This document shows, one piece after another, positions 1 to 64,000 of a stretch of DNA of 64,000 bases. The stretch comes from Algoriphagus lutimaris (GTDB lineage: Bacteria > Bacteroidota > Bacteroidia > Cytophagales > Cyclobacteriaceae), in contig NZ_JAFIDJ010000001.1 in the NCBI RefSeq assembly GCF_017051705.1, positions 2,013,786 to 2,077,785 of the forward strand, given 5' to 3'. Positions within the stretch are counted from its first letter, which is position 1. Each line of letters starts with the position of its first letter. The notes beneath the pieces are model-generated. The model was not told where the DNA came from. It saw nothing but the letters and a program-made list of their open reading frames with translations, and did not search any database. The position numbers were made by a program, and so were the translations under genes.

Positions 1-1
1 T

Positions 2-2080
2 GGAGGGGTAAGTATCAGTTTCAACCATGGAGCTTCTTTTCAACGGGTGGTGTTGCCGATTGCACAGATGTACCATGTGGCAGTAGATGACCAGATTCCC
101 TATAATGTTTTTGGAAATAGACAAGATGGTTGGTCTTATATGGGTCCCAGCAATTCATTGGCAGGATACATTCCTCTGGGACTTTGGAAAGGCGTGGGGG
201 GTTGTGAAAGTGGCTTCGCTAAACCAGACCCGGTGGACAACCATATCATTTGGTCTGGCTGCTACGATGGCGGATTGGAAAGACATGACTTGAGAACTGG
301 CTATTCCAGAGAGGTGCGCGTATGGCCAGAAGCAGGCTATGGTTGGGCTCCGGCAGATATGAAATACCGCTGGCATTGGAATTTTCCACTGGCTCATTCT
401 CCTCATACCAAGGGAAGAGTCTATGTGGGAAGCCAGTTTGTGCATAAGACAGATGATGAAGGTCAAAGTTGGCAAATCATATCCCCTGATCTGACTTTGA
501 ACCTGAAAGACCATCAGCAAAACTCGGGAGGAGTAGCGACTGATAACCTCATGACTTTTGATGGAGCCACTCTTTTTGCCATTGAAGAATCGAAGTTGGA
601 GGCGGATGTGATTTGGGTCGGGACCAACGATGGGCAAGTTCAATTGACCAAGGATGGCGGAAAAAATTGGACCAATCTGACCGCAAATATTCCTGATCTT
701 CCAGAATGGGGAACCATCGCTAACATTGAGCCTTCTCGCTATGACAAAGCCACGGCCTATATCACGGTGGACCTACATCAAATGGGCGATTTTGATCCTT
801 ATATTTTCAAAACCACTGATTATGGACAAAGTTGGACCAAGATTTCCGAGGGTATTCCAAGCTCGGAATCAAGCTTTGTACATGTGGTCAAAGAAGATCC
901 AAAAAGACCAGGCTTACTCTATGCAGGTATAGACAAAGGTATTTATGTCAGCTACGATGATGGACAAAGCTGGAGTCGCCTAAAACTCAACCTTCCCCCT
1001 GCTCCTGTTTATTGGTTGGAGATACAGGAACGTTTTGATGACCTGGTAGTCGGAACCTATGGTCGTGGGTATTACATTTTAGATGATCTTGCCGCAGTCA
1101 GAAATCTGGATAAAACACAAGATATCGCATTCTATGAAGTTCGGGATGCGTATCGCTTTAACGAGCGAGAAAACATCAAAACGGATGGGGTCAGCTTCAA
1201 TTCAGGGCGTAATCCAAGTTATGGGGCTAGTCTGAATTATCATTTACCTGAAACTTTTACAGGGGATGCTAAAATTGAGATTAAAAATGCCAATGGGGAA
1301 TTGGTACGTAGCTTGCCTGCTCGAACCAATGCTGGTGCCAATCGTGTACAATGGGATTTACGATATGAGCCCACCTATACTCCAAAACTTCGAGTGGCTC
1401 CTCCAGGAAGGCCTTGGGTTCAACTCAATGGGGAAGGTTGGAGACCATTGGTGCAATGGGATTTAGACCTCATGGCAGGACAGTATGGCCCAAGGGTCGT
1501 GCCTGGTGAATATACCGCCAATTTGATTTTGACAGACTCAACGGGTACAGAAGTGGCGAACACATCCACCACATTTATGGTCTTGAAAGATCCTTATGCT
1601 GAAGGCAGTATAGAAGATTTGCAAGCCCAAGTTGCTTTCTCTTTACAATTACGTGATGCCATGAATTTGGCCGTTAGTAATATCAATGCAGTTGAACAAT
1701 TAAGAAAAGAATTGGACATCATTCTCGCTGAAGAGTCAGATCGGAAAACGCAGCAGGAGGCCTTACGATTAAAAGCAGCAGCAGAAGAAGTGGCCTCCAA
1801 ACTCTACGACATCCACCTGACCGGAGCACGTGAAGATGCCTTTCGCTCCCCTATCAAGCTTTATGGTCGATTGAGTGCGTTGGCTAGTGATATCAATGCG
1901 AGTGGAATTGACTACCCTCCTACCGACCAGCAAGGTGAAGTGTACCAAGTCTTAGACGCCCGATTACAAGTTGCCATTGAGCAATTTTCAGAACTGATCA
2001 ATCATGATATTCAGGAGTTCAATAAAGCCTTGGAACGCAAAGACCGACGGATTGAAATTGAGAGAGTAAGTAAAAACTAG
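2..2080 (+). CDS. Secreted BNR/VPS10 (sortilin-like) repeat protein, 5' end missing
   Basis: The reading frame is open from base 2 of the window, so the true start lies upstream; the GTG at 47 is only an internal codon. The visible part contains BNR/Asp-box repeats (TNDGQVQLTKDGGKNW, TTDYGQSW, SYDDGQSW), typical of the beta-propeller of VPS10/sortilin-type proteins that Bacteroidota export. After the propeller (to about residue 350 of the visible part) comes a C-terminal beta-sandwich-like region and a helical, charged tail. Such proteins are often annotated as glycosyl hydrolases or exo-alpha-sialidases, but no catalytic residues can be assigned here. A strong terminator follows. Family confident; substrate unknown. 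Confidence 0.85.
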   Translation, partial: GGVSISFNHGASFQRVVLPIAQMYHVAVDDQIPYNVFGNRQDGWSYMGPSNSLAGYIPLGLWKGVGGCESGFAKPDPVDNHIIWSGCYDGGLERHDLRTGYSREVRVWPEAGYGWAPADMKYRWHWNFPLAHSPHTKGRVYVGSQFVHKTDDEGQSWQIISPDLTLNLKDHQQNSGGVATDNLMTFDGATLFAIEESKLEADVIWVGTNDGQVQLTKDGGKNWTNLTANIPDLPEWGTIANIEPSRYDKATAYITVDLHQMGDFDPYIFKTTDYGQSWTKISEGIPSSESSFVHVVKEDPKRPGLLYAGIDKGIYVSYDDGQSWSRLKLNLPPAPVYWLEIQERFDDLVVGTYGRGYYILDDLAAVRNLDKTQDIAFYEVRDAYRFNERENIKTDGVSFNSGRNPSYGASLNYHLPETFTGDAKIEIKNANGELVRSLPARTNAGANRVQWDLRYEPTYTPKLRVAPPGRPWVQLNGEGWRPLVQWDLDLMAGQYGPRVVPGEYTANLILTDSTGTEVANTSTTFMVLKDPYAEGSIEDLQAQVAFSLQLRDAMNLAVSNINAVEQLRKELDIILAEESDRKTQQEALRLKAAAEEVASKLYDIHLTGAREDAFRSPIKLYGRLSALASDINASGIDYPPTDQQGEVYQVLDARLQVAIEQFSELINHDIQEFNKALERKDRRIEIERVSKN

Positions 2081-2155
2081 GTTTCATGTAAGCGAATAAG
2101 CACATCCATTTTCTTTTCCTGATCAGCTCAAGCTGTTTTAGATTTTATCCCCATT

Positions 2156-2191
2156 AACCATTGAGGTCTCAAACACCTCAATGGTTTTTTT
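2156..2191 (+). terminator. Rho-independent terminator of the BNR-repeat gene
   Basis: A perfect 11-bp inverted repeat (AACCATTGAGG at 2156-2166 and CCTCAATGGTT at 2176-2186) with a 9-nt loop runs directly into a T tract ending at 2191. Confidence 0.9.
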
Positions 2192-2249
2192 AATGACTCT
2201 AATTTTCTTTTTTGAAGAGCTCCCATGAATACACCAATTTGGAATCAAC

Positions 2250-2273
2250 TAAAAATGAGTATTTTAGAAAAAG
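2250..2273 (+). promoter_or_regulatory. 24-bp upstream motif, copy 1
   Basis: This AT-rich 24-mer contains the inverted repeat AAAAT-gagt-ATTTT. It matches 23 of 24 bases of a second copy at 4072-4095. Each copy lies about 75-85 bp upstream of a start codon of a small membrane-protein gene. It is probably a shared activator or promoter-upstream site. The binding factor is unknown. Confidence 0.55.
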
Positions 2274-2357
2274 AACATTGCCGATCCAAATTGAGGATTG
2301 ATTGGTGTTGATTCCAACTATTTTGACTCTAGCATTTGGTAGTATTAGCAATGACTC

Positions 2358-3161
2358 ATGATAAAATTCTTTAGAAAAATTAGGCAACGTCTATTGGCTA
2401 AAAATAAATTCAGCAGCTATTTGGTTTATGCAATTGGTGAAATCATCCTGGTGGTCATAGGAATTTTAATAGCCCTATCGATCAATAATTGGAATCAAAA
2501 CCGCTTGGACCGTAACCTAGAGTTCCAGTATTATAAACGGGTTTTGGAAGATGTCAAAGAAGAAAAATTAATCCTAGAAGCGACTATAAATTATTCCAAT
2601 CAGGTGATTGGCCATGCCAAAGAAGCCATTGCTGTATTTGAAAATTCACCAAATGCCCATCCGGATCCAGTTCAAAATCTTATAGATATGTATCAGGCGA
2701 GCCAGTTGCAAGACTCCTATTCTGCTTCGTCCACTTACAAGGAGCTTATTGCTTCTGGTCAAATTAACCTGATTCAAAATGAGGTTTTAAAAACTGCCTT
2801 AATTCGGTTTTACGAGATAGAATGGACTGAAACTGGAGTTTTCAAACTTGAAAACACGTACAGAGTAAATTTAAGAGGAAAGATGCCAAATGAAATCCAG
2901 ACAGAAATTCGATCCAATTGCAACGATATCTATGTAAAATCGAGGGGTAACTATCTAACAGCCTTGCCCGATGCATGTGAAATAACTTTAGCCCCCCATT
3001 ACGCCAGATCAGTAGTGGAAGAGCTACGGCAAGACGAAAGTTTAAAAAAGGATTTGCGGTATTTAATTGGGAATGAGACCGGCAAACAAAATGATCTGAA
3101 GCCAATAATAATTCAGCTCGACGATCTCAAATTGTTACTTGAAAACATAAACAATGATTAA
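2358..3161 (+). CDS. DUF6090 family membrane protein
   Basis: The 267-residue protein opens with a basic cytoplasmic stretch (MIKFFRKIRQ) and one membrane segment (about 25-43, YAIGEIILVVIGILIALSINNW). This is the hallmark of DUF6090, a family abundant in Cytophagales and Flavobacteriia. The rest is a soluble, helix-rich domain without recognised catalytic residues. The start is fixed by family homology at the N terminus. The stop overlaps the start of the next paralogue by 8 bp, so the pair is co-transcribed and probably translationally coupled. Function is unknown. Confidence 0.85.
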   Translation: MIKFFRKIRQRLLAKNKFSSYLVYAIGEIILVVIGILIALSINNWNQNRLDRNLEFQYYKRVLEDVKEEKLILEATINYSNQVIGHAKEAIAVFENSPNAHPDPVQNLIDMYQASQLQDSYSASSTYKELIASGQINLIQNEVLKTALIRFYEIEWTETGVFKLENTYRVNLRGKMPNEIQTEIRSNCNDIYVKSRGNYLTALPDACEITLAPHYARSVVEELRQDESLKKDLRYLIGNETGKQNDLKPIIIQLDDLKLLLENINND

Positions 3162-3921
3162 ATTTTTTAGGAAAATTCGTCAAAAATTACTTTCAGAGAA
3201 TAAATTCAGTAGATACCTTCTATATGCCATAGGGGAAATTATTCTAGTAGTGATAGGAATCTTATTGGCCTTGCAGATCAACAATTGGAACTCCTTCCAA
3301 AACGACCGGGAAATTGAGCAGAATGTATTAAAAAGCCTGGCCAATGAATTTAAAATAAACCTCTCAGAACTCAAAAAAGACCATAGGTTGAACCAAGCTT
3401 CTTTGGAAGCAGGGTATGCATTGCTGCAGGAAAACCGAACCGAATTGAGTTCATATGAAGTGGACAGCCTAATAGGTACTGCATTGAATTACGCCACTTT
3501 TGATGCCCGAACAGGAGTCTTTGACGAAACCATAGCTTCCGGAAAGATGAGGTTGATTCAAAACGATAGTCTTAAAACCCTATTGAGCCTGTGGACGGGA
3601 AAATTAAAAGACTTAGGAGAAGATGCTATTATTCGGCGAGACCATATCGTTCATAATGCTTCCCCACTTTTTAGAAAATATATTCCTTATCGAAATTTTG
3701 ACAAAGCTTATGACCGAAACGACTATTTAAGAGAACTAAGAATTAATCCCATCGAAATTCCCGAATCTAATTACGCTGAGTTTTTTTCATCATTAGAAGT
3801 GGATGGAGCGATTTATGAAATCTACTTAAATCAATCCTATACGACGAGTAATGAAGTCACTTTGCTAACCTATATCGAACAAGTAATTAGGATGTTAGAG
3901 TCCAATATAAAAAACCATTAA
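3154..3921 (+). CDS. DUF6090 family membrane protein, second paralogue
   Basis: The 255-residue protein has the same N-terminal signature as its upstream neighbour (MIKFFRKIRQKLL, then YAIGEIILVVIGILLALQINNW), but the soluble domain has diverged strongly. It overlaps the previous gene by 8 bp (ATGATTAA). Tandem DUF6090 paralogues are common in this lineage; they appear to be single-pass inner-membrane proteins with a periplasmic helical domain. The role is unknown. A gap of about 250 bp with no clear terminator follows. Confidence 0.85.
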   Translation: MIKFFRKIRQKLLSENKFSRYLLYAIGEIILVVIGILLALQINNWNSFQNDREIEQNVLKSLANEFKINLSELKKDHRLNQASLEAGYALLQENRTELSSYEVDSLIGTALNYATFDARTGVFDETIASGKMRLIQNDSLKTLLSLWTGKLKDLGEDAIIRRDHIVHNASPLFRKYIPYRNFDKAYDRNDYLRELRINPIEIPESNYAEFFSSLEVDGAIYEIYLNQSYTTSNEVTLLTYIEQVIRMLESNIKNH

Positions 3922-4071
3922 CAAAAGGAACCTGTCTCCATGGAATTGGTATTTGAGGATTCATTTTTTAGAATACATAAAAATATGAGGAGTCTAGCAA
4001 CTCGACGGAATTTTTATACCAACAACTTACATACTAAATAAAGCCACCTACTGCACCAATATTTAATCTGT

Positions 4072-4095
4072 TAAAAATGAGTATTTTATAAAAAG
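4072..4095 (+). promoter_or_regulatory. 24-bp upstream motif, copy 2
   Basis: Second copy of the motif at 2250-2273; one mismatch in 24 positions (G/T at position 18). It lies 74 bp before the start at 4170, close to the 84-bp spacing of copy 1, which supports a positioned regulatory role rather than chance. Confidence 0.55.
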
Positions 4096-4169
4096 GTATA
4101 CCGCTATAAGTTGAATTATAAAGTAATACTCGATATATAATGAACAACTAATGGTAAAAATCATCAGAT

Positions 4170-4766
4170 ATGAGAAAATACTTCTTTTTAGTCCTTAGCA
4201 TACTACTTTGGACCATTATGGTCATTGGATTTTCTGATAATTGGTTAACAGATATTCATCAACCCAGTAACTCACAACCTAAATTTCTAATTCATGCACT
4301 TTTTGCATTTAGCTGGTTCACCCTCTTAGTGTTTCAAAATATGCTAATCAAAAAAGGCAATGTAACGGCTCACAAAAAAGCCGGCAAAATAGGTTTTTTG
4401 ATTTACATCGCTTTCCTCCTAAGCACCTTACCTCTCTACTTCAAAGAATTTGAGCCATTATCGATCATGGTTTTTAGTCAGCTAGTCTTTGGGTCAATCT
4501 TAATCGGATTGGCTTATTACAACAGAAAAAAAGACACCCATAAACACAAGGCTAATATCATGTTAGGCTCTTTTCTGCTCATCCAACCTGCTTGGGATAG
4601 AGCGGTGGGTCATCTTTTTGGGAATTTCGGTTTAGAATGGATCTTGTTTTTTATCCTTATTTATGGACTATTTATTTGGTAGCATAAAAAGCTTAAGTGG
4701 CAAATAGTAGTGGGATTTTTCATTTGGGCGGCAGGTCTCGCCAATGTGTTCAGTCATATGGCTTAA
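4170..4766 (+). pseudogene. Multi-pass membrane protein interrupted by an in-frame TAG
   Basis: The first open segment (4170-4682, 170 residues) encodes about five hydrophobic helices and resembles DUF2306-like or heme-oxidase-like small membrane proteins, without a firm family match. It ends at TAG 4680-4682. The same frame continues without another stop for 27 codons, beginning HKKLKWQIVV, includes a further hydrophobic helix (about IVVGFFIWAAGLANVF), and ends at TAA 4764-4766. The continuation looks like the natural C terminus, so the TAG is probably a nonsense mutation, a sequencing error or, least likely, a readthrough site. The truncated product may still be made. Confidence 0.6.
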
Positions 4767-4830
4767 AAAACACCTGTTTTCCTGGTACAGCGAAGGTTGA
4801 TGATCGAATTAAAAAAACCTGAAAGCATAA

Positions 4831-4856
4831 AAAAAACCGAGCCTAGGCCCGGTTTT
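4831..4856. terminator. Bidirectional terminator between the membrane protein gene and folE
   Basis: An A-tract followed by CCGAGCC-TA-GGCCCGG and a T-tract forms a hairpin with one mismatch; the flanking A and T runs let it work on both strands between two convergent genes. Confidence 0.75.
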
Positions 4857-4880
4857 GGTGTTGGTTTAGTATGAATAATA

Positions 4881-5585
4881 TTACTTCTCTAAAGAGATAT
4901 ATTTTAAAAACTCATTCCGAGCTTGTTCATCTTTTTCAAACTTACCTGAATAAAAAGAAGTCACGGTGGAACTATTTACGTCCTGCACTCCTCTGGAGCT
5001 TACACACATATGGTTGGCATCCATGATGACCGCCACATCATCTGTCTTCAAAACCTCTTTCAATTCGTTTCCAATCTGCATCGTCAATCTTTCCTGAACT
5101 TGTGGTCTCTTGGCAAAATATTGTACAATTCTGTTGATTTTGGACAAGCCGATTACTTCTCCGCCCGAAATGTAAGCGACATGTGCTTTACCATAAATCG
5201 GGACAAAATGATGTTCGCAGTGTGAATGAAAGGTGATGTCTTTCTCCACCAACATCTCATTGTACTTATACTTATTTTCAAAAAGCTTGGCAACAGGCTT
5301 GTTTTTGGGATTCAAACCGCTGAAAACTTCTTTCACATACATTTTTGCTACCCGATGAGGTGTACCTTTCAAACTATCGTCTGTCAAATCCAAACCCATG
5401 ATATGCATGATTTCACGGAAATGCTTTTCGATTAATTCGATCTTTAATTCATCATCCATTTCAAAAGCATCCTCTCTCAATGGTGTTTCTAAAGATGTCC
5501 CTACATGCTCTTCTCCAATTTCCTCAAATGAAGCGCTGGAAATATTAATTCCCATCGTATTCAACAAAGTTTCTTTCTGTTTCAT
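4881..5585 (-). CDS. folE: GTP cyclohydrolase I
   Basis: The enzyme converts GTP to 7,8-dihydroneopterin triphosphate, the first step of folate, tetrahydropterin and queuosine-precursor synthesis. The 234-residue protein carries the family core: GTPHRVAKMY (about 75-84), the zinc-binding SHCEHH (Cys123, His126) and MCVSSRGV (Cys194). The N terminus is about 40 residues longer than the compact core, as in many Bacteroidota. It overlaps the upstream queD by 41 bp; a second ATG at codon 11 would still overlap, so the start is uncertain by ten residues. The overlap indicates one operon. Confidence 0.96.
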   Translation of the reverse strand: MKQKETLLNTMGINISSASFEEIGEEHVGTSLETPLREDAFEMDDELKIELIEKHFREIMHIMGLDLTDDSLKGTPHRVAKMYVKEVFSGLNPKNKPVAKLFENKYKYNEMLVEKDITFHSHCEHHFVPIYGKAHVAYISGGEVIGLSKINRIVQYFAKRPQVQERLTMQIGNELKEVLKTDDVAVIMDANHMCVSSRGVQDVNSSTVTSFYSGKFEKDEQARNEFLKYISLEK

Positions 5586-5955
5586 AAAGTCGAATCTTTA
5601 ATTCGAATTTCCGATCAATTTTATCCCTCAAAATATTCCAAATAACCACTGCAATATTTTCGGCGGTTGGGTTAAGTTGATTGAATTCATCGGTATCCAG
5701 GTTTAAATTTTTATGATCAAATCTATTTAAGACATGCTCTTTGATCAAATCGCTGAGCACTTTCATATCATATACATACCCAGAAGCTGGGTCTACTTCC
5801 CCTCTTAAAGTCACCACTAATTCATAATTGTGGCCATGATAATTGGGATTATTACACTTACCGAAAAAAGCCTTATTTTGCTCATCTGACCATTCTGGAT
5901 TGTGTAAACGGTGCGCAGCATTAAAATGCTCTTTTCTAAATACGGTAACTTTCAT
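5545..5955 (-). CDS. queD: 6-pyruvoyl/6-carboxy-tetrahydropterin synthase family protein
   Basis: The 136-residue protein has the zinc ligands His15, His40 and His42 (NYHGHNYE) and the catalytic Cys34 (FGKCNNPN) of the PTPS/QueD family, which acts on dihydroneopterin triphosphate. Its gene comes first in a two-gene operon with folE, which makes its substrate. The pairing fits queuosine (QueD) or tetrahydropterin synthesis; sequence alone does not separate the two activities. The region upstream, to 6251, is AT-rich. Confidence 0.9.
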   Translation of the reverse strand: MKVTVFRKEHFNAAHRLHNPEWSDEQNKAFFGKCNNPNYHGHNYELVVTLRGEVDPASGYVYDMKVLSDLIKEHVLNRFDHKNLNLDTDEFNQLNPTAENIAVVIWNILRDKIDRKFELKIRLYETERNFVEYDGN

Positions 5956-6225
5956 GCGTTGTTTGAACAGTGGAAATTTAATTTTTGTTTATCTTTTTCT
6001 ATATTTTTTTAAACATTATTAATAATCCCCTACTGATCAGGGTTTTAAATTTAAAATCAGCTGCGAAATTACAGAATAATATTTCGCTATAAAAGCTATT
6101 GTGTAATCATGCAATTTAATAACTAGAAGAACTTAGCAATAGGTTCCCTTTACTAGTTAATGAAAATCAATAAAATTCTTTAAAGTTCTGAGCCATTGGA
6201 ACTTTTATTCCAAGAATCAACATTG

Positions 6226-6233
6226 TATCTTTG
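6226..6233 (+). promoter_or_regulatory. Candidate Bacteroidota -7 box
   Basis: TATCTTTG matches the Bacteroidota -7 consensus TAnnTTTG and lies 18 bp before the start codon at 6252, implying a very short leader. A good -33 element is not obvious. Confidence 0.45.
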
Positions 6234-6251
6234 AAATATCATCCGGATTAA

Positions 6252-6956
6252 ATGATTTCATCGAATTTACTTATTCCCATTCTTTGGATTTTCAGCTATG
6301 TTTTTCCGATGGAAGAAGCAACTTCTATTGAAAAAACCATTACGCCTCCACCTCTTTCTTTATATGAGCAATTAGCAGAAACTTCTGCATCGCTTCCCAA
6401 TAAGGAAGTGTTCGATCTTGCCCTTAAGGGATGGAAGAAATTGAGTGGAGAGTTGAAATCACAGGTAATTACCATCATTGATTTTAGTTTGCCTTCTACC
6501 GAAAAACGGCTTTGGATCATCGACCCTCAAAACAAAATGGTCTTACTTAACACCGTGGTTTCCCACGGAAGAAACTCCGGCAATCTGATGGCCAGTAAAT
6601 TCTCTAACCAGCCAGAATCCTACCAAAGTAGCCTCGGTTTTTATAAAACTGCTGAAACTTATCAAGGTAAGCACGGCTATTCGCTTCGCTTGGATGGTTT
6701 GGAAAAAGGATTTAATGACCAGGCCAGAAATCGAGCGATCGTCATTCATGGTGCTGATTATGCCCGAGAGGAATTTGCAAAGAACGTAGGAAGATTGGGA
6801 AGAAGCTTGGGATGCCCGGCGCTTCCTACAGAAATCTCTTCAAAAGCCATTGACTTCATCAAAGGAGGCTCACTTTTATTTATCTACGGAAAGGACTCTT
6901 ATTATCTCAAGTCTTCAGCTTTGATTCAGGCTTCAGTGGAGCTTTCAGCTTCTTGA
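6252..6956 (+). CDS. Murein L,D-transpeptidase catalytic-domain protein (YkuD_2 type)
   Basis: The 234-residue protein begins with a hydrophobic export signal (about 4-18). It carries the catalytic motif of the second YkuD class: VIHGADYA, then GRLGRSLGCPALP with the nucleophile Cys. Family members act on peptidoglycan stem peptides in the periplasm. The 3' end overlaps the 3' end of the convergent L,D-transpeptidase gene by 50 bp. Two more L,D-transpeptidases sit downstream on the other strand, so this is a cell-wall remodelling cluster. Confidence 0.88.
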   Translation: MISSNLLIPILWIFSYVFPMEEATSIEKTITPPPLSLYEQLAETSASLPNKEVFDLALKGWKKLSGELKSQVITIIDFSLPSTEKRLWIIDPQNKMVLLNTVVSHGRNSGNLMASKFSNQPESYQSSLGFYKTAETYQGKHGYSLRLDGLEKGFNDQARNRAIVIHGADYAREEFAKNVGRLGRSLGCPALPTEISSKAIDFIKGGSLLFIYGKDSYYLKSSALIQASVELSAS

Positions 6957-8601
6957 TCAATTCCGTATCCCGATTATAGATATCATGCCTGAAATGGGCA
7001 TGTCCCGCTTCATCAGTCCAAAATGTCAAATACAACAATAGCACAGGAACTTCTCTGTCCAGTTCTACCACTTCCTCTTGCTCCTGATGCATTGCCTTTT
7101 GGATTCTTTCCCTAGTCCATTTTTTATTTCCTAACAAGGCCTTAGCAAATTGATCTGGATACTGAATCCGGATACACCCATGGCTCAATGCTCGTGACTC
7201 TCTGGCAAAAAGACTTCTAGCAGGGGTGTCGTGAATGTAGATATTATAATCATTTGGGAACATGAATTTCACTAAGCCCAAAGAATTTAATCCTCCTGGC
7301 TTTTGTCTGATTCGATATGGAAAATCAGTCCCCTCTTTTCCCATCCAGTTTACTTGTTTTGGGTTCAATACTTCTCCCGAATTAGACACTAATTCCATAT
7401 TTTTTTCCTTTAAATAATCTCCATTTTTCCTTACAGAAGGAATGATTTCATCTTGAGTAATGGAGGGTGGAATGTTCCAATAGGGACTAAAAACGATGTA
7501 ACTCATTGGAGCTATAAATACAGGGGATTCATTGTATTCTTTCCCTACAATTACTTTAGCAGAAAGGATGGTATCCCCATCTTTCATGTAGTCCAATTGG
7601 TAATTGGCAATATTCACCAAAACCAATTCTTCCTCCCATTTGATCTCAGGCATCCACCGCATCCTTTCTAGATTGACTGAGGCAATTTCAATCAGTTTTT
7701 CAGGAGAATCATTTAGGAAATCGGCGGTCAACTCTCCGATTGCCCCATCCGGATTCATTCCATTCTCCATTTGATAGTTTTTCAAGCCTTTCCAGATAAT
7801 TGAATCAAAAAGAAGCGCATCTTTCACCTCATACTCTTGCAGAAAACCCCAAAACTTCAATCGATCCCTTAAGCCAGTTACAGAAGCATGCCTATCTCCA
7901 ACTTTCAAGAAATGCTCAAAACTTACAGGCTTCCAACTCAAAGTATCCTCCTCGCCCTTCTCATATAGAGTTTGAATTACTTTTCTACCCTTCGTATACA
8001 TTTCTATTTCAGGATAAAGGGATGCCAGTGCTTTTTGGATATCAAGACCGACCGCTACTTCATCCAGCAAATCCAGTGAATGGATTTTCGACTCTTTGGC
8101 GGCTAATTTCCAATAGGATCCCCTTTCATTTGGAGCAACTTTCCCTACCTCCAAGTCTTTGGAAAGCCTCAAAAATGCATCCGTCATCAAAAATTCAAGA
8201 TCCACTAATTCTGGAGTGGATTTGGGCTTAAGAATCTTTCTATTTCCATGAATTTCTTCGAAAAACTCCTGAATCAAAATTTGGTTGTAATCTTCAGGGT
8301 TGAGTCCATCGTATTTGACATTTTCAATTTCCATCAGGAAATTTTCAGCTAAGGAATTAATTTTTCCATTCTCTGACCAGATTTCTTCAAAATCCCTTTT
8401 TAAATAAAAGGCCTTGATTTCTTCTGAGCTAAGTAGTGGTTCCCCAGCAACCTGTACAGCTTGTTTTTCATCATATGAAGAAAGCCTCATTTCGATTTCC
8501 TCCGTAAGGTCCGACCTTCCTATTCTTCCTACTATAAAAATAGAGGCAGCAATCAAAAATAGAACTAAAATAATAATCAGTGGTTTATTTTTCATGGTCA
8601 A
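6907..8601 (-). CDS. L,D-transpeptidase with peptidoglycan-binding domain (YcbB/LdtD-like)
   Basis: The 564-residue protein has an N-terminal membrane anchor or uncleaved signal (about 6-26), a scaffold domain, a peptidoglycan-binding segment (YQMENGMNPDGAIGELT) and a C-terminal YkuD domain ending in SHGCIRIQYP with catalytic His and Cys. This layout matches YcbB/LdtD enzymes, which form 3-3 peptidoglycan cross-links in the periplasm. ATG codons at 8601 and 8595 are both possible starts. It is a paralogue of the next gene; a terminator-like hairpin between them suggests separate transcription. Confidence 0.92.
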   Translation of the reverse strand: MTMKNKPLIIILVLFLIAASIFIVGRIGRSDLTEEIEMRLSSYDEKQAVQVAGEPLLSSEEIKAFYLKRDFEEIWSENGKINSLAENFLMEIENVKYDGLNPEDYNQILIQEFFEEIHGNRKILKPKSTPELVDLEFLMTDAFLRLSKDLEVGKVAPNERGSYWKLAAKESKIHSLDLLDEVAVGLDIQKALASLYPEIEMYTKGRKVIQTLYEKGEEDTLSWKPVSFEHFLKVGDRHASVTGLRDRLKFWGFLQEYEVKDALLFDSIIWKGLKNYQMENGMNPDGAIGELTADFLNDSPEKLIEIASVNLERMRWMPEIKWEEELVLVNIANYQLDYMKDGDTILSAKVIVGKEYNESPVFIAPMSYIVFSPYWNIPPSITQDEIIPSVRKNGDYLKEKNMELVSNSGEVLNPKQVNWMGKEGTDFPYRIRQKPGGLNSLGLVKFMFPNDYNIYIHDTPARSLFARESRALSHGCIRIQYPDQFAKALLGNKKWTRERIQKAMHQEQEEVVELDREVPVLLLYLTFWTDEAGHAHFRHDIYNRDTELIKKLKAPLKPESKLKT

Positions 8602-8715
8602 GAAGGGTAGGTTGAGATATTCCTATGCTCCACAGTCCAATTTGAGTGCTGCATATTCTAAGCTTCTTAAAGATTCAAAAAAGTAGCCCATTTAGGCTCT
8701 AAATAAAGTTTTTGC

Positions 8716-8755
8716 TAAAAAAAGAAAATCCATTTGAAATAGATTCAAATGGATT
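8716..8755 (-). terminator. Rho-independent terminator after the upstream L,D-transpeptidase gene
   Basis: On the minus strand a perfect 12-bp stem (8755-8744 with 8738-8727, AATCCATTTGAA arms) is followed by a T-rich run. It sits 40-80 bp after the stop of the gene ending at 8798. Confidence 0.85.
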
Positions 8756-8797
8756 CGCGAAATAAAATTCCTGTTTTGGGGAATCTGGATTCTATTA

Positions 8798-10456
8798 TTA
8801 GTCCAAACTGTTCTGCTTCAAAGCTAACAGTACTTTTTCATCTCGGTCATAAATATCCTCCCTAAAATGTGCCTCTCCTTTAGTATCTGCCCAAAAAGTA
8901 AGATAAACCAACACCACGGGGATTTTACGATTCAATTGGACTACTTGTTCCTGAGTCTGATGCATAGCAGTTAGTATACGGTCCATGGTCCAGCTCGGAT
9001 CATCTGCCAACAGCGCTTTGGCAAAATCCTGGGGATTTCTAACACGGATACATCCATGACTTCGAGCTCGATCATCCAAATCAAAAAGAGACGGGGCATT
9101 AGTATCGTGGATATACACATTATGTTTATTGGGAAACATAAATTTCACTAGACCCAAAGAGTTACCTTCTCCGGGTTTTTGACGAACCAGATAAGGAAAT
9201 GACTTGGAATTCCAATTAATAGTACTTGGATCTACCAATTTGCCTGAAGGAGTGATGACTTCCATGTTCTTTTCAGATATGTAATTGGGATTTTTCCTGA
9301 CACTGGGAATGATCTCACTTTGGGTAATGGAATAGGGGATATTCCAATAAGGGCTAAAAACAATGTAACTCATGTCCGCCATAAATATGGGGGATTCATG
9401 GTATCTCTTTCCCACTATCACTCGTTCAGTCAAAAGTGTATCGAGGTTTTTCAAGTAATCCAACTGGAAGTTAGCGATGTTCACCAGAATAAATTCCGCA
9501 TTCTTTACGGTATCAGGGAGCCAACGCAACCTCTCCATATTAACGATCGCTTTATTCAGCTGCTGCCGAGGACCATCATTAAATGCTAGAACCGTCTGCC
9601 TACCAATAACTCCGTCAATATCCAAACCATGAGTTCCCTGAAAATCTTTGATTCCATCCATCATTACTGAGTCATATAATCTCTCGTCCTGAAAATCATA
9701 TTCCTCAAGTAACCCCCAATAAATCAAACGTTCCCTTAACCGAGGAATCACCGGATTGGATTCTCCCACATGGATTGCCTTGTCAATTTTGACCTTCCTC
9801 CAGTTCAGCGTATCCTCTTTTACCTTTTCTACAAGCTCTTTGATTACTTTTCTTCCTTCCTTGTAAATGCTGAATTTAGGATACAAAAGTTCAATGCTTC
9901 CATGAATATCATTTTTAGCCAAGGCTTCTTCTAATAAGGCAGGAAAGGTATGAACAGGCTCTTTTCTGGCAATTTCCCAATCCTTTCCAAACTTAGACGG
10001 ATCAACTTTGCCTATCTCGAGATTCCTAGCTAAATGAAAAAAGGCATCGCTTAAGAAAATATCAAAATCAGCAAGATCTCCAGGTTCGTTTGCGACTCCA
10101 TTGGCCTTATTCCCCTCAAAAGTCCTAAAAAACGACTCAATCATACTTAAATGGTAATCCTCTGGCGTCAACCCATCAAATTCAGACTGAAGTATCTCCA
10201 ATCTCAAATCATAGGCTGCTTTTGTCAATAAACCATTTTGTGACCATGCCTTTTTAAATGTTCGATTGTTATAAAAGTTGATGATTTCATCCGTAGTCAA
10301 CAAGGAAATCTTACGGATTTCAATCTTATCCATAGGTTCATCCGATTCTATCCTAAACCGTATCAGTCTACTCACCTCATCTTCAGATTGGGCATGTAAA
10401 CTAACAACTTGAACTATGAAAAAGAGGAAGAAAAAAGCAAAAAATGGAAGCCTCAT
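8798..10456 (-). CDS. L,D-transpeptidase, second YcbB-like paralogue
   Basis: The 552-residue protein has a signal peptide (FAFFFLFFIVQVVSLHAQ), a scaffold, a peptidoglycan-binding motif (FQGTHGLDIDGVIGRQT) and a YkuD domain with the catalytic RSHGCIRVRNP. It is collinear with the neighbouring paralogue over its full length, with similar endings (LTFWADTKGEAHFREDIYDRD). It starts 13 bp after kdsA, so it is the last gene of the nitrilase-kdsC-kdsA operon, tying peptidoglycan cross-linking to Kdo/LPS synthesis. Confidence 0.92.
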   Translation of the reverse strand: MRLPFFAFFFLFFIVQVVSLHAQSEDEVSRLIRFRIESDEPMDKIEIRKISLLTTDEIINFYNNRTFKKAWSQNGLLTKAAYDLRLEILQSEFDGLTPEDYHLSMIESFFRTFEGNKANGVANEPGDLADFDIFLSDAFFHLARNLEIGKVDPSKFGKDWEIARKEPVHTFPALLEEALAKNDIHGSIELLYPKFSIYKEGRKVIKELVEKVKEDTLNWRKVKIDKAIHVGESNPVIPRLRERLIYWGLLEEYDFQDERLYDSVMMDGIKDFQGTHGLDIDGVIGRQTVLAFNDGPRQQLNKAIVNMERLRWLPDTVKNAEFILVNIANFQLDYLKNLDTLLTERVIVGKRYHESPIFMADMSYIVFSPYWNIPYSITQSEIIPSVRKNPNYISEKNMEVITPSGKLVDPSTINWNSKSFPYLVRQKPGEGNSLGLVKFMFPNKHNVYIHDTNAPSLFDLDDRARSHGCIRVRNPQDFAKALLADDPSWTMDRILTAMHQTQEQVVQLNRKIPVVLVYLTFWADTKGEAHFREDIYDRDEKVLLALKQNSLD

Positions 10457-10469
10457 GGATGTTTATGAT

Positions 10470-11318
10470 TTATTGGATTTGAAAGTCTTGATATTTTCTT
10501 CCTACTTCCCAAGCCTCCTTTAGCATCTCCAGAAAATCACCCATTCTGTGAAGCGGAATCAAATTTGGCCCATCACTCAATGCTTTAGCTGGTTCCGGGT
10601 GAGTTTCTATAAAAAAGCCATCAATCCCTGTACCTGCTGCTGCTCTTGCCAAAATCGGTGCGAATTCCCGTTGCCCACCGGAAGTTCCTCCTTGGCCTCC
10701 CGGTTGCTGTACCGAATGAGTAATGTCAAATACCACAGGAGCAAATTGCCTCATAATAGGTAAGCCCCTCATATCCACCACCAGGTTATGGTAGCCAAGA
10801 GAAAAACCTCTTTCGGTCAAACACACATTTTCATTTCCAGTAGACCGTACTTTGGTCACTGCGTATTGCATATCTTCAGGTGCCATAAACTGACCTCTCT
10901 TGATCTTCACCGCTTTTCCAGTTTCTCCAGCAGCCAATAATAAATCGGTTTGTCTGCAAAGGAAGGCCGGTATTTGCAATACATCTACTACCTCAGCTAC
11001 TTCCTTTGCTTGGTAGCTTTCATGAATATCTGTTACCAAAGGAACGTCCAAAGCTTTGCCTACGCGTTGCAAAACCTCCAAGGACTTATCCATCCCAATG
11101 CTTCGGAATGAACCTGAGGAAGTCCTATTAGCTTTATCAAATGAAGCCTTAAAAACATAGGAAAAGCCATGTTGTTCCGCCCAAGCTTTTACTTTGGTGC
11201 CAATTTCAAGGCAAATATCATAGCTTTCTACAGCACAAGGCCCAGAAAAAAGTACCGGTTTTTCTTCCCCTAAAATCACCTGATCGGTAATTTTCATGGG
11301 TTTAGTATTTCTAATCAT
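10470..11318 (-). CDS. kdsA: 3-deoxy-8-phosphooctulonate (Kdo-8-P) synthase
   Basis: KdsA condenses phosphoenolpyruvate with arabinose-5-phosphate to make Kdo-8-phosphate, a precursor of the LPS inner core. The 282-residue sequence shows the family motifs FSGPCAVES, FKASFDKANRTS, VTDIHE, QIPAFLCRQTDLL, FDITHSVQQPGG and the C-terminal FIETHPEPAKALSDGPN. The start overlaps the kdsC stop by 4 bp (ATGA), which supports translational coupling and the chosen start. A second ATG seven codons in is also possible. Confidence 0.97.
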   Translation of the reverse strand: MIRNTKPMKITDQVILGEEKPVLFSGPCAVESYDICLEIGTKVKAWAEQHGFSYVFKASFDKANRTSSGSFRSIGMDKSLEVLQRVGKALDVPLVTDIHESYQAKEVAEVVDVLQIPAFLCRQTDLLLAAGETGKAVKIKRGQFMAPEDMQYAVTKVRSTGNENVCLTERGFSLGYHNLVVDMRGLPIMRQFAPVVFDITHSVQQPGGQGGTSGGQREFAPILARAAAGTGIDGFFIETHPEPAKALSDGPNLIPLHRMGDFLEMLKEAWEVGRKYQDFQIQ

Positions 11319-11890
11319 GCTTCTTTAGTTGATAAACTCTCAATAATCGGGACCAATAGTCCTTTGGAATGTAAAATTAAATCTCCTACCTCTCTAAATA
11401 CCCCTTCTCCTCCTTTGCTTTGGGTCACCCAATGTGCAAATGGTTGTACATAAACCAAAGCATCTGCAGGACAAATGGCAAGTCCTACTTGGCTTAGTAT
11501 GGGAACATCGATCAAATCATCCCCAATGTAAGCAACGGTCTCCATGTCTATTTCCATGGTTTCCAGGAGATCGTTTAGCTTTTTGCCTTTATCCTTCACT
11601 CCATGGTAATGAAAATCAAACTTCAATTCCTCGCATCGGTTCATCACTACTTGGGACTCCCTGCCAGTAATCGCTCCAACCAAAACGCCGGATTTCCTCA
11701 AATGCTTGACAATTAACCCATCTTTTACATTGAATTTTTTAAATTCCAATCCTCTATCATCGTAGATGATTCCCCCGTCAGTCATCACCCCATCTATATC
11801 GGAAATCAGGAGTTTGATTTTTTTTGCTCTTTCCCAAATGTCTTCAGAAATTGAACTGAAATAGGATGCTATTATTTTTTCTGTTTCCAT
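11315..11890 (-). CDS. kdsC: Kdo-8-phosphate phosphatase (HAD family)
   Basis: KdsC removes the phosphate from Kdo-8-P to give Kdo. The 191-residue HAD protein has the nucleophile motif SDIDGVMTDG (Asp31, Asp33), the second motif AITGRES, a lysine region (GVKDKGKKL) and the acidic motif YIGDDLIDVPIL. The N terminus is slightly longer than the compact E. coli enzyme. It overlaps kdsA by 4 bp and the upstream nitrilase fusion by 19 bp, so all are read together. Confidence 0.95.
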   Translation of the reverse strand: METEKIIASYFSSISEDIWERAKKIKLLISDIDGVMTDGGIIYDDRGLEFKKFNVKDGLIVKHLRKSGVLVGAITGRESQVVMNRCEELKFDFHYHGVKDKGKKLNDLLETMEIDMETVAYIGDDLIDVPILSQVGLAICPADALVYVQPFAHWVTQSKGGEGVFREVGDLILHSKGLLVPIIESLSTKEA

Positions 11891-13413
11891 TGGATTGAGT
11901 AAAGGTCTAATCTTCTTTGTTCTAAATTTCTTACACTCCCTGCTTTTCTTTGCTTGGTCAATAAATCCAAGTCTACATCTGCCACAATGATAGTTTCTTC
12001 ATTTTCAGAAGCCTGCGCTACGACCGCATCGTGAGGGAATGAGAAATCAGATGGTGAAAAAATAGCTGCTTGAGAATACTGGATATCCATATTTTCTACC
12101 TTAGGAAGGTTTCCTACGGAACCCGTGATCGCTACATAACATTCATTTTCGATAGCCCGGGATTTGGCACAGGTATTTACTCGAAGAAAAGCATTCTTCG
12201 TATCCGTCCAGAAGGGCACAAAGAGAATGTCCATCTCCTGTTCTGCCAAGATTCTTCCTAATTCAGGGAATTCCACATCATAGCAAATCAGAATACCGAT
12301 CCTTCCTGCGTCTGTGTCAAACACATTGATTCCATTTCCGCCTTGAAGTCCCCAATAAGCCGCTTCATCCGGAGTAATATGTAATTTGTATTGCTTGGCT
12401 TGCGTGCCATCTCTTCTACATAAGTAACTCACGTTTCTAAGCTTTTTACCATCGTACTCAGGCATAGAACCGCCAATCACATTTACATTATAAGAAACCG
12501 CCAAGTCACTCATTCTAGAAACAATCTCATCGGTATAATCGGCCAAATTACGAATGGCCTCAGAAGCATCCATGTCATTAAACTCTGCCAACAAAGGCGC
12601 ATTAAAGAACTCTGGAAGCAAGCAAAAATCTGATTTGTAACCTGATACCGTATCCACGAAAAACTCTACCTGTTGCATCAAATCATCCACATTGGAAAAA
12701 CGACGCATTTTCCATTGAACCAGGCCCAATCTTACGATGGATTTCTTATTGCCTATCAGCTTTTCGTCTTTCTCATAATAGATATTGATCCATTCCAAGA
12801 GGGTGGCATAGGCACGGGAATCAGTATCTTCAGGAAGGTATTTGGTGATTACTTTACGAACGTGAAATTCATTCGCAAGCTGGAAAGACAACACCGGATC
12901 AAAAATCTCTTTATTCTTGACCAAATCGATGTATTTACGAGGGGTCATCTCATCCGCATAATTGGCGTATCCAGGAATTCTACCTCCGGCAATTATAGAT
13001 CTTAAGTTGAGGTTTTCACAGAGTTCCTTTCGCGCATCATACAATCTCCGCCCAATACGCATTCCTCGGTATTCCTTATCTACAAACACATCGGTACCAT
13101 ACAAGGTATCCCCCTCATCGTTGTGTGTGTCAAACTTCCCATACCCTGTAATCTCATCATAGGTATGGTTATCACCGAACTGGCTATAGTCCACGATCAA
13201 ACTCAAGGCTGCCGCGACCACTTTCCCATTGTCCTCAATACAAATCTGACCCTCTGGGAAAACTCGTAGTTGATTTTTAAGTTCTTCCTTAGTCCAGGCC
13301 CCCCCTGGGTTTTTATAAATTGAAACCATGATTTCCCGGATATCTTCAAAATCCGAGAGTTTTATATTCCGTAGCCGAAGCCTATGTTCAAGTTCTTCTT
13401 TATTCTTACTCAT
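11872..13413 (-). CDS. GNAT acetyltransferase fused to a carbon-nitrogen hydrolase
   Basis: The 513-residue protein has an N-terminal GNAT domain (about 10-200; acetyl-CoA loop VDKEYRGMRIGRRLYD) and a C-terminal nitrilase-superfamily domain (about 222-505). The nitrilase triad is visible: Glu in LLPEFFNAP, Lys in YKLHITPDE and Cys in ILICYDVEFPE. The fusion is widespread, but its substrate is not established. It heads the operon with kdsC and kdsA, overlapping kdsC by 19 bp. A role in amide metabolism of an envelope precursor is inference only. Confidence 0.9.
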   Translation of the reverse strand: MSKNKEELEHRLRLRNIKLSDFEDIREIMVSIYKNPGGAWTKEELKNQLRVFPEGQICIEDNGKVVAAALSLIVDYSQFGDNHTYDEITGYGKFDTHNDEGDTLYGTDVFVDKEYRGMRIGRRLYDARKELCENLNLRSIIAGGRIPGYANYADEMTPRKYIDLVKNKEIFDPVLSFQLANEFHVRKVITKYLPEDTDSRAYATLLEWINIYYEKDEKLIGNKKSIVRLGLVQWKMRRFSNVDDLMQQVEFFVDTVSGYKSDFCLLPEFFNAPLLAEFNDMDASEAIRNLADYTDEIVSRMSDLAVSYNVNVIGGSMPEYDGKKLRNVSYLCRRDGTQAKQYKLHITPDEAAYWGLQGGNGINVFDTDAGRIGILICYDVEFPELGRILAEQEMDILFVPFWTDTKNAFLRVNTCAKSRAIENECYVAITGSVGNLPKVENMDIQYSQAAIFSPSDFSFPHDAVVAQASENEETIIVADVDLDLLTKQRKAGSVRNLEQRRLDLYSIQWKQKK

Positions 13414-13578
13414 GCGTCAAAATTAATAAAATCCAATCATCCATTTTAAAAGCATGACTAAATCACTCTTAAAACAAAATATTATATTGAACTTTTAATC
13501 AGGTTTAAATATATATAGTTTAAGGCCCTTATTCTCAATAATTTTAAAGTCGAAATTTCGACAAAGTACCCAAATTAT

Positions 13579-14481
13579 ATGCAAGAAAATCTAAATCAAG
13601 TAGCAAAAGAAAAAGCTTCCTCATTTATAGAATGGTTTCAGGACATTATGAATTATAGCCTTTTCAATTTGGGCGAGTCTAAACTTACCATTGGGTTAAT
13701 TATTACCCTATCCATTTCATTCATTGCACTCTTTGTAGTAACAGAATGGATCAGACGGTTTATGGTCCATAAGGTTCTAAAACGATACCATATTGATGTA
13801 GGCACCAAGCAATCCATAGGCACCATGATCAAATATTTATTGATCTTGGGAGGCATCTTCTCCATTTTACAAACCAATGGAATTGATTTAAGTGCCTTTG
13901 GAATTTTGGCAGGTGCCTTGGGTGTCGGTATAGGTTTTGGTCTTCAGAATATCACCAACAATTTTATTAGTGGACTAATTATACTTTTTGAACAACCCAT
14001 TAAAGTCGGGGATCGAATTGAAGTGGGAGATGTAACAGGGGATGTAATCAAGATTTCTGCACGGTCTACTATGATTGTCACCAACGACAACATCACTATT
14101 ATCGTTCCCAACAGTCAATTCATAGATAGTCAAGTAATCAATTGGTCACATAACGAGCGTAAGATCCGTTTCAACTTCCCGGTGGGAGTTTCCTACAAGG
14201 AGAATCCAGAAAAAGTCAGGGAAATCTTGTTGGATGTTGCCAATGCCAATAAGGGGGTATTGACCACTCCCGAGCCAGATGTACTTTTCGAAGATTACGG
14301 GGATAGCAGTATTAACTTCAACTTAAGGGTTTGGACTTCTGAATATATCAATAGACCAAAGATCCTTAAAAGTCAGTTGTATTATGAAATCTTTAGAAGA
14401 TTTGGCGAAGAAGGGATCGAAATTCCATTCCCTCAGCGAGATTTGCATCTTCGTTCCGGATTTGAAAATATGATTAAATAG
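13579..14481 (+). CDS. Small-conductance mechanosensitive channel (MscS family)
   Basis: The 300-residue protein has three membrane helices: about 35-57, about 85-103, and the pore helix carrying the Gly/Ala pattern ILAGALGVGIGFGLQNITNNF. The MscS beta domain follows (FEQPIKVGDRIEVGDVTGDV, then VPNSQFIDSQVINWSH). It is a typical short MscS that releases osmolytes on hypo-osmotic shock. No operon partner is evident; the next gene starts about 50 bp later but is functionally unrelated. Confidence 0.95.
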   Translation: MQENLNQVAKEKASSFIEWFQDIMNYSLFNLGESKLTIGLIITLSISFIALFVVTEWIRRFMVHKVLKRYHIDVGTKQSIGTMIKYLLILGGIFSILQTNGIDLSAFGILAGALGVGIGFGLQNITNNFISGLIILFEQPIKVGDRIEVGDVTGDVIKISARSTMIVTNDNITIIVPNSQFIDSQVINWSHNERKIRFNFPVGVSYKENPEKVREILLDVANANKGVLTTPEPDVLFEDYGDSSINFNLRVWTSEYINRPKILKSQLYYEIFRRFGEEGIEIPFPQRDLHLRSGFENMIK

Positions 14482-14532
14482 CCTATTTTTCGTAAATTAA
14501 CTCTTTTCATACAGGAAAGCTTGGGGTTGAAC

Positions 14533-15459
14533 ATGAGAAAACTGTTATTCATAGGTCTGTTTATCTGTACTTGGTCAGCCGCCAATTCTCAGAGCTTCTA
14601 CCGCTATCGTTTTGAAGAACCTTGGTCTATCGGAGCAAGTATAGGACCTACCCAATATTTTGGAGAATTATATTCCTTTTGGAAATATCAGGAAGGTATT
14701 CAACCGGATTGGAACGCTAACTTTTTGGTAAGAAGAACCATAGGAACACACCTCCGGGCAAGGTTGGAAGGGACTTATTATAAAATGTCCGGAGCGGATG
14801 AACCTTCAGATCCACGAGCCTTCAGATTTCCGAGAAATCTAACTTTCCGATCTAAAAACTGGGAAGTATCGAGCATCTTCGAATACCATTGGCACCCAGT
14901 CAAAGTGCCCAATATCCATAGACCACTTTGGAACCCTTATATTTTTGCAGGTTTGGCATTATCTACCAATAATCCTGAAACACAGCTTGATGGAGAGTGG
15001 GTAGATTTAAGGCCGTTACAACTCGAAAACAACCCCTATGAGCGTTATATCATCGCTTTCCCAATGGGATTAGGCCTTAAATACAAATTAAATGTCTACA
15101 TGGACCTGACTTTTGAAGGTAATTATAGATTCACGCTCACCGACTATATGGATGATATTTCCGCCTATAATGTCAGTGAATTTTATCTAGACTTGGTAGA
15201 AGACTATGTAGATGGAAGCAATCCAGATCGCTTGAGGCTAGCCATAAGAAACCCTCAATTTTTAGATGACAATGGTATGCCAGACGTAGACAAAATCCTT
15301 AAAAATGGAGGAAGGATCAGAAGAGGCTCCGGGTTAAGACACCGTTTTGATGGATACATGACTGTCAACATAGGGCTGGAAATTCACCTATCCGAAGACA
15401 TCTTCCAAAACTGGATCTTCAGGGATCGAATCTACGAGAAGCGGTTTAGATTCTGGTAA
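14533..15459 (+). CDS. Outer-membrane beta-barrel protein (DUF6089-like)
   Basis: The start is placed at the ATG 14533 rather than the TTG 14521, because the protein then begins with a clear signal peptide (MRKLLFIGLFICTWSAANSQ). The mature part opens with EEPWSIGASIGPTQYFGEL, typical of DUF6089-type barrels of Cytophagales. It shows alternating aromatic/hydrophobic strands and ends in an aromatic residue (RFRFW), as outer-membrane barrels do. Cargo and function are unknown. Its stop is one base from the stop of the convergent universal stress gene. Confidence 0.85.
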   Translation: MRKLLFIGLFICTWSAANSQSFYRYRFEEPWSIGASIGPTQYFGELYSFWKYQEGIQPDWNANFLVRRTIGTHLRARLEGTYYKMSGADEPSDPRAFRFPRNLTFRSKNWEVSSIFEYHWHPVKVPNIHRPLWNPYIFAGLALSTNNPETQLDGEWVDLRPLQLENNPYERYIIAFPMGLGLKYKLNVYMDLTFEGNYRFTLTDYMDDISAYNVSEFYLDLVEDYVDGSNPDRLRLAIRNPQFLDDNGMPDVDKILKNGGRIRRGSGLRHRFDGYMTVNIGLEIHLSEDIFQNWIFRDRIYEKRFRFW

Positions 15460-15460
15460 T

Positions 15461-16285
15461 TCAGACCTTAATACTGAGCACAGCCAAGTCGCTTTGAAAC
15501 ACCAGCGTTTCAGTAGTTCCAACCTGATAATTCGGGATTTTTTCATGATGACCGGAGACTAAAGCCATCAATCCTATTTTATGCAATTCACTAAATTTCT
15601 CTAACCCAGTTTCAGGATCGGAATAATTAAAAACATGTTTATGGAAAGTAAACTCCTCAAAGCCCTTGATGAAATGATTCATGCGCTCCTCCACTTCAAT
15701 AGAATTTGTAAAATGAGCTGGTGTATTGACAAAAACCAGATGCACACTGGCTCTAAATACTTTCACCAGCGGCTTGATACGTTCAAAAGCAGTTTTGGAA
15801 GCATGGTCAAAATTTGAAGCGAAACCTACTTTTCTAAATCCATTCCCGTCCAATAATTCCTTGACTGCAAGAACAGGATAAGGAGAGTTTCTTAAGATTT
15901 TTTGAAGGGTACTCCCAATAAAATTCACTCCGCCATTCCCTTTTCCATAAGCTCCTAAAACAATCAAGTCAGCGGAATACTCCTTTGCAACCTGAAGTAT
16001 TGATTCAAATGGAACACCAATTTTCACAATTGGTTTGATCGGCGCTTTGGCAGGAGTAATGGTCCGCAAATAGGAGGGCAAGACTTCTAAAGCTTCATTG
16101 TATTCATCCAGAACTTCAGAATGTTTGGCTTTTGCCTCCTCTGATAAAAATTCCCAGTCCAATTCGGTAGGAACCACGGTAACACATAGAATTTCCGCTC
16201 CTGACTTATGACTGATTTTATAAGCAGTTTGTAAAGCGGCAACAGCATATGGAGAGAAATCAAAAGGAACAAGTATAGTCTTCAT
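15461..16285 (-). CDS. Universal stress protein, two Usp domains
   Basis: The 274-residue protein contains two tandem UspA folds. The first (1-140) has the ATP-binding-type motif GAYGKGNGGVNFIGSTLQKILRNSPYPVLAV; the second is shorter and lacks a clear nucleotide loop (ALVSGHH region). Tandem Usp proteins are common in Bacteroidota and respond to stress or starvation. No operon partner. Confidence 0.92.
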   Translation of the reverse strand: MKTILVPFDFSPYAVAALQTAYKISHKSGAEILCVTVVPTELDWEFLSEEAKAKHSEVLDEYNEALEVLPSYLRTITPAKAPIKPIVKIGVPFESILQVAKEYSADLIVLGAYGKGNGGVNFIGSTLQKILRNSPYPVLAVKELLDGNGFRKVGFASNFDHASKTAFERIKPLVKVFRASVHLVFVNTPAHFTNSIEVEERMNHFIKGFEEFTFHKHVFNYSDPETGLEKFSELHKIGLMALVSGHHEKIPNYQVGTTETLVFQSDLAVLSIKV

Positions 16286-16392
16286 GGTTATTGGGGTTAT
16301 AACTTAAACCTCAATATCCTTAAAAACCCATCAACTTATCCTAATGAAAATCAAGTAGAAACATGATAAAAATCCTGTTTTAAAAAGTAGAT

Positions 16393-16857
16393 CTAGACCA
16401 GGTCTAATTCCATCTTCACGTCACACCTACAATATTTACCTGCTTCTGGAACCGATTCATAAAAACCAAGTTTTTTATAAATATGTAAGGCTGGCTGAAG
16501 TTTGGTACTACTATACAGGACCAGTTTCTTCCCTCCCATTTCTTTGGCCTTGTCAATAATAGCTTTGCCCAATAACATACCTACGCCCTTCCCTTGGGCA
16601 ACTGGCTTAACTCCCATTTTCACCATTTCAAAAACTCCATCTTCTGCTTTCGCGAGGCCCACAGTCCCCACAACTTCATCGCCCATCTTGGCAAAAATAA
16701 TATCCCCTCCAGGTTGTATGATTACCTGCTCAGGATTTTCCAGCTGAGCAATATCAAAAGGTTCCAGCGTAAAATAATCTTCCACCCAAGCCTTGGTGAT
16801 CGCGACAAAATCAGATTTGTAATCAGGAGAATATGGAATTATGCTTAGATTACTCAT
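16393..16857 (-). CDS. GNAT family N-acetyltransferase
   Basis: The 154-residue protein shows the acetyl-CoA binding loop VKPVAQGKGVGMLLGKAI and the following helix and strand (KLVLYSSTKLQPALHIYKKLGF) of the GNAT fold. The substrate cannot be told. It is transcribed divergently from the RidA gene with a 74-bp gap. Confidence 0.92.
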   Translation of the reverse strand: MSNLSIIPYSPDYKSDFVAITKAWVEDYFTLEPFDIAQLENPEQVIIQPGGDIIFAKMGDEVVGTVGLAKAEDGVFEMVKMGVKPVAQGKGVGMLLGKAIIDKAKEMGGKKLVLYSSTKLQPALHIYKKLGFYESVPEAGKYCRCDVKMELDLV

Positions 16858-16931
16858 GGAAATAGGTTTTAAATACGCTGTAAAAATAAGCAGAAACCCT
16901 TAGCTTAGGAATACTAAATATCAACCAACGC

Positions 16932-17444
16932 ATGAAATTGAAACAATTAATCTTCGGATTGGCATTCATCTTTTGCCTTCCAATGATGGTACAGGCTCAA
17001 AACCCTGAAGCAAAAATTAAAGAGCTAGGCCTCAACCTTCCTGAAGTCGGTGCACCTATGGGGACTTACGTTAAATGGCGACAAGTAGGTAATGTACTTT
17101 ATCTTGCCGGAAATGGGCCTGATGTGTACGGCAAAGTGGGGGCTGATCTAACCGTAGAAGAGGGGTATCAAGCTGCTAGAGAAACAGGTATAGAAATCCT
17201 AGCTGTGCTCAAAGCTGCTACAGGTGGTGATTTGAGCCGAATCAAACAATTTGTAAAAGTATTGGGAATGGTCAATTCTGCCCCTGACTTCACCAAACAT
17301 CCTGCAGTCATCAATGGTTTTTCTGACTTGATGGTAGAAGTTTTTGGAGAAGCAGGAAAGCATGCAAGATCTGCTGTGGGCGTAGCTGCACTGCCTAATG
17401 ATATTGCCGTAGAAATTGAAGTAATCGTCGAACTGAAAGACTAA
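16932..17444 (+). CDS. RidA/YjgF family protein with export signal
   Basis: Cytosolic RidA proteins hydrolyse reactive enamines and imines. This 170-residue member starts with a clear signal peptide (KQLIFGLAFIFCLPMMVQAQ), so it is likely periplasmic. The fold is recognisable by LYLAGNGPD, the TVEEGYQAARETGIEILAVLKAA helix and the C-terminal AVGVAALPNDIAVEIEVIVEL. The usual RidA arginine appears in the KHARSAVGV stretch. It ends 2 bp from the stop of the convergent ogt gene. Confidence 0.9.
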   Translation: MKLKQLIFGLAFIFCLPMMVQAQNPEAKIKELGLNLPEVGAPMGTYVKWRQVGNVLYLAGNGPDVYGKVGADLTVEEGYQAARETGIEILAVLKAATGGDLSRIKQFVKVLGMVNSAPDFTKHPAVINGFSDLMVEVFGEAGKHARSAVGVAALPNDIAVEIEVIVELKD

Positions 17445-17446
17445 GC

Positions 17447-17911
17447 TCAAAACAAGCTTTGTTGGACAGGAAAACCTTCCAACTCCAGCAAAGCTTGTTT
17501 TCTTTCCAAGCCTCCTGCATAGCCTGTCAGCTGACCATTCGTACCAATAATCCTGTGGCAAGGAACAATCACCAAAATGGGATTGGCTCCAATAGCTGCT
17601 CCCACCGCACGAATCGCTGCTGGGTTTCCCAGTTTTTGGGACAATTTCATATAGGTAGTCGTTTGCCCGAAAGGGATTTCATTCACGGCCTGCCAAACAC
17701 TTTTTTGAAAATCTGTTCCTTTTAAATCCAAAGGAAGATCAAATACTTTTCTCTTGCCAGAGAGATACTCATCCAGCTGATGTTTTACTTCCTTTACCAT
17801 TCCTTCTAAGGATTCATCACTAACCGGATCCTCGGTAAACTGAAGTAAAGTGAGTTTTCCCTCATCTAGTTCGATGAGCATGTTTCCCAGGGTGGTGGCT
17901 ATAATTGGCAT
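17447..17911 (-). CDS. ogt: Methylated-DNA--protein-cysteine S-methyltransferase
   Basis: This suicide enzyme removes alkyl groups from O6-alkylguanine in DNA. The 154-residue protein has the active-site motif VPCHRIIG with acceptor Cys118, the helix-turn-helix region FGQTTTYMKLSQKLG and the arginine finger in AAIRAVGAAIGANP. A GAAATA-type element (17950-17990) lies just upstream of the start, like those beside dinB and dnaE. It may therefore belong to the same damage regulon. Confidence 0.95.
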   Translation of the reverse strand: MPIIATTLGNMLIELDEGKLTLLQFTEDPVSDESLEGMVKEVKHQLDEYLSGKRKVFDLPLDLKGTDFQKSVWQAVNEIPFGQTTTYMKLSQKLGNPAAIRAVGAAIGANPILVIVPCHRIIGTNGQLTGYAGGLERKQALLELEGFPVQQSLF

Positions 17912-17949
17912 GGACTAATTAGTGTTTTTCAAAAGAGAGAACGTAAAAG

Positions 17950-17990
17950 TATTTCAACTGTATTTCGCCGAATGGAGTGAGACATATTTC
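17950..17990 (-). repeat. GAAATA iteron element A, upstream of ogt
   Basis: Read on the minus strand, GAAATA occurs at 17961-17966 and 17950-17955 with an 11-bp period (GAAATACAGTTGAAATAC). A third GAAATA at 17985-17990 lies on the far side of a core about 18 nt long. The layout matches elements B-E around the mutagenesis genes. The core of this copy forms only a weak hairpin. Confidence 0.6.
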
Positions 17991-18009
17991 CTTTTCATTA
18001 GTTAATACA

Positions 18010-18705
18010 TCAACTCATCGCCAATCGATACCTCCAAATCTCTCTTACCTGTTCGATCTCCACCTCAAAAGGCGGGTAAATCGGATTGGCGGAACAAAGT
18101 AGCAACTTCTTTTCTTTTTGGATTCGATTGTAAGCCAGTTTAAAAGTTACGCCATCCTGTTCGGTTACCACCACATAGCGTTCCCCATTTTTGATGGACA
18201 GCCAATCATCTACATATTCACAAACGATCCAAGCTCCATCAGGGATGGGAAGCATAGAATCTCCATCTACCTGAAACACGCGATGCTTTTTATCCATGGG
18301 TAGAAATGGCAAGGAAAATCGAGGCAAATCAGCAATGTATTCCGGATCGGCAAAACCGGCCAGGTAACTTGCTTTGGCACGTTGGGAAACCACTTCGATT
18401 AGCTCCCTCCCCTGTTCATCCACGGTCGTCGCCAAAACCCGAAGTTTTCTTCCTCTCAGAAACTGGTCTGTTTCCAGCAATTCACGAAGCTTATATTCCG
18501 AATAAGATGTCAAATCTTCCCGAAGCAAGATATCCACTGATACCCCCAGATGATCCGATAGCTTCACCAAGGTTTCCAAGGGAGGATTGACATTGAGCTC
18601 ATAGCCTGCCAGTTTAGATCTGGAAATCCCCAAGGCAGAGGCTAACATCTCTTGGGTGAGCGATTTTTTCTTTCTTAGAAACTTAATGTTGGCGTTTAAA
18701 GTCAT
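18010..18705 (-). CDS. XRE-S24 self-cleaving repressor (LexA/HdiR-like)
   Basis: The ATG at 18705 is preferred over 18735 because the protein then begins directly with the XRE helix-turn-helix (about 5-60, LTQEMLASALGISRSKLAGYE). A linker follows with a likely autocleavage site Ala116-Gly117 (SYLAGFADPEY), then an S24 peptidase domain with Ser150 (VDGDSMLP) and Lys189 (VTFKLAYN) as the catalytic dyad. Such proteins repress DNA-damage genes and are inactivated by RecA-stimulated cleavage. In this window dinB, dnaE and ogt are plausible targets, and element B is 11 bp upstream of its own start. Confidence 0.9.
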   Translation of the reverse strand: MTLNANIKFLRKKKSLTQEMLASALGISRSKLAGYELNVNPPLETLVKLSDHLGVSVDILLREDLTSYSEYKLRELLETDQFLRGRKLRVLATTVDEQGRELIEVVSQRAKASYLAGFADPEYIADLPRFSLPFLPMDKKHRVFQVDGDSMLPIPDGAWIVCEYVDDWLSIKNGERYVVVTEQDGVTFKLAYNRIQKEKKLLLCSANPIYPPFEVEIEQVREIWRYRLAMS

Positions 18706-18715
18706 AATTATATCT

Positions 18716-18764
18716 GAAATACAGTGGAAACACAATGGAAATAAGCCCGCAAGCGGGCGAAATA
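18716..18764 (+). repeat. GAAATA iteron element B, upstream of the S24 repressor gene
   Basis: Three repeats, GAAATA 18716, GAAACA 18727 and GAAATA 18738, are spaced exactly 11 bp. A perfect palindrome GCCCGCAAGCGGGC (18745-18758) follows, then a final GAAATA (18759-18764). It occupies almost the whole gap between the four-helix-bundle gene and the repressor gene. Confidence 0.7.
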
Positions 18765-18769
18765 CTAGA

Positions 18770-19171
18770 CTAGCTATTATCTTTTAGTTGATTTTTAGCA
18801 GAATAAGTAGATTTAATCATGTTATTTAACCTGACTTGAACATCACGCCTGAGCTGATTGAATAATAAGAATTCTTGATCAGAAACAATACCTCTTTCAA
18901 AGCCCAAATCAATCCAATGTTCTACGCCTTCGGATAAAGATGCCCTTGAAATGTAATAGAATCTGGATTTTTCTGAAAAATGAAATCGAGCATATCCCTC
19001 AGCAATATTTGCTCCTACTGAATCAACAGCAGATAACATTTGATCGCCCCAAACTTTCTTTTCTTGAAAACTCAACCGTTGATAAACAGTCCATGCACTC
19101 GTAGAAAGCTTTCGGGAAAGACGATAAACCTCTAGCTCATGAATTGGGATATAAGCTGATTTCTCATTCAT
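18770..19171 (-). CDS. Four-helix-bundle protein (23S rRNA intervening-sequence protein family)
   Basis: The 133-residue protein matches the four-helix-bundle family by ELEVYRLSRKLS at the start, the central DSVGANIAEGYAR and SEKSRFYYISRASLSEGVE, and the helical C terminus. Members are encoded in rRNA intervening sequences and many other contexts; related Avd proteins assist diversity-generating retroelements. No rRNA or reverse transcriptase is present here. It lies upstream of the S24 repressor gene on the same strand, with element B between them. Function unknown. Confidence 0.88.
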   Translation of the reverse strand: MNEKSAYIPIHELEVYRLSRKLSTSAWTVYQRLSFQEKKVWGDQMLSAVDSVGANIAEGYARFHFSEKSRFYYISRASLSEGVEHWIDLGFERGIVSDQEFLLFNQLRRDVQVRLNNMIKSTYSAKNQLKDNS

Positions 19172-19222
19172 ATTTTATTTTTTAGTGGAGTATATTTTTT
19201 ACGAAATAGATTTCGAATCAAT

Positions 19223-19274
19223 TATTTCACCGACCGAAGGGAGGTGTATTTCCATTTTATTTCTATTGTATTTC
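19223..19274 (-). repeat. GAAATA iteron element C, between the four-helix-bundle gene and dinB
   Basis: On the minus strand GAAATA occurs at 19274, 19263 and 19252 (first base) with an 11-bp period. Then comes the hairpin-prone core CACCTCCCTTCGGTCGGTG (19246-19228) and a last GAAATA (19228-19223). The core differs from element E by one base. It lies in the divergent gap 19172-19407. Confidence 0.7.
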
Positions 19275-19362
19275 GCTACAGGCAAATCCTGCAAAGCATA
19301 TCTCCCCCTTTCCGTCAATCTCCTTCAATCTTTCACTCCAAGTATCCAAATATAAAACTTTT

Positions 19363-19400
19363 GTTTAAATTATAAACATTAAAATGTCAATTTAATTAAC
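19363..19400 (+). promoter_or_regulatory. 38-bp box, copy 1, dinB promoter (candidate operator)
   Basis: The box begins with the dyad GTTTA-aatta-TAAAC and continues ATTAAAATGT into an imperfect palindrome of GTYAATT/AATTRAC arms. It ends 8 bp before the dinB start codon. A copy at 27907-27944 is identical at 34 of 38 positions. The dyads and position suggest a repressor site or core promoter for the mutagenesis genes. Confidence 0.65.
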
Positions 19401-19407
19401 AATACAA

Positions 19408-20598
19408 ATGGAAGGGAAGAGAAGCATCGTGCACATGGATTTGGATTCCTATTTTGTGTCGGTAGAACGGTTATTTGACAGCAGGCTCAACGGGAAGCCT
19501 ATATTGATCGGGGGCTCAGGAGACCGTGGGGTCGTAGCTTCCTGTAGTTATGAAGCAAGAAAATTCGGGGTACACTCTGCCATGCCCATGCGTACTGCCA
19601 GGCAACTTTGTCCCGAGGCATTGATCATCCGAGGAGATTTCGAAAAGTACAGTCAAAAATCCCACGAGGTCACCGAGATCATTCGGGAGGAAGTCCCTTT
19701 GTTTGAAAAATCCTCCATCGATGAATTCTACATCGATCTTACGGGAATGGATCGCTTTTTCGGTTGCTTTAAGCTTTCGCAGCAAATCCGACAACGAATC
19801 ATGAAAGAAACCGGGCTGCCTATTTCCCTAGGACTCTCAGAAAACAAAACTGTCTCTAAAGTAGCTACGGGTGAAGCTAAACCCAATAATGAAAAACAGG
19901 TTCTTTTTGGGGAAGAAAAGCCTTTTCTCGCCCCTCTTTCGGTGCGGAAAATCCCTATGATCGGAGAGAAAACCTCCCAAACGCTCTACAATATGGGCGT
20001 TCGGAAAGTGCATACCTTGCAGCAAATGCCAGCCGAACTCCTGCAGGCTACTTTTGGAAAAAATGGGAATATGATCTGGGAAAAGGCTAATGGCATCGAC
20101 CGGTCTCCGGTAACTCCTTACTCTGAAGCCAAATCCATCTCTACGGAAAACACCTTCGAACAGGACACCATTGATGTGAAAATGCTGGAAGCAACGCTCG
20201 TAGCCATGTGTGAGCAACTCGCTGGAAAGCTCCGTCAAAACCTACAGTTAACAGCCTGTGTGAGTGTGAAGATTCGCTATTCAGATTTTGATACACACAC
20301 CGTACAGCAACGCATCCCCTATACTTCCGCAGACCATACGCTGATCCCACTGGTCAAGGAACTTTTCCGTAAGCTCTACAACCGTCGCATGTTAATCCGC
20401 CTGATTGGAGTACGTTTCAGTTCGCTGGTTTATGGCAATTACCAGATCAAACTCTTTGAAGATACTCAGGAGCAAATCAACCTGTACCAGGCCATGGACA
20501 AAATCAATGGAAAGTTTGGAGAAAAAACCATCTGCCGAGCCGTAGGCATGAGCGTAGGAAGAAGAAGGTTCAACCCATTCAATGGAATGGCTGTATGA
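19408..20598 (+). CDS. dinB: Y-family translesion DNA polymerase (Pol IV/ImuB-like)
   Basis: The 396-residue polymerase has the catalytic residues Asp11 (HMDLDSYF), Asp105 and Glu106 (SSIDEFYIDLTG), and the nucleotide-binding YEARKFGVHSAMPMRTA. The thumb HhH region (VRKIPMIGEKTSQTLYNMGV) and little-finger domain (to about 350) are complete. It bypasses DNA lesions with low fidelity. The XRE-S24 repressor on one side and a second DnaE further down form the Bacteroidota damage-mutagenesis set. The 38-bp box directly precedes the gene. Confidence 0.95.
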   Translation: MEGKRSIVHMDLDSYFVSVERLFDSRLNGKPILIGGSGDRGVVASCSYEARKFGVHSAMPMRTARQLCPEALIIRGDFEKYSQKSHEVTEIIREEVPLFEKSSIDEFYIDLTGMDRFFGCFKLSQQIRQRIMKETGLPISLGLSENKTVSKVATGEAKPNNEKQVLFGEEKPFLAPLSVRKIPMIGEKTSQTLYNMGVRKVHTLQQMPAELLQATFGKNGNMIWEKANGIDRSPVTPYSEAKSISTENTFEQDTIDVKMLEATLVAMCEQLAGKLRQNLQLTACVSVKIRYSDFDTHTVQQRIPYTSADHTLIPLVKELFRKLYNRRMLIRLIGVRFSSLVYGNYQIKLFEDTQEQINLYQAMDKINGKFGEKTICRAVGMSVGRRRFNPFNGMAV

Positions 20599-20659
20599 GA
20601 AAAAGAAGTCTTGAAATTCAATAACACAAGCACGATATTGCTTTAAATTCAACTCTAAC

Positions 20660-21196
20660 TTGAAAAAAGACTCCTATCTCTTCACTTCTACCCATCTTGG
20701 TTTTCGAACCTGGATAGATTCTGACCTAAAACAGTTTAGCTCCATGAACTCTGACCCGGAAACCATGAAATACTTTGAGAAACCTCTGAACATGGAGGAA
20801 TCTAAAGCCATGATGGAGCGGATGAATAAGCTATATGAAGACAAAGGTTATTGTTACTTCGCTGTAGAGCGATTGGAGACAAGCGAATTTTTAGGAATGA
20901 TTGGATTAGGATGGAAGACTTTTGAGGCGGAATTCACCCCTTGTGTGGACATAGGATGGAGAATCCGGAAAGAATTTTGGAACAAAGGCTATACTACCGA
21001 AGGGGCAAAAAGATGCTTGAACTATGCAAAGGAACTTGGACTCAAAGAGGTGCTTTCACTGGCCTCCTCAGACAACAAAGCCTCCATTCGGGTTATGCAA
21101 AAAATCGGAATGGAATATTGGCTGGATTTTGATCATCCGGACCTAAAAAAGTCAAAACATCTGAATCCTTGTAGTTTGTATCGGATAATACTTTGA
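20660..21196 (+). CDS. GNAT family N-acetyltransferase (RimJ/RimL-like), TTG start
   Basis: The 178-residue protein resembles the RimJ/RimL-type GNATs: TRLGFRTW-like N terminus, DIGWRIRKEFWNKGYTTEGAKRCLNYA, then SLASSDNKASIRVMQKIGM. No ATG lies in frame between the upstream stop (20612) and residue 30, so TTG at 20660 is the probable start. It follows dinB by 61 bp. The stop codon overlaps the first GAAATA of element D. Confidence 0.85.
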   Translation: MKKDSYLFTSTHLGFRTWIDSDLKQFSSMNSDPETMKYFEKPLNMEESKAMMERMNKLYEDKGYCYFAVERLETSEFLGMIGLGWKTFEAEFTPCVDIGWRIRKEFWNKGYTTEGAKRCLNYAKELGLKEVLSLASSDNKASIRVMQKIGMEYWLDFDHPDLKKSKHLNPCSLYRIIL

Positions 21197-21235
21197 AATA
21201 CCATTGAAATAAACCTCCCTATGGTCGGTGAAATA
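21195..21235 (+). repeat. GAAATA iteron element D, heading hairpin array 1
   Basis: GAAATA at 21195 and 21206 (11-bp period) is followed by the core AACCTCCCTATGGTCGGTG (21212-21230) and GAAATA at 21230-21235. It is nearly the same as element E (27972-28012). It overlaps the stop of the GNAT gene and runs into array 1. Confidence 0.7.
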
Positions 21236-21246
21236 CTAAACCAAGC

Positions 21247-21441
21247 TATTTCGCCGAAGGCTTATTTCGGACGACGAAGGAGTCCCTATCTCGCCGTAGG
21301 CATATCTCGGGAGCAAAGCGACCCTATCTCAGCGAAGCTGTATCTGAGGAGAGCAGCGACTCTATCTCGCCACAGGCCTATTTCGGACGACGAAGGAGTC
21401 CTTATCGCGCCGAAGGCGTATCTCAGGAGCGTAGCGACCCC
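21247..21441 (+). repeat. Tandem hairpin array 1 (ten hairpin modules)
   Basis: Ten short inverted repeats follow one another, each preceded by a TATTTC/TATCTC-like spacer. Short hairpins (GCCGAAGGC, GCCGTAGGC, AGCGAAGCT, GCCACAGGC, GCCGAAGGC at 21253, 21293, 21331, 21369, 21409) alternate with long ones (GGACGACGAAGGAGTCC at 21269 and 21385; GGGAGCAAAGCGACCC at 21309; related forms at 21347 and 21426). The period of one short-long pair is 38-40 bp. Arm changes keep pairing. This array, element D and the following terminator fill the 306 bp from 21197 to 21502; no gene is supported there. Confidence 0.8.
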
Positions 21442-21442
21442 A

Positions 21443-21478
21443 TAAAAAAAGATGCCACTTCCAATGGAAATGACATCT
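21443..21478 (-). terminator. Terminator of the ferritin-like operon
   Basis: Read on the minus strand, a 12-bp stem with two G-U pairs (21477-21466 with 21462-21451) is followed by eight Ts. It is 25 bp after the stop at 21503. Confidence 0.85.
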
Positions 21479-21502
21479 CACCACCCAACCCAACAATTCT
21501 AA

Positions 21503-22321
21503 TTATGCCAAGAATAAAGACGCTATACCAAGTACCTGATCTTTGCTTAATGGTTCATCCCAGCCTTCGGAGACAGCTGCAGCATCAATCCCGGTCAATG
21601 AAGTCACATCAACTCCTCCCTGCATCACATTTTCTTCTCCAGCATAAATCGCCTGAGTAGCTGCAGGAAGGGATCCGATAGACCCATTGGTGATCCAACC
21701 TTTCACAGTATCCTGACCTTTTTTGGTTCTTAATCTTCTGACCATGGAAGCATGTCTGGCCTCCACCGAATGAATGGAAAGCGCTGCAGTTAAGACTACA
21801 TCTGATTCCATCACATTTCCAGCCTGCCCTTTATAGGCTCTTACCCCTGTATCTTCAAATGCCTGTGAAAGAGCTAAGAAGGTAGGGTAGTCTGTAAATG
21901 GAGAAAAATTCCCTCCAGCAGTAAAGTCAAATTCTGGCTCTTCAACAGGTGTTCCCATCAATACATTTCCAATTACTTCCGTTAAGAAATTGACATGTGC
22001 CAACTCATGATCTCTAATCTTCAAGAAAATATTTCGATCAGCTCCTTCGATTACCCCAGACTCAATGCCCATTTGATAGTACCGGTATTCAAGGTGTTCC
22101 AGTGTCAATGCATAATTGAGTACATCGATCAGACTAGCCGTATCTGCTTTGGCTACTTTTGGCAAGGCCGAAAGTATTCCCAATGGCACCGCTGCCATGG
22201 CTAATTTTTTACTGAGACCTCAAAACTGGCGGAAAGCCTCTCTTCTGGAGAAAAATAGATCCTTTTCTTCCGGACTATTGGTGTCCGGACACATGGTATC
22301 GAGCAATTTTAATAAGTTCAT
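21503..22321 (-). pseudogene. Ferritin-like domain protein with in-frame TGA after the Tat-like signal
   Basis: The frame from ATG 22321 runs MNLLKLLDTM... through a twin-arginine-like motif (SRREAFRQF), meets TGA at 22222-22220, and continues without a shift as GLSKKLAMAAVPLGILSALP and a 231-residue ferritin-like domain (21503-22198). The domain has helices with EHLEYRYYQMG, DHELAHVNFL and SVEARHASMVRR. The stop falls inside the export signal, so the product is either lost or restarts at 22198 without its signal. It lies 24 bp after the next gene in one operon. The TGA could be a sequencing error. Confidence 0.75.
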
Positions 22322-22345
22322 ATCTAATTGTGGTTAAGGTGAATA

Positions 22346-23047
22346 TTAGCTAGGCAATTGACTAAAGTCGATCGGCGTCTTTATATAAGTAGATGCCGCA
22401 GTCAATACATCAGTAAAGCCCAAGGTGCGTTCCAGACCATTGGAGTCAATCAAATCATCTCCAGCAAAATCATCTGAACCTGGATTGATCAAGTCACGAA
22501 TCGCAGCAGCATGTCTTGCTTCCACAGAAACTATCTTCCCTGCAATTAATAAATAGTCAACATTCTCGATAAACTGTCCAGCACCATTATATGCTGCCAC
22601 ACCTAGATCTTCAAATGTCTTGGCTGCTCCCAAAACGGAAGTCCTGCTGCTAAAATCAATGGAACTGAAATCCACTTCCAAATCTGCAATTGCAGCGCCT
22701 CCCAATGCCGCTTTAAAAAAGTCTCTGTGAGCCCTTTCATGCTTCTCCAGATCCCCCATAATGGTCTTTTCTTCTGCATTTGCATTGGCAAAATATCCCC
22801 CGGCAATTACATTGGCATAAAATGCCGCCTCTAACTGCTCCAATGCATAGGCATAATTCAAAATACCGATATCCCCAGAACCAAGGCTTACTCCCTCGTT
22901 CATCATAGGAGGCATCATATCTTCATCGTCATTACAGCCCATCAGCAGAAGTCCTGCCCCTGCAACTGACATCGTTCCAAACTTCAGAAAATTCCTTCTG
23001 TTGGTATTGGTCACCAGTCCTTTAGGCTTGATCAGTTCATTTTTCAT
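22346..23047 (-). CDS. Ferritin-like domain lipoprotein
   Basis: The start is set at the ATG 23047, which gives an N terminus with NRRNFLKFGTMSVAGAGLLLMGC: a twin-arginine-like motif plus a lipobox Cys. The ferritin-like helices follow, with LEQLEAAFYANV, KHERAHRDFF and SVEARHAAAIRD repeating the Glu/His pattern of the downstream paralogue. Such pairs are frequent in Bacteroidota and related to desiccation-type ferritin-like proteins; a metal or oxidative role is inferred. First gene of a two-gene operon. Confidence 0.88.
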   Translation of the reverse strand: MKNELIKPKGLVTNTNRRNFLKFGTMSVAGAGLLLMGCNDDEDMMPPMMNEGVSLGSGDIGILNYAYALEQLEAAFYANVIAGGYFANANAEEKTIMGDLEKHERAHRDFFKAALGGAAIADLEVDFSSIDFSSRTSVLGAAKTFEDLGVAAYNGAGQFIENVDYLLIAGKIVSVEARHAAAIRDLINPGSDDFAGDDLIDSNGLERTLGFTDVLTAASTYIKTPIDFSQLPS

Positions 23048-23379
23048 TTTAATTGTGTTTAGGTTAATAATCCGGTTTTTGGTTTTCCATGGAAAAAAAT
23101 GAAACCATATGACCAAAACAGATTCGGTCGGATGATTTGGAAGGAGTTACGAAGCGTTTTGAGTAACTGGATTTAACAGACCGAAAAAAAAGATGATTTT
23201 AGTCATAGTAACATTATTTTAGTCTTAAAAAAATACTAAAATCATTGCCGAATAATGCAATCGTTTTTATAAATTAGATTGACAGTATACTGACTGTCAA
23301 TATTTTGCGACGGGCCCCTACAAAAGGGACAATGAAATTTTTATTTATTCACATTTTTCAAACAATAACTCAAAAAACA
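23048..23379. promoter_or_regulatory. Divergent control region with three TTTTAGT half-sites and a nested palindrome
   Basis: Two direct half-sites, ATGATTTTAGT (23193-23203) and ATTATTTTAGT (23213-23223), lie 20 bp apart. An inverted one, ACTAAAATCAT (23235-23245), is the exact reverse complement of the first. Further on, TTGACAG (23279-23285) and CTGTCAA (23294-23300) form an inverted repeat around the palindrome CAGTATACTG (23283-23292). The region separates the ferritin-like operon from the lipoprotein gene. No coding sequence was recognised. Confidence 0.6.
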
Positions 23380-23994
23380 ATGAAAAATTATTTTCGTGGT
23401 TCGTATTGTGGGCTTGCAATGGTGCTCACAATGACAATTATTCTATCAAGCTGTATCACTGACGAAAGCAGTCTTGATCAACCTTTAGATCCAAACACAA
23501 ATCTCGAAAGAGCAACAGATTATCCGGAGGCATTTTCCCTGGAGAACCTCAGAATGGATTCTGAAACAAACAAAATGCTCGCAGATCTCCGGGCGGCCAC
23601 CGCTAAATACCATCGGATCGAAGTAGCGATGGAAAATGGCTATGTTTTACCTGAGGGGTCTGGATGCGTATCCACCCCTAGTGGTGGAATGGGGTACCAT
23701 TATGTCAATTTCGCTGCTTTGGATGGAGAGTATGACCCTACCATGCCAGAAGCATTATTATATGAAATGGATAAAAATGGCCAAATGAAACTGGTAGGAG
23801 TAGAATTTGTGATCGTAGCGGATGCCTGGGATGCAGAAAATGTGATGACCCCTTATTTTGGAATACAGGAATTTGATAAAGCTTTTCCTCCTGCTCCACT
23901 ACCTTTCCGGAATTATCAACTCCATGTCTGGGTTTGGAAACATAATCCAAATGGTATTTTTATCAATTTTAACCCAAATGTCAGCTGTGAATAG
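23380..23994 (+). CDS. Lipoprotein of unknown function
   Basis: ATG 23380 is preferred to 23305 because it gives a short basic N terminus, a hydrophobic stretch and a lipobox (IILSSC). The 204-residue product has a conserved-looking core: helical RAATAKYHRIEVAMENGYVLPEGSGCVSTPSGGMGYHYVNF, then ALLYEMDKNGQMKLVGVEFVIVADAW and a Trp/His-rich C terminus (YQLHVWVWKHNPNG). I do not recognise a named family. It is divergent from the ferritin-like operon and may share its regulation. A terminator follows. Confidence 0.8.
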   Translation: MKNYFRGSYCGLAMVLTMTIILSSCITDESSLDQPLDPNTNLERATDYPEAFSLENLRMDSETNKMLADLRAATAKYHRIEVAMENGYVLPEGSGCVSTPSGGMGYHYVNFAALDGEYDPTMPEALLYEMDKNGQMKLVGVEFVIVADAWDAENVMTPYFGIQEFDKAFPPAPLPFRNYQLHVWVWKHNPNGIFINFNPNVSCE

Positions 23995-24000
23995 CTTGTA

Positions 24001-24028
24001 AAGCTCCCTTTTATGGGAGCTTTTTTTA
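24001..24028 (+). terminator. Rho-independent terminator after the lipoprotein gene
   Basis: AAGCTCCC (24001-24008) pairs with GGGAGCTT (24015-24022) and runs into seven Ts. Confidence 0.9.
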
Positions 24029-24378
24029 CTACTCACCCAGCCAATCAAATCAATAATAAATGGGAAATCTAGGGTAAATCAGATGATCGCGTTTGTGAAA
24101 ACACTTGCATATTAATCAAAAAGAAAAAGGAATGCTTTGAAGGGGAAAAAGAAAAACCAATTTCGTTTTCTAACACAAAAAACCCATATTTTTTTTATTC
24201 AAAAAAAATACCCTATGCCAGAAGTTTATTTTTTCACTAAAAAATATACGTAAAAATTTGATTTACAATGATTTATGAAATCAACCTCTTGAAAATTTTC
24301 AAACATCTGTTTTTTTTAATTTATCCCAAGTAAATTATATTCCCCTTTTTAAAGCAATTAAGTACTAGATATCACTGA
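24029..24378. other. AT-rich intergenic stretch without recognisable genes
   Basis: Nothing coding was found. The stretch is rich in A and T runs, including T-tracts near 24190-24320, and presumably contains the promoter of the histidine kinase gene. I could not define -33 and -7 boxes. Confidence 0.5.
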
Positions 24379-26271
24379 ATGTCCAATTTAATTTTATTGA
24401 TTTCTCTGATTTGGACTAGCCCACCTATTCAAGTGGAAAATTCTACTAAAATGGATTCAATGGTGATGTTAGATACGCTGATCAGCAAAGGTGAAAAATA
24501 TCTATATGCAGAATGGGATAGTGCTTTCTTTTACCTCACCAAAGCGGATTCTCTTGCCAGACTACTGGAAGAAGACAATAAAGTTGGGAAGGTTGCCAAT
24601 TTATTTGGAACCTTATACTATGTAGAAGGTGACTACGTAGAATCGATCAGATATTACTCCATAGCCAGCGAAATTTTCAACAAAACCCAAGATGAATCTG
24701 GTCTGAACTATGCACTCAATGGCCGAGGGCTCATTTACTTAAGTCAAAATCAACTAGAGAGGGCCATTGACATATTTAACCGGTGCATTGAAATCAGCAA
24801 GAAACTCGGAGACACCTACGGAATCGGAAAAAATTACTTTAATAGAAGTATCGGTGAAGCCGACCTCGGCCAGTTTGACAAAGCCCACCGCTCCATTGAC
24901 TTGGCTTTGGAATATTTGAAAGATCATCAAGACCGAGTGATCTATACCATGACCCTCAATAGAGCCGGTAAGATTTATTTTGATGAAGGAAAACTCGAGG
25001 ATTCCGAGAAATATTACAAAGAAGTATTGAACTACCCGGGTCAATTATCCAATTGGGCTAGCGCATTTGCTTATACTGGTTTGGCTGAAATAGAATTTAC
25101 CAAAGGGAATCCTAAAGCGGCGTTGGAATATGGAGAAATTGCCAAAGCTTATATCGACAAAACAAGAGCATATTGGGATAAAGGTAGATTATCCAAGCTT
25201 TTGATGGCTGCCTATGAACAAATTGGTCAATATGGTCTGGCACTGGAATATTCCAAACAATATAAATCCTATTCAGATAGCTTATACAACGAAAATAAGA
25301 ATGCAGAAATCAGCTATTTACAGCTACTCCTAGCCAATGCTGACAATCAAAATTTATTAAATGAAAAAGAACTGGCAGAGAACAGTGCCCAATTCAATAA
25401 AAAATTCACAATCATCCTAGCTATCGTCTTAGTTGGAATGATCATAGGTTTTATACTTTATGGGAGGGTGATTCGACAAAAAGAAAAAATAAATCAAGTT
25501 CTTCTAGAAAAGCAAAGGGAAATTCAAATCCAAAATGAAAAACTGGAGGCTATTAATGAAGAAAAAAACAGGTTATTCTCAATCCTTTCCCATGATTTAA
25601 AAGCCCCTATCAATTCTGTCAAACAGCTGTTGGAATTGGAAGAGAATGGTCTTTTGGATGAGGACGAACAAAAAACCGTAAGGAAACTACTGATCAAACA
25701 GGTATCCGATACCGATGAGATGCTCCGAAAACTTCTTCGATGGTCTCATGCGCAGCTCGATGGAATCATCACCAACCGAACGGCTACAAATCTTACCGAA
25801 ATCATAAAAGAACAAGTGGATCAATTGGATTATCAGACAGTTTCTAAAAATATCACTATCGATTTTTCATCGATTTTTGAAAACGCCCTTGTACTAGTAG
25901 ATCCCCAGCAGTTTCGGATAATTTTGCAAAACTGTCTTCAAAATTCCATTAAGTTTTCCAACTCTAATAGTCAAATCAAACTGTGGAATTCTGTCCAGGA
26001 AGAAGGTGGATTTATCAACCTCCATATCAAAGATTACGGAATCGGGATCTCTGAAGAGAAAATGAAAGAAATTTCCTCTCAGGTGGTACGGGTTAAATCC
26101 ACTGAAGGAACCCAAAAAGAAAAAGGAACAGGATTAGGACTACTGCTAGTAAGACAGTTTATGGAAAAAAACCAAGGACATATTCATATTCAAAGCAAAC
26201 CTAATGAAGGAACTGAAATCATTCTTAGCTTTGAAAGAATAAACGCAACGCAAGAACCAATTGAGTCTTAA
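24379..26271 (+). CDS. TPR sensor histidine kinase
   Basis: The 630-residue protein starts with a hydrophobic signal, followed by a periplasmic array of about six tetratricopeptide repeats (about 35-320), one membrane helix (about 342-362), a coiled coil, and a kinase core. The H-box is FSILSHDLKAP (His near 405), the N-box NCLQNSIKFSN, and the G-boxes DYGIGIS and KGTGLGLLLV. This architecture is common in Bacteroidota. No response regulator gene is adjacent, so it is an orphan kinase. Confidence 0.93.
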   Translation: MSNLILLISLIWTSPPIQVENSTKMDSMVMLDTLISKGEKYLYAEWDSAFFYLTKADSLARLLEEDNKVGKVANLFGTLYYVEGDYVESIRYYSIASEIFNKTQDESGLNYALNGRGLIYLSQNQLERAIDIFNRCIEISKKLGDTYGIGKNYFNRSIGEADLGQFDKAHRSIDLALEYLKDHQDRVIYTMTLNRAGKIYFDEGKLEDSEKYYKEVLNYPGQLSNWASAFAYTGLAEIEFTKGNPKAALEYGEIAKAYIDKTRAYWDKGRLSKLLMAAYEQIGQYGLALEYSKQYKSYSDSLYNENKNAEISYLQLLLANADNQNLLNEKELAENSAQFNKKFTIILAIVLVGMIIGFILYGRVIRQKEKINQVLLEKQREIQIQNEKLEAINEEKNRLFSILSHDLKAPINSVKQLLELEENGLLDEDEQKTVRKLLIKQVSDTDEMLRKLLRWSHAQLDGIITNRTATNLTEIIKEQVDQLDYQTVSKNITIDFSSIFENALVLVDPQQFRIILQNCLQNSIKFSNSNSQIKLWNSVQEEGGFINLHIKDYGIGISEEKMKEISSQVVRVKSTEGTQKEKGTGLGLLLVRQFMEKNQGHIHIQSKPNEGTEIILSFERINATQEPIES

Positions 26272-26292
26272 CCAAATTCTTTACCCCTCCTA

Positions 26293-27102
26293 ATGAAAAA
26301 ACTTTTTCTATTTCAACTGCTACTATGGATGGCTTTGCCTCTTTTCTCCCAACAAATCACTACTCGGGAAATGGACCGAATCAACTGGATGGAATTTGCA
26401 GAGTTTGTCCCAAAAAAAATCAATACAGTATTACTTCCTACTGGCACTTTAGAACCTCATGGTGTTGTCAATAATGGTGCAGATAATACCGCTCCTTTTG
26501 CGATGGCTAAAGACATTGCCGACGAACTCAATGCCATGATTGCCCCTACACTCAATTATGGAATCACAGGAAGTATGGCAGCCTACCCAGGCGCTTTCAA
26601 AATCAGCGAAGAAGCCTATGCCCCATTCATCCGGGACATTTTGAAAGGATTGGCTAGAAATGGCTTCAAAAATATCATTATTCTCAATGGACATGGAGGT
26701 GGACAAACTGCCGTTTTACAAAAAGTAGCAGAAGATATCTCCAATGAATTGGGTGTACGAACCTTGGTCATCAATTGGTGGTCTTATGCCTCTGATGTGA
26801 CGATGGAGGTTTTCAAAGAAGATGGTGGACATGCAGGTCTCAACGAAACCGCATACATCCAAGCTATTGACCCTACCTTGGTTCACAAAGAAAAATACAA
26901 TGCAGACATGGCAACTGCTTATCCTAAAGCAGGAACCTATTCAGCTGTACCTTTTCCATCTAGCATCGGCTTATACCAAGAAGGTCAAGGATATCCTAAT
27001 TTTGATGAAGTACAAGCCAAGGAATACTTCCAAAAAGTCAATGCAAAAATCGCTGGATTAATCAAGGAAACCATCCGAAAGTGGGATATGGCAGGACTCT
27101 AG
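26293..27102 (+). CDS. Secreted creatininase-family amidohydrolase
   Basis: The 269-residue protein has a signal peptide (MKKLFLFQLLLWMALPLFSQQ) and the metal-binding motifs of creatininase-family enzymes: LLPTGTLEPHG, GADNTAP, ILNGHGGGQ and DGGHAGLNETA. The family opens cyclic amides (creatinine, mycofactocin precursors, 3-dehydro compounds). The export signal points to a periplasmic substrate that cannot be named. It begins 21 bp after the histidine kinase stop, so the two may be co-transcribed. Confidence 0.9.
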   Translation: MKKLFLFQLLLWMALPLFSQQITTREMDRINWMEFAEFVPKKINTVLLPTGTLEPHGVVNNGADNTAPFAMAKDIADELNAMIAPTLNYGITGSMAAYPGAFKISEEAYAPFIRDILKGLARNGFKNIIILNGHGGGQTAVLQKVAEDISNELGVRTLVINWWSYASDVTMEVFKEDGGHAGLNETAYIQAIDPTLVHKEKYNADMATAYPKAGTYSAVPFPSSIGLYQEGQGYPNFDEVQAKEYFQKVNAKIAGLIKETIRKWDMAGL

Positions 27103-27194
27103 AATGACGAAAAACGAAGTTAGAAATACGAAACTCTTGAAGACCTTGTGGGCTTAAATTACTTCTATTAGTTGAATTCTTAAAACATTTTTGC

Positions 27195-27211
27195 TTAGGG
27201 CAATGCCCTAA
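27195..27211. other. Short inverted repeat upstream of the pentapeptide-repeat gene
   Basis: TTAGGGC-aat-GCCCTAA is a perfect 7-bp stem with a 3-nt loop, 22 bp before the start at 27233. It lacks a T-tract on the plus strand, so it is more likely a leader hairpin or operator than a terminator. Confidence 0.35.
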
Positions 27212-27232
27212 AAACCCTTTCATTAAACAAGA

Positions 27233-27793
27233 ATGGCATATTACTCTGACCAGCAATTCCAAAATCTAAATTCAGAAAATTTCCTGCCAGGAGAATATGA
27301 AGGCTGCAGTTTTTCCCAATGCAATTTCGCTGGGATGAACTTGCAGAGCTTTAGCTTTGAGGATTGCAGTTTCACTAATTGTGACCTGAGCAATTGCAAG
27401 GTTCCCGGAGTTTCTTTTCGTGGTATCAGTTTTGGTTCCTGTAAAATGCTGGGGATTCACTTTCAAAGCTGTAACCCTTTCTTGATCGAGTTTTCTTTCA
27501 AAAACTGTCAAATGGACTATTGTGGATTCTACAACCTACAAGTGAAAAAAACCATTTTCAATTCTTGTCGATTACTTGAAGCGGACTTCACGATGGCCAA
27601 TTTGACTGGAAGTAGCTTTCTGGGTTCCGAACTAAGTGGTGCCATTTTTGACCAAACTGTATTGGAAAAAACTGATTTCCGGGAAGCTCAAAATTACCAC
27701 ATCGACCCAGAGCTCAACCGCATCAAAGGAGCCCGTTTTGATTTGGACGGACTTCCTGGTTTGCTAGGAAAATATGGAATTAAAATTGGATAA
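27233..27793 (+). CDS. Pentapeptide-repeat protein
   Basis: The 186-residue protein is built of A(D/N)LXX-type repeats (CSFSQCNFAGMNLQSFSFEDCSFTNC..., ADFTMANLTGSSFLGSELSGAIFDQTVLEKTDF) that fold as a right-handed beta-helix. It ends in the usual GARFDLDGLPGLLGKYGI tail. Proteins of this exact type (Qnr/McbG-like) can protect DNA gyrase from quinolones or toxins, but many have unknown roles. No signal peptide. A strong terminator follows. Confidence 0.92.
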   Translation: MAYYSDQQFQNLNSENFLPGEYEGCSFSQCNFAGMNLQSFSFEDCSFTNCDLSNCKVPGVSFRGISFGSCKMLGIHFQSCNPFLIEFSFKNCQMDYCGFYNLQVKKTIFNSCRLLEADFTMANLTGSSFLGSELSGAIFDQTVLEKTDFREAQNYHIDPELNRIKGARFDLDGLPGLLGKYGIKIG

Positions 27794-27810
27794 ACCTTTC
27801 TCCAAACTCC

Positions 27811-27838
27811 ACCGAAGTCAAACGCTTCGGTTTTTTTA
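27811..27838 (+). terminator. Rho-independent terminator after the pentapeptide-repeat gene
   Basis: ACCGAAG (27811-27817) pairs with CTTCGGT (27825-27831), followed by a run of Ts to 27837. It isolates dnaE transcription from upstream genes. Confidence 0.9.
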
Positions 27839-27906
27839 TTTCTCTCTTCCACTCAAAAAAAGTCCCGACAATTCTCTACATCTTCTTGCTTTCGACTGCA
27901 CTTTAT

Positions 27907-27944
27907 GTTTACATTATAAACATTAAAATGTTAATTAAATTGAC
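27907..27944 (+). promoter_or_regulatory. 38-bp box, copy 2, about 400 bp upstream of dnaE
   Basis: Identical to the dinB box (19363-19400) at 34 of 38 positions, with the same GTTTA-n5-TAAAC dyad, ATTAAAATGT core and GTTAATT/AATTGAC palindrome. If it is the dnaE promoter or operator, the dnaE message has a leader of about 400 nt that contains hairpin array 2. Confidence 0.65.
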
Positions 27945-27971
27945 ATTTAAAAAGGGTGATAGATATACTTA

Positions 27972-28030
27972 GAAATACAATTGAAATATACCTCCCTTCG
28001 GTCGGTGAAATACTATTTCCGTTTTATTTC
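27972..28030 (+). repeat. GAAATA iteron element E, heading hairpin array 2
   Basis: GAAATA at 27972 and 27983 (11-bp period) precedes the core TACCTCCCTTCGGTCGGTG (27989-28007) and GAAATA 28007-28012. Two TATTTC (28014 and 28025), again 11 bp apart, then lead into the array. Confidence 0.7.
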
Positions 28031-28332
28031 GCCGAAGGTATATCTCGCGCAAGCATATCTCGGGAGCAAAGCGACCTTATCTCAGCGTCTACCGAAGGTG
28101 GTAAGCTGTATTTCAGGAGCGCAGCGACTCTATTTCGCCGCAGGTCTATTTCGGACGACGAAGGAGTCCTTATTTCGCCCCGTCTGCCTGCCGAAGGTAG
28201 GAAGGCATATCTCGCGCAAGCATATCTCGGGAGCAAAGCGACCTTATCTCAGCGTCTACCGAAGGTGGTAAGCTGTATCTCAGGAGCGAAGCGTCTCTAT
28301 TTGGCCAAAGGCTTATTTCAGCGTAGCGTAAT
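28025..28332 (+). repeat. Tandem hairpin array 2, in the dnaE leader
   Basis: Same grammar as array 1: TATTTC/TATCTC spacers and short hairpins such as GCCGCAGGT, GCGCAAGC, GGGAGCAAAGCGACC, GGACGACGAAGGAGTCC (28153-28169). Some hairpins carry nested inserts: AGC...GCT at 28084-28107 encloses TACCGAAGGT, and GCC...GGC at 28177-28206 encloses CCT...AGG. A 71-bp block (28041-28111) recurs perfectly at 28208-28278, offset 167 bp. With the 38-bp box and element E it accounts for the 550-bp gap before dnaE. Apparent reading frames on both strands are by-products of the repeats. Confidence 0.8.
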
Positions 28333-28343
28333 ATTATAAAATC

Positions 28344-31301
28344 ATGTTTATCAACTGTCATTCTCACTTCAGCTTCAAATACGGGACCTTATCCGTAGAC
28401 GCACTCATCGGGGAAGCGAAAAGCAAACGTCTGGATGCGTTTGCCCTGACAGATATCAATTGCACCGCAGGAGTATTCCCCTTTATCCGAGCAGCCCAAC
28501 GGGTGGGCATTCACCCCGTCATCGGGATTGACTTCCGAAATGGCACCCAACAACAATACATAGGCTTAGCCAGAAACCAGGTGGGGTTCTATGAACTCAA
28601 CTCACATCTTTCTGAGCATCTCGTACACAAAAAACCATTCGGGAAACGGGCTCCGGTTGTCGATCATAGCTTTATCATTTATCCCCTGCCCAAGCGCTTT
28701 TTTGCCCTGCGGGAAAATGAATACATCGGAGTACATCCCACTCAACTCAATCAATTAATCTCCTCCCCTTGGTTCCAATACAAGGATCGACTGGTCATGT
28801 TGCAATCCGCAACTTTTAGCTCCAAAATTGAGTTCAACGCCCATCGACTCTTGCGAAGTATGGACCTCAACACCCTACTGAGTAAACTTCCTTTGGAGGA
28901 ACAGGGAGACCCTGGTGATCGCTTCTATAGCTATGCCGATATGGTCGCCCGTGCCGAAGGTCATAGCTACTTACTGGCCAATGCCCAAAAACTACTGGAA
29001 CACTGCCAATTCTCCTTCTACTTTCAAGCGGTCAAAAACAAACGGGATATTCTAGGCTCCGATTGGGAAGATTACGATTTCCTCCGCCAGGAAACCTTCA
29101 AGGGGGCGCTCTACCGCTATCCCGATCTGACACCCGAGATTTCCCAACGCATCGAAAAGGAGCTGGAACTGATCCAGCAAAAGGCTTTCACCTCCTATTT
29201 CCTGATCAATTACGACATTGTGACCTTTGCCCAGCAGCGCAACTTCTACCATGTAGGCAGGGGATCCGGTGCCAATAGCATCGTGGCTTATTGTCTGGGG
29301 ATCACAGACGTGGACCCCATCGAATTGGATCTATATTTTGAACGGTTCATCAACTTATACCGGGAAAATCCTCCCGATTTTGACATCGACTTTTCATGGA
29401 AAGACCGGGATGAGGTCACAGATTATATTTTCAGAAAGTACAATCAAGGCAAACAGGAACATGTCAGTCTATTGGCAGCCTACAGTACCTTTCAATACAA
29501 CTCCGTCTTCCGTGAACTCGGAAAGGTTTTTGGTCTCCCAAAAAGTGAAATCGAGTCCCTGATTCACTTTGCCGACAAACCTAGCTACCAACCGGATCAG
29601 TTCGGGAAGCTGATTATGAAATACAGCCAAGTACTCCATGACATGCCTTCCCATCTGACCGTACATGCCTGTGGAATTCTGATTTCCCACAAGCCCATCC
29701 ATTATTACACCGCCACAGAAATGCCCCCCAAGGGATTCCCTCTTTCGCATGTGGACATGCATGTGGCTGAAGACATCGGATTGCATAAGTTTGACATCCT
29801 GAGCCAGCGAGGCCTCGGACATATCAAAAGTGCGATAGAGATCATCTACCAAAACCAAGGCGTGAAAGTGGACATCCGAAGGGTGGAAGAGTTTAAAAAA
29901 GATCCCTTAATTCGTCAACATTTGCAGACAGGGCATACCATTGGTGCTTTCTATGTGGAATCTCCTGCCATGCGCATGTTGTTGGCCAAGATGAAAGCCA
30001 ATACCTACCTAGAACTCGTGGCTGCCAGCTCCATTATCCGTCCAGGAGTGGCAAGGTCAGGGATGATGCGTGAATACATTTTGCGTCATGTGGATAAGGA
30101 GCGCCGCAAAAACGCCCATCCTGTCCTCGCCGATATCATGCCTGAGACCTATGGCATCATGGTCTATCAAGAGGACGTGATCAAGGTAGCGCATTACTTT
30201 GCAGGATTGAGTCTGGGAGAAGCAGATGTACTGCGAAGAGGTATGAGTGGGAAGTCCCGCTCCAAGGATGAGTTCCAGCGTGTCAAGGACCGGTTTTTCA
30301 GCAATTGCCGGGAGAAAGGCCATCCCGATCAAATCGCTAGCGAAGTCTGGCATCAGATCGAGAGTTTTGCGGGCTATTCCTTTGCAAAGGGACATTCCGC
30401 TTCTTTTGCTGTGGAAAGCTACCAAAGCCTCTACCTCAAAGCCTATTTCCCGCTGGAGTTTATGGTGGGAGTGATCAACAATTTTGGAGGGTTTTATCAC
30501 ACCGAGTTTTACGTACACGAACTCCGAATGAACGGAGCCGACATCCAAGCTCCCCATATCAACGAAAGTGAATACCTGACCCGAATTATCGGAAAAACGG
30601 TTTATCTCGGATTCATCCACCTCAAGTACTTGGAGAAAGCTTCAGTAGAAAAAATTCTGACGGAACGCAGGCAAAATAGGCACTTCCTCGGACTGGCTGA
30701 TTTCTGCGGACGTGTGGAAATCAGCCTGGAACAACTACTTATTCTCATTCGGATCAATTGCTTCCGGTTCACCGGTAAAACCAAACAGGAACTGCTTTGG
30801 GAAGCACATTTCATCCTAAACAAGCGGAAAGCGATACCCGGTCCCACCGATCTTTTCAAGCAAAATTCCGGGTTCAATTTCCGTCAGCCTGCAGTACCCC
30901 AACTTGAAGAAATCGACATCCGACAGGAGATCGTAGACCAGATCGACATTCTGGAGTTTCCACTGGATTCCCCTTTTCACCTCATCAAAGATCAAAGCAT
31001 CCGAGGCATTCGGGCTGCCGAACTCAAAAGCCACCTAGGCAAAACCGTGCAGATCATCGGCTACCTAGTGACCGTCAAGTACACTCGCACAGTGAAAGGA
31101 GAAGTCATGAATTTTGGTACCTTCATCGATCGGGAAGGGCAATGGATCGACACCGTGCATTTTCCTCCCGTGGTCAAAAAATATCCTTTTAAGGGACGAG
31201 CTATTTACCTGATCGAAGGGAAAGTCACCGCCGAATTTGATTTCTACAGCATCGAAGCTACCAGATGTGAGCGATTGGAATATTGGAATGCAGGGGAATA
31301 G
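28344..31301 (+). CDS. dnaE: Second DNA polymerase III alpha subunit (DnaE2-like, error-prone)
   Basis: The 985-residue protein is shorter than replicative DnaE (about 1150-1200). It has an N-terminal PHP domain (INCHSHFSFKYGTLS), palm motifs GRGSGANSIVAYCLGITD and PPDFDIDFSW (Asp345, 347, 349), fingers, and helix-hairpin regions. A C-terminal OB domain (about 895-980, GKTVQIIGYLVTVKYT) completes it. It lacks the tau-binding tail of replicative DnaE. Together with dinB and the S24 repressor it forms a translesion set like ImuB/DnaE2. The PHP site is partly degenerate (ALTDINCTAG instead of TDHGN). Confidence 0.93.
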   Translation: MFINCHSHFSFKYGTLSVDALIGEAKSKRLDAFALTDINCTAGVFPFIRAAQRVGIHPVIGIDFRNGTQQQYIGLARNQVGFYELNSHLSEHLVHKKPFGKRAPVVDHSFIIYPLPKRFFALRENEYIGVHPTQLNQLISSPWFQYKDRLVMLQSATFSSKIEFNAHRLLRSMDLNTLLSKLPLEEQGDPGDRFYSYADMVARAEGHSYLLANAQKLLEHCQFSFYFQAVKNKRDILGSDWEDYDFLRQETFKGALYRYPDLTPEISQRIEKELELIQQKAFTSYFLINYDIVTFAQQRNFYHVGRGSGANSIVAYCLGITDVDPIELDLYFERFINLYRENPPDFDIDFSWKDRDEVTDYIFRKYNQGKQEHVSLLAAYSTFQYNSVFRELGKVFGLPKSEIESLIHFADKPSYQPDQFGKLIMKYSQVLHDMPSHLTVHACGILISHKPIHYYTATEMPPKGFPLSHVDMHVAEDIGLHKFDILSQRGLGHIKSAIEIIYQNQGVKVDIRRVEEFKKDPLIRQHLQTGHTIGAFYVESPAMRMLLAKMKANTYLELVAASSIIRPGVARSGMMREYILRHVDKERRKNAHPVLADIMPETYGIMVYQEDVIKVAHYFAGLSLGEADVLRRGMSGKSRSKDEFQRVKDRFFSNCREKGHPDQIASEVWHQIESFAGYSFAKGHSASFAVESYQSLYLKAYFPLEFMVGVINNFGGFYHTEFYVHELRMNGADIQAPHINESEYLTRIIGKTVYLGFIHLKYLEKASVEKILTERRQNRHFLGLADFCGRVEISLEQLLILIRINCFRFTGKTKQELLWEAHFILNKRKAIPGPTDLFKQNSGFNFRQPAVPQLEEIDIRQEIVDQIDILEFPLDSPFHLIKDQSIRGIRAAELKSHLGKTVQIIGYLVTVKYTRTVKGEVMNFGTFIDREGQWIDTVHFPPVVKKYPFKGRAIYLIEGKVTAEFDFYSIEATRCERLEYWNAGE

Positions 31302-31664
31302 AAATTAAAAACGGAGAATGTAAAATTGAAAATGAATAAATCACAAGACATTGAAAAGTCTATTTCAGGAAAGACTGACGATCGACAATATTTTTTCTCC
31401 AAAAATAGATGATCCCTCTTCCAACTGGAACCAACTCCCTCCTTCCCGAACTTCACAGGAATTCGGACCCCAGCTATTAACTTCCAATACATTGTGTTTT
31501 TTCTATCCCATCTGTGGTAGCCCCTACTTCATTGAATTTGGTCATCAACCCACTCTCGGAAAAATTCCACCATATTACTTACAAAACCTACCCGTAACAA
31601 CTCGACCAGTGAATTATTAAATGATCCTACTTTTCCCCTGAAAGCACCTTCAACTTATAATAAA
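31302..31664. other. Intergenic stretch with no supported gene
   Basis: Short frames exist on both strands (31351-31620 plus, 31244-31492 minus) but show no conserved features, no signal peptide and no start context. No terminator or repeat stands out. It separates dnaE from a convergent gene. Confidence 0.5.
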
Positions 31665-32693
31665 TTACTTACGACAATCCATCAAAATCTGACTTTCGAA
31701 TATTCGATCATCCTCCAAAATGTTGAAAAACTCTTGAAGATAATTGCTGAAATTTCTATAATCAGGTTTATCCATCATCCCTTCATGCGCCTCCACTCTT
31801 GCCCAGATTTCCGGTTCCAATTCTAGAAATTCCTGTCTGATTGCCTGCATCAGGGATTCTTCTCTGCAATATCCTCTATACAGTCGCTCCGTGACATGTT
31901 CAATATCCACTAAATTACTCACCTGGGAATAAGGAGGGTTTACGATACCCGTCATATCAAAATCATAGGCCAATGGAACTACCGTTTTGGAATCCAATTT
32001 CAGAATTTTCATATTATGCTGAAACATGGTAGACCAATCTGTATTCCCAATCATCAACTGGAAATAATCATGCCGTACGGCTGCCGAGTCTTCTAGTAAG
32101 GTTCCAACGATCTTCTTTCCCTCTAAAATCTCTCCTCCAAATCGATCTGCTACATTGTCATCATCTTCTATGAAAAAACCAACCAACTCTTCTACCTCGT
32201 CTTTCTTATCATCCTCATTCTCAAAATAAACTTTAACCAATCTGGTTTGAAAAGTATAAGGCGTAATGGGTTCAAAAAGCTTATAACAAAGGTATTCTTT
32301 TACCACATCGCTATCGGCTCCATTTGACCTAGTACATGGGATCACCAGCTTCAGATTTCTATTTCCATCGAATATGGTTCCTTTGGCCTGCTTCTTTTTC
32401 ACTTTTACCCGAAGTGGGGGATAAAAACAATTCTCCAACCTGAAGTTCCCCCTTACACGCATCTCAATATCCAAGGATTCCCATTCCCCAGTTTCTTCAT
32501 TTTTAAGTTGGAGATAATGGTCCATGTAGGTAGAATCATTCGTTTGTTTTCTTAACTCTTTGATTGAAAACTTCATTTTGATTTCCAGCGGTTCTTGATC
32601 TGAAAACAAATCGAATTCCTCTTGGGAATACCCATTCAGTTGAAACAGCAACAACCCCAAACAAGTCCCTATTCCGTACAATAAACTTTTCAT
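31665..32693 (-). CDS. Secreted CotH-kinase-like protein
   Basis: The 342-residue protein has a signal peptide ending GYSQ. It begins with strands resembling the CotH N-terminal region (DIEMRVRGNFRLENCFYPPLRVKV, LKLVIPC). Later it has MIGNTDWSTMFQHNMKIL and VPLAYDFDMTGIVN, reminiscent of the N...D and DFD metal-binding motifs of CotH-type kinases. The assignment is by motif only; activity is untested. The gene follows the next one by 53 bp on the same strand. Confidence 0.65.
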   Translation of the reverse strand: MKSLLYGIGTCLGLLLFQLNGYSQEEFDLFSDQEPLEIKMKFSIKELRKQTNDSTYMDHYLQLKNEETGEWESLDIEMRVRGNFRLENCFYPPLRVKVKKKQAKGTIFDGNRNLKLVIPCTRSNGADSDVVKEYLCYKLFEPITPYTFQTRLVKVYFENEDDKKDEVEELVGFFIEDDDNVADRFGGEILEGKKIVGTLLEDSAAVRHDYFQLMIGNTDWSTMFQHNMKILKLDSKTVVPLAYDFDMTGIVNPPYSQVSNLVDIEHVTERLYRGYCREESLMQAIRQEFLELEPEIWARVEAHEGMMDKPDYRNFSNYLQEFFNILEDDRIFESQILMDCRK

Positions 32694-32746
32694 AGCTCGA
32701 TTAAATCATAAAAAAACAGCAAAAATCAGCCTGATTTTCAGACTGA

Positions 32747-33493
32747 TTACTCATTCAAATCAAACATTTCCAATTTCACATCATCTACCCCTACCTGATC
32801 AAATGGATTCTCCAATTGTATCTGAACATTAAAAAGTGAAATCAGAATGAAAGTGGAAATCATCCCTAAGGAATACAATATCCATGGGTTACTTTCTGAG
32901 CCCCCCTCTTGAAGAGTGAAATAAACGGAAGGAATATAAATGATCGGATACAGGTAAATAAAGACCAAGCAGTACGCTCTGATGGAAGCCGGAGTTCTAT
33001 GTTCTTTGATAGCCGCAGTATTTTCTATACCTGACAATACATCTCCCATAAACCCTTGGATCTTCATCGAAGCATTGTATTTCATATGAGAAGATCGCTG
33101 CTGAATATAGGAACTCACTTTTATGGCATCCGCCCTCACTTTTTCCAACGGAATAGGATCGGGACCTAAATATCCTCTTAAGCTTTTTGAAACAGCCAGA
33201 ATATCTGCTTTCACCGCCGCTTTTTCTTCCTCACTAATTTTCGGTTGACTTTGTAAACAGGCATTGACAGTAATCAAAGCTGAACGGAATCTCGCTAAAT
33301 GCTCCAATGCCTTTTCTCTACGTCTAAATGCACTTTTAATGGAAAAAACCAAAGGAAAAATAATGGCAATACTGATCATGGTCAAACCAAAATTGTATTG
33401 AAAATTATTTACAAGAGTAAAATGGGTAGTAACCGCGGAAATTGCCAATACTACAAAAGTCCTCCAATTAATAATGATTAGGTACTTTTCCAT
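32747..33493 (-). CDS. Membrane protein of unknown function
   Basis: The 248-residue protein has two N-terminal membrane helices (about 10-52), a cytoplasmic helical domain rich in charged residues, and two further helices (about 170-220, YCLVFIYLYPIIYIPSVYF and WILYSLGMISTFILISLF). The overall layout recalls bestrophin-like channels, but I see no diagnostic motif. A short acidic tail (FDLNE) ends it. Not recognised. Confidence 0.75.
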   Translation of the reverse strand: MEKYLIIINWRTFVVLAISAVTTHFTLVNNFQYNFGLTMISIAIIFPLVFSIKSAFRRREKALEHLARFRSALITVNACLQSQPKISEEEKAAVKADILAVSKSLRGYLGPDPIPLEKVRADAIKVSSYIQQRSSHMKYNASMKIQGFMGDVLSGIENTAAIKEHRTPASIRAYCLVFIYLYPIIYIPSVYFTLQEGGSESNPWILYSLGMISTFILISLFNVQIQLENPFDQVGVDDVKLEMFDLNE

Positions 33494-33630
33494 GATAAAA
33501 ATCCTGAGTTGATTGGTGATAATGCTTCAATCAAATTGAATTAGTTCAATTTAAAACTAAAATTTCCATCAATAATCCTGACAAAAATTTGAAAAACAAC
33601 GAAATACAACTCTTTAATATAGGATTTTTT

Positions 33631-34323
33631 TCAGTTTATTTCAGTCAAAAAGATATTCTTAAATTCGACCTCAGCACCTTCCGCCTGCAATGCCACTTGT
33701 CCTTTGGTGGTAGTCGCCTCAAAGCCTTCATTTACCAATTCTCCATTGAGCCAAACGGTAATCGTGTCCTTGATACATCTGATTTTTATGTGGTTCCACT
33801 CACCTAAAGGCTTTTCTGAATCATCCGTTAAATTCATAATTCTTCTTTCTTTCCCTTCCGAAATCCCCCAATCCTCTTTAGGGCCTCTCCTACTTTCCAT
33901 TTCTTCCACCTTGATATCCTGCTGTATACACCAAAAATCTCCCGCATTGCTATGCATCAATTGAACCTCAATGGATTTTGGAAACATATCATATAATGCC
34001 CTAGGTTCGGAAGCATGAACCAATATCCCACAATTTCCAGGCTCTCCTGCAAATCGATAATCCAGTTCCAATAAATAATTTTCGTATTCCTGATCCGTGA
34101 TTAAATGTCCTTCAGGTGTACCCAAGCTCACTAGCAATCCATTTCTAATAATAAATGGAATCCTTAAACTACTATCCGCTTCCAAATCTGGAACATCCAT
34201 ATGCCAGCCATCCAAATTAGTCCCGTTAAATAATGGGATTGGTTCATTGGAAGGCTTGGTGCATTGAAAAAAACAAAGGGTTGCCAATCCAATTGAAAGA
34301 ACAGCGTATAAAAAATTCTTCAT
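33631..34323 (-). CDS. DUF1080 (3-keto-disaccharide hydrolase-like) lipoprotein
   Basis: The 230-residue protein has a lipoprotein signal (IGLATLCFFQC) and a single DUF1080 concanavalin-like domain: PLFNGTNLDGWH, YENYLLELDYRF, GNCGILVH, EWNHIKIRC, TVWLNGELVNE and the ending GAEVEFKNIFLTEI. The family binds or cleaves glycans, for example 3-keto-glycosides. It lies 21 bp after the FNT channel gene and is probably the last gene of that operon, although no functional link is obvious. Confidence 0.93.
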   Translation of the reverse strand: MKNFLYAVLSIGLATLCFFQCTKPSNEPIPLFNGTNLDGWHMDVPDLEADSSLRIPFIIRNGLLVSLGTPEGHLITDQEYENYLLELDYRFAGEPGNCGILVHASEPRALYDMFPKSIEVQLMHSNAGDFWCIQQDIKVEEMESRRGPKEDWGISEGKERRIMNLTDDSEKPLGEWNHIKIRCIKDTITVWLNGELVNEGFEATTTKGQVALQAEGAEVEFKNIFLTEIN

Positions 34324-34344
34324 TATAAGAGATTTTAGAGTGGT

Positions 34345-35280
34345 TTACTTGCCAACGATATTGTATACAAATGCGCGGTATTTAATCAAGGCTACGAAAA
34401 TTGCTCCTCCAAAAGCATTTCCCAGTAAAGCCAATCCTTGAAACATCAAATAATCAAAAAGCGATATGTCCGGGGATTTCAACATTCCTGAAAACACTTC
34501 AATACTTCCAATAATGCTATGGTGCAAACTGGTGAATGCTAGTACCGAGGTAATCAGAAAGATCATAACAATTCTACTGATTGTATCCTTGACAGAAGCT
34601 AAAAGCCAAGACAGCAATCCCATCAACCAACCTGCTACGATTGCACTAACCAAGATCACCATCGGTTTCACTTCCAAGACATGCAAGGCAATGGTTACCA
34701 CCACCTCTTTATCAAATATTCCTAATCGCGGACCTAGCCAATTAAGTAGCAAAGCAATGATATAGCCTCCTATTAAATTCCCACTGATCACAATCCCCCA
34801 TAGTTTGAGCATGGCCTCAATGGTTTGTTTTTTATTTAAAACAGGCAAGGTCAACAAGGCAGTTTGTTCCGTAAAGAGGATACTTTGCCCCAAAACCACC
34901 AAAATAAACCCCAATGGATAGACCAAAGAAATCAACTTAAAAATAGAACCTTCATCCATTTTGCCCATTGCAAAAAAGAAAACGGTACATATCATCAGGT
35001 AACTAAACCCAATCTCTAGACCAGCGGTAACAGAACTCAAAAACAAACTACTTGGACTTTTTTCATAAGTCTCCAGGGCATCAGAAATCTGGTCTCTTAG
35101 AATCTCCCCATGCGACTTAGGGGCATCTTTCCCAGTTTTTTTGGTAGTCTGGATTTCCTTGTCAATTACTTTCTGCTTCTTTTTCTCTTCTGAAGCCAGT
35201 TTCTTTTCTTCCGAAGCTAGCTTCTTTTGTTCTGCAGCAATTTTTTTTTCTTCCTCGGTCATATTTCTAGGGTTTTTCAC
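34345..35280 (-). CDS. Formate/nitrite transporter family channel (YfdC-like) with charged N-terminal coil
   Basis: The 311-residue protein carries a 50-residue highly charged N terminus with tandem KKLASEE repeats, then the FNT fold with six membrane helices (GLEIGFSYLMICTVFFFAMG, FILVVLGQSILFTEQTALLTLPVL, WGIVISGNLIGGYIIALLL and others). FNT pentamers conduct formate, nitrite or similar small anions. The N-terminal extension is typical of the YfdC subgroup in Bacteroidota. It follows the truncated hemoglobin gene by 29 bp. Confidence 0.9.
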   Translation of the reverse strand: MKNPRNMTEEEKKIAAEQKKLASEEKKLASEEKKKQKVIDKEIQTTKKTGKDAPKSHGEILRDQISDALETYEKSPSSLFLSSVTAGLEIGFSYLMICTVFFFAMGKMDEGSIFKLISLVYPLGFILVVLGQSILFTEQTALLTLPVLNKKQTIEAMLKLWGIVISGNLIGGYIIALLLNWLGPRLGIFDKEVVVTIALHVLEVKPMVILVSAIVAGWLMGLLSWLLASVKDTISRIVMIFLITSVLAFTSLHHSIIGSIEVFSGMLKSPDISLFDYLMFQGLALLGNAFGGAIFVALIKYRAFVYNIVGK

Positions 35281-35309
35281 CTGAGTGATTCTTTTGCAAA
35301 AAGGATAAG

Positions 35310-35708
35310 TTAGATCAATTGTCTACCTTCCCAGATTCTCATGAACAACATATGAGCCATTCTTCGTGCATGCTCTTTCGCATAAGATGCCACTTCCCCT
35401 TCAAAATATCGATCTATAGTAGTAAACCATAATTCCAACCAATTTCCAAAATGTTGCTGCTCTATGCTGTGATCTACTGCGGCATCCACTTCCCGATGGA
35501 CTTTAGTGGGATTAAACTTGCCAGCTCCTGGACCGGTTTGCAGCAAAATCATCTCCCAAAAATCGCTTAAATGAGTCAAATGATGCTCCCAATCCTCCAC
35601 GATCTGATTAAAAACGGGTCCTAAGGCTTCATGAACCCGTACCTGATCATAAAATCTACGAACCAGAAAGTCTACTTCTTTTCTACTGCGAATATCAATC
35701 TTATCCAT
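35310..35708 (-). CDS. Group III truncated hemoglobin
   Basis: The 132-residue protein has the two-over-two globin signature of group III: RRFYDQVRVHEALGPVFN, WEHHLTHLSDFWEMILLQTG and HFGNWLELWF, where the His is the likely proximal heme ligand. Such globins are associated with nitric oxide or nitrite chemistry. Adjacency to an FNT channel that can carry nitrite fits this. Its start is 1 bp from the stop of the upstream phosphodiesterase gene. Confidence 0.92.
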   Translation of the reverse strand: MDKIDIRSRKEVDFLVRRFYDQVRVHEALGPVFNQIVEDWEHHLTHLSDFWEMILLQTGPGAGKFNPTKVHREVDAAVDHSIEQQHFGNWLELWFTTIDRYFEGEVASYAKEHARRMAHMLFMRIWEGRQLI

Positions 35709-35709
35709 T

Positions 35710-36957
35710 CTAATCTTTCAAAATTGGCGCTAACACCTGTAACTCCCCATCTATATCTTCCGGAATCGGTAATCCCAAAATCTGACATATCAAGGGGTAA
35801 ATGTGGATATTTTCAAAGGACTCAATGGTCAGACCTTCCTTAATCTCAGATCCATTGGCATAAAAAATCCCATGCATTTGTTGATAATTAGGACTAAAAC
35901 CATGGCCTCCATAATAATTGGATCCTGCTCTAGCCATATTGGCTTTTACTCGGGCCAAGCCTTCTTGGTTGCTGGCTATATAAAATCCCAATTCAGGTAA
36001 AATCAAAATATCACCAATCCGGTCTCCAAACAGCGATAAATCCTGGTAGTATTCTGATTCTTCCACATCCACTACTTTGAAAGGACCCTCTCGCTTATTT
36101 AGTTTCTTCAACACCTTTTTTTTCTTTTTGGGATTGTCAAGATACAAATGCGCTAAAGCTCCATTATTTACTACTTTAAGGTCCAGCCCCTCTGTAATTT
36201 CATCCAAAGCAAAGAAGTTTTCAAAGGGCACTTCCATCATGCCGTGGTCAGAAACAATAAAAATATTTACCTCTAAGTCCAAACTTTTTACTCCTTCCAT
36301 CAATGTTCCTAGAACTCCGTCTAACTGCTGTAACTTTAAATTCAGTTGTTCATCATTTAAAGGCCCAAAGGAATGACCTACATCATCCATATCCGAAAAA
36401 TACATGGTAATCAGCTGGGGCATTTCTTCTTCTGGAAGCTGCAACCATTCAAATACCTGACTTACCCGAGTTAGGTTATTGATCCTTCCATCGTATTTAA
36501 AATAGTAGCTTGGCCTTACTCCCTGAACATCTGCTTCAGACCCCACAAAGAAAAAACTAGCCGCTTTCATCCCATTTTGTTCGGCCAAGACCCAAAGTGG
36601 CGTTCCACCATACCAAGATCCATCGGTTGAATAGGTAGGATTGTTATGATGGTATTCCTCATCGCGTTTCGGGTCATAAAACCCATTATCCACAATTCCA
36701 TGATGTTCGGGTTTCATTCCTGTAGCAATGGTGTAATGGTTCGGAAATGTTTTGGTAGGAAAGGAAGGAATTAAAGAAGTAGCGGCTGTCCCTCCGGCAA
36801 TAAATCTACTTAGGTTTTCAGGCTGAAATCGCTCCACATAATCATATCGAAATCCATCCAAAGAAATCAGAATCACCACTGGTTTTTTGGATTCCTGTGC
36901 CCAGGAATAGCAATGAAATCCCATCAAGGCAACTAAAATCAAAAAGGTCTTTTTCAT
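35710..36957 (-). CDS. Ectonucleotide pyrophosphatase/phosphodiesterase family protein
   Basis: ATG 36957 is chosen because it gives a signal peptide (KKTFLILVALMGFHCYSWAQ); the frame extends 32 codons upstream without support. The alkaline-phosphatase-superfamily motifs of NPP enzymes follow: LISLDGFRYDY, PTKTFPNHYTIATG with the Thr nucleophile, FSDMDDVGHSFGP, VSDHGMMEV and GGHGFSPN. It hydrolyses phosphodiester or pyrophosphate bonds outside the cytoplasm. It heads an operon with the hemoglobin, FNT and DUF1080 genes. Confidence 0.93.
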   Translation of the reverse strand: MKKTFLILVALMGFHCYSWAQESKKPVVILISLDGFRYDYVERFQPENLSRFIAGGTAATSLIPSFPTKTFPNHYTIATGMKPEHHGIVDNGFYDPKRDEEYHHNNPTYSTDGSWYGGTPLWVLAEQNGMKAASFFFVGSEADVQGVRPSYYFKYDGRINNLTRVSQVFEWLQLPEEEMPQLITMYFSDMDDVGHSFGPLNDEQLNLKLQQLDGVLGTLMEGVKSLDLEVNIFIVSDHGMMEVPFENFFALDEITEGLDLKVVNNGALAHLYLDNPKKKKKVLKKLNKREGPFKVVDVEESEYYQDLSLFGDRIGDILILPELGFYIASNQEGLARVKANMARAGSNYYGGHGFSPNYQQMHGIFYANGSEIKEGLTIESFENIHIYPLICQILGLPIPEDIDGELQVLAPILKD

Positions 36958-37210
36958 AAAAGTAATCTTTGCATGAAAATACTTTGGGATTAAATCGAAA
37001 CCAAGGATTCTTTTCTTATGGCTGCTGCTTTTCCCTCCAAATTGGAATTTCACCTTGGCCTATTCAATAGATTAAGATTAGTCAAAAACTGTGGACTACG
37101 CCCCATATTCGGGAATAATTTTCCATCCTATTTTCTCAAAAACAGCTAAAATCGCCCAAAATCGAACTGGCCTATGATTTGAACTGCTGCAAGCTTCAAA
37201 CAAAAAGATT

Positions 37211-37885
37211 ATGAAAACGACCAACAAAATTCTTTATACTGCAATGATTGCTTCCCTATCCATGGGAGCTGTCAGTTGTAAATCAAGTAATGCTGTCAAG
37301 GGCGGCGCAATAGGCGGCGCCGCAGGCGGTGTGCTTGGTGGTGTAATTGCCGGAAAAGACAATACAGCCACAGGCGTATTGATTGGTTCAGCAATCGGAG
37401 GTTCAGCAGGTGCTATTATTGGAAACCAAATGGATAAAGCGGCTGAAGAACTTCAGAGAGATCTGGAAGGCGCTACCATAGAACGAGTAGGTGAAGGAAT
37501 TAAGATCACCTTTGATTCTGGATTGATGTTCGAAGTGGATAAATCTGATCTCAATGCCAACTCCAGAGAAAACTTGACCGAACTTTCTGAGACCTTGAAA
37601 AAATACGAGGACACTAACATCCTAGTGGAAGGCCACACAGATGCTACAGGTTCTGATGAATATAACCTAAACCTATCAAGGGAAAGGGCTTATTCTGTAG
37701 AAGATTACCTGACAGCCATGGGGGTTGAAAGATCGCGATTGGAAATTGAAGCATACGGAGAATCACAGCCGATTACTACGAATGAAACTGAAGCCGGAAG
37801 ACAACAAAACCGAAGGGTGGAAGTAGCTATTTATGCCAATAAAAAAATGAAACGAATGGCTGAACGAGGTGAGTTGGGACAATAA
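37211..37885 (+). CDS. OmpA-like lipoprotein with glycine zipper
   Basis: The 224-residue protein has a lipobox (MGAVSC), a glycine-zipper segment (GGAIGGAAGGVLGGVIAG and ATGVLIGSAIGG), then a C-terminal OmpA peptidoglycan-binding domain with VEGHTDATGSDEYNLNLSRERA, IEAYGESQP and GRQQNRRVEVAI. It anchors the outer membrane to peptidoglycan. It is a single gene with its own promoter region and a terminator. Confidence 0.95.
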   Translation: MKTTNKILYTAMIASLSMGAVSCKSSNAVKGGAIGGAAGGVLGGVIAGKDNTATGVLIGSAIGGSAGAIIGNQMDKAAEELQRDLEGATIERVGEGIKITFDSGLMFEVDKSDLNANSRENLTELSETLKKYEDTNILVEGHTDATGSDEYNLNLSRERAYSVEDYLTAMGVERSRLEIEAYGESQPITTNETEAGRQQNRRVEVAIYANKKMKRMAERGELGQ

Positions 37886-37909
37886 GTCCTACCCCCTATT
37901 TATGGACCC

Positions 37910-37942
37910 GAAAGGCGACCCAATGGGCTGCCTTTCTTTTTA
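37910..37942. terminator. Terminator between the OmpA-like and TPR genes
   Basis: GAAAGGC (37910-37916) pairs with GCCTTTC (37930-37936), and CCC (37919-37921) with GGG (37925-37927) inside; a T run follows. The stem is usable on both strands between convergent genes. Confidence 0.8.
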
Positions 37943-40318
37943 TTGATTACTATTATTGGCTAATTGCTCTTGATAGTACGTCATCCGCTCCTCATTCCCA
38001 ACCGCTTTATTGAGTAGATACAAATTGGAGAGCACAGATCTGCTAGACCCATATTGAAGGGATTTTTCAAATGCTTCAATGGCCTCTCGTTCTTTTTTCT
38101 GTACAATTAAGGCAGTTCCAAGGTTTGTATAGGCTGAGAACTGATCTTCATGACCTGCCTCCACTGCAGCCCTAAAATACTTTTCTGCATTCACATAATT
38201 CCTGTCCTTTAAAAAGGAGATAGTACCTAAATTGGTCAATACCACAGAATTGCCTGGGTCTACCTCAAAAGCTTTCAAAAACCTGGCTTTCGAAGCAAGC
38301 GTATCCTTAGACTCTAGCAAGGCTTTTCCGTAAGCGGCATAATACGAAGGAAACTTTTCTGCCCCTCCAAAGTTCTCAAACGCTGCCTCTATTTCTGAAT
38401 AATTTCGAACTGCTTCCGCATAATTTTTATTTTCAAAGGCAGTATTTCCCGCTTTCATCGCCAATAAAAAGGCGGTCTCTTCCACAGAAAAACCATCTTC
38501 TCCTGCGCCATAGGCTTTAGCCTTTTCCAAATCCCCCAATTCGGTATACAAATAAGCCAGGTTTCTATTGATTTCTGGATCCTCTTGAACCTCCAGCGCC
38601 TTTTCAAAAACTGCCACCGCATTCGCTTTTTCATTCAGCCGGATATAAGTCAAGCCCAAGTTTTTATAAGTCGCATACATATCAGGATTTTTCGTCTGAA
38701 GGCTTTCCAGATACAATCTCCTTGCCTTTTCATAGTCCCCTCGCTCAAAGGAAATTGCCGCCAATTTGAATTTGGCGAAATGAGAATCCGGTTGTTTATC
38801 TATGCTTTGCTCCAGCACCACCAAAGCTCTGGAGGTATCTCCTACTCCAAGTAAAGACTCCGCTAAAGCAGCCAAATATTGAGAAACGGAGGCATCTTCT
38901 CCCAAAATCTCATAAGCCTGATCAAAATGCATAACCGATTCAGCATAGTAATCCCTGGCAGAATCCGGAGAAGTTGTTTTTAATTTGTCTGCTTCCAAAC
39001 GTAATTCCTCTGCATACATGACGTGCGTTCTCCAACTTTTTGGAGCAGTTTCGATTCCTGAATAGGAAAGAGAAAGGCCGTCTTTCCATACTTTGGCACG
39101 ATCGATAGTCTTCCAGGAGAAAGCAAGTAAGAAAGGCATTAAAATCAACGAGGAAATAAGAGGAGCCTTTTGAATTTGATAATGCTGCATGAGCATATAA
39201 AGTCCATATACCACCAAAAAACAGAATGCCAGAGAAGGGATGAACAAAAACCGTTCTCCGAGATTCGATCCAATGGTCAAAGAATCTGTTAAGTTGGCGA
39301 AAATCGAAAAAGTAGCCAGGTAAAAGAGAATCCCAAAACTGATCAATGACCGGGACTTCAGGCCTTTGACTGCCACAAAAATCAACCCGGCGAAGAATAG
39401 TAAACTGATCCAAACAAGAGGATCAGTAAAGGTTTGAACATCAATCTGGCTGAAGGAATAATCCCAGGAAAGCGGATGAGGAACTACCAGCAATTTTACA
39501 TACTTGAGGTATATAAATAAGTTGGTGGCCAATCTTTCTCCGCCTGATACGCCATATAATACTGAATTGATTTTGGAATCATACACAGTGGCCGCTTCTT
39601 CCAAAACTATCATCCGGCAAACCAAATAAAGGATAACTGGAATCAAATATGGAATTACAGATTTGATACTTGCTCTAAAGGAGCGTTTCTGAAAGAAGTA
39701 AGCGATTAAGAAAACCAAAGCCATCAGGGTAATGGTTTCCTCTTTTGAAATCAGGGAAAGCAAAAATAAGCCTCCCACCAAAAATTGCTTAGGAAGGGTA
39801 AGCCTCCCTTCATTTTTGACCCAGTAAAGAATTGCCGAAAAGGCGAATAAGGAAGCTAATAAAGTATCCCTGCTTTTGACCGATGCCACTACTTCCGTAT
39901 GAATGGGGTGAACTGCATACAGAAGTAATATCAGCAAAGGAACAAAGATCGGAAGGGCCTTCTTTTGGGTTAGGATCACCAATAGATTTCCCAAAATGAC
40001 CAATAGCGAGAAATATAAAATCACATTGAAAATGTGGCCATTTGACGCATTGAACTCCCCAAAAATCTGATACTCTATCGCAAATGTCAGTAAAGTAAAG
40101 GGTCTGTAGATACTAGTATTTACGGGATTAATCGAGATAAAATTCATAGAACCGTATTGAAACAGTTCCGTCCATTCGGCTAATCCTTTTTGGGTGACCC
40201 GATTGAAATGGGCATAAATCCCGTCGTCTCCGGAATACCCATAATTAAAGGTATGAATGTATAATGCTGCTCCAAAAAGGGAAATGAAAAGTATCCAAAA
40301 AATGGGTTTTTGCTTCAT
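37940..40318 (-). CDS. Membrane GT-C-like protein with TPR domain
   Basis: The 792-residue protein has about 11 membrane helices in its first 420 residues. Its first loop carries YGYSGDDGIYAHFNRVTQKG and INPVNTSIYRPFTLLTF, resembling GT-C glycosyltransferases (TMTC/DUF1736 type with an acidic pair). The C-terminal half holds at least eight tetratricopeptide repeats (about 440-780), presumably periplasmic. The architecture matches TMTC-like O-glycosyltransferases. Donor and acceptor are unknown. Confidence 0.85.
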   Translation of the reverse strand: MKQKPIFWILFISLFGAALYIHTFNYGYSGDDGIYAHFNRVTQKGLAEWTELFQYGSMNFISINPVNTSIYRPFTLLTFAIEYQIFGEFNASNGHIFNVILYFSLLVILGNLLVILTQKKALPIFVPLLILLLYAVHPIHTEVVASVKSRDTLLASLFAFSAILYWVKNEGRLTLPKQFLVGGLFLLSLISKEETITLMALVFLIAYFFQKRSFRASIKSVIPYLIPVILYLVCRMIVLEEAATVYDSKINSVLYGVSGGERLATNLFIYLKYVKLLVVPHPLSWDYSFSQIDVQTFTDPLVWISLLFFAGLIFVAVKGLKSRSLISFGILFYLATFSIFANLTDSLTIGSNLGERFLFIPSLAFCFLVVYGLYMLMQHYQIQKAPLISSLILMPFLLAFSWKTIDRAKVWKDGLSLSYSGIETAPKSWRTHVMYAEELRLEADKLKTTSPDSARDYYAESVMHFDQAYEILGEDASVSQYLAALAESLLGVGDTSRALVVLEQSIDKQPDSHFAKFKLAAISFERGDYEKARRLYLESLQTKNPDMYATYKNLGLTYIRLNEKANAVAVFEKALEVQEDPEINRNLAYLYTELGDLEKAKAYGAGEDGFSVEETAFLLAMKAGNTAFENKNYAEAVRNYSEIEAAFENFGGAEKFPSYYAAYGKALLESKDTLASKARFLKAFEVDPGNSVVLTNLGTISFLKDRNYVNAEKYFRAAVEAGHEDQFSAYTNLGTALIVQKKEREAIEAFEKSLQYGSSRSVLSNLYLLNKAVGNEERMTYYQEQLANNSNQ

Positions 40319-40402
40319 CCTTACTAGATTCTTTAATTCGAAAAATAAGGATAAAATTCAATTTTGAGAATTTACCTTCTGACTAATACCTACCTGTTGA
40401 AT

Positions 40403-40921
40403 TTAGACTTCTTTTTTCATTAGCCAGTCCGTTTGAACCTCATCTCCAAATGGAAAAGGATGAGCCCCGAATTTTTTAAAACCCTGCTTTTCGTAGAACT
40501 GAATGGCATTTTTATTATGCTCCCAAACTCCTAGCCACACATATTTCAGGGAATTTTCCCGGGCAAAATCAAAGGCGTAGTCCAGTAACTGCTTCCCAAT
40601 ACCTTGACCTTTGTAGTCTTCCAACACATACAGTCTAGCAATCTCTAAACTCTCTTCATCATGGATATCTGTTTGGGAAGGCACCTGATTGACCTTAGTA
40701 TAACCTATAATTCTCCCTTCTAACTTCGCTACAAAGAACTTGGAACAAGGGTTTATAAATTCCTTTCCAAATTGGACTGGAGTAAATGCTTCATCCAAAT
40801 AGGCATATACATTTTCAATTTTATTGCCGGCAGTAAATGCTTCTAAAAATGACTTCCTGGCCATAAGTACCAACTCCTCTAATTCATGGGCAGTTACTTC
40901 CTGAATATCCACGGATTTCAT
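40403..40921 (-). CDS. GNAT family N-acetyltransferase
   Basis: The 172-residue protein shows the GNAT fold with the acetyl-CoA loop LYVLEDYKGQGIGKQLLDYAFDFA and WLGVWEHNKNAIQFYEKQGFKKFG. It starts 4 bp after the stop of the thioredoxin-like gene, so they share a transcript. The substrate is unknown. Confidence 0.92.
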   Translation of the reverse strand: MKSVDIQEVTAHELEELVLMARKSFLEAFTAGNKIENVYAYLDEAFTPVQFGKEFINPCSKFFVAKLEGRIIGYTKVNQVPSQTDIHDEESLEIARLYVLEDYKGQGIGKQLLDYAFDFARENSLKYVWLGVWEHNKNAIQFYEKQGFKKFGAHPFPFGDEVQTDWLMKKEV

Positions 40922-40925
40922 GATT

Positions 40926-41534
40926 TTAGTTTTTGTTCAATATTTTCAATGCCTGATCAATCTGATTATTGGGAAACTCTCCCAAAATCGATCGGTATTC
41001 CCCGCTTGGATGAATCACTACAAAGCTTCGGCAGGGATAAGGAAATTTAAAAAACTCTTGCTCAAAAACACCATCTGGATCAGGCATCCAGGAAATAATT
41101 CCTTGGTATTTCTCCAAGCCATGGGAGTTTTTGAAAATATAGTCCGGTTCAGAAGCATTTCTCTTCGAAGCCACCTTCATTAAATAATCATGGGTTTTCT
41201 GAAAATACTTACGGTCATTGGCATTATCTCCAGTAGAATTGCATTCATCTTTCCCCGGATAAAAAATTACGATCAATGATTTCCCCTCTTTCAACTCCTC
41301 TGATTTTCCCAGCTTTTCATAAAATGGCCCCGGTTCCACTTTACCGAACGGCATTCTATAAATAAGCATCATCACTTCCGGATCCTCACTGGGCACACCA
41401 AAATAAGGTCCATTCAAAATCTTGTTTTGGAATTCATCTTTGGATACCGACCTACCTAATTCATCTCGATACCTGGTTTGAGCCTGGGAAGTCCAGCTAG
41501 CCAACATAATGATCAGGAAAAGAAAATACTTCAT
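40926..41534 (-). CDS. Secreted thioredoxin-like protein
   Basis: ATG 41534 gives a clean signal peptide (MKYFLFLIIMLASWTSQAQ); the longer frame from 41552 would overlap the upstream gene. The remaining region has thioredoxin-like secondary structure (LIVIFYPGKDECNSTG, SFVVIHPSGEYRSILGEFP) with single cysteines and no CxxC. Function is not recognised. Its start is one base after the stop of the XRE-cupin gene. Confidence 0.75.
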   Translation of the reverse strand: MKYFLFLIIMLASWTSQAQTRYRDELGRSVSKDEFQNKILNGPYFGVPSEDPEVMMLIYRMPFGKVEPGPFYEKLGKSEELKEGKSLIVIFYPGKDECNSTGDNANDRKYFQKTHDYLMKVASKRNASEPDYIFKNSHGLEKYQGIISWMPDPDGVFEQEFFKFPYPCRSFVVIHPSGEYRSILGEFPNNQIDQALKILNKN

Positions 41535-41535
41535 C

Positions 41536-42114
41536 CTAGCGTTTCTGTTCAAAGAAATAAACTACCAACATCTGGACAGGGACATCTCCTTCATTGACGG
41601 GATTATGCTCCAGTCGGCCATCAAATAATAAGGAATCTCCGGCATTTAAAATAATTTCCTGATCACGGAATACATATTTGACTGAGCCTGAAATGATGAA
41701 TTTGTATTCAAAAGCCTCGGTTTGTACAAAATCTCTGGTGCTTCCCGGCTGAATTTCCAACAAGACAATGTCGATGGTACTTTGTCCCATTTTCTTGGTG
41801 AATATTCGAAAATATTCATAGCCACTGGAGGGCTCCTTTTCAAAACGCTCGTAGTCAGATTTACGCTGAACGATAATTTTTGTCTCTTGGCTATACCGAC
41901 TTAACTCAGCAAAAAATGAATCCAAATCCACTTCCAAAGCTTGGATAATCTGGATCAATACTAAGAGGGAAGGGATAGTTCTACTATTCTCAATTTGTGA
42001 GATCAAGCCTTTAGTTACTCCTGCTCGATCGGCAATATCCTGTAGGGTGAGTTTTTTTTCCTTTCTTATGCTTTTGATCTTGTTACTGATCTGCACGATT
42101 ACTTCATGCTCCAT
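41536..42114 (-). CDS. XRE-cupin transcriptional regulator
   Basis: The 192-residue protein has an N-terminal XRE helix-turn-helix (about 8-65, LTLQDIADRAGVTKGLISQIENSRTIPS) and a C-terminal cupin (about 110-190, FIISGSVKYVFRDQEIILNAGDSLLFDGRLEHNP). Such regulators sense small ligands bound by the cupin. It follows the FAD oxidoreductase gene by 84 bp. Tandem palindromes at 43534-43563 in the control region of that gene are a candidate target. Confidence 0.92.
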   Translation of the reverse strand: MEHEVIVQISNKIKSIRKEKKLTLQDIADRAGVTKGLISQIENSRTIPSLLVLIQIIQALEVDLDSFFAELSRYSQETKIIVQRKSDYERFEKEPSSGYEYFRIFTKKMGQSTIDIVLLEIQPGSTRDFVQTEAFEYKFIISGSVKYVFRDQEIILNAGDSLLFDGRLEHNPVNEGDVPVQMLVVYFFEQKR

Positions 42115-42198
42115 AAATTTTGGGTCTAAACAGCTGGAAAACTACTGATTAATTGCGTTCCAGAAAAAAATTACTACTTAAAAGAGTTTTGAAAGCTC

Positions 42199-43326
42199 TT
42201 AGAGTTGATCAACGACTTCTTCTCCCAAGCCAAATGACAAGGTCATACCTGCCCCACCTACTCCATTGACAATGGTTACATATTGATCTATATCCCTTAC
42301 AAAGTCAATGGTTCCATCTGTCATTTTAGGGTAAATGCCATGCCAGGCAGAACCGATTCTCCAATCCTTAAACTGGGCAAAGGTTTTAAGGAAATTGATG
42401 ATGAGCTCGTTGATATGGCTTTGGTCAAATGGGCTCAAATTCAGGCCGTATTCATGGCTATCCCCGATGGTCAATTCTCCCAATCCATTTTGAGAAACCA
42501 TTACATGGATCCCCAATTCCAATAATTCAGGGAATTGTTGCTGGTAGACCTCACGAAGCTTTGACAAAGAGTCCGCTACTTCAAAACCTTTGTAATGGAT
42601 AAAACTCAAACCCGCACACAAAGGTGGGCCTATCCTCCAATTCTCCGGCTGCTGCACCAAGCGCATCATTTGCAATTTGCATTTGGTAATGGGAATCCCA
42701 GCAAATACTTCTGGATACAAGGTTTCAAAATCCGCTCCGGAACACACAAACACCTTGTCAGCTGACCATGAAGCTTGTCCACTGTACACCGTATTCCCTT
42801 CAATTCTGGAAATGACTTTATTCCAAATAAACTCCACTTCAGGCAGGGAGTTCAGGTATTTTGCAGTTTTAAACACCGCTTCCCTCGGGTCTACAATCAT
42901 CTCTTCATCTGACCACAAAGCTCCTTTCAACCCTTCCAATTTAGTGGCTGGGCTTATTTCTTGGGTTTGCTCGGGAGTCAGTGCCTCCGCGGACTTCACT
43001 CCTTTCATGGCAGCTACATATTCCTCCACCACCTGCATTTCCAAATCTGTATAAGCCAAGTGAAGAGATCCTGTTTTCTCCGCAAAAAACTCCGCCTTTT
43101 GGCTCATTTCGATCCAGATTTCACGGGCTCTTTTTGCTCGTTGATAGGCTGGCCCTTGAGCCTGCCCGATGGGCCATATCATTCCAAAATTCCGAACAGA
43201 GGCTCCCTGGGCCTGTGGATGCCGCTCTATGACCGTAACTTTCCACCCTTTTGCTTGTAAAGCGCGGGTGACTGATAAGCCTACGATTCCGGCTCCAATA
43301 ACGATTGCTGATGAAGTTGAACTCAT
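42199..43326 (-). CDS. FAD-dependent oxidoreductase (TIGR03364-like, phosphonate-associated)
   Basis: The 375-residue protein begins with a Rossmann FAD motif (AIVIGAGIVGLSVTRALQAKGWKVTVIERH) and has the DAO fold ending in TIVNGVGGAGMTLSFGLGEEV. Its length and motifs fit the TIGR03364 oxidoreductases, often encoded beside phosphonate-degradation HD oxygenases. One is encoded divergently here. A likely role is oxidising an aminophosphonate or its N-methyl derivative, inferred from context and family. Confidence 0.88.
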   Translation of the reverse strand: MSSTSSAIVIGAGIVGLSVTRALQAKGWKVTVIERHPQAQGASVRNFGMIWPIGQAQGPAYQRAKRAREIWIEMSQKAEFFAEKTGSLHLAYTDLEMQVVEEYVAAMKGVKSAEALTPEQTQEISPATKLEGLKGALWSDEEMIVDPREAVFKTAKYLNSLPEVEFIWNKVISRIEGNTVYSGQASWSADKVFVCSGADFETLYPEVFAGIPITKCKLQMMRLVQQPENWRIGPPLCAGLSFIHYKGFEVADSLSKLREVYQQQFPELLELGIHVMVSQNGLGELTIGDSHEYGLNLSPFDQSHINELIINFLKTFAQFKDWRIGSAWHGIYPKMTDGTIDFVRDIDQYVTIVNGVGGAGMTLSFGLGEEVVDQL

Positions 43327-43655
43327 ATCCCTTAATTTATTAAAAATTCAGTGTTGATTCGATTATCATTTTTCTACTGCTAAAAAAAGGGAGCTTCGTG
43401 CAAGACACTTACCCCCTTGTTTTCAAAACCAACTCAATTATTGTTTAGCAAAATTAAACTTTTGTACAGTATCAAAACTATTTATAAGGTTAATTATTTA
43501 TTAACTTAAGGGATGAAAATCAAATCTTCTAGGGATTATTCAATCTATATGGATTATATAATCTAAAATTAATAGAGATTTGATTTAAACTTAACCTTTC
43601 AGATTTTGCAGGTAATCCTTCAACAGGTTATTTAGTATTTATAAACTAGAAAGAC
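43327..43655. promoter_or_regulatory. Divergent control region between the FAD oxidoreductase and HD oxygenase genes
   Basis: The 329-bp gap is AT-rich and contains two palindromes 18 bp apart: GATTATTCAATC (43534-43545) and the perfect GATTATATAATC (43552-43563). Between them AATC-tatatg-GATT (43542-43555) forms a third overlapping dyad. This looks like a tandem operator for the nearby XRE-cupin regulator. No coding sequence was found. Confidence 0.6.
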
Positions 43656-44237
43656 ATGAAACTAACCTATTCAAACCAATCCAAAACCAAACGCATTGAT
43701 CTGGTTTTTGACTTGTACCGGAAATATGGGGAAGAGGATTACATTGGTGAGCCTGTATCACAGATCGAACATATGTGTCAATCCGCGCAGATAGCGGAAA
43801 AAGAAGGATACGATGAGGAGGTGATTCTAGCGGCATTCTTTCATGATATCGGGCATCTTTGTGTGCACCTGGGCAATTTTGAATCCATGGATGGATATGG
43901 CATCAAAAGCCATGAGAAAATCGGAGGGGACTTTTTAAGAGACCTGGGATTTCCAGAGAAAGTAGCCAAACTAGTAGAAAACCATGTGCAGGCAAAACGG
44001 TACCTCACTTATAAATTTCCGGAATATTTTGACAAATTATCCGAAGCCAGCAGAAAGACTTTGGAGTTTCAGGGAGGAAAAATGAATGCTTCCGAGGCAG
44101 CGGCATTTGAAAATGACCCCCTATTTGAAGTTTCTCTAAAAATGAGAACCTGGGATGAAATGGCCAAGGAAGAACAGGTGCCACTTCCAGATTTGGAGAA
44201 CTATAAGAAAATAGCAAAGAACTTATTAAATAAATAA
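43656..44237 (+). CDS. HD-domain phosphonate oxygenase family protein (PhnZ/TmpB-like)
   Basis: The 193-residue protein has the HD metal ligands QIEHMCQ, FFHDIGHLC and NHVQAKRYL, plus the family motif YIGEPVSQIEH. It fits the phosphonate-degradation HD oxygenases, mixed-valent diiron enzymes that cleave the C-P bond of 1-hydroxy-2-aminoethylphosphonate or its trimethyl form to release phosphate. It is divergent from the FAD oxidoreductase gene. The partner hydroxylase is not in the window. Confidence 0.88.
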   Translation: MKLTYSNQSKTKRIDLVFDLYRKYGEEDYIGEPVSQIEHMCQSAQIAEKEGYDEEVILAAFFHDIGHLCVHLGNFESMDGYGIKSHEKIGGDFLRDLGFPEKVAKLVENHVQAKRYLTYKFPEYFDKLSEASRKTLEFQGGKMNASEAAAFENDPLFEVSLKMRTWDEMAKEEQVPLPDLENYKKIAKNLLNK

Positions 44238-44371
44238 ACACTGCTTTTTAAACGTTGACTTCTAAATTAAGATGAGAAATAGAAGATAACCCCTAAAATA
44301 CCTGTTATAAAAATTTCCTTAATTTTTTTTAGTTATATTAATATTCAAACAAAATATTAAATATCAATAAG

Positions 44372-45316
44372 ATGAGGGAAACCACGTATACAGTTGAAGT
44401 TAAAACGGGCCATAAAGGTACTAATGCAGACATTGAAATTTTTCTGATCGGAACAAAAGGTATGTGGAAAGATTTTCAACTAATGGATAACCCTGGAAGA
44501 GATGATTTCGAACCTAACCAAACCGATGTGTTCCATTTTATTGATGATAACGACATAGGAATAGTCACCGATATCGCTTTAAGACCTAGAGGACCTGGAC
44601 TTTATCATGACAACTGGAAAATGGATTCTATAAAAATAAAATCTGATGCAGAGGGATCAAAAGAAACGAGATTCGGTGAAAGAAAACGGTTGTTTACTGG
44701 TGAGGCCGAACCAGTCTATTTGAGAGCAGAAAGTTTTATTGGTTCAAAACTCGCAGAACAATCTACAGAGACGCGGCTGAAAAATGAATATGTGATAGTA
44801 GAGAATAATTTTGGAGGAAACGCACCGAAGGATCGTATCCTCACAGATGAAATTATTGATATAGATAAATTGACTAATACCGATGAAAATTTAACATCAA
44901 TTAAACAGTCATATGAAATTAAAAAAAGCATTTCTGCCCCCATCGACATCGTAAAAGTGGAAGCTTCCATGACTTTTGCAGGTGAAATTGCAACAGCTTT
45001 CAAAAATCAAGTCACCTCGGAAAAACAAAAGCAAAAGAGGCAATTAACAAGTCAGAAATATGAAGGCCTCGATTACCATTGTAACTTTTTCTTCTACAAA
45101 GAATATGAGATTCTTGCAGTCGGTTCCCTTAACAATTCCTTTTTATCTTCTCCGGAATTAAAGTCCGTCATAAAGGAACATAAAACTGTTGAAGTCAAAT
45201 CCTTTAAAGCTATAGATCAAGTACTTAATGGAAGCAATGAATCTTTTGCAGAATTATGGAACAAATATGGAAAAGGCCCGATGCCAAATAGTCCAAAACT
45301 TGCCGACCTTACTTGA
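44372..45316 (+). CDS. PLAT/LH2-domain protein with unrecognised C-terminal domain
   Basis: The 314-residue protein starts with a PLAT domain (about 3-115: YTVEVKTGHKGTNADIEIFLIG, DNDIGIVTDIALRPRGPGLYHDNWKMDSIKI). The C-terminal 200 residues are not recognised. They contain an Asp/Glu-rich strand region, then a Ser/Thr-rich stretch EIKKSISAPIDIVKVEASMTF and alternating residues that recall the amphipathic hairpin of aerolysin-like pore formers. There is no signal peptide. The gene stands alone and is AT-richer than its neighbours. Confidence 0.7.
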   Translation: MRETTYTVEVKTGHKGTNADIEIFLIGTKGMWKDFQLMDNPGRDDFEPNQTDVFHFIDDNDIGIVTDIALRPRGPGLYHDNWKMDSIKIKSDAEGSKETRFGERKRLFTGEAEPVYLRAESFIGSKLAEQSTETRLKNEYVIVENNFGGNAPKDRILTDEIIDIDKLTNTDENLTSIKQSYEIKKSISAPIDIVKVEASMTFAGEIATAFKNQVTSEKQKQKRQLTSQKYEGLDYHCNFFFYKEYEILAVGSLNNSFLSSPELKSVIKEHKTVEVKSFKAIDQVLNGSNESFAELWNKYGKGPMPNSPKLADLT

Positions 45317-45381
45317 CTTTGGTGAAGTCCTTCGATTGGGAATTGGTGTTCAAAAAGAACCTTTACCAAATCTTCCTTTGC

Positions 45382-45417
45382 AAAAAACGCCTCTCCATAA
45401 GTAGGAGAAGCATTTTT
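45382..45417. terminator. Bidirectional terminator after the PLAT gene
   Basis: An A run, GCCTCTCC (45389-45396), loop, GGAGAAGC (45404-45411) and a T run form a hairpin with one mismatch between convergent genes. Confidence 0.7.
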
Positions 45418-45477
45418 GATGGATGGATTAGTACAGCTAGTGAAAAAAAATCAAATAAGCTAGGCCAATCAGTATTC

Positions 45478-46572
45478 TCATTTGATCATTTCTTCGATTA
45501 CCGGCGCTGCTTTCTCATCAGGGTATTCCAACCCTAATAATTTGAACACGGTTCTCGCTACCATGGAAGAATGCCACTGTCCATTGGATTTCATTTCTCC
45601 TGTAGCCGGTGTATCCGGGCCGATGGCTGCCAACCAAATTTGACCTGCTTCTGGAATTTGGGTGCCATGACCTCTCCAACTGGTTTTGGTGGTCCCTCTC
45701 CCATGATCCACACCGATAATCATCGTTGTCTTATCCTTGTATTGCGGGTCCGATTGTATAAAATCCCAAATTTCCTTGATATAGGCATCTGTCTGTTTGG
45801 CTGACCAAATGTATTGGTCGTAATGATTGCCATGAGCCCAATCGTCTGTTTCTCCATAAGAAATGTACAGCACTTTTGGCTTTTTGGTCTTTAAAGCAGA
45901 CATCGCATAGCTATGAGTAAAAGGATCTAATCTCACTCCTCCCCATGGACCACGGATTTCACTTTGAAGTTTGTTGGTCAGAATTTCTTCAGGGGTCAGA
46001 TTATTTCCTTCTGCAACATCAAATCCGGCATTGACAGGAACACCACTGCGCTCCTCATTGACGATGTAAGGAAAGACATCCCAGGATCCAAAAGCCATTA
46101 CTTTGCCTTTGTATTCCGGTCTTTGATTCAAATATTCCAACAAAGTGATATTAGGATTATTGATTTTATCATTGCTGGTGATTCGCTCATCATCCGCGAA
46201 ACCACTTAAAAACTCATTGTAGCCCGGGTAAGAAAACCACATGTTATTGCTGTTGTCTACCTTATTTCCATAGGCTCGATTTCCATAAATTTGCCCTTCT
46301 TTACTTAAGGTATTCCAAAAAAATGGAAGCAGCATTTCTCTTCTTTTCAACGGATCCGTATCCCAAAAATCTTTCAATAAAGAACCTGGAGATTCAATCA
46401 TACCCGTATCATCTACCATCAAAGAATCTGCCCCTTTAAATACTTCCTGCCATCTCATTCCGTCCAGGGTAATCAATACCACATGTTCAGTTTTGTAATC
46501 CTGGGCCCATCCTTCCAGAGAAAGTGCCAGCAGCGTCACACAGCAGGTGAAGGTTATTTTGAGGTTTTTCAT
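45478..46572 (-). CDS. Secreted alkaline-phosphatase-superfamily enzyme
   Basis: The 364-residue protein has a signal peptide (TFTCCVTLLALSLEGWAQ) and superfamily motifs: LITLDGMRWQEVFKGAD, SYGETDDWAHGNHYDQYI, MIIGVDHGRGTTKTSWRGHGTQIPEAGQIWLAAIGP. It probably cleaves a phosphate or phosphodiester ester in the periplasm. It follows SusD by 81 bp, but a terminator lies between, so it may be read from its own promoter or by partial readthrough. Confidence 0.88.
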   Translation of the reverse strand: MKNLKITFTCCVTLLALSLEGWAQDYKTEHVVLITLDGMRWQEVFKGADSLMVDDTGMIESPGSLLKDFWDTDPLKRREMLLPFFWNTLSKEGQIYGNRAYGNKVDNSNNMWFSYPGYNEFLSGFADDERITSNDKINNPNITLLEYLNQRPEYKGKVMAFGSWDVFPYIVNEERSGVPVNAGFDVAEGNNLTPEEILTNKLQSEIRGPWGGVRLDPFTHSYAMSALKTKKPKVLYISYGETDDWAHGNHYDQYIWSAKQTDAYIKEIWDFIQSDPQYKDKTTMIIGVDHGRGTTKTSWRGHGTQIPEAGQIWLAAIGPDTPATGEMKSNGQWHSSMVARTVFKLLGLEYPDEKAAPVIEEMIK

Positions 46573-46593
46573 GAATTTGGTTGTTGTATGTTG

Positions 46594-46627
46594 TGAAAAA
46601 ATCCGCCAAGCCGAATGGCTTGACGGA
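46594..46627 (-). terminator. Terminator after SusD
   Basis: On the minus strand TCCGTCAAGCC (46627-46617) pairs over 11 bp, one a G-U pair, with GGCTTGGCGGA (46612-46602), followed by a run of Ts. It lies between the susD-like gene and the phosphatase gene. Confidence 0.85.
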
Positions 46628-46653
46628 TGAAGTATTCGTTTAGAAGTTACGAA

Positions 46654-48201
46654 TTAATCAACATCCCACCATACACGAGTCTTGATGGCATCTGGACCTT
46701 GTCTTTGAATCGCCGCTTCATAATTGTCACCATTCAAGGCCTGAATGCTGGAAGGATACATAAACCTCACTGGAACGGTATTGATGTATGCCGCAGGTCC
46801 TGGCTCAATTTTAGGATAATCAGTTCTTCTCCAGTCATACCAAGCTTCCATTCCAGTGAAGAATAGGGAAAGCCATTTCTGTGTCCCGATTTTGCTTAAT
46901 TTCTCTTCCGTGGAGCCCGTGTAGGCCACCTTAGGCTGAGTTAAATACGCTTCATCAAATATCAATAGATCAGCGATTTCAGAAAGATTCACGATTCTGT
47001 ATCTGGATTCATAGTAGTTAAATGCAGCTTTCACTCCATTGTTGTAATACGTTGCTGCATCCCCTGAGATATATCCTTTTTCACTCGCTTCTGCCAAGAT
47101 AAACTGCATTTCTGCATAGCTCATCAAAATTGCCTGCGCTCCGATCGGATTTGCCAGGGAAGTACAGGCAGAACAAGACCATAATAAACCTACTCTGGAG
47201 ATGAAGTTAGACCCCCCTTTGGCAGGATCGCCTGATGGGCTATACGCCAAAGCTTCTTCATCTGCCAATCCGTTAGGTACTCCTTGATAGTCGTCCACCT
47301 CTCCGATAATTCCTGCACCGGAATCATTGGTTGGTTGCGCATAGGCAAACAATCTTGGATCGTTCAATTCTTTCAAAACGGATTCCATATTCTCACTCAA
47401 TCGATACTCATCAAAGGAACCTGATCTAGTCGTGTAGAGGCCATGTTGATTGGGCACGTCCAGCAGGTACTGAAGCGCTGCCTGATCTTCAAAGCTGGTG
47501 AAAATAGGGTAGTTGGTAGGGTCCGAAAGAATGGTTTGCATCGCTACAGATGGATCGATTCGATCTGAAAGTCTCATCAAGATTCTCAAACGAAGTGAAT
47601 TCGCGAACTTCTTCCAACTCATCACATCCCCTTCAAACAAGATATCTCCCTCTATCACTTCGTTGGTGGAACCCAACAACTCATTGGCCTCCTCTAATTC
47701 AGAAAGGATGTTGCTGTAGATTTGCTCTTGGGAGTCAAACACTGGATAGTTGATGCTTTCTTTTGCTTTGGTCGCTTCAGAGTATGGTAGATCACCATAG
47801 GCATCGGTCATAAAGGAGAACATGTGAGCTCTCATAATTTTCGCCACTGCCACGTAGTTGTTTTGATTTGCTTCCGTGGAAATGGAGATCATGTTGTTGA
47901 TGTCCCTTAGCGAGTTATAAAACGTGCTATATGGGTTGCCTTCAGGCCCCCAATTGTACCGGTCTTCATTGGTAAACTGGATTTTTGCAGTGTATTGCAT
48001 GACCACATTGCCATAACCCCATGCCTTACCGGAAATCTCATTGGTAGAGTTTCGAATAATGGTAGGCAGCAATAAGCTGGAGGAAACCGTCTCTGGACTG
48101 TTAGGATTCATGTTGATCTCTTCGAAATCTTTGTCACAGCTAGTCAGCGCCAAAGCGAAAGCCAAACCTAATCCTGCTATATAGTTACTATTAAATTTCA
48201 T
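46654..48201 (-). CDS. SusD/RagB-type nutrient-binding lipoprotein
   Basis: The 515-residue lipoprotein (signal ending ALALTSC) opens with DKDFEEINMNPNSPETV, typical of the SusD-like_2 group, and ends with the SusD consensus WYDWRRTDYPKI and RFMYPSSIQ...NYEAAIQRQGPD. SusD forms a lid over its SusC porin and hands ligand to it. It follows SusC by 37 bp. No glycosidase genes are near, so the ligand may be a phosphorylated compound or peptide rather than a polysaccharide. Confidence 0.95.
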   Translation of the reverse strand: MKFNSNYIAGLGLAFALALTSCDKDFEEINMNPNSPETVSSSLLLPTIIRNSTNEISGKAWGYGNVVMQYTAKIQFTNEDRYNWGPEGNPYSTFYNSLRDINNMISISTEANQNNYVAVAKIMRAHMFSFMTDAYGDLPYSEATKAKESINYPVFDSQEQIYSNILSELEEANELLGSTNEVIEGDILFEGDVMSWKKFANSLRLRILMRLSDRIDPSVAMQTILSDPTNYPIFTSFEDQAALQYLLDVPNQHGLYTTRSGSFDEYRLSENMESVLKELNDPRLFAYAQPTNDSGAGIIGEVDDYQGVPNGLADEEALAYSPSGDPAKGGSNFISRVGLLWSCSACTSLANPIGAQAILMSYAEMQFILAEASEKGYISGDAATYYNNGVKAAFNYYESRYRIVNLSEIADLLIFDEAYLTQPKVAYTGSTEEKLSKIGTQKWLSLFFTGMEAWYDWRRTDYPKIEPGPAAYINTVPVRFMYPSSIQALNGDNYEAAIQRQGPDAIKTRVWWDVD

Positions 48202-48238
48202 AATTGTCTGTCTTTGAATTTAGATTCGTTCAGTGGAA

Positions 48239-51200
48239 TTAGAATTTCACATTCAAGTTAAAACCGATGCTTCTGATAGAAGGGAACGCCATGTTTTCAA
48301 CACCAGGCTGTAGCGTACCACCAGACATGGAAAGTGTTTCCGGATCGAAATGTGGATTCTCCGTCCAAAGGGCCAGGTTTCTGCCTACCAAGGAGATTTT
48401 CACATCCTGGATTGGCATTTTACCCAATACAGATCTTGGAATCGTGTATCCGATGGTCACTTCTCTCAGCTTCAAGAATGTCGCATCGTACTTGGCCGCC
48501 TCTACGTTATTTCGCTCGTAGTACCTGTTGTGCCAGTTACGAGAAGTCGTTTTGAAGGTGTTAGGGCTATAAGACCCATCTGCATTCTGAACTACTCCCG
48601 GGCTGATGATTCCGTTACCTTCCACTTCTAAATCGTAGCCATTTTCACGACCATACAGTGTTTCTTCCAATTGACCGGAAGTACTTCCGATGGTTTTTGT
48701 TCTGGACACTACAATTCCCCCATATCTGAAATCGAATAGGAAACCTAAACTGATCCCTTTATAGTTGAAATTGTTCTGTAGACCCAACATCCAGTCAGGA
48801 TTGTAATTTCCCTGAAGTTTCAATTCCGGATCACGTAGCGGGGTTCCAGTGGAATTATGGACAATCTGGCCATAGTACTCAGAGTTTTCATCTTCTACTC
48901 TTTCAAAACCTACCCCGTAGATATTCCCCATTCTTTCACCCACTCTGGCCTGGATGACCGCACCATTTCTGTCTGTAAGCGTGTAGGCATCCAGCCCTTC
49001 CGTCAATTCCAATACTTTACCTCTGGTCCGGGTGAAATTGGCTACTATGCTCCAATTCAATCCTCTTTCAGAATTCAGGATATTGGCATTTACTACTGCT
49101 TCAATCCCCTTGTTTTGTATCTCACCGGCATTGATGATTCTGGAAGCATAACCTGTTGAGATATCCAATTCGATTGGAATAATCTGGTTTCTGGTTCTAT
49201 TATCGAAATACGTGAAATCTAAGCCTACTCTACCTTTCAGGAATCTAATATCCGCCCCTACTTCAAAGGCTCCAGTTCTTTCCGGCTTCAGTTCTGAATT
49301 GGAAAGTCTGTTGGACTCTGATTTCGCCTGAACAGACCCCCAAGCGGTTTGTGAGCCGTATACATTGGAAAGACTATATGGATCGGTGTCATTACCCACT
49401 TCCGCATAAGCTCCTCTCAACTTCAAGAAAGAAATCGCTTCTGGCATGGTGATCATGTCTGAAATCACTGCACTTAATGTCGCTGAAGGATAGAAGTAGC
49501 TATTGTTATCTGCCGGTAAAGTACTAGACCAGTCATTTCTTCCGGTAACATCCAAGAAAAATACATTTTTAAACCCAATTTGACCGAAGCCATACAAAGA
49601 GTTGATTCTCTTTTCCGAAGTGTACTGGTTCACCTGAAGGTTTACTGCTGTATTCGTGAAATTGTAAATTCCAGGAATCAACAATTGAGGAGCTACAGTT
49701 TGCACATATCTGTTTTCCTGACGCATGGAGTTACCTCCCAAAGCAATGCTATAAGACCAAACTGGCTTGGTATGCTCTGTATAGGTTATCAAGAAATCGG
49801 AGTTTTGCTCAGAGAAGAAAACATCATCTTCTCTATAATTTCCTTTTGGAAAACGTTGCGTACTGAAGGCTCTTTTACGATCTCTCAATTCATTATAGGT
49901 ATCCAAACCTGTTCTCAACATTAAGTTAAGTTTATCAGTGAATTTGTAATTCACAGAGATGTTCCCATAGATTCTATCTTTTGACTGACCGTTGGTATTT
50001 TCATACACATTGAAATACGGGTTGTCATGATAGTTATAGTTGTAATTAAACTGCTGCTGACCTTCCAGTCCACGCATCCAGTAATCTCTTAGGTTTCTGG
50101 TATTAATTTGACGACCATACCAGATCCACAGATACATCAAGTTTTCAGTACCATAACTGATGCTGGGACGGTTACCACTGTTTGTTCTTTGGTAATTCAC
50201 TACAGAATTCACCGAAAGTTTGTCGGTGATATTCATCCCTCCATTCAAGGCAATGGTATTTCTTTTCAAATCGGTATTTGGCACGATCCCTTTTTGATTG
50301 AGATTCGTCCAGGAAAGTCTAATATTTGACTTTTCATTTGCCGCGGCTAAGGAAACATTATTAGAAAGTGTAACTCCCGCATCAAAAAAGTCCTTGATGT
50401 TATTTGGATTAGATACCCAAGGGGTTGGAATAATTGTACTCACTGCAGGCGCATTTAAATCACCACCTCTAAAACCTTCTACAGATCTTGGAGAGTCAAA
50501 CTGAGGGATCATCAGCCCTGCATCCAATTCAGGACCCCAGCTTTCATCTACCCCATCAGCAATACCTGAACCCGAACCATCTACAAATTCAAACTGACCA
50601 TTGTTACCCTGCCCATATTTGTTTTGCCAATTTGGTAATACCAATGGATTGTCAAAAGTGGTATTGGAGTTAATCGTCACTCCAAGACCTTTCTTGGATT
50701 TTCCTGATTTGGTAGTAATCAAAATAGCGCCGTTAGCGGCTCTGGAACCATAAAGGGCCGCAGCAGCTGGACCTTTCAATACGGTCATGGAAGCAATATC
50801 ATCTGGGTTGATTTCACCCGCAGCATTTCCATAATCGACTTCTTGATTACCGGAACCGGAAGAACCAATGATATTATTGGAAATAGGCACACCATCTACT
50901 ACAAAAAGTGGTTGGTTGGCGTTGATATTCAAAGAGGATTCACCTCGAATAGTCACCCTTGAAGATCCGCCAATTCCTGAAGATCCATTGGTAATTTGGA
51001 CACCTGCCACTCTACCACTTAATGAATTGATCACATTGGTTTCTCTTGCCTCTGTGAACTTATCTCCATCAACGGCTTGAACCGAGTAACCTAATGCTTT
51101 GGTTTCTCTTTCCACCCCAAGAGCGGTTACCACCACCTCGTTCAAAGCAACACCTTCACTTAATGTCACATTGATTACGGTAGAATTCCCAACAGTTTCT

Positions 51201-51454
51201 TCCACTGTTTCAAAACCTACAAATGAGTAAACCAAGATTTCTCCTAAATTAGCCATAATTAAATAAGAACCGTCAATATCGGTTACCGTTCCGCGTGTCG
51301 TTCCCTTCACCAGCACGGATGCTCCCGGCAAAGGCTCGTTTTTCTCGTCAATTACCTTCCCTGTGACCCGGGATTCCTGGGCAAAGGTGAGGCTCAGTGT
51401 GAAAAACAGCATTGCTGTCATCACTCCATACCAAATGCTTTTCTTAGCAATCAT
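48239..51454 (-). CDS. SusC/RagA-type TonB-linked outer-membrane transporter
   Basis: The 1071-residue protein has a signal peptide (to about residue 26, FAQESRVTG), a carboxypeptidase-D-like domain (GKVIDEKNEPLPGASVLVKGTTRGTVTDIDGSY), a TonB plug (ALNEVVVTALGVERETKALGYSVQAVDG, GEINPDDIASMTVLKGPAAAALYG) and a barrel ending in an aromatic (FNLNVKF). It imports the ligand captured by the SusD partner using TonB energy. A TAGCTTTG box on the minus strand (51512-51505) is a plausible -7 element. Confidence 0.96.
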   Translation of the reverse strand: MIAKKSIWYGVMTAMLFFTLSLTFAQESRVTGKVIDEKNEPLPGASVLVKGTTRGTVTDIDGSYLIMANLGEILVYSFVGFETVEETVGNSTVINVTLSEGVALNEVVVTALGVERETKALGYSVQAVDGDKFTEARETNVINSLSGRVAGVQITNGSSGIGGSSRVTIRGESSLNINANQPLFVVDGVPISNNIIGSSGSGNQEVDYGNAAGEINPDDIASMTVLKGPAAAALYGSRAANGAILITTKSGKSKKGLGVTINSNTTFDNPLVLPNWQNKYGQGNNGQFEFVDGSGSGIADGVDESWGPELDAGLMIPQFDSPRSVEGFRGGDLNAPAVSTIIPTPWVSNPNNIKDFFDAGVTLSNNVSLAAANEKSNIRLSWTNLNQKGIVPNTDLKRNTIALNGGMNITDKLSVNSVVNYQRTNSGNRPSISYGTENLMYLWIWYGRQINTRNLRDYWMRGLEGQQQFNYNYNYHDNPYFNVYENTNGQSKDRIYGNISVNYKFTDKLNLMLRTGLDTYNELRDRKRAFSTQRFPKGNYREDDVFFSEQNSDFLITYTEHTKPVWSYSIALGGNSMRQENRYVQTVAPQLLIPGIYNFTNTAVNLQVNQYTSEKRINSLYGFGQIGFKNVFFLDVTGRNDWSSTLPADNNSYFYPSATLSAVISDMITMPEAISFLKLRGAYAEVGNDTDPYSLSNVYGSQTAWGSVQAKSESNRLSNSELKPERTGAFEVGADIRFLKGRVGLDFTYFDNRTRNQIIPIELDISTGYASRIINAGEIQNKGIEAVVNANILNSERGLNWSIVANFTRTRGKVLELTEGLDAYTLTDRNGAVIQARVGERMGNIYGVGFERVEDENSEYYGQIVHNSTGTPLRDPELKLQGNYNPDWMLGLQNNFNYKGISLGFLFDFRYGGIVVSRTKTIGSTSGQLEETLYGRENGYDLEVEGNGIISPGVVQNADGSYSPNTFKTTSRNWHNRYYERNNVEAAKYDATFLKLREVTIGYTIPRSVLGKMPIQDVKISLVGRNLALWTENPHFDPETLSMSGGTLQPGVENMAFPSIRSIGFNLNVKF

Positions 51455-51761
51455 TTTAAAGTAGAGTTTTTAAATAGTGAGTTTTTATTGGTTAAAAATT
51501 TTACCAAAGCTAAACCTCCAATAAAAAAATGAGGTTAAAAGTTCTTTATCAAAAAGTTAATTATTTTATTGTTAAAATTATATTTTATTCTAAAATTATT
51601 TCACAAATCAACAAAACACAAAGCATTATATTAATTAATATTAGATCCAATATGTAGTAATTGTTACTTATTTGTTATTAAAAAATATATAAATGCTAAA
51701 CTTTCACATACATAAAAAAAGCCTCCCGAAAGGAGGCTTCTTTTAAAAGTGTTAGGGTCGA
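51455..51761. other. AT-rich gap between the CusB gene and SusC
   Basis: The gap holds the cusB terminator (51714-51737) and a candidate -7 box for susC, TAGCTTTG on the minus strand at 51512-51505, giving a leader of about 45 nt. The rest, 51540-51700, is very AT-rich with no gene. Confidence 0.5.
51714..51737 (-). terminator. Terminator after the cusB-like gene
   Basis: GCCTCC (51721-51726) pairs with GGAGGC (51732-51737) with the loop CGAAA, and the minus-strand transcript runs into Ts. It ends the efflux operon. Confidence 0.88.
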
Positions 51762-52919
51762 TCAAAGCAAATTAAATGCTCCTTTTACCAAAATTTTTGA
51801 ATTTTCATTCAGCTGTTGATTGGGATATATTTCTACCAACTGATCATTTTGTCTACCCAATTGAACTTCTACTTTAGTAAGAACAAAGCCCTGATCATTG
51901 GTTCCACTTTGAACCAACACATAATTCCTCCCTTCTGATTCTACTACAGCGGCTACAGGTAGAGACCATCCTTCCTGAGGTGCTAACTGAACCCTAGCTT
52001 CTAAATACATTCCAGGAACCAGTCGTTTTTCTTGACTCTCATCTACTAAATGGGCATGAACCGGAACAAAACGTTGTTCGCTGATCGATTTTCCTACCAC
52101 ATACACTTTTGCTTCGAATTCACTCCCGGGTAAGTCCGGAAGTGTAAAAATCACTCCTTGACCTTCCGCTACATGAACCGCATCTTTTTCGAAAATATTC
52201 AGCTCAATATGCATGTGCTCTGTACTGATCAGTGTGGCAGCTTTGGAAGCAGAAGGCAAAAACGTCCCAGGTACCGTAAATACGCTTTCCACAAATCCGG
52301 CAATTGGAGAAATTATCGGAACTTTTGCCTGAATAGTAGCCGGAGTAAGCTGATCCGTATTGACATGGATCATCGCCAGTTGCTTCTTCAGACTTTCTGA
52401 TCTTGCCAAGGTACTTTTGTAATCTGACTCTGCTTTTAAATATCCTTTTTGGGAAGCTATTTTCTCTCCATAAAGGGTTTTCTGTCTTTCAAACTCCTGC
52501 TTTAAGTAATTCAGCTGACTTGTTGTTTCCAGATAGTCCTGCTGTAATTTCACAAACTCAGGGCTTTCTAAGTAAAACAACACCTCTCCTTTTCGAACCT
52601 CTTGCCCTTCCATTAGTTTGAGACCGGAAACATATCCTCCAAAAAAGGGCGTGATATCCTGCATTCCCTCGACAGGAATTTTCACCTGACCTTGCACTTT
52701 CAGTTCCTCGGAAAAAGTTTTCAAAACCATATTTCCCCACTCCATATTCATGGCATCGTATTGTGCCTGAGTCAAGGAAATCTGATCCGAATTACCTACA
52801 ACAGACTGAATTTCCACGCCACCGGAGGCGTCCTCTGTTTTTGAACTACATTGAAACAATGCCCCTATAGAACACGCGATAATAAGGCTTTTACAAATAG
52901 TTGATTTTATAGCTTCCAT
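51762..52919 (-). CDS. Metal efflux RND periplasmic adaptor (CusB/CzcB family)
   Basis: The 385-residue lipoprotein (signal ending IGALFQC) has the lipoyl-type segment ITPFFGGYVSGLKLMEGQEVRKGEVLFYLESPEF, a helical hairpin (LQQDYLETTSQLNYLKQEFERQKTL), a second half lipoyl (ISPIAGFVESVFTVPGTFL), beta-barrel and membrane-proximal domains. It links the RND pump to the outer-membrane channel. Its start overlaps the CusA stop by one base (TGATG). Confidence 0.94.
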   Translation of the reverse strand: MEAIKSTICKSLIIACSIGALFQCSSKTEDASGGVEIQSVVGNSDQISLTQAQYDAMNMEWGNMVLKTFSEELKVQGQVKIPVEGMQDITPFFGGYVSGLKLMEGQEVRKGEVLFYLESPEFVKLQQDYLETTSQLNYLKQEFERQKTLYGEKIASQKGYLKAESDYKSTLARSESLKKQLAMIHVNTDQLTPATIQAKVPIISPIAGFVESVFTVPGTFLPSASKAATLISTEHMHIELNIFEKDAVHVAEGQGVIFTLPDLPGSEFEAKVYVVGKSISEQRFVPVHAHLVDESQEKRLVPGMYLEARVQLAPQEGWSLPVAAVVESEGRNYVLVQSGTNDQGFVLTKVEVQLGRQNDQLVEIYPNQQLNENSKILVKGAFNLL

Positions 52920-55900
52920 CAGTTGATGAGATAGTTTAATTCTAACACATTGATTTGGTAATTGTATCTGCTTTCTAGGTATTGCAGCGTGATATTCATG
53001 GAGTTCTCCATCAGTTGAACAAATTGGAGAAAGTCTATCTCTCCTTCTTGATAGGATCGATTTGCTTGTTCCATCAGTTGAGTAGCCAACTGCTCACCCT
53101 CTTCCTGATAATATCGGATGACCTCCAAATTCTGATCTACCTTGTACTGGGTTTGGCTATACCTGGAACTCAGTTTTTTTTCATAGTTCAAAGCTTCAAG
53201 TTCCATCATTTCTTTACGAAACTTGCTGGCTCTGACTTGAGACTTTTGGGCCCCAAAAAATAGCGGAACGCTAATTCCTCCCATGTAGGAAGGATATATT
53301 TTTGAACCTGAATACACGTTGGTTCCTCGGGCATACTCCAATGTCAGATCCGGAAGTAACTTCCTTTTCTCAACTTGCACCTGATGATCAGCTTGCATCA
53401 GTGCATTTTGGTAATAATTGACTCCGGGATGAGATTCCATATCTAATTCGGCTAATTTCAGTTCAATGCCTGAATCCACTACATTCAAGTCTCCCTCCCA
53501 ATTCAACAAAATCTTTAATCCTTCCAAAGCGACTTGAAAATTCTGTCCTGCTTCTGTGAGCTTCAACCCAATTTCACGCTGTTTTCCTGAGGCAGTTAAT
53601 TTTTCCAGGTAATTGGTTTCACCCAATTCAAATCGTCTATCTGCTGCATTCGCAAATACCCTATATAAACTATCCAACTTTGCATAATGATTTTTTACCT
53701 CATCCCAATGAACAGCAGTAACATAAGCTTTACTGACTTCCCCACGTAGGCTCCGCTGCTGAATGGCCAATTGACTTTCCTGCATGGCTACCTGATCCTG
53801 TAGCACATTTTTCTGCGCTGTATACAAGGAAGGGAAGGCAAAACTTTGGAGAAGTCCCCACTTGTTATTGGCATAGCCATTTTCAGCGATATCGTTTTCA
53901 TCTCGAGAATAGAATAGCTGCATCTTTGAAATATCCCATCCTGCTCCAGTTTTTACGCTAGCTGCTTCTAGCCCTTTACTCGCTGCTTGTAAGTTGAGGT
54001 TTTGCTCCAAAGCCATGTTCACAGCTTCATCCAAGGTCAGTGTGAGCTCTTCAGGCTGCTCCTGAGCCATTGTAACGGTACTCAATGAAAGTAGGATCAA
54101 CAGACTCAGTCCGGCCTTTTTGGCACCCGAAACAGAAATTTTCACTCCTCCTTTAAATAAAACATACAGAACAGGTAAAACTACCAAGGTCAAAATCGTG
54201 GCTGAAATCAAACCTCCAATTACTACAGTCGCCAAAGGTCTTTGTACCTCGGCACCGGCAGAACCTGAAACTGCCATGGGCAAAAATCCCAATGCCGCAG
54301 CAGATGCCGTCAACAATACGGGTCTCAATCGTTCCTTGGCTCCAATCAATACCAATTGTTTGATATCTGAATACTTAGATTCCATGGATTTAAAATGTTC
54401 TATTAACACAATCCCATTCAAGACAGCAATCCCAAACAGGGCTATAAAGCCGACTCCAGCGGAAATACTGAATGGCATATCTCTTACCCATAGTAGCAAT
54501 ACTCCTCCTATAGCTGAAAGCGGAATTGCTGAATAAATCATCAAGGCATCCCTTGTGGAGGAGAAAGCAAAATATAAGAGCACAAAAATCAAGATCAAGG
54601 CAATTGGAACTGCAATCAACAAGCGGTTTCTCGCCTGTTGTAAGTTTTCAAACTGACCTCCATAATCCACACGATAGCCTTCTGGAATATCTATTTGCGT
54701 ACGGATGATTTCCTGAATATCATCCACCACGGACTGCAAATCCCTATTTCTGACATTTACTCCTACCACAATCCTTCTTTGGGTATCATCTCTGGATATC
54801 TTTGCAGGGCCTTTGGTATAGGAAATCGTTGCCAACTCCCCTAACGGAACACTTCCCCCGTCAGGCAATAAGATCGATGCTTGTTCAATGTTTGAAATAT
54901 CTTTCCTAAAATCTTTCTCAAAACGAAGCACCAAGTCAAACTGCCGTTCTCCCTCAAACACCTTTCCTGCAGTAGCTCCAGCAAAACCCATCGTCACGAT
55001 GTCGTTCAACTCAGAAATATTCAACCCATACTTGGCTATCTTACTGCGGTTGTACTCAATTTTCATCTGAGGTAAACCATCCACTTTTTCCACGATAATA
55101 TCCGCTGCACCTTCCACTCCTTGGATAGCAGCCTCTATTTCATTTCCTGTTTTAAGCAACTGATCCAAATCGTCACCAAACACTTTGATCGCCAAATCAG
55201 CCCTTACCCCGGTAATCAGCTCATTAAAACGCATTTCGATGGGCTGGGTAAACTCATAATCCAGGCCTGGAATTACCTCCAAGGCCTCCTTGAACTTATC
55301 CGCCAATTCATCCTTGGTTTCTACCGTGGTCCATTCTGATGGCGGGTGCAAAGTCACAATAACATCTGTTTCCTCCATTGACATGGGGTCTGTTGGGATT
55401 TCAGCAGCTCCGATTCGGGTAACCACTTGATTCACCTCTGGAAATTTCATCAAGATCTTTTCGATCTGGGTCATGGTCTCCACGGTATTAGTCAAAGATG
55501 TACCTGTCTTCAACACTGGCTGGATGACAAAATCCCCCTCATCCAGGGTGGGAACAAATTCAGATCCCATGGACGAGAATAACAATACCGCAGCGATTAG
55601 CATGGCAGCGGCAGTACTCAAAACAATTTTAGAGTTGTCCAAGGCCCATTTAATGGTAGGCTCATACACTTTATTGATCTGACGAATCAAAAGTGTGGAG
55701 ATATTTTTTGGTCCCGGAGGAGTGGATTTCAAAAACAAAGAAGAAACCACTGGCACATAGGTCAATCCAAGGATCATTGCACCGATCAAAGCAAAACTGA
55801 ATACCTCTGCCATGGGACGGAACATTTTTCCTTCTACTCCGGAAAGTGAGAGAATAGGAATAAATACAATAATGATGATGATCTGACCAAAAATTGCAGA

Positions 55901-57253
55901 ATGCATCATTTTAGATGCCCCGTTAAATGCCACCTGGTCCTTCTGTTTCTGGATTTCCGACTTGCTTAACCCAGCGAAATTCTTGTGTATTTGGGTGAAT
56001 TTATAAGCAATAAATTCCACAATAATCACTGCCCCATCGATGATGATCCCAAAGTCAATGGCCCCCAAACTCATTAGGTTGGCATCTACCCCAAAGATGT
56101 TCATCATGGAGAGTGCAAATAATAAACTCAAGGGAATAATAGAAGCTACCACCAAACCAGAGCGGATATTTCCCAAGAGAAGCACCACCACGAATACCAC
56201 GATCAAACAACCTTCAATCAGGTTTTTGGAAATGGTAGAAGTTGTTCTACCTACCAATTCAGACCTATCTAGAAACCCATTAATTTCAATTCCTTCCGGT
56301 AAGCTGGGCTGAATTTCCTCTAATCTCTCCTTTACTCGTTCTATGGTTCCTTTCGAATCCGCACCTTTGAGCATCATCACCTGCCCCAATACTTTTTCTC
56401 CTTCTCCATTTCCGGTAATGGCGCCAAATCGATTGGCATGTCCAAACCCTACGGTAGCGATGTCTCGAATATAAATAGGAGTACCATCCCTGCTTTCTAT
56501 GACGATATTTCCAATATCCTCCAGACTTTCTACCAAGCCCTCTCCTCGGATAAAGAAACTCTCATTCGTTTTCTCAATGTATCCTCCACCTGCGATGGAA
56601 TTATTTTGTTCCAAAGCTTTAAACACATCGGATAGGTTAATCTGCATCCCCTTCAATCGCTCCGGATTGATAGAAACTTCATATTGCTTTAAAAAACCTC
56701 CCCAAGTGTTCACTTCTACCACACCCGGAATACCCGAAAGCTGTCTTCTTACGATCCAATCCTGAATAGTTCTTAAATCCGTGGTAGTGTATTGACCTTC
56801 ATAGCCTGGCTTCACATCTACCACATATTGATAAATCTCTCCCAATCCTGTAGTAATAGGCCCCATAAACGGCTGACCAAACCCTTCCGGAATACTTTCT
56901 TGAGCTATTTTAATACGCTCGGCGATCAACTGTCGTGGAAGATAAGTCCCTAAATCATCATCAAAAACAATAGTCACTACCGAAAGTCCAAACTTGGAAA
57001 CAGATCTGATTTCCTGAACTCCAGGTAAGTTGGCCATCTCCAATTCTACAGGATAAGTCAAGTACTTTTCGACATCCTCCGTAGCTAAGTTTCTGGAAGT
57101 GGTAATCACTTGAACCTGATTATTGGTTACATCAGGAACAGCCCCGATAGGTAATGAACTCAAAGAATAAATCCCAAAAGCAATCCATCCTGCGATGGCC
57201 AGAAAAATGATGAGCTTATTATTTATGCTCCACTGGATAATTTTGTCTAACAT
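52919..57253 (-). CDS. CusA/CzcA heavy-metal RND pump fused to a TolC-like channel domain
   Basis: The 1444-residue protein has a full CzcA-type RND pump (residues 1-1035: 12 membrane helices, YPVELEMANLPGVQEIRS, LGAIDFGIIIDGAVIIVE with the proton-relay acidic residues, and GLIS...LPVLYVLF). A hydrophobic stretch at about 1040-1063 looks like a leftover signal peptide (LLILLSLSTVTMAQ). Then comes a TolC-family domain (about 1063-1444, LTLDEAVNMALEQNLNLQAAS). It pumps divalent or monovalent metal ions out of the periplasm. Fusion of pump and channel is known in Bacteroidota. Confidence 0.95.
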   Translation of the reverse strand: MLDKIIQWSINNKLIIFLAIAGWIAFGIYSLSSLPIGAVPDVTNNQVQVITTSRNLATEDVEKYLTYPVELEMANLPGVQEIRSVSKFGLSVVTIVFDDDLGTYLPRQLIAERIKIAQESIPEGFGQPFMGPITTGLGEIYQYVVDVKPGYEGQYTTTDLRTIQDWIVRRQLSGIPGVVEVNTWGGFLKQYEVSINPERLKGMQINLSDVFKALEQNNSIAGGGYIEKTNESFFIRGEGLVESLEDIGNIVIESRDGTPIYIRDIATVGFGHANRFGAITGNGEGEKVLGQVMMLKGADSKGTIERVKERLEEIQPSLPEGIEINGFLDRSELVGRTTSTISKNLIEGCLIVVFVVVLLLGNIRSGLVVASIIPLSLLFALSMMNIFGVDANLMSLGAIDFGIIIDGAVIIVEFIAYKFTQIHKNFAGLSKSEIQKQKDQVAFNGASKMMHSAIFGQIIIIIVFIPILSLSGVEGKMFRPMAEVFSFALIGAMILGLTYVPVVSSLFLKSTPPGPKNISTLLIRQINKVYEPTIKWALDNSKIVLSTAAAMLIAAVLLFSSMGSEFVPTLDEGDFVIQPVLKTGTSLTNTVETMTQIEKILMKFPEVNQVVTRIGAAEIPTDPMSMEETDVIVTLHPPSEWTTVETKDELADKFKEALEVIPGLDYEFTQPIEMRFNELITGVRADLAIKVFGDDLDQLLKTGNEIEAAIQGVEGAADIIVEKVDGLPQMKIEYNRSKIAKYGLNISELNDIVTMGFAGATAGKVFEGERQFDLVLRFEKDFRKDISNIEQASILLPDGGSVPLGELATISYTKGPAKISRDDTQRRIVVGVNVRNRDLQSVVDDIQEIIRTQIDIPEGYRVDYGGQFENLQQARNRLLIAVPIALILIFVLLYFAFSSTRDALMIYSAIPLSAIGGVLLLWVRDMPFSISAGVGFIALFGIAVLNGIVLIEHFKSMESKYSDIKQLVLIGAKERLRPVLLTASAAALGFLPMAVSGSAGAEVQRPLATVVIGGLISATILTLVVLPVLYVLFKGGVKISVSGAKKAGLSLLILLSLSTVTMAQEQPEELTLTLDEAVNMALEQNLNLQAASKGLEAASVKTGAGWDISKMQLFYSRDENDIAENGYANNKWGLLQSFAFPSLYTAQKNVLQDQVAMQESQLAIQQRSLRGEVSKAYVTAVHWDEVKNHYAKLDSLYRVFANAADRRFELGETNYLEKLTASGKQREIGLKLTEAGQNFQVALEGLKILLNWEGDLNVVDSGIELKLAELDMESHPGVNYYQNALMQADHQVQVEKRKLLPDLTLEYARGTNVYSGSKIYPSYMGGISVPLFFGAQKSQVRASKFRKEMMELEALNYEKKLSSRYSQTQYKVDQNLEVIRYYQEEGEQLATQLMEQANRSYQEGEIDFLQFVQLMENSMNITLQYLESRYNYQINVLELNYLIN

Positions 57254-57313
57254 CGAATACTCTAATTGTTAGTCAAAAATCCACAATTAATCCTAAAGAC
57301 TTCTTTTAAAAAC

Positions 57314-57333
57314 CTTAAGATTATCTTAAGAAT
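57314..57333 (-). promoter_or_regulatory. Candidate response-regulator box upstream of the efflux operon
   Basis: The plus strand reads CTTAAGATTATCTTAAGAAT. Two TTAAG half-sites lie 11 bp apart, 61-80 bp before the CusA start. A related copy lies before the response regulator gene at 59461-59479. Confidence 0.6.
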
Positions 57334-57342
57334 GGGAAAAGG

Positions 57343-58707
57343 TCAGAAACCCAGACAAAAGGCACTTCCAGACCCTAATTCACTGGAAACACTGATTTCA
57401 ATACCACTTTCTTGGGCAAGTTTTTTAACAATTGCTAACCCTAAACCCGTTCCAGGGATCAATTTTTCCAAAGCTGAGGGGTCTCTATAAAAAGGATCGA
57501 AAATCTTTTTAATGGATTCTTCTCCAATACCATGTCCCTGATCCTTTACAAAAATCAAGGGCTTTCCATTTTCGACTTGTATCTCCAAGTCAATAGGCCC
57601 GTCTGAATATTTAATGGCATTTTGGATCAAATTATTCAAAATCATTTGTAATGACTTTTCACTGACCTGTACAAAAACAGGAATGGACTCCTCGGTTTGA
57701 AAACGAACTTCCCGACCTGTTTCTTTTTCAATTTGAACCGCTACTTCCTCGACAAAGGACATAATTTCCACCTCATCTTTTATAGATTCTCCACTCCTTT
57801 CCACTCTTGCCAAGGCCAACAACTGATCAATCATGGCTGACATTCGATCTATACTTTCTAAAGCAGTTTGGATTTTCTTCACATACTCTTCCGAAGTTCT
57901 TGGCTTTCTAATCAACACCTCCAAGGTTCCTCGCATCACTGAAAGTGGCGTTCTTAATTCATGGGAAGCATCTGAAGTAAATTGCTTTTCACGGATCATT
58001 GATTGTTCCAATCGGTTAAGCAATTCATTGATCGACCGGGTCAATTGCCCTATTTCGTCTTCCTGGTCCAATACTGGTACACGTTCATTGAGATTACTCT
58101 GAGTGATTTGATTAGTCTTGGAAATAATCTTTTGAATGGGCTGAATACTTTTACCAGCTAGGTATCTCATGGTTAGAAACAAGGATATTAGAATCCCTGG
58201 ATACAAAATCAACAGAATATTCCGGAGGTTATCCAATAACTCCCTAGCATCCTCAAAGGAAGTAGCCAACAACATATATCCTTCCGGCTTACCTTCGTGT
58301 TTCAGCAACATTTGTTTCTGACGAACTTCCTGCCCTGCAATGTTGATGGTCCAAGCACCTTCTTTGGAACTCCAATTGGGATGAAATAACAAACGATTGG
58401 CCCCAAGGTTCGGGGACTTATCCATGGAATTCCCTTCCAGATCGACTATTTCTATAAATATAGGATTCAATTGAATCTCCTGATGTTCTTGTTCCTGCCA
58501 TTCATCTTTGTGCATGAACTTGATTTCCCCATTGGCTAAAAAAATCTGCCCCACGTGCTTATTAGATTCTATCTCCAATTCCTGATCGATATTGTCCACT
58601 ACCGTAAAATCCACCACGAGGTAAATGATCCCGAAAACAAACATCACCAGCAATGCCGTAACCAAAGTCAACCTCCGCGCTATTTTCTCTTTATACGATG
58701 ATTTCAT
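57343..58707 (-). CDS. Sensor histidine kinase with HAMP domain (CusS-like)
   Basis: The 454-residue protein has two membrane helices (about 12-34, about 163-183) around a periplasmic sensor of about 130 residues. A HAMP region follows, then HisKA (FTSDASHELRTPLSVMRG) and HATPase (NNLIQNAIKYSD, VKDQGHGIG, PGTGLGLAIVKKLAQ). It overlaps the response regulator gene by 4 bp (ATGA). Placement directly upstream of a metal efflux operon indicates metal sensing, like CusS/CzcS. Confidence 0.94.
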   Translation of the reverse strand: MKSSYKEKIARRLTLVTALLVMFVFGIIYLVVDFTVVDNIDQELEIESNKHVGQIFLANGEIKFMHKDEWQEQEHQEIQLNPIFIEIVDLEGNSMDKSPNLGANRLLFHPNWSSKEGAWTINIAGQEVRQKQMLLKHEGKPEGYMLLATSFEDARELLDNLRNILLILYPGILISLFLTMRYLAGKSIQPIQKIISKTNQITQSNLNERVPVLDQEDEIGQLTRSINELLNRLEQSMIREKQFTSDASHELRTPLSVMRGTLEVLIRKPRTSEEYVKKIQTALESIDRMSAMIDQLLALARVERSGESIKDEVEIMSFVEEVAVQIEKETGREVRFQTEESIPVFVQVSEKSLQMILNNLIQNAIKYSDGPIDLEIQVENGKPLIFVKDQGHGIGEESIKKIFDPFYRDPSALEKLIPGTGLGLAIVKKLAQESGIEISVSSELGSGSAFCLGF

Positions 58708-59372
58708 TTTTCCTTAGCCATATAACCCACACCTCTTACAGTCAGGATATAGTCTTCATCCTTTTGAAGGTCTAATTTTTTACGTAATGAATTGATAAAC
58801 ACATCAATTACCCCAGTGTTATATTCGAAATGAATATCCCAAACACTTTCGATGATGCGAGTTCTTCGGCAAACTTTGTTTTTGTTACGCAACAGATATT
58901 CCAACAAGGCAAATTCTTTCTGGGTCAATTGTACCTCTTCTCCATTCTTATAGACTTGGTGTCTATCTGTGTACAATTCAATGGGGCCCAATGTAAATTT
59001 CTCGTATTCACCCACTTTTGACCTAAGCTGCACCCTTATTCTTTCCAACAATTCTTCAAAATGGAAAGGCTTTTTAATGTAATCATTAGCACCGGATTGA
59101 AGTCCAACTATGGTCTCATCCACGGTGTCTTTTGCGGTTAGAAATAGAATCGGGGTACTCGGGAATTCTTTTCTAAACTGCCTGGTAATTTCTATCCCGC
59201 TGAATCCAGGAAGCATCCAATCCAGTAAAAGCAAATCATAACTTCCTGATAACGCCAACTCCAGCCCAACCTTCCCATTATCTGCTACATCCACAGCAAA
59301 GGCCTCTTCCTCTAATCCTTGCTTTAAAAAACTGGAAATCCCAGGTTCATCTTCTACTACCAGAATACGCAT
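58704..59372 (-). CDS. OmpR-family response regulator (CusR-like)
   Basis: The 222-residue protein has a receiver domain (DLLLLDWMLPGFSG phospho-acceptor Asp, FLTAKDTVDE, IKKPF lysine) and an OmpR winged helix (LTQKEFALLEYLLRN, RTRIIESVWDIHFEYNTGVIDVFINSLRKKLD). It likely activates the efflux operon and its own gene through the CTTAAGATT boxes at 57314-57333 and 59461-59479. Confidence 0.95.
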   Translation of the reverse strand: MRILVVEDEPGISSFLKQGLEEEAFAVDVADNGKVGLELALSGSYDLLLLDWMLPGFSGIEITRQFRKEFPSTPILFLTAKDTVDETIVGLQSGANDYIKKPFHFEELLERIRVQLRSKVGEYEKFTLGPIELYTDRHQVYKNGEEVQLTQKEFALLEYLLRNKNKVCRRTRIIESVWDIHFEYNTGVIDVFINSLRKKLDLQKDEDYILTVRGVGYMAKEK

Positions 59373-59460
59373 CCGCTAAATGGTTTATTTCTAGATCTTC
59401 CCAACAATTGTTTATTAAAGTAAATTTCTGCGTTAAATCTTCTCGGGACAAGGCAATGCT

Positions 59461-59479
59461 CTTAAGATTCTCTTAAAAG
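59461..59479 (-). promoter_or_regulatory. Candidate response-regulator box upstream of its own gene
   Basis: The plus strand reads CTTAAGATTCTCTTAAAAG, matching the efflux-operon box in 16 of 19 positions with the same 11-bp spacing of TTAAG half-sites, 89 bp before the start at 59372. Confidence 0.6.
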
Positions 59480-59494
59480 TAGTAGAATGATTCA

Positions 59495-59527
59495 AAAAAA
59501 AGAGCCCTTTCTGCTAAGAAGGGGCTT
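59495..59527 (-). terminator. Terminator after the PepSY gene
   Basis: On the minus strand AGCCC pairs with GGGCT, extended by TT/AA pairs around an unpaired centre, and is followed by a run of eight Ts (plus-strand A run 59494-59501). Confidence 0.7.
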
Positions 59528-59533
59528 AAAATA

Positions 59534-60757
59534 TTAGGCCATTTCCACTTTTCTCTCTACAGGCTTTCTTTTTTTAGATGGCTTTTTCTTCTTCTTCTTT
59601 TTATTTAGCCAAATAAGGGTGCCTGTGATCGGTAAACTGGTAGCAATCAGGCATGCCAAAAACCAGATAAATTTAGTGAATTGCCCAAAGATCTCTCCTG
59701 TGTGCAAAGATTTTACCGATCTACCTACCTGCTGCCTAAATGGTAAGTCTGAGAATAAATTAGCTTCTACTACTTCAAGCGTACCTCCATTAATTTTTAA
59801 CTGATCAGCTCCTGCTCTTGCAAAAAATCCACTTCTATACTTACTGACACTAATTGGTTCGGTGTCCTGCCCTGGCAAGGAAATTCTGTAAACACCTTCA
59901 TAAGAAAGGGCAGCATCGGTGGCTTCTATTACTTCATCCAGAGTAAATTCTCCTGGAGTGATTGCCAGAGGTTCAGGTTTGGCACTATCCTCAACTTTAG
60001 CATTAGGGTCTCTATAGGTATCCCATGTTTTCTGCCAACCTTCTCTATACCATTGAAAAGACCAAAATGGACCTGTAGCTCCCATGATCAATAAAAATAT
60101 CAAGGAATAAAAAGCTAAAGTGTTGTGCAGGTCGTGATTGACTCTTTTCCAGTTTGCATTCCATTTTACTTTCAGACCTTGTCTCCAGTTCTTCACTTTT
60201 TTAGGAAACCAGATTACTATACCAGTAATCACTCCAAGGGTAAAAAGCAAGGTCGCGATTCCGTTGATAAACCTTCCCAAATCACGATTAGACATGCTCT
60301 CCATAATTGGAGCCTCGATTCTATCTAATAACAACCATCTGTGAAGGCTAAACATATACCCCATAAACTCAGATGCTACAGTTTTAACCCCTGAATCTCC
60401 CAAAATTTCACCCGTATAAGGATTTACAAAATAGGTGGTCCCTCTCCCCTTTTCCTCCTCCTTTTTCAAGGTAAACTGAACACTACTTTCTGGATCCGTA
60501 TTCCAATTGACACCTACTACGTTTGACTCCAGCTCGCCTTCCAACTTCAATTTCAATGCTTCTGCAGATTTCCTCTCCCCGATTTCCTCTACCCTGTAGA
60601 GCTCGGGATTTGCGGATTCTCTGATCTCAGTATTGTAAACATAGATCGTCCCACTTAAACAGACTACTATTACGATAATGCCAGAAATCAATCCTGCATA
60701 AAGATGGATTTCATTGAAAATATGTCGTACGGATTGCCAAAGAGTTGATTTCGTCAT
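59534..60757 (-). CDS. PepSY-associated membrane protein (iron/siderophore reductase-like)
   Basis: The 407-residue protein has an N-terminal membrane helix (about 18-38, LYAGLISGIIVIVVCLSGTIYVYN), PepSY domains, and three further helices (IATLLFTLGVITGIVIWFP, LAFYSLIFLLIMGATGPFW, FIWFLACLIATSLPITGTLIWL). It ends in a lysine-rich tail. His residues in HEIHLYAG-like and HDLHNTLAFYS are potential heme or metal ligands. Family members reduce ferric siderophores. A TAGTTTTG box (60819-60812, minus) is a possible -7 element. Confidence 0.9.
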   Translation of the reverse strand: MTKSTLWQSVRHIFNEIHLYAGLISGIIVIVVCLSGTIYVYNTEIRESANPELYRVEEIGERKSAEALKLKLEGELESNVVGVNWNTDPESSVQFTLKKEEEKGRGTTYFVNPYTGEILGDSGVKTVASEFMGYMFSLHRWLLLDRIEAPIMESMSNRDLGRFINGIATLLFTLGVITGIVIWFPKKVKNWRQGLKVKWNANWKRVNHDLHNTLAFYSLIFLLIMGATGPFWSFQWYREGWQKTWDTYRDPNAKVEDSAKPEPLAITPGEFTLDEVIEATDAALSYEGVYRISLPGQDTEPISVSKYRSGFFARAGADQLKINGGTLEVVEANLFSDLPFRQQVGRSVKSLHTGEIFGQFTKFIWFLACLIATSLPITGTLIWLNKKKKKKKPSKKRKPVERKVEMA

Positions 60758-61074
60758 GAGAAGGTCAATGGATTAATGGTCTGACAGGCAGCTTCTTTTA
60801 TGGTTTAGGCACAAAACTAACAATCCTAATTATTATTTAGACTAATTCCAATATAAAATAATCGATTTTTTTTAGCCTTTAAAAAGAGGAGTTTCAATTG
60901 GAACCAGAAGTCCAATATTCAAAAAATCAAGAATTCTCTATGGACTTCTTTGGAATTAAAAAACTAAGAGATAGTTCTTGGGCTTTTTCTTTGCCTAAGT
61001 ATTTTTTAAATGATCCAATCCAAATGGTATTGGTTCCATGAATATCTTTAACTTGAGCCTCAAATATTCGAATA
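60758..61074. other. Divergent AT-rich gap, no gene found
   Basis: The 317-bp gap contains a possible -7 box for the PepSY gene (60819-60812, minus) and an AT-rich run (60825-60870) where an iron-type operator could sit, although no clear dyad is present. A frame at 60995-61210 on the minus strand overlaps the next gene and is not supported. Confidence 0.45.
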
Positions 61075-61842
61075 ATGAAGAAAATAAGCCCTTTGTTGTC
61101 AGCCCTATTATTGGTCTTATGTTTTGCTTGTCAACCCAATGATGAAAAACCTTTACCTGAAGTATCTCCTGAATACGAAGCGTTATTGGATGCACATGGA
61201 GACTGGTCAAAATGGATACAAGCCAAAGCCATGAGTTTTTCTATGATCCACGAAACCAATTTGACCCAAGAGAACTATTTCATCAACTTAGATTCCCGAA
61301 AAATTCGATTGGATGGTTTCAATTTTTCAATAGGAAAAGATGATACTGGCACCTGGGTTTCTCCAAGTCGAGACTCTTTCGGAGGACAGTCGATTGACTT
61401 TTACCATAATTTATATTTCTACTTTTATTCTATCCCCTATGTCTTCACAGATCCGGGAATCACTGTTTCACAAGTAGAAAACAAGGTCTTAAATGGAGTC
61501 TCCTATAAAACTTTACAAGCTAAAATGAATGCGGAGAATGGAAAGTCCCCCGATGACCAATATTTCATGCTACTCAATGAAGAAACAGGAAGGTTAGAAT
61601 ATTTACTTTATACAGTTACCTATTTTGGCAATCCAAACCCACCCTTTACAGCATTAAGATATGAGGATTACCGAGAAGCAGATGGCTTGGTATTTCCAAG
61701 GTACCTCACAGGTTTTACCATTGAAAACGATTCTACAAAAGGCATCCGCTACCAGGTAAGTTTTGCTGACATCTTATTATTAGATGAATCTTTTGACGAT
61801 TCAATTTTTGATAAACCTGAAAAAGGAGTGTATGCCGATTAA
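61075..61842 (+). CDS. DUF6503-family lipoprotein
   Basis: The 255-residue protein has a lipobox (VLCFAC) and the features of DUF6503: LLDAHGDWSKWIQAKAMSF, KIRLDG, LYFYFYSIPYVFTDPG, LEYLLYTVTYF and RYEDYREADGLVFPRYLTGF. The C-terminal strands resemble LolA/outer-membrane-factor-like folds. Function unknown. Its stop overlaps the stop of the convergent transglutaminase gene by 4 bp. Confidence 0.82.
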   Translation: MKKISPLLSALLLVLCFACQPNDEKPLPEVSPEYEALLDAHGDWSKWIQAKAMSFSMIHETNLTQENYFINLDSRKIRLDGFNFSIGKDDTGTWVSPSRDSFGGQSIDFYHNLYFYFYSIPYVFTDPGITVSQVENKVLNGVSYKTLQAKMNAENGKSPDDQYFMLLNEETGRLEYLLYTVTYFGNPNPPFTALRYEDYREADGLVFPRYLTGFTIENDSTKGIRYQVSFADILLLDESFDDSIFDKPEKGVYAD

Positions 61843-62699
61843 TTCTTGATCAATTTGATTTGAACATCCGTAACTAGCTGAGATTCTCCTTTACCTGTAA
61901 AAGTACCTTGAACCGGTGATGCCAGAGCTGGTTTGGCATGAGCTGCTAATGGGATATAATGATGATCTGTTAATAGTCCCAAACTTGGGTCCAATCCTAC
62001 CCACCCTGCTCCAGGAAGATAAACCTCCAACCAAGCGTGTAATTCATGCCCATCGTTTAATTCGGGATTAAAAGCATATCCACTTACAAACTTAGTGGCA
62101 AGCCCCATATTCCCAAGTATATTCATGAGCATCCAAGCCAAATCTCGACAGGAACCCTTCTTTTCTGAAAAAGTAAAATGAGGAGTCCAAAGGTCCATTT
62201 CATACCGGATTACATGTTGCCATTCTGCTTTTACTCCTGCCGTAATTCTAACCAAGAAACCAATGAGGTCTTCATTTCTTTTCCAAAATTTGTTTATAAA
62301 AAATTGGTAATCAGGAATCTGATCATCAAATATAAAATAAGAAATTATTTCTTTTTCAGGACCTGAATATATAAAGAAAGGGTAAGAAGAATGAGTATTC
62401 GATTGGACAAACTCATCATCCACCAAGAATGCAAACGGGTTAAAACTTTCTATTTCCAAAGTCAGTGCACTCTCTATTTTTAACCGGCTTGATAAATCAT
62501 TAAACCAAACCAGAGAATAAAAATTGCCGAAAAGGTCCTGCCTCATACTTTGATTGACTGGATTAGGGAAAATCCTAAGATCTGTATTCAGAATTTTAAA
62601 ATGTGGACGTACCTGTGGGAACAAATAAAGTTTATGTACACCAATGTATACCTGACCTTCATATGCATAATCAGTGACATGGTTGACTTGAAGTCTCAT
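61839..62699 (-). CDS. Transglutaminase-like protein with N-terminal beta domain
   Basis: The 286-residue protein starts with the Bact_transglu_N region (MRLQVNHVTDYAYEGQVYIGVHKLYLFPQ). It has the transglutaminase triad: Cys in KKGSCRDLAW, His in GHELHAWLEVYL, Asp in GWVGLDPSLGL. It lacks a signal peptide. The family occurs with alpha-E and circularly permuted ATP-grasp proteins, both encoded next to it here. The cluster may make and process a small peptide. Substrate unknown. Confidence 0.93.
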   Translation of the reverse strand: MRLQVNHVTDYAYEGQVYIGVHKLYLFPQVRPHFKILNTDLRIFPNPVNQSMRQDLFGNFYSLVWFNDLSSRLKIESALTLEIESFNPFAFLVDDEFVQSNTHSSYPFFIYSGPEKEIISYFIFDDQIPDYQFFINKFWKRNEDLIGFLVRITAGVKAEWQHVIRYEMDLWTPHFTFSEKKGSCRDLAWMLMNILGNMGLATKFVSGYAFNPELNDGHELHAWLEVYLPGAGWVGLDPSLGLLTDHHYIPLAAHAKPALASPVQGTFTGKGESQLVTDVQIKLIKN

Positions 62700-62827
62700 T
62701 ATGATATAGTGTAACTATAAAAGAAATCCGGAAGTCCAAGGGAATTTTTCGCTCGCTACTTCCAATGAAAAGTACCATTTCGAAGGCAATTCAAACCGCA
62801 GATGGGTAGAAATTGAATTCGTGAATT

Positions 62828-63808
62828 CTATTCATTCACCTGGCTTTGTACTAAGAGATTGTCTTTGATTTTAAAGAAGTTCTCGTTGACATGATTGGAG
62901 ATATGGTTGATCTTAATTTGAAGGCTATCCAAATATTCATGCAAACCTATATTTATAATCTCGCTCACTTCAGCATATTCTAGCTTGGAACGTAATTCCC
63001 CCATGGCCTTTTCCGCACTATTTTGATAGCCACCAGACATGTTCCCTGAAATGGCTAAGAGGCAGTTTTCTGCTTCTTTCAAACAATAATAGATGGACCT
63101 AGGAAAATATTTATTTAACACCATGAATTCAACAACTCCTGCGGGATCGATATTTCCATAGATTCTTCTATAAGAATTAAATCCTGTAACAGATTTCAAC
63201 AGGGCCATCCAATGTAAGAAATCCAAGGGAGTCCCCACTTCATCAGAAGAAGGTAGGAGAATATGATATTTTACATCCAGTATCCTGGAAGTTTGATCTG
63301 CTCTTTCCAAAAATTGACCTAATTGCCTAAAAAACCATCCTTCGGTTCTAGCAACTGTATTATCAGCTATTCCATAAATCAATAGGATCTGGTTTTTAAT
63401 TTGTTCAAAAAAGCTGCGGGGATCTTCCTTTTTCCACAATTTTTTGACTGCTCCATTTTTAATCATGTAATAAAGCTCATTTACCTCCTCCCAGGTTTCT
63501 TTGCTTAAACTTTCCCTAATAATTCGGGCATTTTCCCGAGCACGATAAATCGAATTGATCATAGAATTGGGATTTTTCTCATCAAAGGATAAGAAAAAAA
63601 GCACCTGATCTCTGGAGAAAGTTTTATGGGATTCAAGGTAAAATTTTAAATCACCTGTGGCAGCAATTAAAGGTTGCCATTGTTCTTTAAGATCAAGAGG
63701 CAAGTCCTGCATTAAATTAAAATTGACATCAATAAATCGAGCATAGTTTTCTGCTCTTTCTAGGTACCTCCCTAGCCAATAAATGTGATTTGCTACTCTA
63801 CTCAGCAT
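62828..63808 (-). CDS. Alpha-E domain protein
   Basis: The 326-residue protein begins MLSRVANHIYWLGRYLERAENYARFIDVNFNLM, the typical alpha-E start. It is all-helical to the end with the repeated arginine-rich motifs of the family (FFRQLGQFLERADQTSRILDV). It is encoded between the transglutaminase and the ATP-grasp gene, as in most genomes. The activity of this helical protein is unknown. Confidence 0.93.
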   Translation of the reverse strand: MLSRVANHIYWLGRYLERAENYARFIDVNFNLMQDLPLDLKEQWQPLIAATGDLKFYLESHKTFSRDQVLFFLSFDEKNPNSMINSIYRARENARIIRESLSKETWEEVNELYYMIKNGAVKKLWKKEDPRSFFEQIKNQILLIYGIADNTVARTEGWFFRQLGQFLERADQTSRILDVKYHILLPSSDEVGTPLDFLHWMALLKSVTGFNSYRRIYGNIDPAGVVEFMVLNKYFPRSIYYCLKEAENCLLAISGNMSGGYQNSAEKAMGELRSKLEYAEVSEIINIGLHEYLDSLQIKINHISNHVNENFFKIKDNLLVQSQVNE

Positions 63809-63815
63809 AGTTTAA

Positions 63816-64000
63816 TTAGTTATATAATACCCAAGTATCTTTACTTCCTCCCCCTTGTGAACTGTTTACCACAAGGGAACCTTTTTTCAGGGCAACTCGG
63901 GTCAATGCTCCAGGTATCACCTCGATATTTTCTCCATATAAAATATAGGGCCTTAAATCCACATGTCTTCCCACTACTCCTTCGTCTGTTAAGCTTGGAA
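63816..64000 (-). CDS. Circularly permuted type 2 ATP-grasp protein, C-terminal end only
   Basis: The minus-strand frame open to the window end encodes the last 60 residues: [53 protein letters not shown], then TAA at 63818-63816. This ending is diagnostic of the circularly permuted ATP-grasp (type 2) family. The stop lies 7 bp before the alpha-E start, so the three genes form one operon. The start is outside the window. Confidence 0.9.

Follow-up and report, generated by a model that had tools for sequence, protein, structure and literature searches.

The 23S rRNA intervening sequence (IVS) of Coxiella burnetii is described as a selfish element that carries an S23p gene (PMC4990558). Tandem heptamers, GACAGAT, lie directly before this gene, which according to an older idea cited in the same paper served mobility; the authors themselves conclude that expression of S23p is improbable and attach more weight to the RNA (PMC4990558). 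That paper also states that structures of S23 proteins have been solved and that their function is not known, and it describes a Xanthomonas S23 protein as a homopentamer (PMC4990558). Another kind of system comprises the REP and BIME sequences with their RAYT genes, in which tagged short hairpins have free copies genome-wide and further copies flanking the cognate gene (PMC3733652, PMC6006769). Subclass 2.6 of the Bacteroidetes Y1 genes has atypical structures (PMC6006769), and CGTC-tagged REPs, which also occur in Bacteroidetes, are stated to have no dedicated transposase (PMC3733652). The TAACTGA heptamers of Beggiatoaceae are intergenic short direct repeats that are also found in some Bacteroidetes, and the portion of PMC4679880 describing them contains 0 occurrences of terms for an S23 or four-helix gene.

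Here we describe repeats in a window of Algoriphagus lutimaris DNA (the whole stretch analyzed, 64,000 nucleotides). The gene-bearing unit in the window resembles the IVS in combining an S23-family gene (PF05635) with inverted repeats, whereas array 1, the subject of the original prediction, is itself gene-less. The IVS lies inside 23S rRNA, but all 38 loci of the S23 clade studied here are intergenic, next to RND-pump or XRE/DinB/MGMT genes. The IVS is excised by RNase III (PMC4990558). In our units the arms are built from tagged 11-mers and mini-hairpins, and the genomes also contain scattered arrays that lack the gene. The layout of short tagged hairpins, with free copies and copies flanking a gene, is that of REP/RAYT systems, but the tag is neither GTAG nor CGTC, there is no link to Y1 genes and the candidate partner is a four-helix-bundle protein. 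CGTC REPs are likewise tagged palindromes, mostly head-to-head dimers with 8- to 9-bp stems (PMC3733652), whereas the present repeats form long arrays of 2- to 8-bp modules with another tag.

Streptococcal BOX elements are likewise mosaic and intergenic and contain a variable number of inner modules; we know of no protein partner of the S23 type for them.

Array 1 has two inverted halves

Array 1 comprises the following parts.

21247..21441, plus strand: right half, ten tags with hairpins, in which 16-bp and 22- to 24-bp units alternate
21195..21235, minus strand: left half, GAAATA three times (reading TATTTC on the minus strand), with the hairpin ACCTCCCTATGGTCGGT
21236..21246, no strand: core, 11 bp between the halves, with a sequence that varies among species

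The original prediction had described ten mini-hairpins with TATTTC- or TATCTC-like tags at 21247-21441, recurring with a period of 38 to 40 bp, and the sequence agrees. The tags start at 21247, 21263, 21287, 21303, 21325, 21341, 21363, 21379, 21403 and 21419, giving steps of 16, 24, 16, 22, 16, 22, 16, 24 and 16, and Tandem Repeats Finder reports 21246-21440 with a period of 38, 5 copies and 63% matches. All tags are TATTTC or TATCTC except one TATCTG and one TATCGC. What had been missed is the inverted left half, with GAAATA at 21195-21200, 21206-21211 and 21230-21235 and a hairpin at 21213-21229. It consists of tagged hairpin modules on the minus strand, so the element is larger than first reported. 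The stop codon of a GNAT gene overlaps with its first GAAATA; at the other end, the array abuts the terminator-like hairpin (by eye) of a ferritin-like gene (named by Pfam) on the opposite strand.

Chance does not explain these modules. With up to 3 mismatches allowed, the tagged pattern TATYTCNGGAGCNNAGCGACC matches the window 7 times (0.01 expected), including 3 times within array 1, and TATYTCGGACGACGAAGGAGTCC matches 3 times (0.00 expected), including twice within array 1. Array 1 is not a CRISPR, as had been stated from the start, because its modules vary and its spacers are recurrent hairpins rather than unique sequences between near-identical repeats. Nor is it a known Rfam RNA, the best match (E of 0.034) being under the gathering score. 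Because neither 16 nor 22, the unit lengths in bp, is divisible by three, we set aside a 74-aa open reading frame (ORF) across the array as a candidate coding sequence.

An S23 gene lies between arms of the same repeat

A gene 2 kb upstream of array 1, likewise missed at first, is bracketed on both sides by arms of the same repeat. The window contains one complete unit of a gene and two inverted arms (18716-19304) and two further gene-less arrays.

18770..19171, minus strand: S23 gene, 133 aa, PF05635/TIGR02436 four helix bundle protein, predicted four-helix fold
18716..18764, minus strand: left arm, downstream in gene orientation, GAAATA copies and the hairpin AGCCCGCAAGCGGGC
19223..19304, plus strand: right arm, upstream in gene orientation, TATTTC tags, the hairpin ACCGACCGAAGGGAGGT and 5-nt spacers
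27972..28330, both strands: array 2, left half minus (27972-28012), right half plus (28014 to about 28330)
17950..17990, plus strand: short array, three TATTTC with spacers of 5 nt and 18 nt

The AlphaFold model of the S23 protein is a four-helix bundle (pLDDT of 91.7). A profile of eight S23 proteins matches the PDB entries 2rld (E of 6.8e−24) and 2gsc (E of 1.9e−12), each with five chains. In the same PDB sequence search, no entry was listed for Avd, the four-helix protein that accompanies the reverse transcriptase and the template and variable repeats of diversity-generating retroelements and that we take to resemble S23, at E values up to 1. To our knowledge, no enzymatic activity of S23 is known.

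In array 2, some hairpins are inserted in the loops of others (28084-28107 and 28177-28206): AGCG[TCTACCGAAGGTGGT]AAGCT and a GCC...GGC module containing CTGCCTGCCGAAGGTAGG.

The arrays belong to a dispersed family

With array 1 as a nucleotide query, the A. lutimaris genome gave 16 matches at E values up to 10; the eight at E of ≤1.3e−4 all lie on contig 1, in four places. The original prediction had proposed a search for the TATYTC-hairpin grammar in related Cyclobacteriaceae, and we found it widely: of 73 genomes in the genus, 27 contain the pattern TATYTCGCCGNAGGC, compared with a single match for the reversed control pattern. Named genomes contain at least 119 array stretches, and among the matches listed these amount to 80 loci in at least nine genera (Algoriphagus, Belliella, Cecembia, Mongoliibacter, Indibacter, Arthrospiribacter, Aquiflexum, Cognataquiflexum and Lunatimonas), all of which we take to be Cyclobacteriaceae. 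In these 80 loci, the gaps between tags are mostly 4 or 5, 8, 10, 12, 16 or 18 nt. The strict alternation of two hairpin classes is therefore a feature of array 1, where it had been correctly recognized, and not a general rule.

Are these arrays REP elements mobilized by a Y1/HUH transposase (RAYT)? The clustering of short tagged hairpins in intergenic regions and the presence of Y1 genes in 66 of the 73 genomes would fit. However, 32 Y1 loci hold 6 modules versus 3 in the reversed control, Y1 and module counts are uncorrelated (rho of 0.04, 53 of 73 genomes) and one genome (G048) has arrays but no Y1 match. At the loci examined (the 32 above, and those of A. lutimaris by eye), the Y1 genes are not flanked by the repeat, and the hairpin foot carries TATYTC and neither GTAG nor CGTC, which rules out RAYT/REP membership there; as an account of the family, RAYT mobilization is almost certainly wrong. 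By eye, two Y1 (PF01797) genes of A. lutimaris (L002, C8:1094778; L003, C8:187310) are flanked by other palindromes, such as TTCAGGATTGCAAATCCTGAA at the former.

Of the arrays with at least 4 motifs (n = 138), 70 lie in tandem, 16 in divergent and 13 in convergent gaps, 22 at locus edges and 17 within ORFs of ≥100 aa, some of which are probably spurious. The gaps of ≥60 bp used for comparison (n = 265) were 165 tandem, 57 divergent and 43 convergent; divergent gaps, where promoters lie, are thus not favored, as they take up 16 of 99 placed arrays and make up 57 of 265 gaps. An HtpG-like gene (named by eye) is present in 7 loci, and in 6 of them (L068, L074, L076, L091, L099 and L107, from Algoriphagus, Cecembia and Mongoliibacter) its 5′ end borders an array. 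Locus L121 contains near-identical tandem blocks, and in Algoriphagus ornithinivorans (L127, L154) the arrays are mixed with blocks of CCCCGAGTTGCACTCGGG and AATCCCCC...GGGGGATT repeats and with TATCTT tags.

Pairing is kept in some module classes

The original prediction stated that hairpin arms vary between modules while pairing is kept. This holds for two size classes. Among 63 distinct 10-nt modules, all pairs form in 55.6%, versus a mean of 27% and a maximum of 41% after shuffling of the arms; for the 18-nt class (64 distinct modules, seven possible pairs each), the fraction of pairs formed is 68.1%, versus a mean of 45.2% and a maximum of 50.9% (2000 shuffles). The 12-nt class (11 distinct modules) is borderline and exceeds the shuffles weakly, with all pairs in 54.5% (shuffled mean 14%, maximum 54.5%) and a single-pair fraction of 0.818 (shuffled maximum 0.75). 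The 8-nt class (26 distinct) is not above background, with 69.2% versus a mean of 48.9% and a maximum of 73.1%. Internal features recur in the 18-nt modules as well: 26 of the 64 carry a tandem GA/GA mismatch (after arm shuffling, 2.07 on average and never more than 7), and 51 have a GNA loop. Loops of paired modules are mostly GAA, GCA, GTA or AAA. The 8-nt module without its last base is GCGAAGC, a DNA mini-hairpin called "extraordinarily thermostable" in the title of a work cited in PMC10527192.

The further conclusion that compensated changes imply selection on a folded RNA or single-stranded DNA went too far. Array 1 as a whole folds no better than shuffled sequences, with z scores of +0.38 (DNA, plus strand), −0.30 (DNA, minus strand) and −0.78 (RNA, 21197-21443). 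Compensated change need not mean selection on the fold, because pairing can also be regained through template switching where a palindrome is imperfect.

Array content turns over at a fixed site

The spacer between the GNAT and ferritin-like genes was read at 30 loci, out of 42 genomes with a match. Five genomes (G000, G016, G022, G026 and G052) have an array with a common left arm and different modules, so module content turns over at one site. In 20 other loci no such array was seen by eye, and at four (L234, L254, L256 and L258) the spacer was unreadable; in the genome of the first of these (G048), the array of L058 (330 onwards) sits just before the ferritin match at 602. The spacer before the ferritin-like gene in G052 (L249) contains two complete gene-less units in tandem, each with left arm, core and right arm.

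The closest relative of A. lutimaris, G013, retains remnants of both array ends at this spacer and has lost the middle. Its aligned blocks are 90 to 97% identical to the window, and the stretch at about 18757-19304, which holds the 133-aa PF05635 gene between inverted TATTTC arms, is absent; a PF05635 match was found nowhere in the G013 genome. In this single case of an absent gene with contracted arrays, the arrays of G013 hold fewer tags (2 versus 9, 1 versus 10 and 7 versus 17, in pairs of stretches of unequal length, namely 211 and 160, 247 and 113, and 415 and 300). For the two arrays around 462 to 466 kb of A. lutimaris, G013 has 6 tags versus 28 and 10. The G013 spacer orthologous to array 2 (L262) contains two small ORFs that look like a toxin-antitoxin pair by eye.

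These comparisons bear on two other explanations. The arrays could be host regulatory sites, with S23 as a nucleic-acid-binding regulator, the arms as autoregulatory sites and the dispersed arrays near particular genes as its regulon. Arrays do recur at the same intergenic sites across several species and genera, and the position next to the HtpG-like gene fits as well. However, the even-handed use of promoter-bearing gaps, the strongly different module content at one identical site and the many relatives without an array between the GNAT and ferritin genes all speak against a regulon, which we consider unlikely.

Alternatively, slippage and template switching at hairpin-prone DNA might expand the arrays passively, and the S23 genes would be selfish genes that sit in, or insert into, repeats on which they do not act. 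The near-identical blocks of L121, the doubled unit of G052, the contraction in G013 and the hairpins inside hairpin loops are what such a process would leave behind. Slippage would explain tandem blocks but not dispersal to many sites, and it cannot account for a repeat motif that changes with the S23 clade (below); we therefore regard a purely passive origin as quite improbable.

The repeat motif follows the S23 clade

Relatives of the window S23 protein with 57 to 92% identity are present in 24 other genomes of the genus, and 13 more with 58 to 63% identity occur in nine other genera (295 genomes drawn from the larger family). Together with the window gene, this close clade comprises 38 loci in 10 genera, and it forms one group (support of 99/89) in a tree of 137 proteins and 112 columns in which long branches were flagged. 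At least two GARATA lie upstream of the gene in 38 of 38 loci, and 30 of these additionally have at least two TATYTC downstream; the eight without the downstream TATYTC all belong to a subclade with TATCTT arms. Both arm types occur in 2 of 9 loci of a set with 45 to 52% identity and in none of 93 other PF05635 loci, a control group that contains many orthologues and in which those of the first draw were the top-scoring ones. The S23 ORF was found in 141 of 142 loci for this count, and L302, which duplicates L365, is not among the 93. Outside the genus, at the locus of Belliella buryatensis (L142), 11 GARATA precede the gene and 6 TATYTC follow it.

The clade loci occupy unrelated settings, 13 by an RND pump and 25 in an XRE/DinB/MGMT region, and we therefore infer that gene and arms moved together at least once. 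The upstream arms and the free arrays use common modules (5 nt, GCGAAGCA and GCCGAAGGCA), and the loops of the upstream arms (n = 78; GAA 44, AAA 21, GCA 4) agree with those of the free arrays. In the downstream arms 5-nt units predominate; 16 perfect hairpins were counted there, and CCC is the loop in 6.

The commonest 6-mer shared by both flanks shifts by subclade, from GAAATA to GAGATA (G004, G031 and G038; AGATAT in G008) and, in a third subclade of nine genomes, to AAGATA or AGATAG. In the outer S23 set it is GATATT (four), GAAATT, TGGATA, ATTGAT or others. Among the 73 genomes, 17 have both S-modules and the close S23 gene, 10 the array only, 8 the gene only and 38 neither (Fisher P value of 1.2e−4, in a test that ignores kinship). 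The association is strong, and the pair of repeat and protein is real and widespread. The main contrary fact is the group of 10 among the 27 S-module genomes that have no close S23 gene, including G028 with 69 S-modules. Eight genomes have the close gene and no S-module, and in nine array-bearing genomes the S23 genes have arms of the TATCTT type rather than TATTTC. We saw no insertion event with target-site signs, and this counts against the partnership as well. So does the conclusion from Coxiella that S23p is probably not expressed (PMC4990558).

A proposed partnership of S23 and repeat

How might an S23 protein and the arrays be connected? We propose that array 1 probably belongs, as a member without a gene, to a dispersed repeat family linked with the S23 clade, whose protein would recognize the tag and the hairpin. 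The complete unit would be an S23 gene between two inverted arms built of TATTTC followed by 4 to 5 nt or by a mini-hairpin. The S23 protein, whose solved relatives have five chains per entry, may read the tag and the adjacent hairpin in single-stranded form, and this recognition could drive the upkeep or copying of arrays, whose modules would also multiply by tandem duplication.

A different explanation is an RNA element: the inverted arms might pair in the transcript and be processed as RNase III processes the 23S rRNA intervening sequence, which would make insertion between cotranscribed genes harmless. Intervening sequences too have inverted repeats around an S23 gene (PMC4990558), and this likeness and the 13 clade loci behind an RND pump gene agree with such an RNA element. 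However, free arrays have a short left and a long right half, so that little pairing between them is possible, and array 1 RNA folds no better than shuffled sequence. We consider processing of this kind very unlikely. As to the single-stranded form that S23 may read, DNA fits slightly better than RNA, because the two halves of a free array lie on opposite strands and in each of them the purine-rich loops go with the tag strand. This strand argument rests on the free arrays and the upstream arms because the downstream arms hold few hairpins.

Short intergenic repeat arrays of this kind have so far had no known partner, and S23 is now a candidate. Apart from PMC4990558, the titles and abstract openings searched in the open-access literature disclosed no work in which repeat arrays flank S23 genes, and as far as these searches reach, the partnership is undescribed. 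The match between clade and motif bears on the function of S23 as much as on that of the arrays. It further gives a hint of how hairpin repeats that lack a transposase, as CGTC REPs are stated to do (PMC3733652), could be maintained.

Other S23 genes have other inverted repeats

Inverted repeats with motifs of their own also flank other PF05635 genes; many are heptamers, AAGTACN and GAAGACN among them. The inverted-repeat score of the flanks has a median of 15.5 versus 9.0 for mismatched pairs, which include orthologues with the same motif, and 38 of 94 loci (of 95, 94 were kept) exceed the 95th percentile. Tentatively, S23/PF05635 proteins in general may be the recognition partners of a whole class of repeats, with clade-specific tags (TATTTC, TATCTC, TATCTT, AATATC, AAGTACN, GAAGACN and others), inverted arrays bracketing the gene and gene-less spread. 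If so, they would constitute a second repeat-protein system beside RAYT/REP, one that operates without an HUH enzyme, and the rRNA intervening sequence would be a special case of it.

The A. lutimaris genome has five S23 genes, of which the window gene alone lies above the flank-score threshold. The four others (L300, C1:2470216; L301, C8:352747; L303, C1:451850; L304, C1:45223) have their own inverted short tandem repeats by eye, of the types GATCAGTG, GAGAATGG, AGTTTAAAG and GAAGTACG. Elsewhere in the genus (L270 to L299 and L305 to L364), S23-type genes lie between heptamer arrays (AAGTACN, AAGTATC, GAAGACN and GATGTCN), and many of these bracketed genes sit between the same two genes in different species.

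What the first reader, a model, noticed from the sequence alone, without database searches (positions are those of the whole stretch)
21247..21441. Array 1: tandem compensated hairpins with TATTTC spacers
Ten hairpins of two classes (about 9 nt and 16-17 nt) alternate with a 38-40 bp period, each preceded by TATTTC, TATCTC or a near variant. Arms differ between modules yet keep pairing: GCC/GGC and AGC/GCT in the short class; GGAC/GTCC and GGGaGC/GCgaCCC in the long class. Compensated change implies selection on a folded RNA or single-stranded DNA form. It is not a CRISPR (units vary and contain no unique spacers) and I know of no named family with this grammar.
Basis: partly seen in the sequence, partly recalled or inferred. 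Interest (0 to 1): 0.8.

Follow-up and report, generated by a model that had tools for sequence, protein, structure and literature searches.

The report
Hairpin array from an S23 element
A run of ten small DNA hairpins between two bacterial genes is most likely the gene-less remnant of a little-studied element whose only gene makes a protein of the S23 family, and many such S23 genes turn out to be bracketed by their own inverted short repeats.

Summary
The array is real: ten hairpin modules at 21247-21440 behind TATYTC or a near variant. Compensated arms exceed slid and shuffled controls, but the whole array folds no better than shuffles. The same leader stands before array 2 (27972-28335) and before an S23 (23S_rRNA_IVP) gene at 18770-19171. 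In a relative (L043) the S23 element itself carries such an array between leader and gene. Array 1 is best read as an S23 element without its gene. More widely, S23 genes are bracketed by inverted short repeats: 18 of 35 and 49 of 70, against 1 of 51 controls (the window's own S23 gene) and 12 of 151. One S23 subfamily keeps one unit, GAAATW upstream and WATTTC downstream, from Bacteroidota to Patescibacteria and Omnitrophota. The predicted fold matches Avd of diversity-generating retroelements; no reverse transcriptase was found in the genome. Repeat recognition by S23 and mobility are inferred, not shown. Ten paper searches found no description of this.

The parts
21195..21235 (+). Leader / left end of array 1: GAAATA units, inverted hairpin ACCTCCCTATGGTCGGT (21213-21229), GAAATA
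   Evidence: same leader at array 2 and at the S23 gene; 6 leaders in the genome within 3 mismatches, 0 for the reversed pattern
21247..21440 (+). Array 1: ten hairpin modules (five short, five long) each behind TATYTC or a near variant
21253..21261 (+). Short hairpin GCC-GAA-GGC (module 1)
21269..21285 (+). Long hairpin GGAC.GA.C-GAA-G.GA.GTCC (module 2; identical copy at 21385)
21309..21323 (+). Long hairpin GG.GA.GC-AAA-GC.GA.CC (module 4), register corrected
21347..21362 (+). Long module AGGAGAGCAGCGACTC (module 6), which does not fit the grammar
21425..21439 (+). Last long hairpin AG.GA.GC-GTA-GC.GA.CC (one A.C mismatch); the ferritin-like gene's own terminator-like stem lies outside the array at 21449-21479 on the minus strand
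18716..19274 (-). S23 element: inverted ends GAAATACAGTGGAAACACAATGGAAATA (18716-18743) and TATTTCCATTTTATTTCTATTGTATTTC (19247-19274), leader hairpin within 19223-19245, hairpin GCCCGCTTGCGGGC (18745-18758), S23 gene
18770..19171 (-). S23 / 23S_rRNA_IVP four-helix-bundle gene (133 aa), the only gene in the element
   Evidence: Pfam PF05635 2.7e-20; TIGR02436; model pLDDT 93 matching 2gsc, 2rld and DGR Avd
27972..28335 (+). Array 2: same leader (27972-28012) plus a longer mixed array, between an operator-like site and dnaE2
   Evidence: an array at the same place in two related genomes, with an intact leader in one of them

Best explanation
Array 1 is a gene-less copy of an S23 (IVP) element. 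The complete element runs: inverted end made of GAAATA units, leader hairpin, in some copies a variable run of TATYTC-spaced hairpins, the S23 gene, then a TATTTC-hairpin-TATTTC end that mirrors the first. At array 1 the left end and the hairpin run remain; the gene and the mirrored end are missing. Most likely working (inferred): S23, a small four-helix-bundle protein of a family whose solved member is a pentameric ring, binds the repeat units of its own element, in RNA or single-stranded DNA. The hairpins are docking sites whose shape (GA/GA internal loop, short loop on the TATYTC strand) matters more than their sequence. Elements with a gene serve gene-less copies in trans. Arrays gain and lose modules by recombination and decay when the S23 gene is lost. 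Shown here: leader sharing, the array inside a relative's S23 element, inverted polarity of units around the gene, module turnover. Not shown: binding, movement, and which molecule folds.
Against: No target-site duplication and no clean recent insertion was found; sites in the closest relative are decayed, not empty. Gene and flanks travel together, so agreement of clade and dialect partly reflects shared descent, and two loci of the other clade (L056, L063) also carry TATTTC-type units farther out. Point (7) is weak: in 3 of those 6 genomes the S23 is only 59-62% identical, at the level of the other clade, one genome (G096) was included because it had a leader, and G214 has a leader but no such S23. 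Outside the GAAATW subfamily flank similarity barely follows protein identity below 60%. Hairpin spacers are not enriched in the distant S23 loci (19 against 19.1 shuffled), so only units and polarity are general. The whole array shows no excess folding stability. The window's S23 is not strongly basic (18 K+R, 16 D+E).
Confidence: 0.7

Rival explanations
1. S23 and its repeats are a regulatory pair rather than a mobile element: the arrays sit next to damage-response genes (dinB, dnaE2) and S23 bound to the hairpins tunes mRNA stability or translation.
For: Operator-like ATTATAAACATTAAAATGT occurs twice in the window, upstream of dinB/S23 and upstream of array 2-dnaE2. 3 of the 6 genome leaders lie within 8.8 kb of this cluster. 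Array 2 lies just upstream of dnaE2, and two related genomes have an array at that place. S23 lies between the LexA-like gene and dinB in 14 of 30 loci, always in one orientation. With RNA parameters the TATYTC strand of 14 of 15 chosen long hairpins is the more stable one.
Against: Other arrays are far from these genes. S23 is absent from that site in 16 of 30 loci. Inverted polarity around the gene is hard to explain by regulation in cis. No transcript data were available.
Confidence: 0.3
2. The array is a REP/BIME-type repeat spread by a HUH (Y1, RAYT or IS200-like) transposase acting in trans; the S23 link is incidental.
For: Short hairpins behind a fixed spacer resemble REPs; the genome has three Y1_Tnp matches. 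Bacteroidetes TnpAREP subclass 2.6 is flanked by atypical secondary structures (PMC6006769, passages seen).
Against: The flanks read of all three Y1_Tnp loci carry different hairpins and only background numbers of TATYTC/GARATA (3, 9 and 6 in about 3.2 kb; the window has 152 in 64 kb). No GT[AG]G guide stands before the hairpins. Leader and array sit in S23 elements instead.
Confidence: 0.08
3. Plain tandem-repeat turnover without function: the array grew by slippage and unequal recombination, and pairing is inherited from founder hairpins.
For: Module number varies between close relatives; two modules are identical; no excess whole-array stability; the shuffle control does not remove relatedness.
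Against: Fully paired long hairpins occur with 5, 6 and 4 different outer arms in the three types (read from the list), and pairing falls to background when slid. The same grammar occurs at unrelated sites behind a leader.
Confidence: 0.15

Closest known systems
23S rRNA intervening sequences (IVS) with an S23p gene, e.g. Coxiella burnetii (PMC4990558, introduction and passages read)
   Same: S23p gene bounded by complementary inverted ends; tandem heptamer repeats just upstream of the gene are described for Coxiella
   Different: Here outside rRNA, with arrays of TATYTC-spaced hairpins and gene-less relatives; excision by RNase III not tested
REP/BIME repeats with RAYT (TnpAREP) transposases (PMC6006769, passages seen)
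   Same: Short intergenic hairpins, several per cluster, tied to one small protein gene
   Different: No GT[AG]G guide; partner gene is S23, not an HUH transposase; GA/GA internal loops; the three Y1 loci of the genome carry other hairpins
Avd of diversity-generating retroelements (4dwl, 8ub7/8ub8)
   Different: No reverse transcriptase found in this genome; template and variable repeats were not looked for
TAACTGA heptamer direct repeats in Beggiatoaceae, Cyanobacteria and Bacteroidetes (PMC4679880, abstract, one section and passages read)
   Same: Short direct repeats between genes, sporadic across phyla, no transfer mechanism evident to its author
   Different: S23 and four-helix bundle do not occur in its text (counts); the unit differs; a link to S23 was not tested
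MITEs (recalled; passages in PMC4853749)
   Same: Gene-less copies sharing an end with a gene-bearing element
   Different: Array 1 has only one clear end; no target duplication found; the partner element encodes no known transposase

Membership tests
S23/IVP intervening-sequence element | Encodes an S23 (PF05635) protein | tested here: not met
   Array 1 has no gene; the linked element at 18716-19274 does (2.7e-20)
S23/IVP intervening-sequence element | Complementary inverted ends | tested here: inconclusive
   Met for the S23 element (18716-18743 with 19247-19274); array 1 keeps only the left end
S23/IVP intervening-sequence element | Inserted in a 23S rRNA gene | tested here: not met
   No Rfam family reached its gathering score in the window
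S23/IVP intervening-sequence element | Excised from RNA by RNase III | not testable with these tools
   No RNA data
REP/BIME with RAYT | GT[AG]G tetranucleotide at the hairpin foot | tested here: not met
   Hairpins follow TATYTC or near variants
REP/BIME with RAYT | Same repeats flank a Y1 transposase gene in the genome | tested here: not met
   Three Y1_Tnp loci read in part, other hairpins, background motif counts over the whole loci
Diversity-generating retroelement | Reverse transcriptase | tested here: not met
   PF00078: no match at E 0.001 in the genome
Diversity-generating retroelement | Avd-like four-helix protein | tested here: met
Diversity-generating retroelement | Template and variable repeats | not tested
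   No search made
CRISPR array | Near-identical repeats separated by unique spacers | tested here: not met
   Modules vary and have no unique spacers
MITE | Two terminal inverted repeats and a target-site duplication | tested here: inconclusive
   One end only at array 1; a 5-base ACTTT repeat at L042 may be chance; no clean insertion

The most novel reading that the evidence does not exclude
S23 genes define a widespread class of selfish elements that carry no known recombinase: a small Avd-like protein is the only gene, each clade recognises its own inverted arrays of 7-11-base units at both ends of the gene, and gene-less arrays such as array 1 are passengers. Much of the unexplained short intergenic repeat DNA of Bacteroidota and candidate phyla would be theirs, and rRNA IVSs would be the special case that landed in ribosomal RNA.
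Probability: 0.45. Interest if true: 0.86.

Novelty: new variant of a known kind. Interest (0 to 1): 0.72.

Why it matters
S23p is described as having no known function (PMC4990558, introduction, 2016), although its fold relatives, the Avd proteins, are needed for retrohoming in retroelements (PMC10053308, passages). A protein-linked repeat with strict polarity around the gene, seen from Bacteroidota to Patescibacteria, gives S23 a candidate ligand and makes the question testable at the bench. It also offers an origin for a class of short intergenic repeats.

Tried and rejected
Stable folded unit: rejected, whole-array z-scores near 0. Known RNA family: none at gathering score. REP/RAYT: three Y1_Tnp loci, no TATYTC arrays seen. 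Retroelement with a reverse transcriptase in the same genome: none found. Array as terminator: in 18600-22300 no terminator-like hit lies in the array; the ferritin-like gene has its own stem at 21449-21479; hits in the region are near shuffles (4 against 3.7). Clean insertion or target duplication: not found among the 15 dinB loci without S23 printed nor at two other sites of the closest relative. Hairpins as a general feature of this S23 subfamily: not supported in distant loci. General coupling of S23 sequence and repeat sequence: weak outside the GAAATW subfamily. Literature: 10 searches (one search was on DNA minihairpins and on Avd) gave no listed title or abstract on repeats flanking S23 genes outside rRNA; this covers only the held open-access library, and I opened eight papers, in part. 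R-scape was not run. Samples are not random: one search gave loci for the 30 best of its matches (55 of 60 genomes matched), loci for 30 of the best matches, another the best 80 of 251.

Full report
What is there. Array 1 (21247-21440) consists of ten modules, each a TATYTC spacer (8 of 10 exact, TATCTG and TATCGC the others) followed by a hairpin; short (9 nt) and long (15-17 nt) hairpins alternate with a 38-40 base period. It lies between a GNAT acetyltransferase gene (20660-21196, +) and a ferritin-like gene (21503-22198, -), downstream of a dinB-type polymerase gene. The ferritin-like gene has its own terminator-like stem at 21449-21479.

Grammar. Four of the five long hairpins of array 1, and many elsewhere, follow one rule: outer arm (2-4 nt), GA, inner arm (1-2 nt), three-base loop, inner arm, GA, outer arm. 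Other spacer hairpins without GA, such as GCCCCGCTTGCGGGGC, also occur. I picked candidates by spacer and the two GA positions only, with no demand on pairing, from the window and 48 loci of the genome and its relatives. Watson-Crick pairing was 0.727 (30 distinct, arms 3-2), 0.833 (12 distinct, 4-1) and 0.655 (29 distinct, 2-2). With 3' arms dealt anew the means were 0.413, 0.486 and 0.394 and the maxima of 500 were 0.553, 0.700 and 0.509. A 3-1 type had 2 distinct members and did not pair (0.125). For fully paired hairpins the 2-2 type did not stand out (4 against a shuffle maximum of 6); the other two did (14 against 7, 7 against 5). Sliding the partner by 1-2 bases drops pairing to 0.11-0.41 (slightly larger sets of 33, 14 and 30). 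Short spacers (8-12 nt) have stems of three or more pairs in 34 of 83 distinct sequences against 5.7 shuffled; spacers of 14-20 nt in 61 of 131 against 23.0. Relatedness of modules is not removed by these controls. The array as a whole folds no better than shuffles. Two opposed GA steps and GNA or AAA loops suggest sheared G.A pairs (inference). d(GCGAAGC), a sequence present in the module AGCGAAGCT, is cited as an extraordinarily stable DNA hairpin (Hirao 1994, seen only as a reference in PMC6479982). Of 15 long hairpins that I chose, the TATYTC strand is the more stable in 14 with RNA parameters, and in 12 with DNA parameters (3 tied at zero); of 10 short ones none differs by strand. So the folding strand is suggested, the molecule is not.

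The leader and the S23 gene. A leader, GAAATA units around ACCTCCCTNNGGTCGGT, precedes array 1 (21195-21235), array 2 (27972-28012) and, on the minus strand, the S23 gene at 18770-19171. The genome has six leaders within 3 mismatches and none of the reversed control; three lie within 8.8 kb here. The S23 element has inverted ends (18716-18743 and 19247-19274). In L043, a relative, the S23 element carries a run of the same kinds of hairpin between leader and start codon. Array 1 therefore looks like such an element without its gene and far end.

History at the site. Of 60 genomes of the genus 55 had dinB; in the 30 loci returned the S23 gene stands between the LexA-like gene and dinB in 14, always in one orientation. 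S23 proteins of one clade (4 loci) go with TATTTC units, the other ten with TATCTT/TATCTC near the gene, though L056 and L063 of the second clade have TATTTC-type units farther out. In the closest relative (G260, L041; dinB 100% in the search table, 99.7%) a degraded leader of array 1 abuts the last module and the S23 gene is gone; at another site its leader is decayed, and near a third it has a leader with three modules. L042 and L043 have other arrays at the array-1 site; L047 and L048 have none. No clean insertion or target duplication was seen. Of ten genomes examined for both (leaders, S23), leader and an S23 of this subfamily occur together in 6, G214 has a leader and no such S23, and three have neither; in three of the six the S23 is only 59-62% identical to the window's, and G096 was included because it had a leader.

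Generality. For 35 S23 genes (5 of this genome, 30 from the best hits of a phylum search in which 90 of 118 genomes had a match) the two flanks match each other in inverted orientation beyond all of 40 shuffles in 18, in direct orientation in 6. Of 51 control ORFs of the window one passes inverted, and it is the S23 gene itself; three pass direct. For 80 named loci found by S23 protein pattern (best 80 of 251; 10 skipped for short flanks) it is 49 of 70, against 12 of 151 ORFs of the same loci; direct orientation 17 of 70 and 14 of 151. In this subfamily the unit is GAAATW upstream (307 against 41 reversed) and WATTTC downstream (256 against 43), with 48 of 70 loci holding at least two upstream and one downstream; 34 other S23 loci give 9, 7, 16 and 16, and 1 of 34. 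Loci meeting this include Bacteroidota, Patescibacteria and Omnitrophota by their record titles; 22 of the 70 do not meet it. Against a wider claim: hairpin spacers are not enriched in the distant loci, and flank similarity follows protein identity only weakly outside the subfamily.

Mechanism. Shown: one leader at three places, an array within an S23 element of a relative, inverted polarity of units around the gene, module turnover. Inferred: S23 binds the units, the hairpins act as shape-defined sites, gene-less arrays depend on S23 made elsewhere, the element can move. A regulatory role in the damage-response cluster is the main rival: an operator-like sequence occurs twice in the window, before dinB/S23 and before array 2-dnaE2, and two relatives have an array at the array-2 place, one of them with an intact leader.

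Novelty. S23 genes are known from rRNA intervening sequences, with inverted ends and, in Coxiella, heptamer repeats upstream of the gene (PMC4990558). Free-standing S23 elements with hairpin arrays, gene-less copies and subfamily-specific inverted units did not appear in ten searches of an open-access library. I file it as a new variant of a known kind.

Noticed in passing
window 19370 and 27914: Operator-like ATTATAAACATTAAAATGT stands upstream of dinB and of array 2-dnaE2 and nowhere else in the window by the pattern used; possibly the site of the LexA-like protein at 18010-18735 (inference).
   Followed up: partly
L018, L019, L021, L022: The four other S23 matches of this genome lie among other short repeats (for example CAGTGGTCAGTGATC, GAAGTACGA, TTTAAAGTTTAAA); the inverted test is passed by L018 and L022 but not by L019 and L021.
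   Followed up: partly
L175 and L179: Two loci titled Candidatus Shapirobacteria have perfect hairpins of 6-8 pairs between repeat units, unlike those of Algoriphagus; for L179 the inverted flanks hold one, for L175 the place relative to the S23 gene was not checked.
   Followed up: no
L037, L038, L039: The three Y1 transposase matches of the genome have their own, different palindromic repeats.
   Followed up: no
L069 and L046: An unrelated repeat with GCGTCATTGCRAGG and its complement sits between the LexA-like gene and dinB in two relatives that lack the S23 gene there.
   Followed up: no
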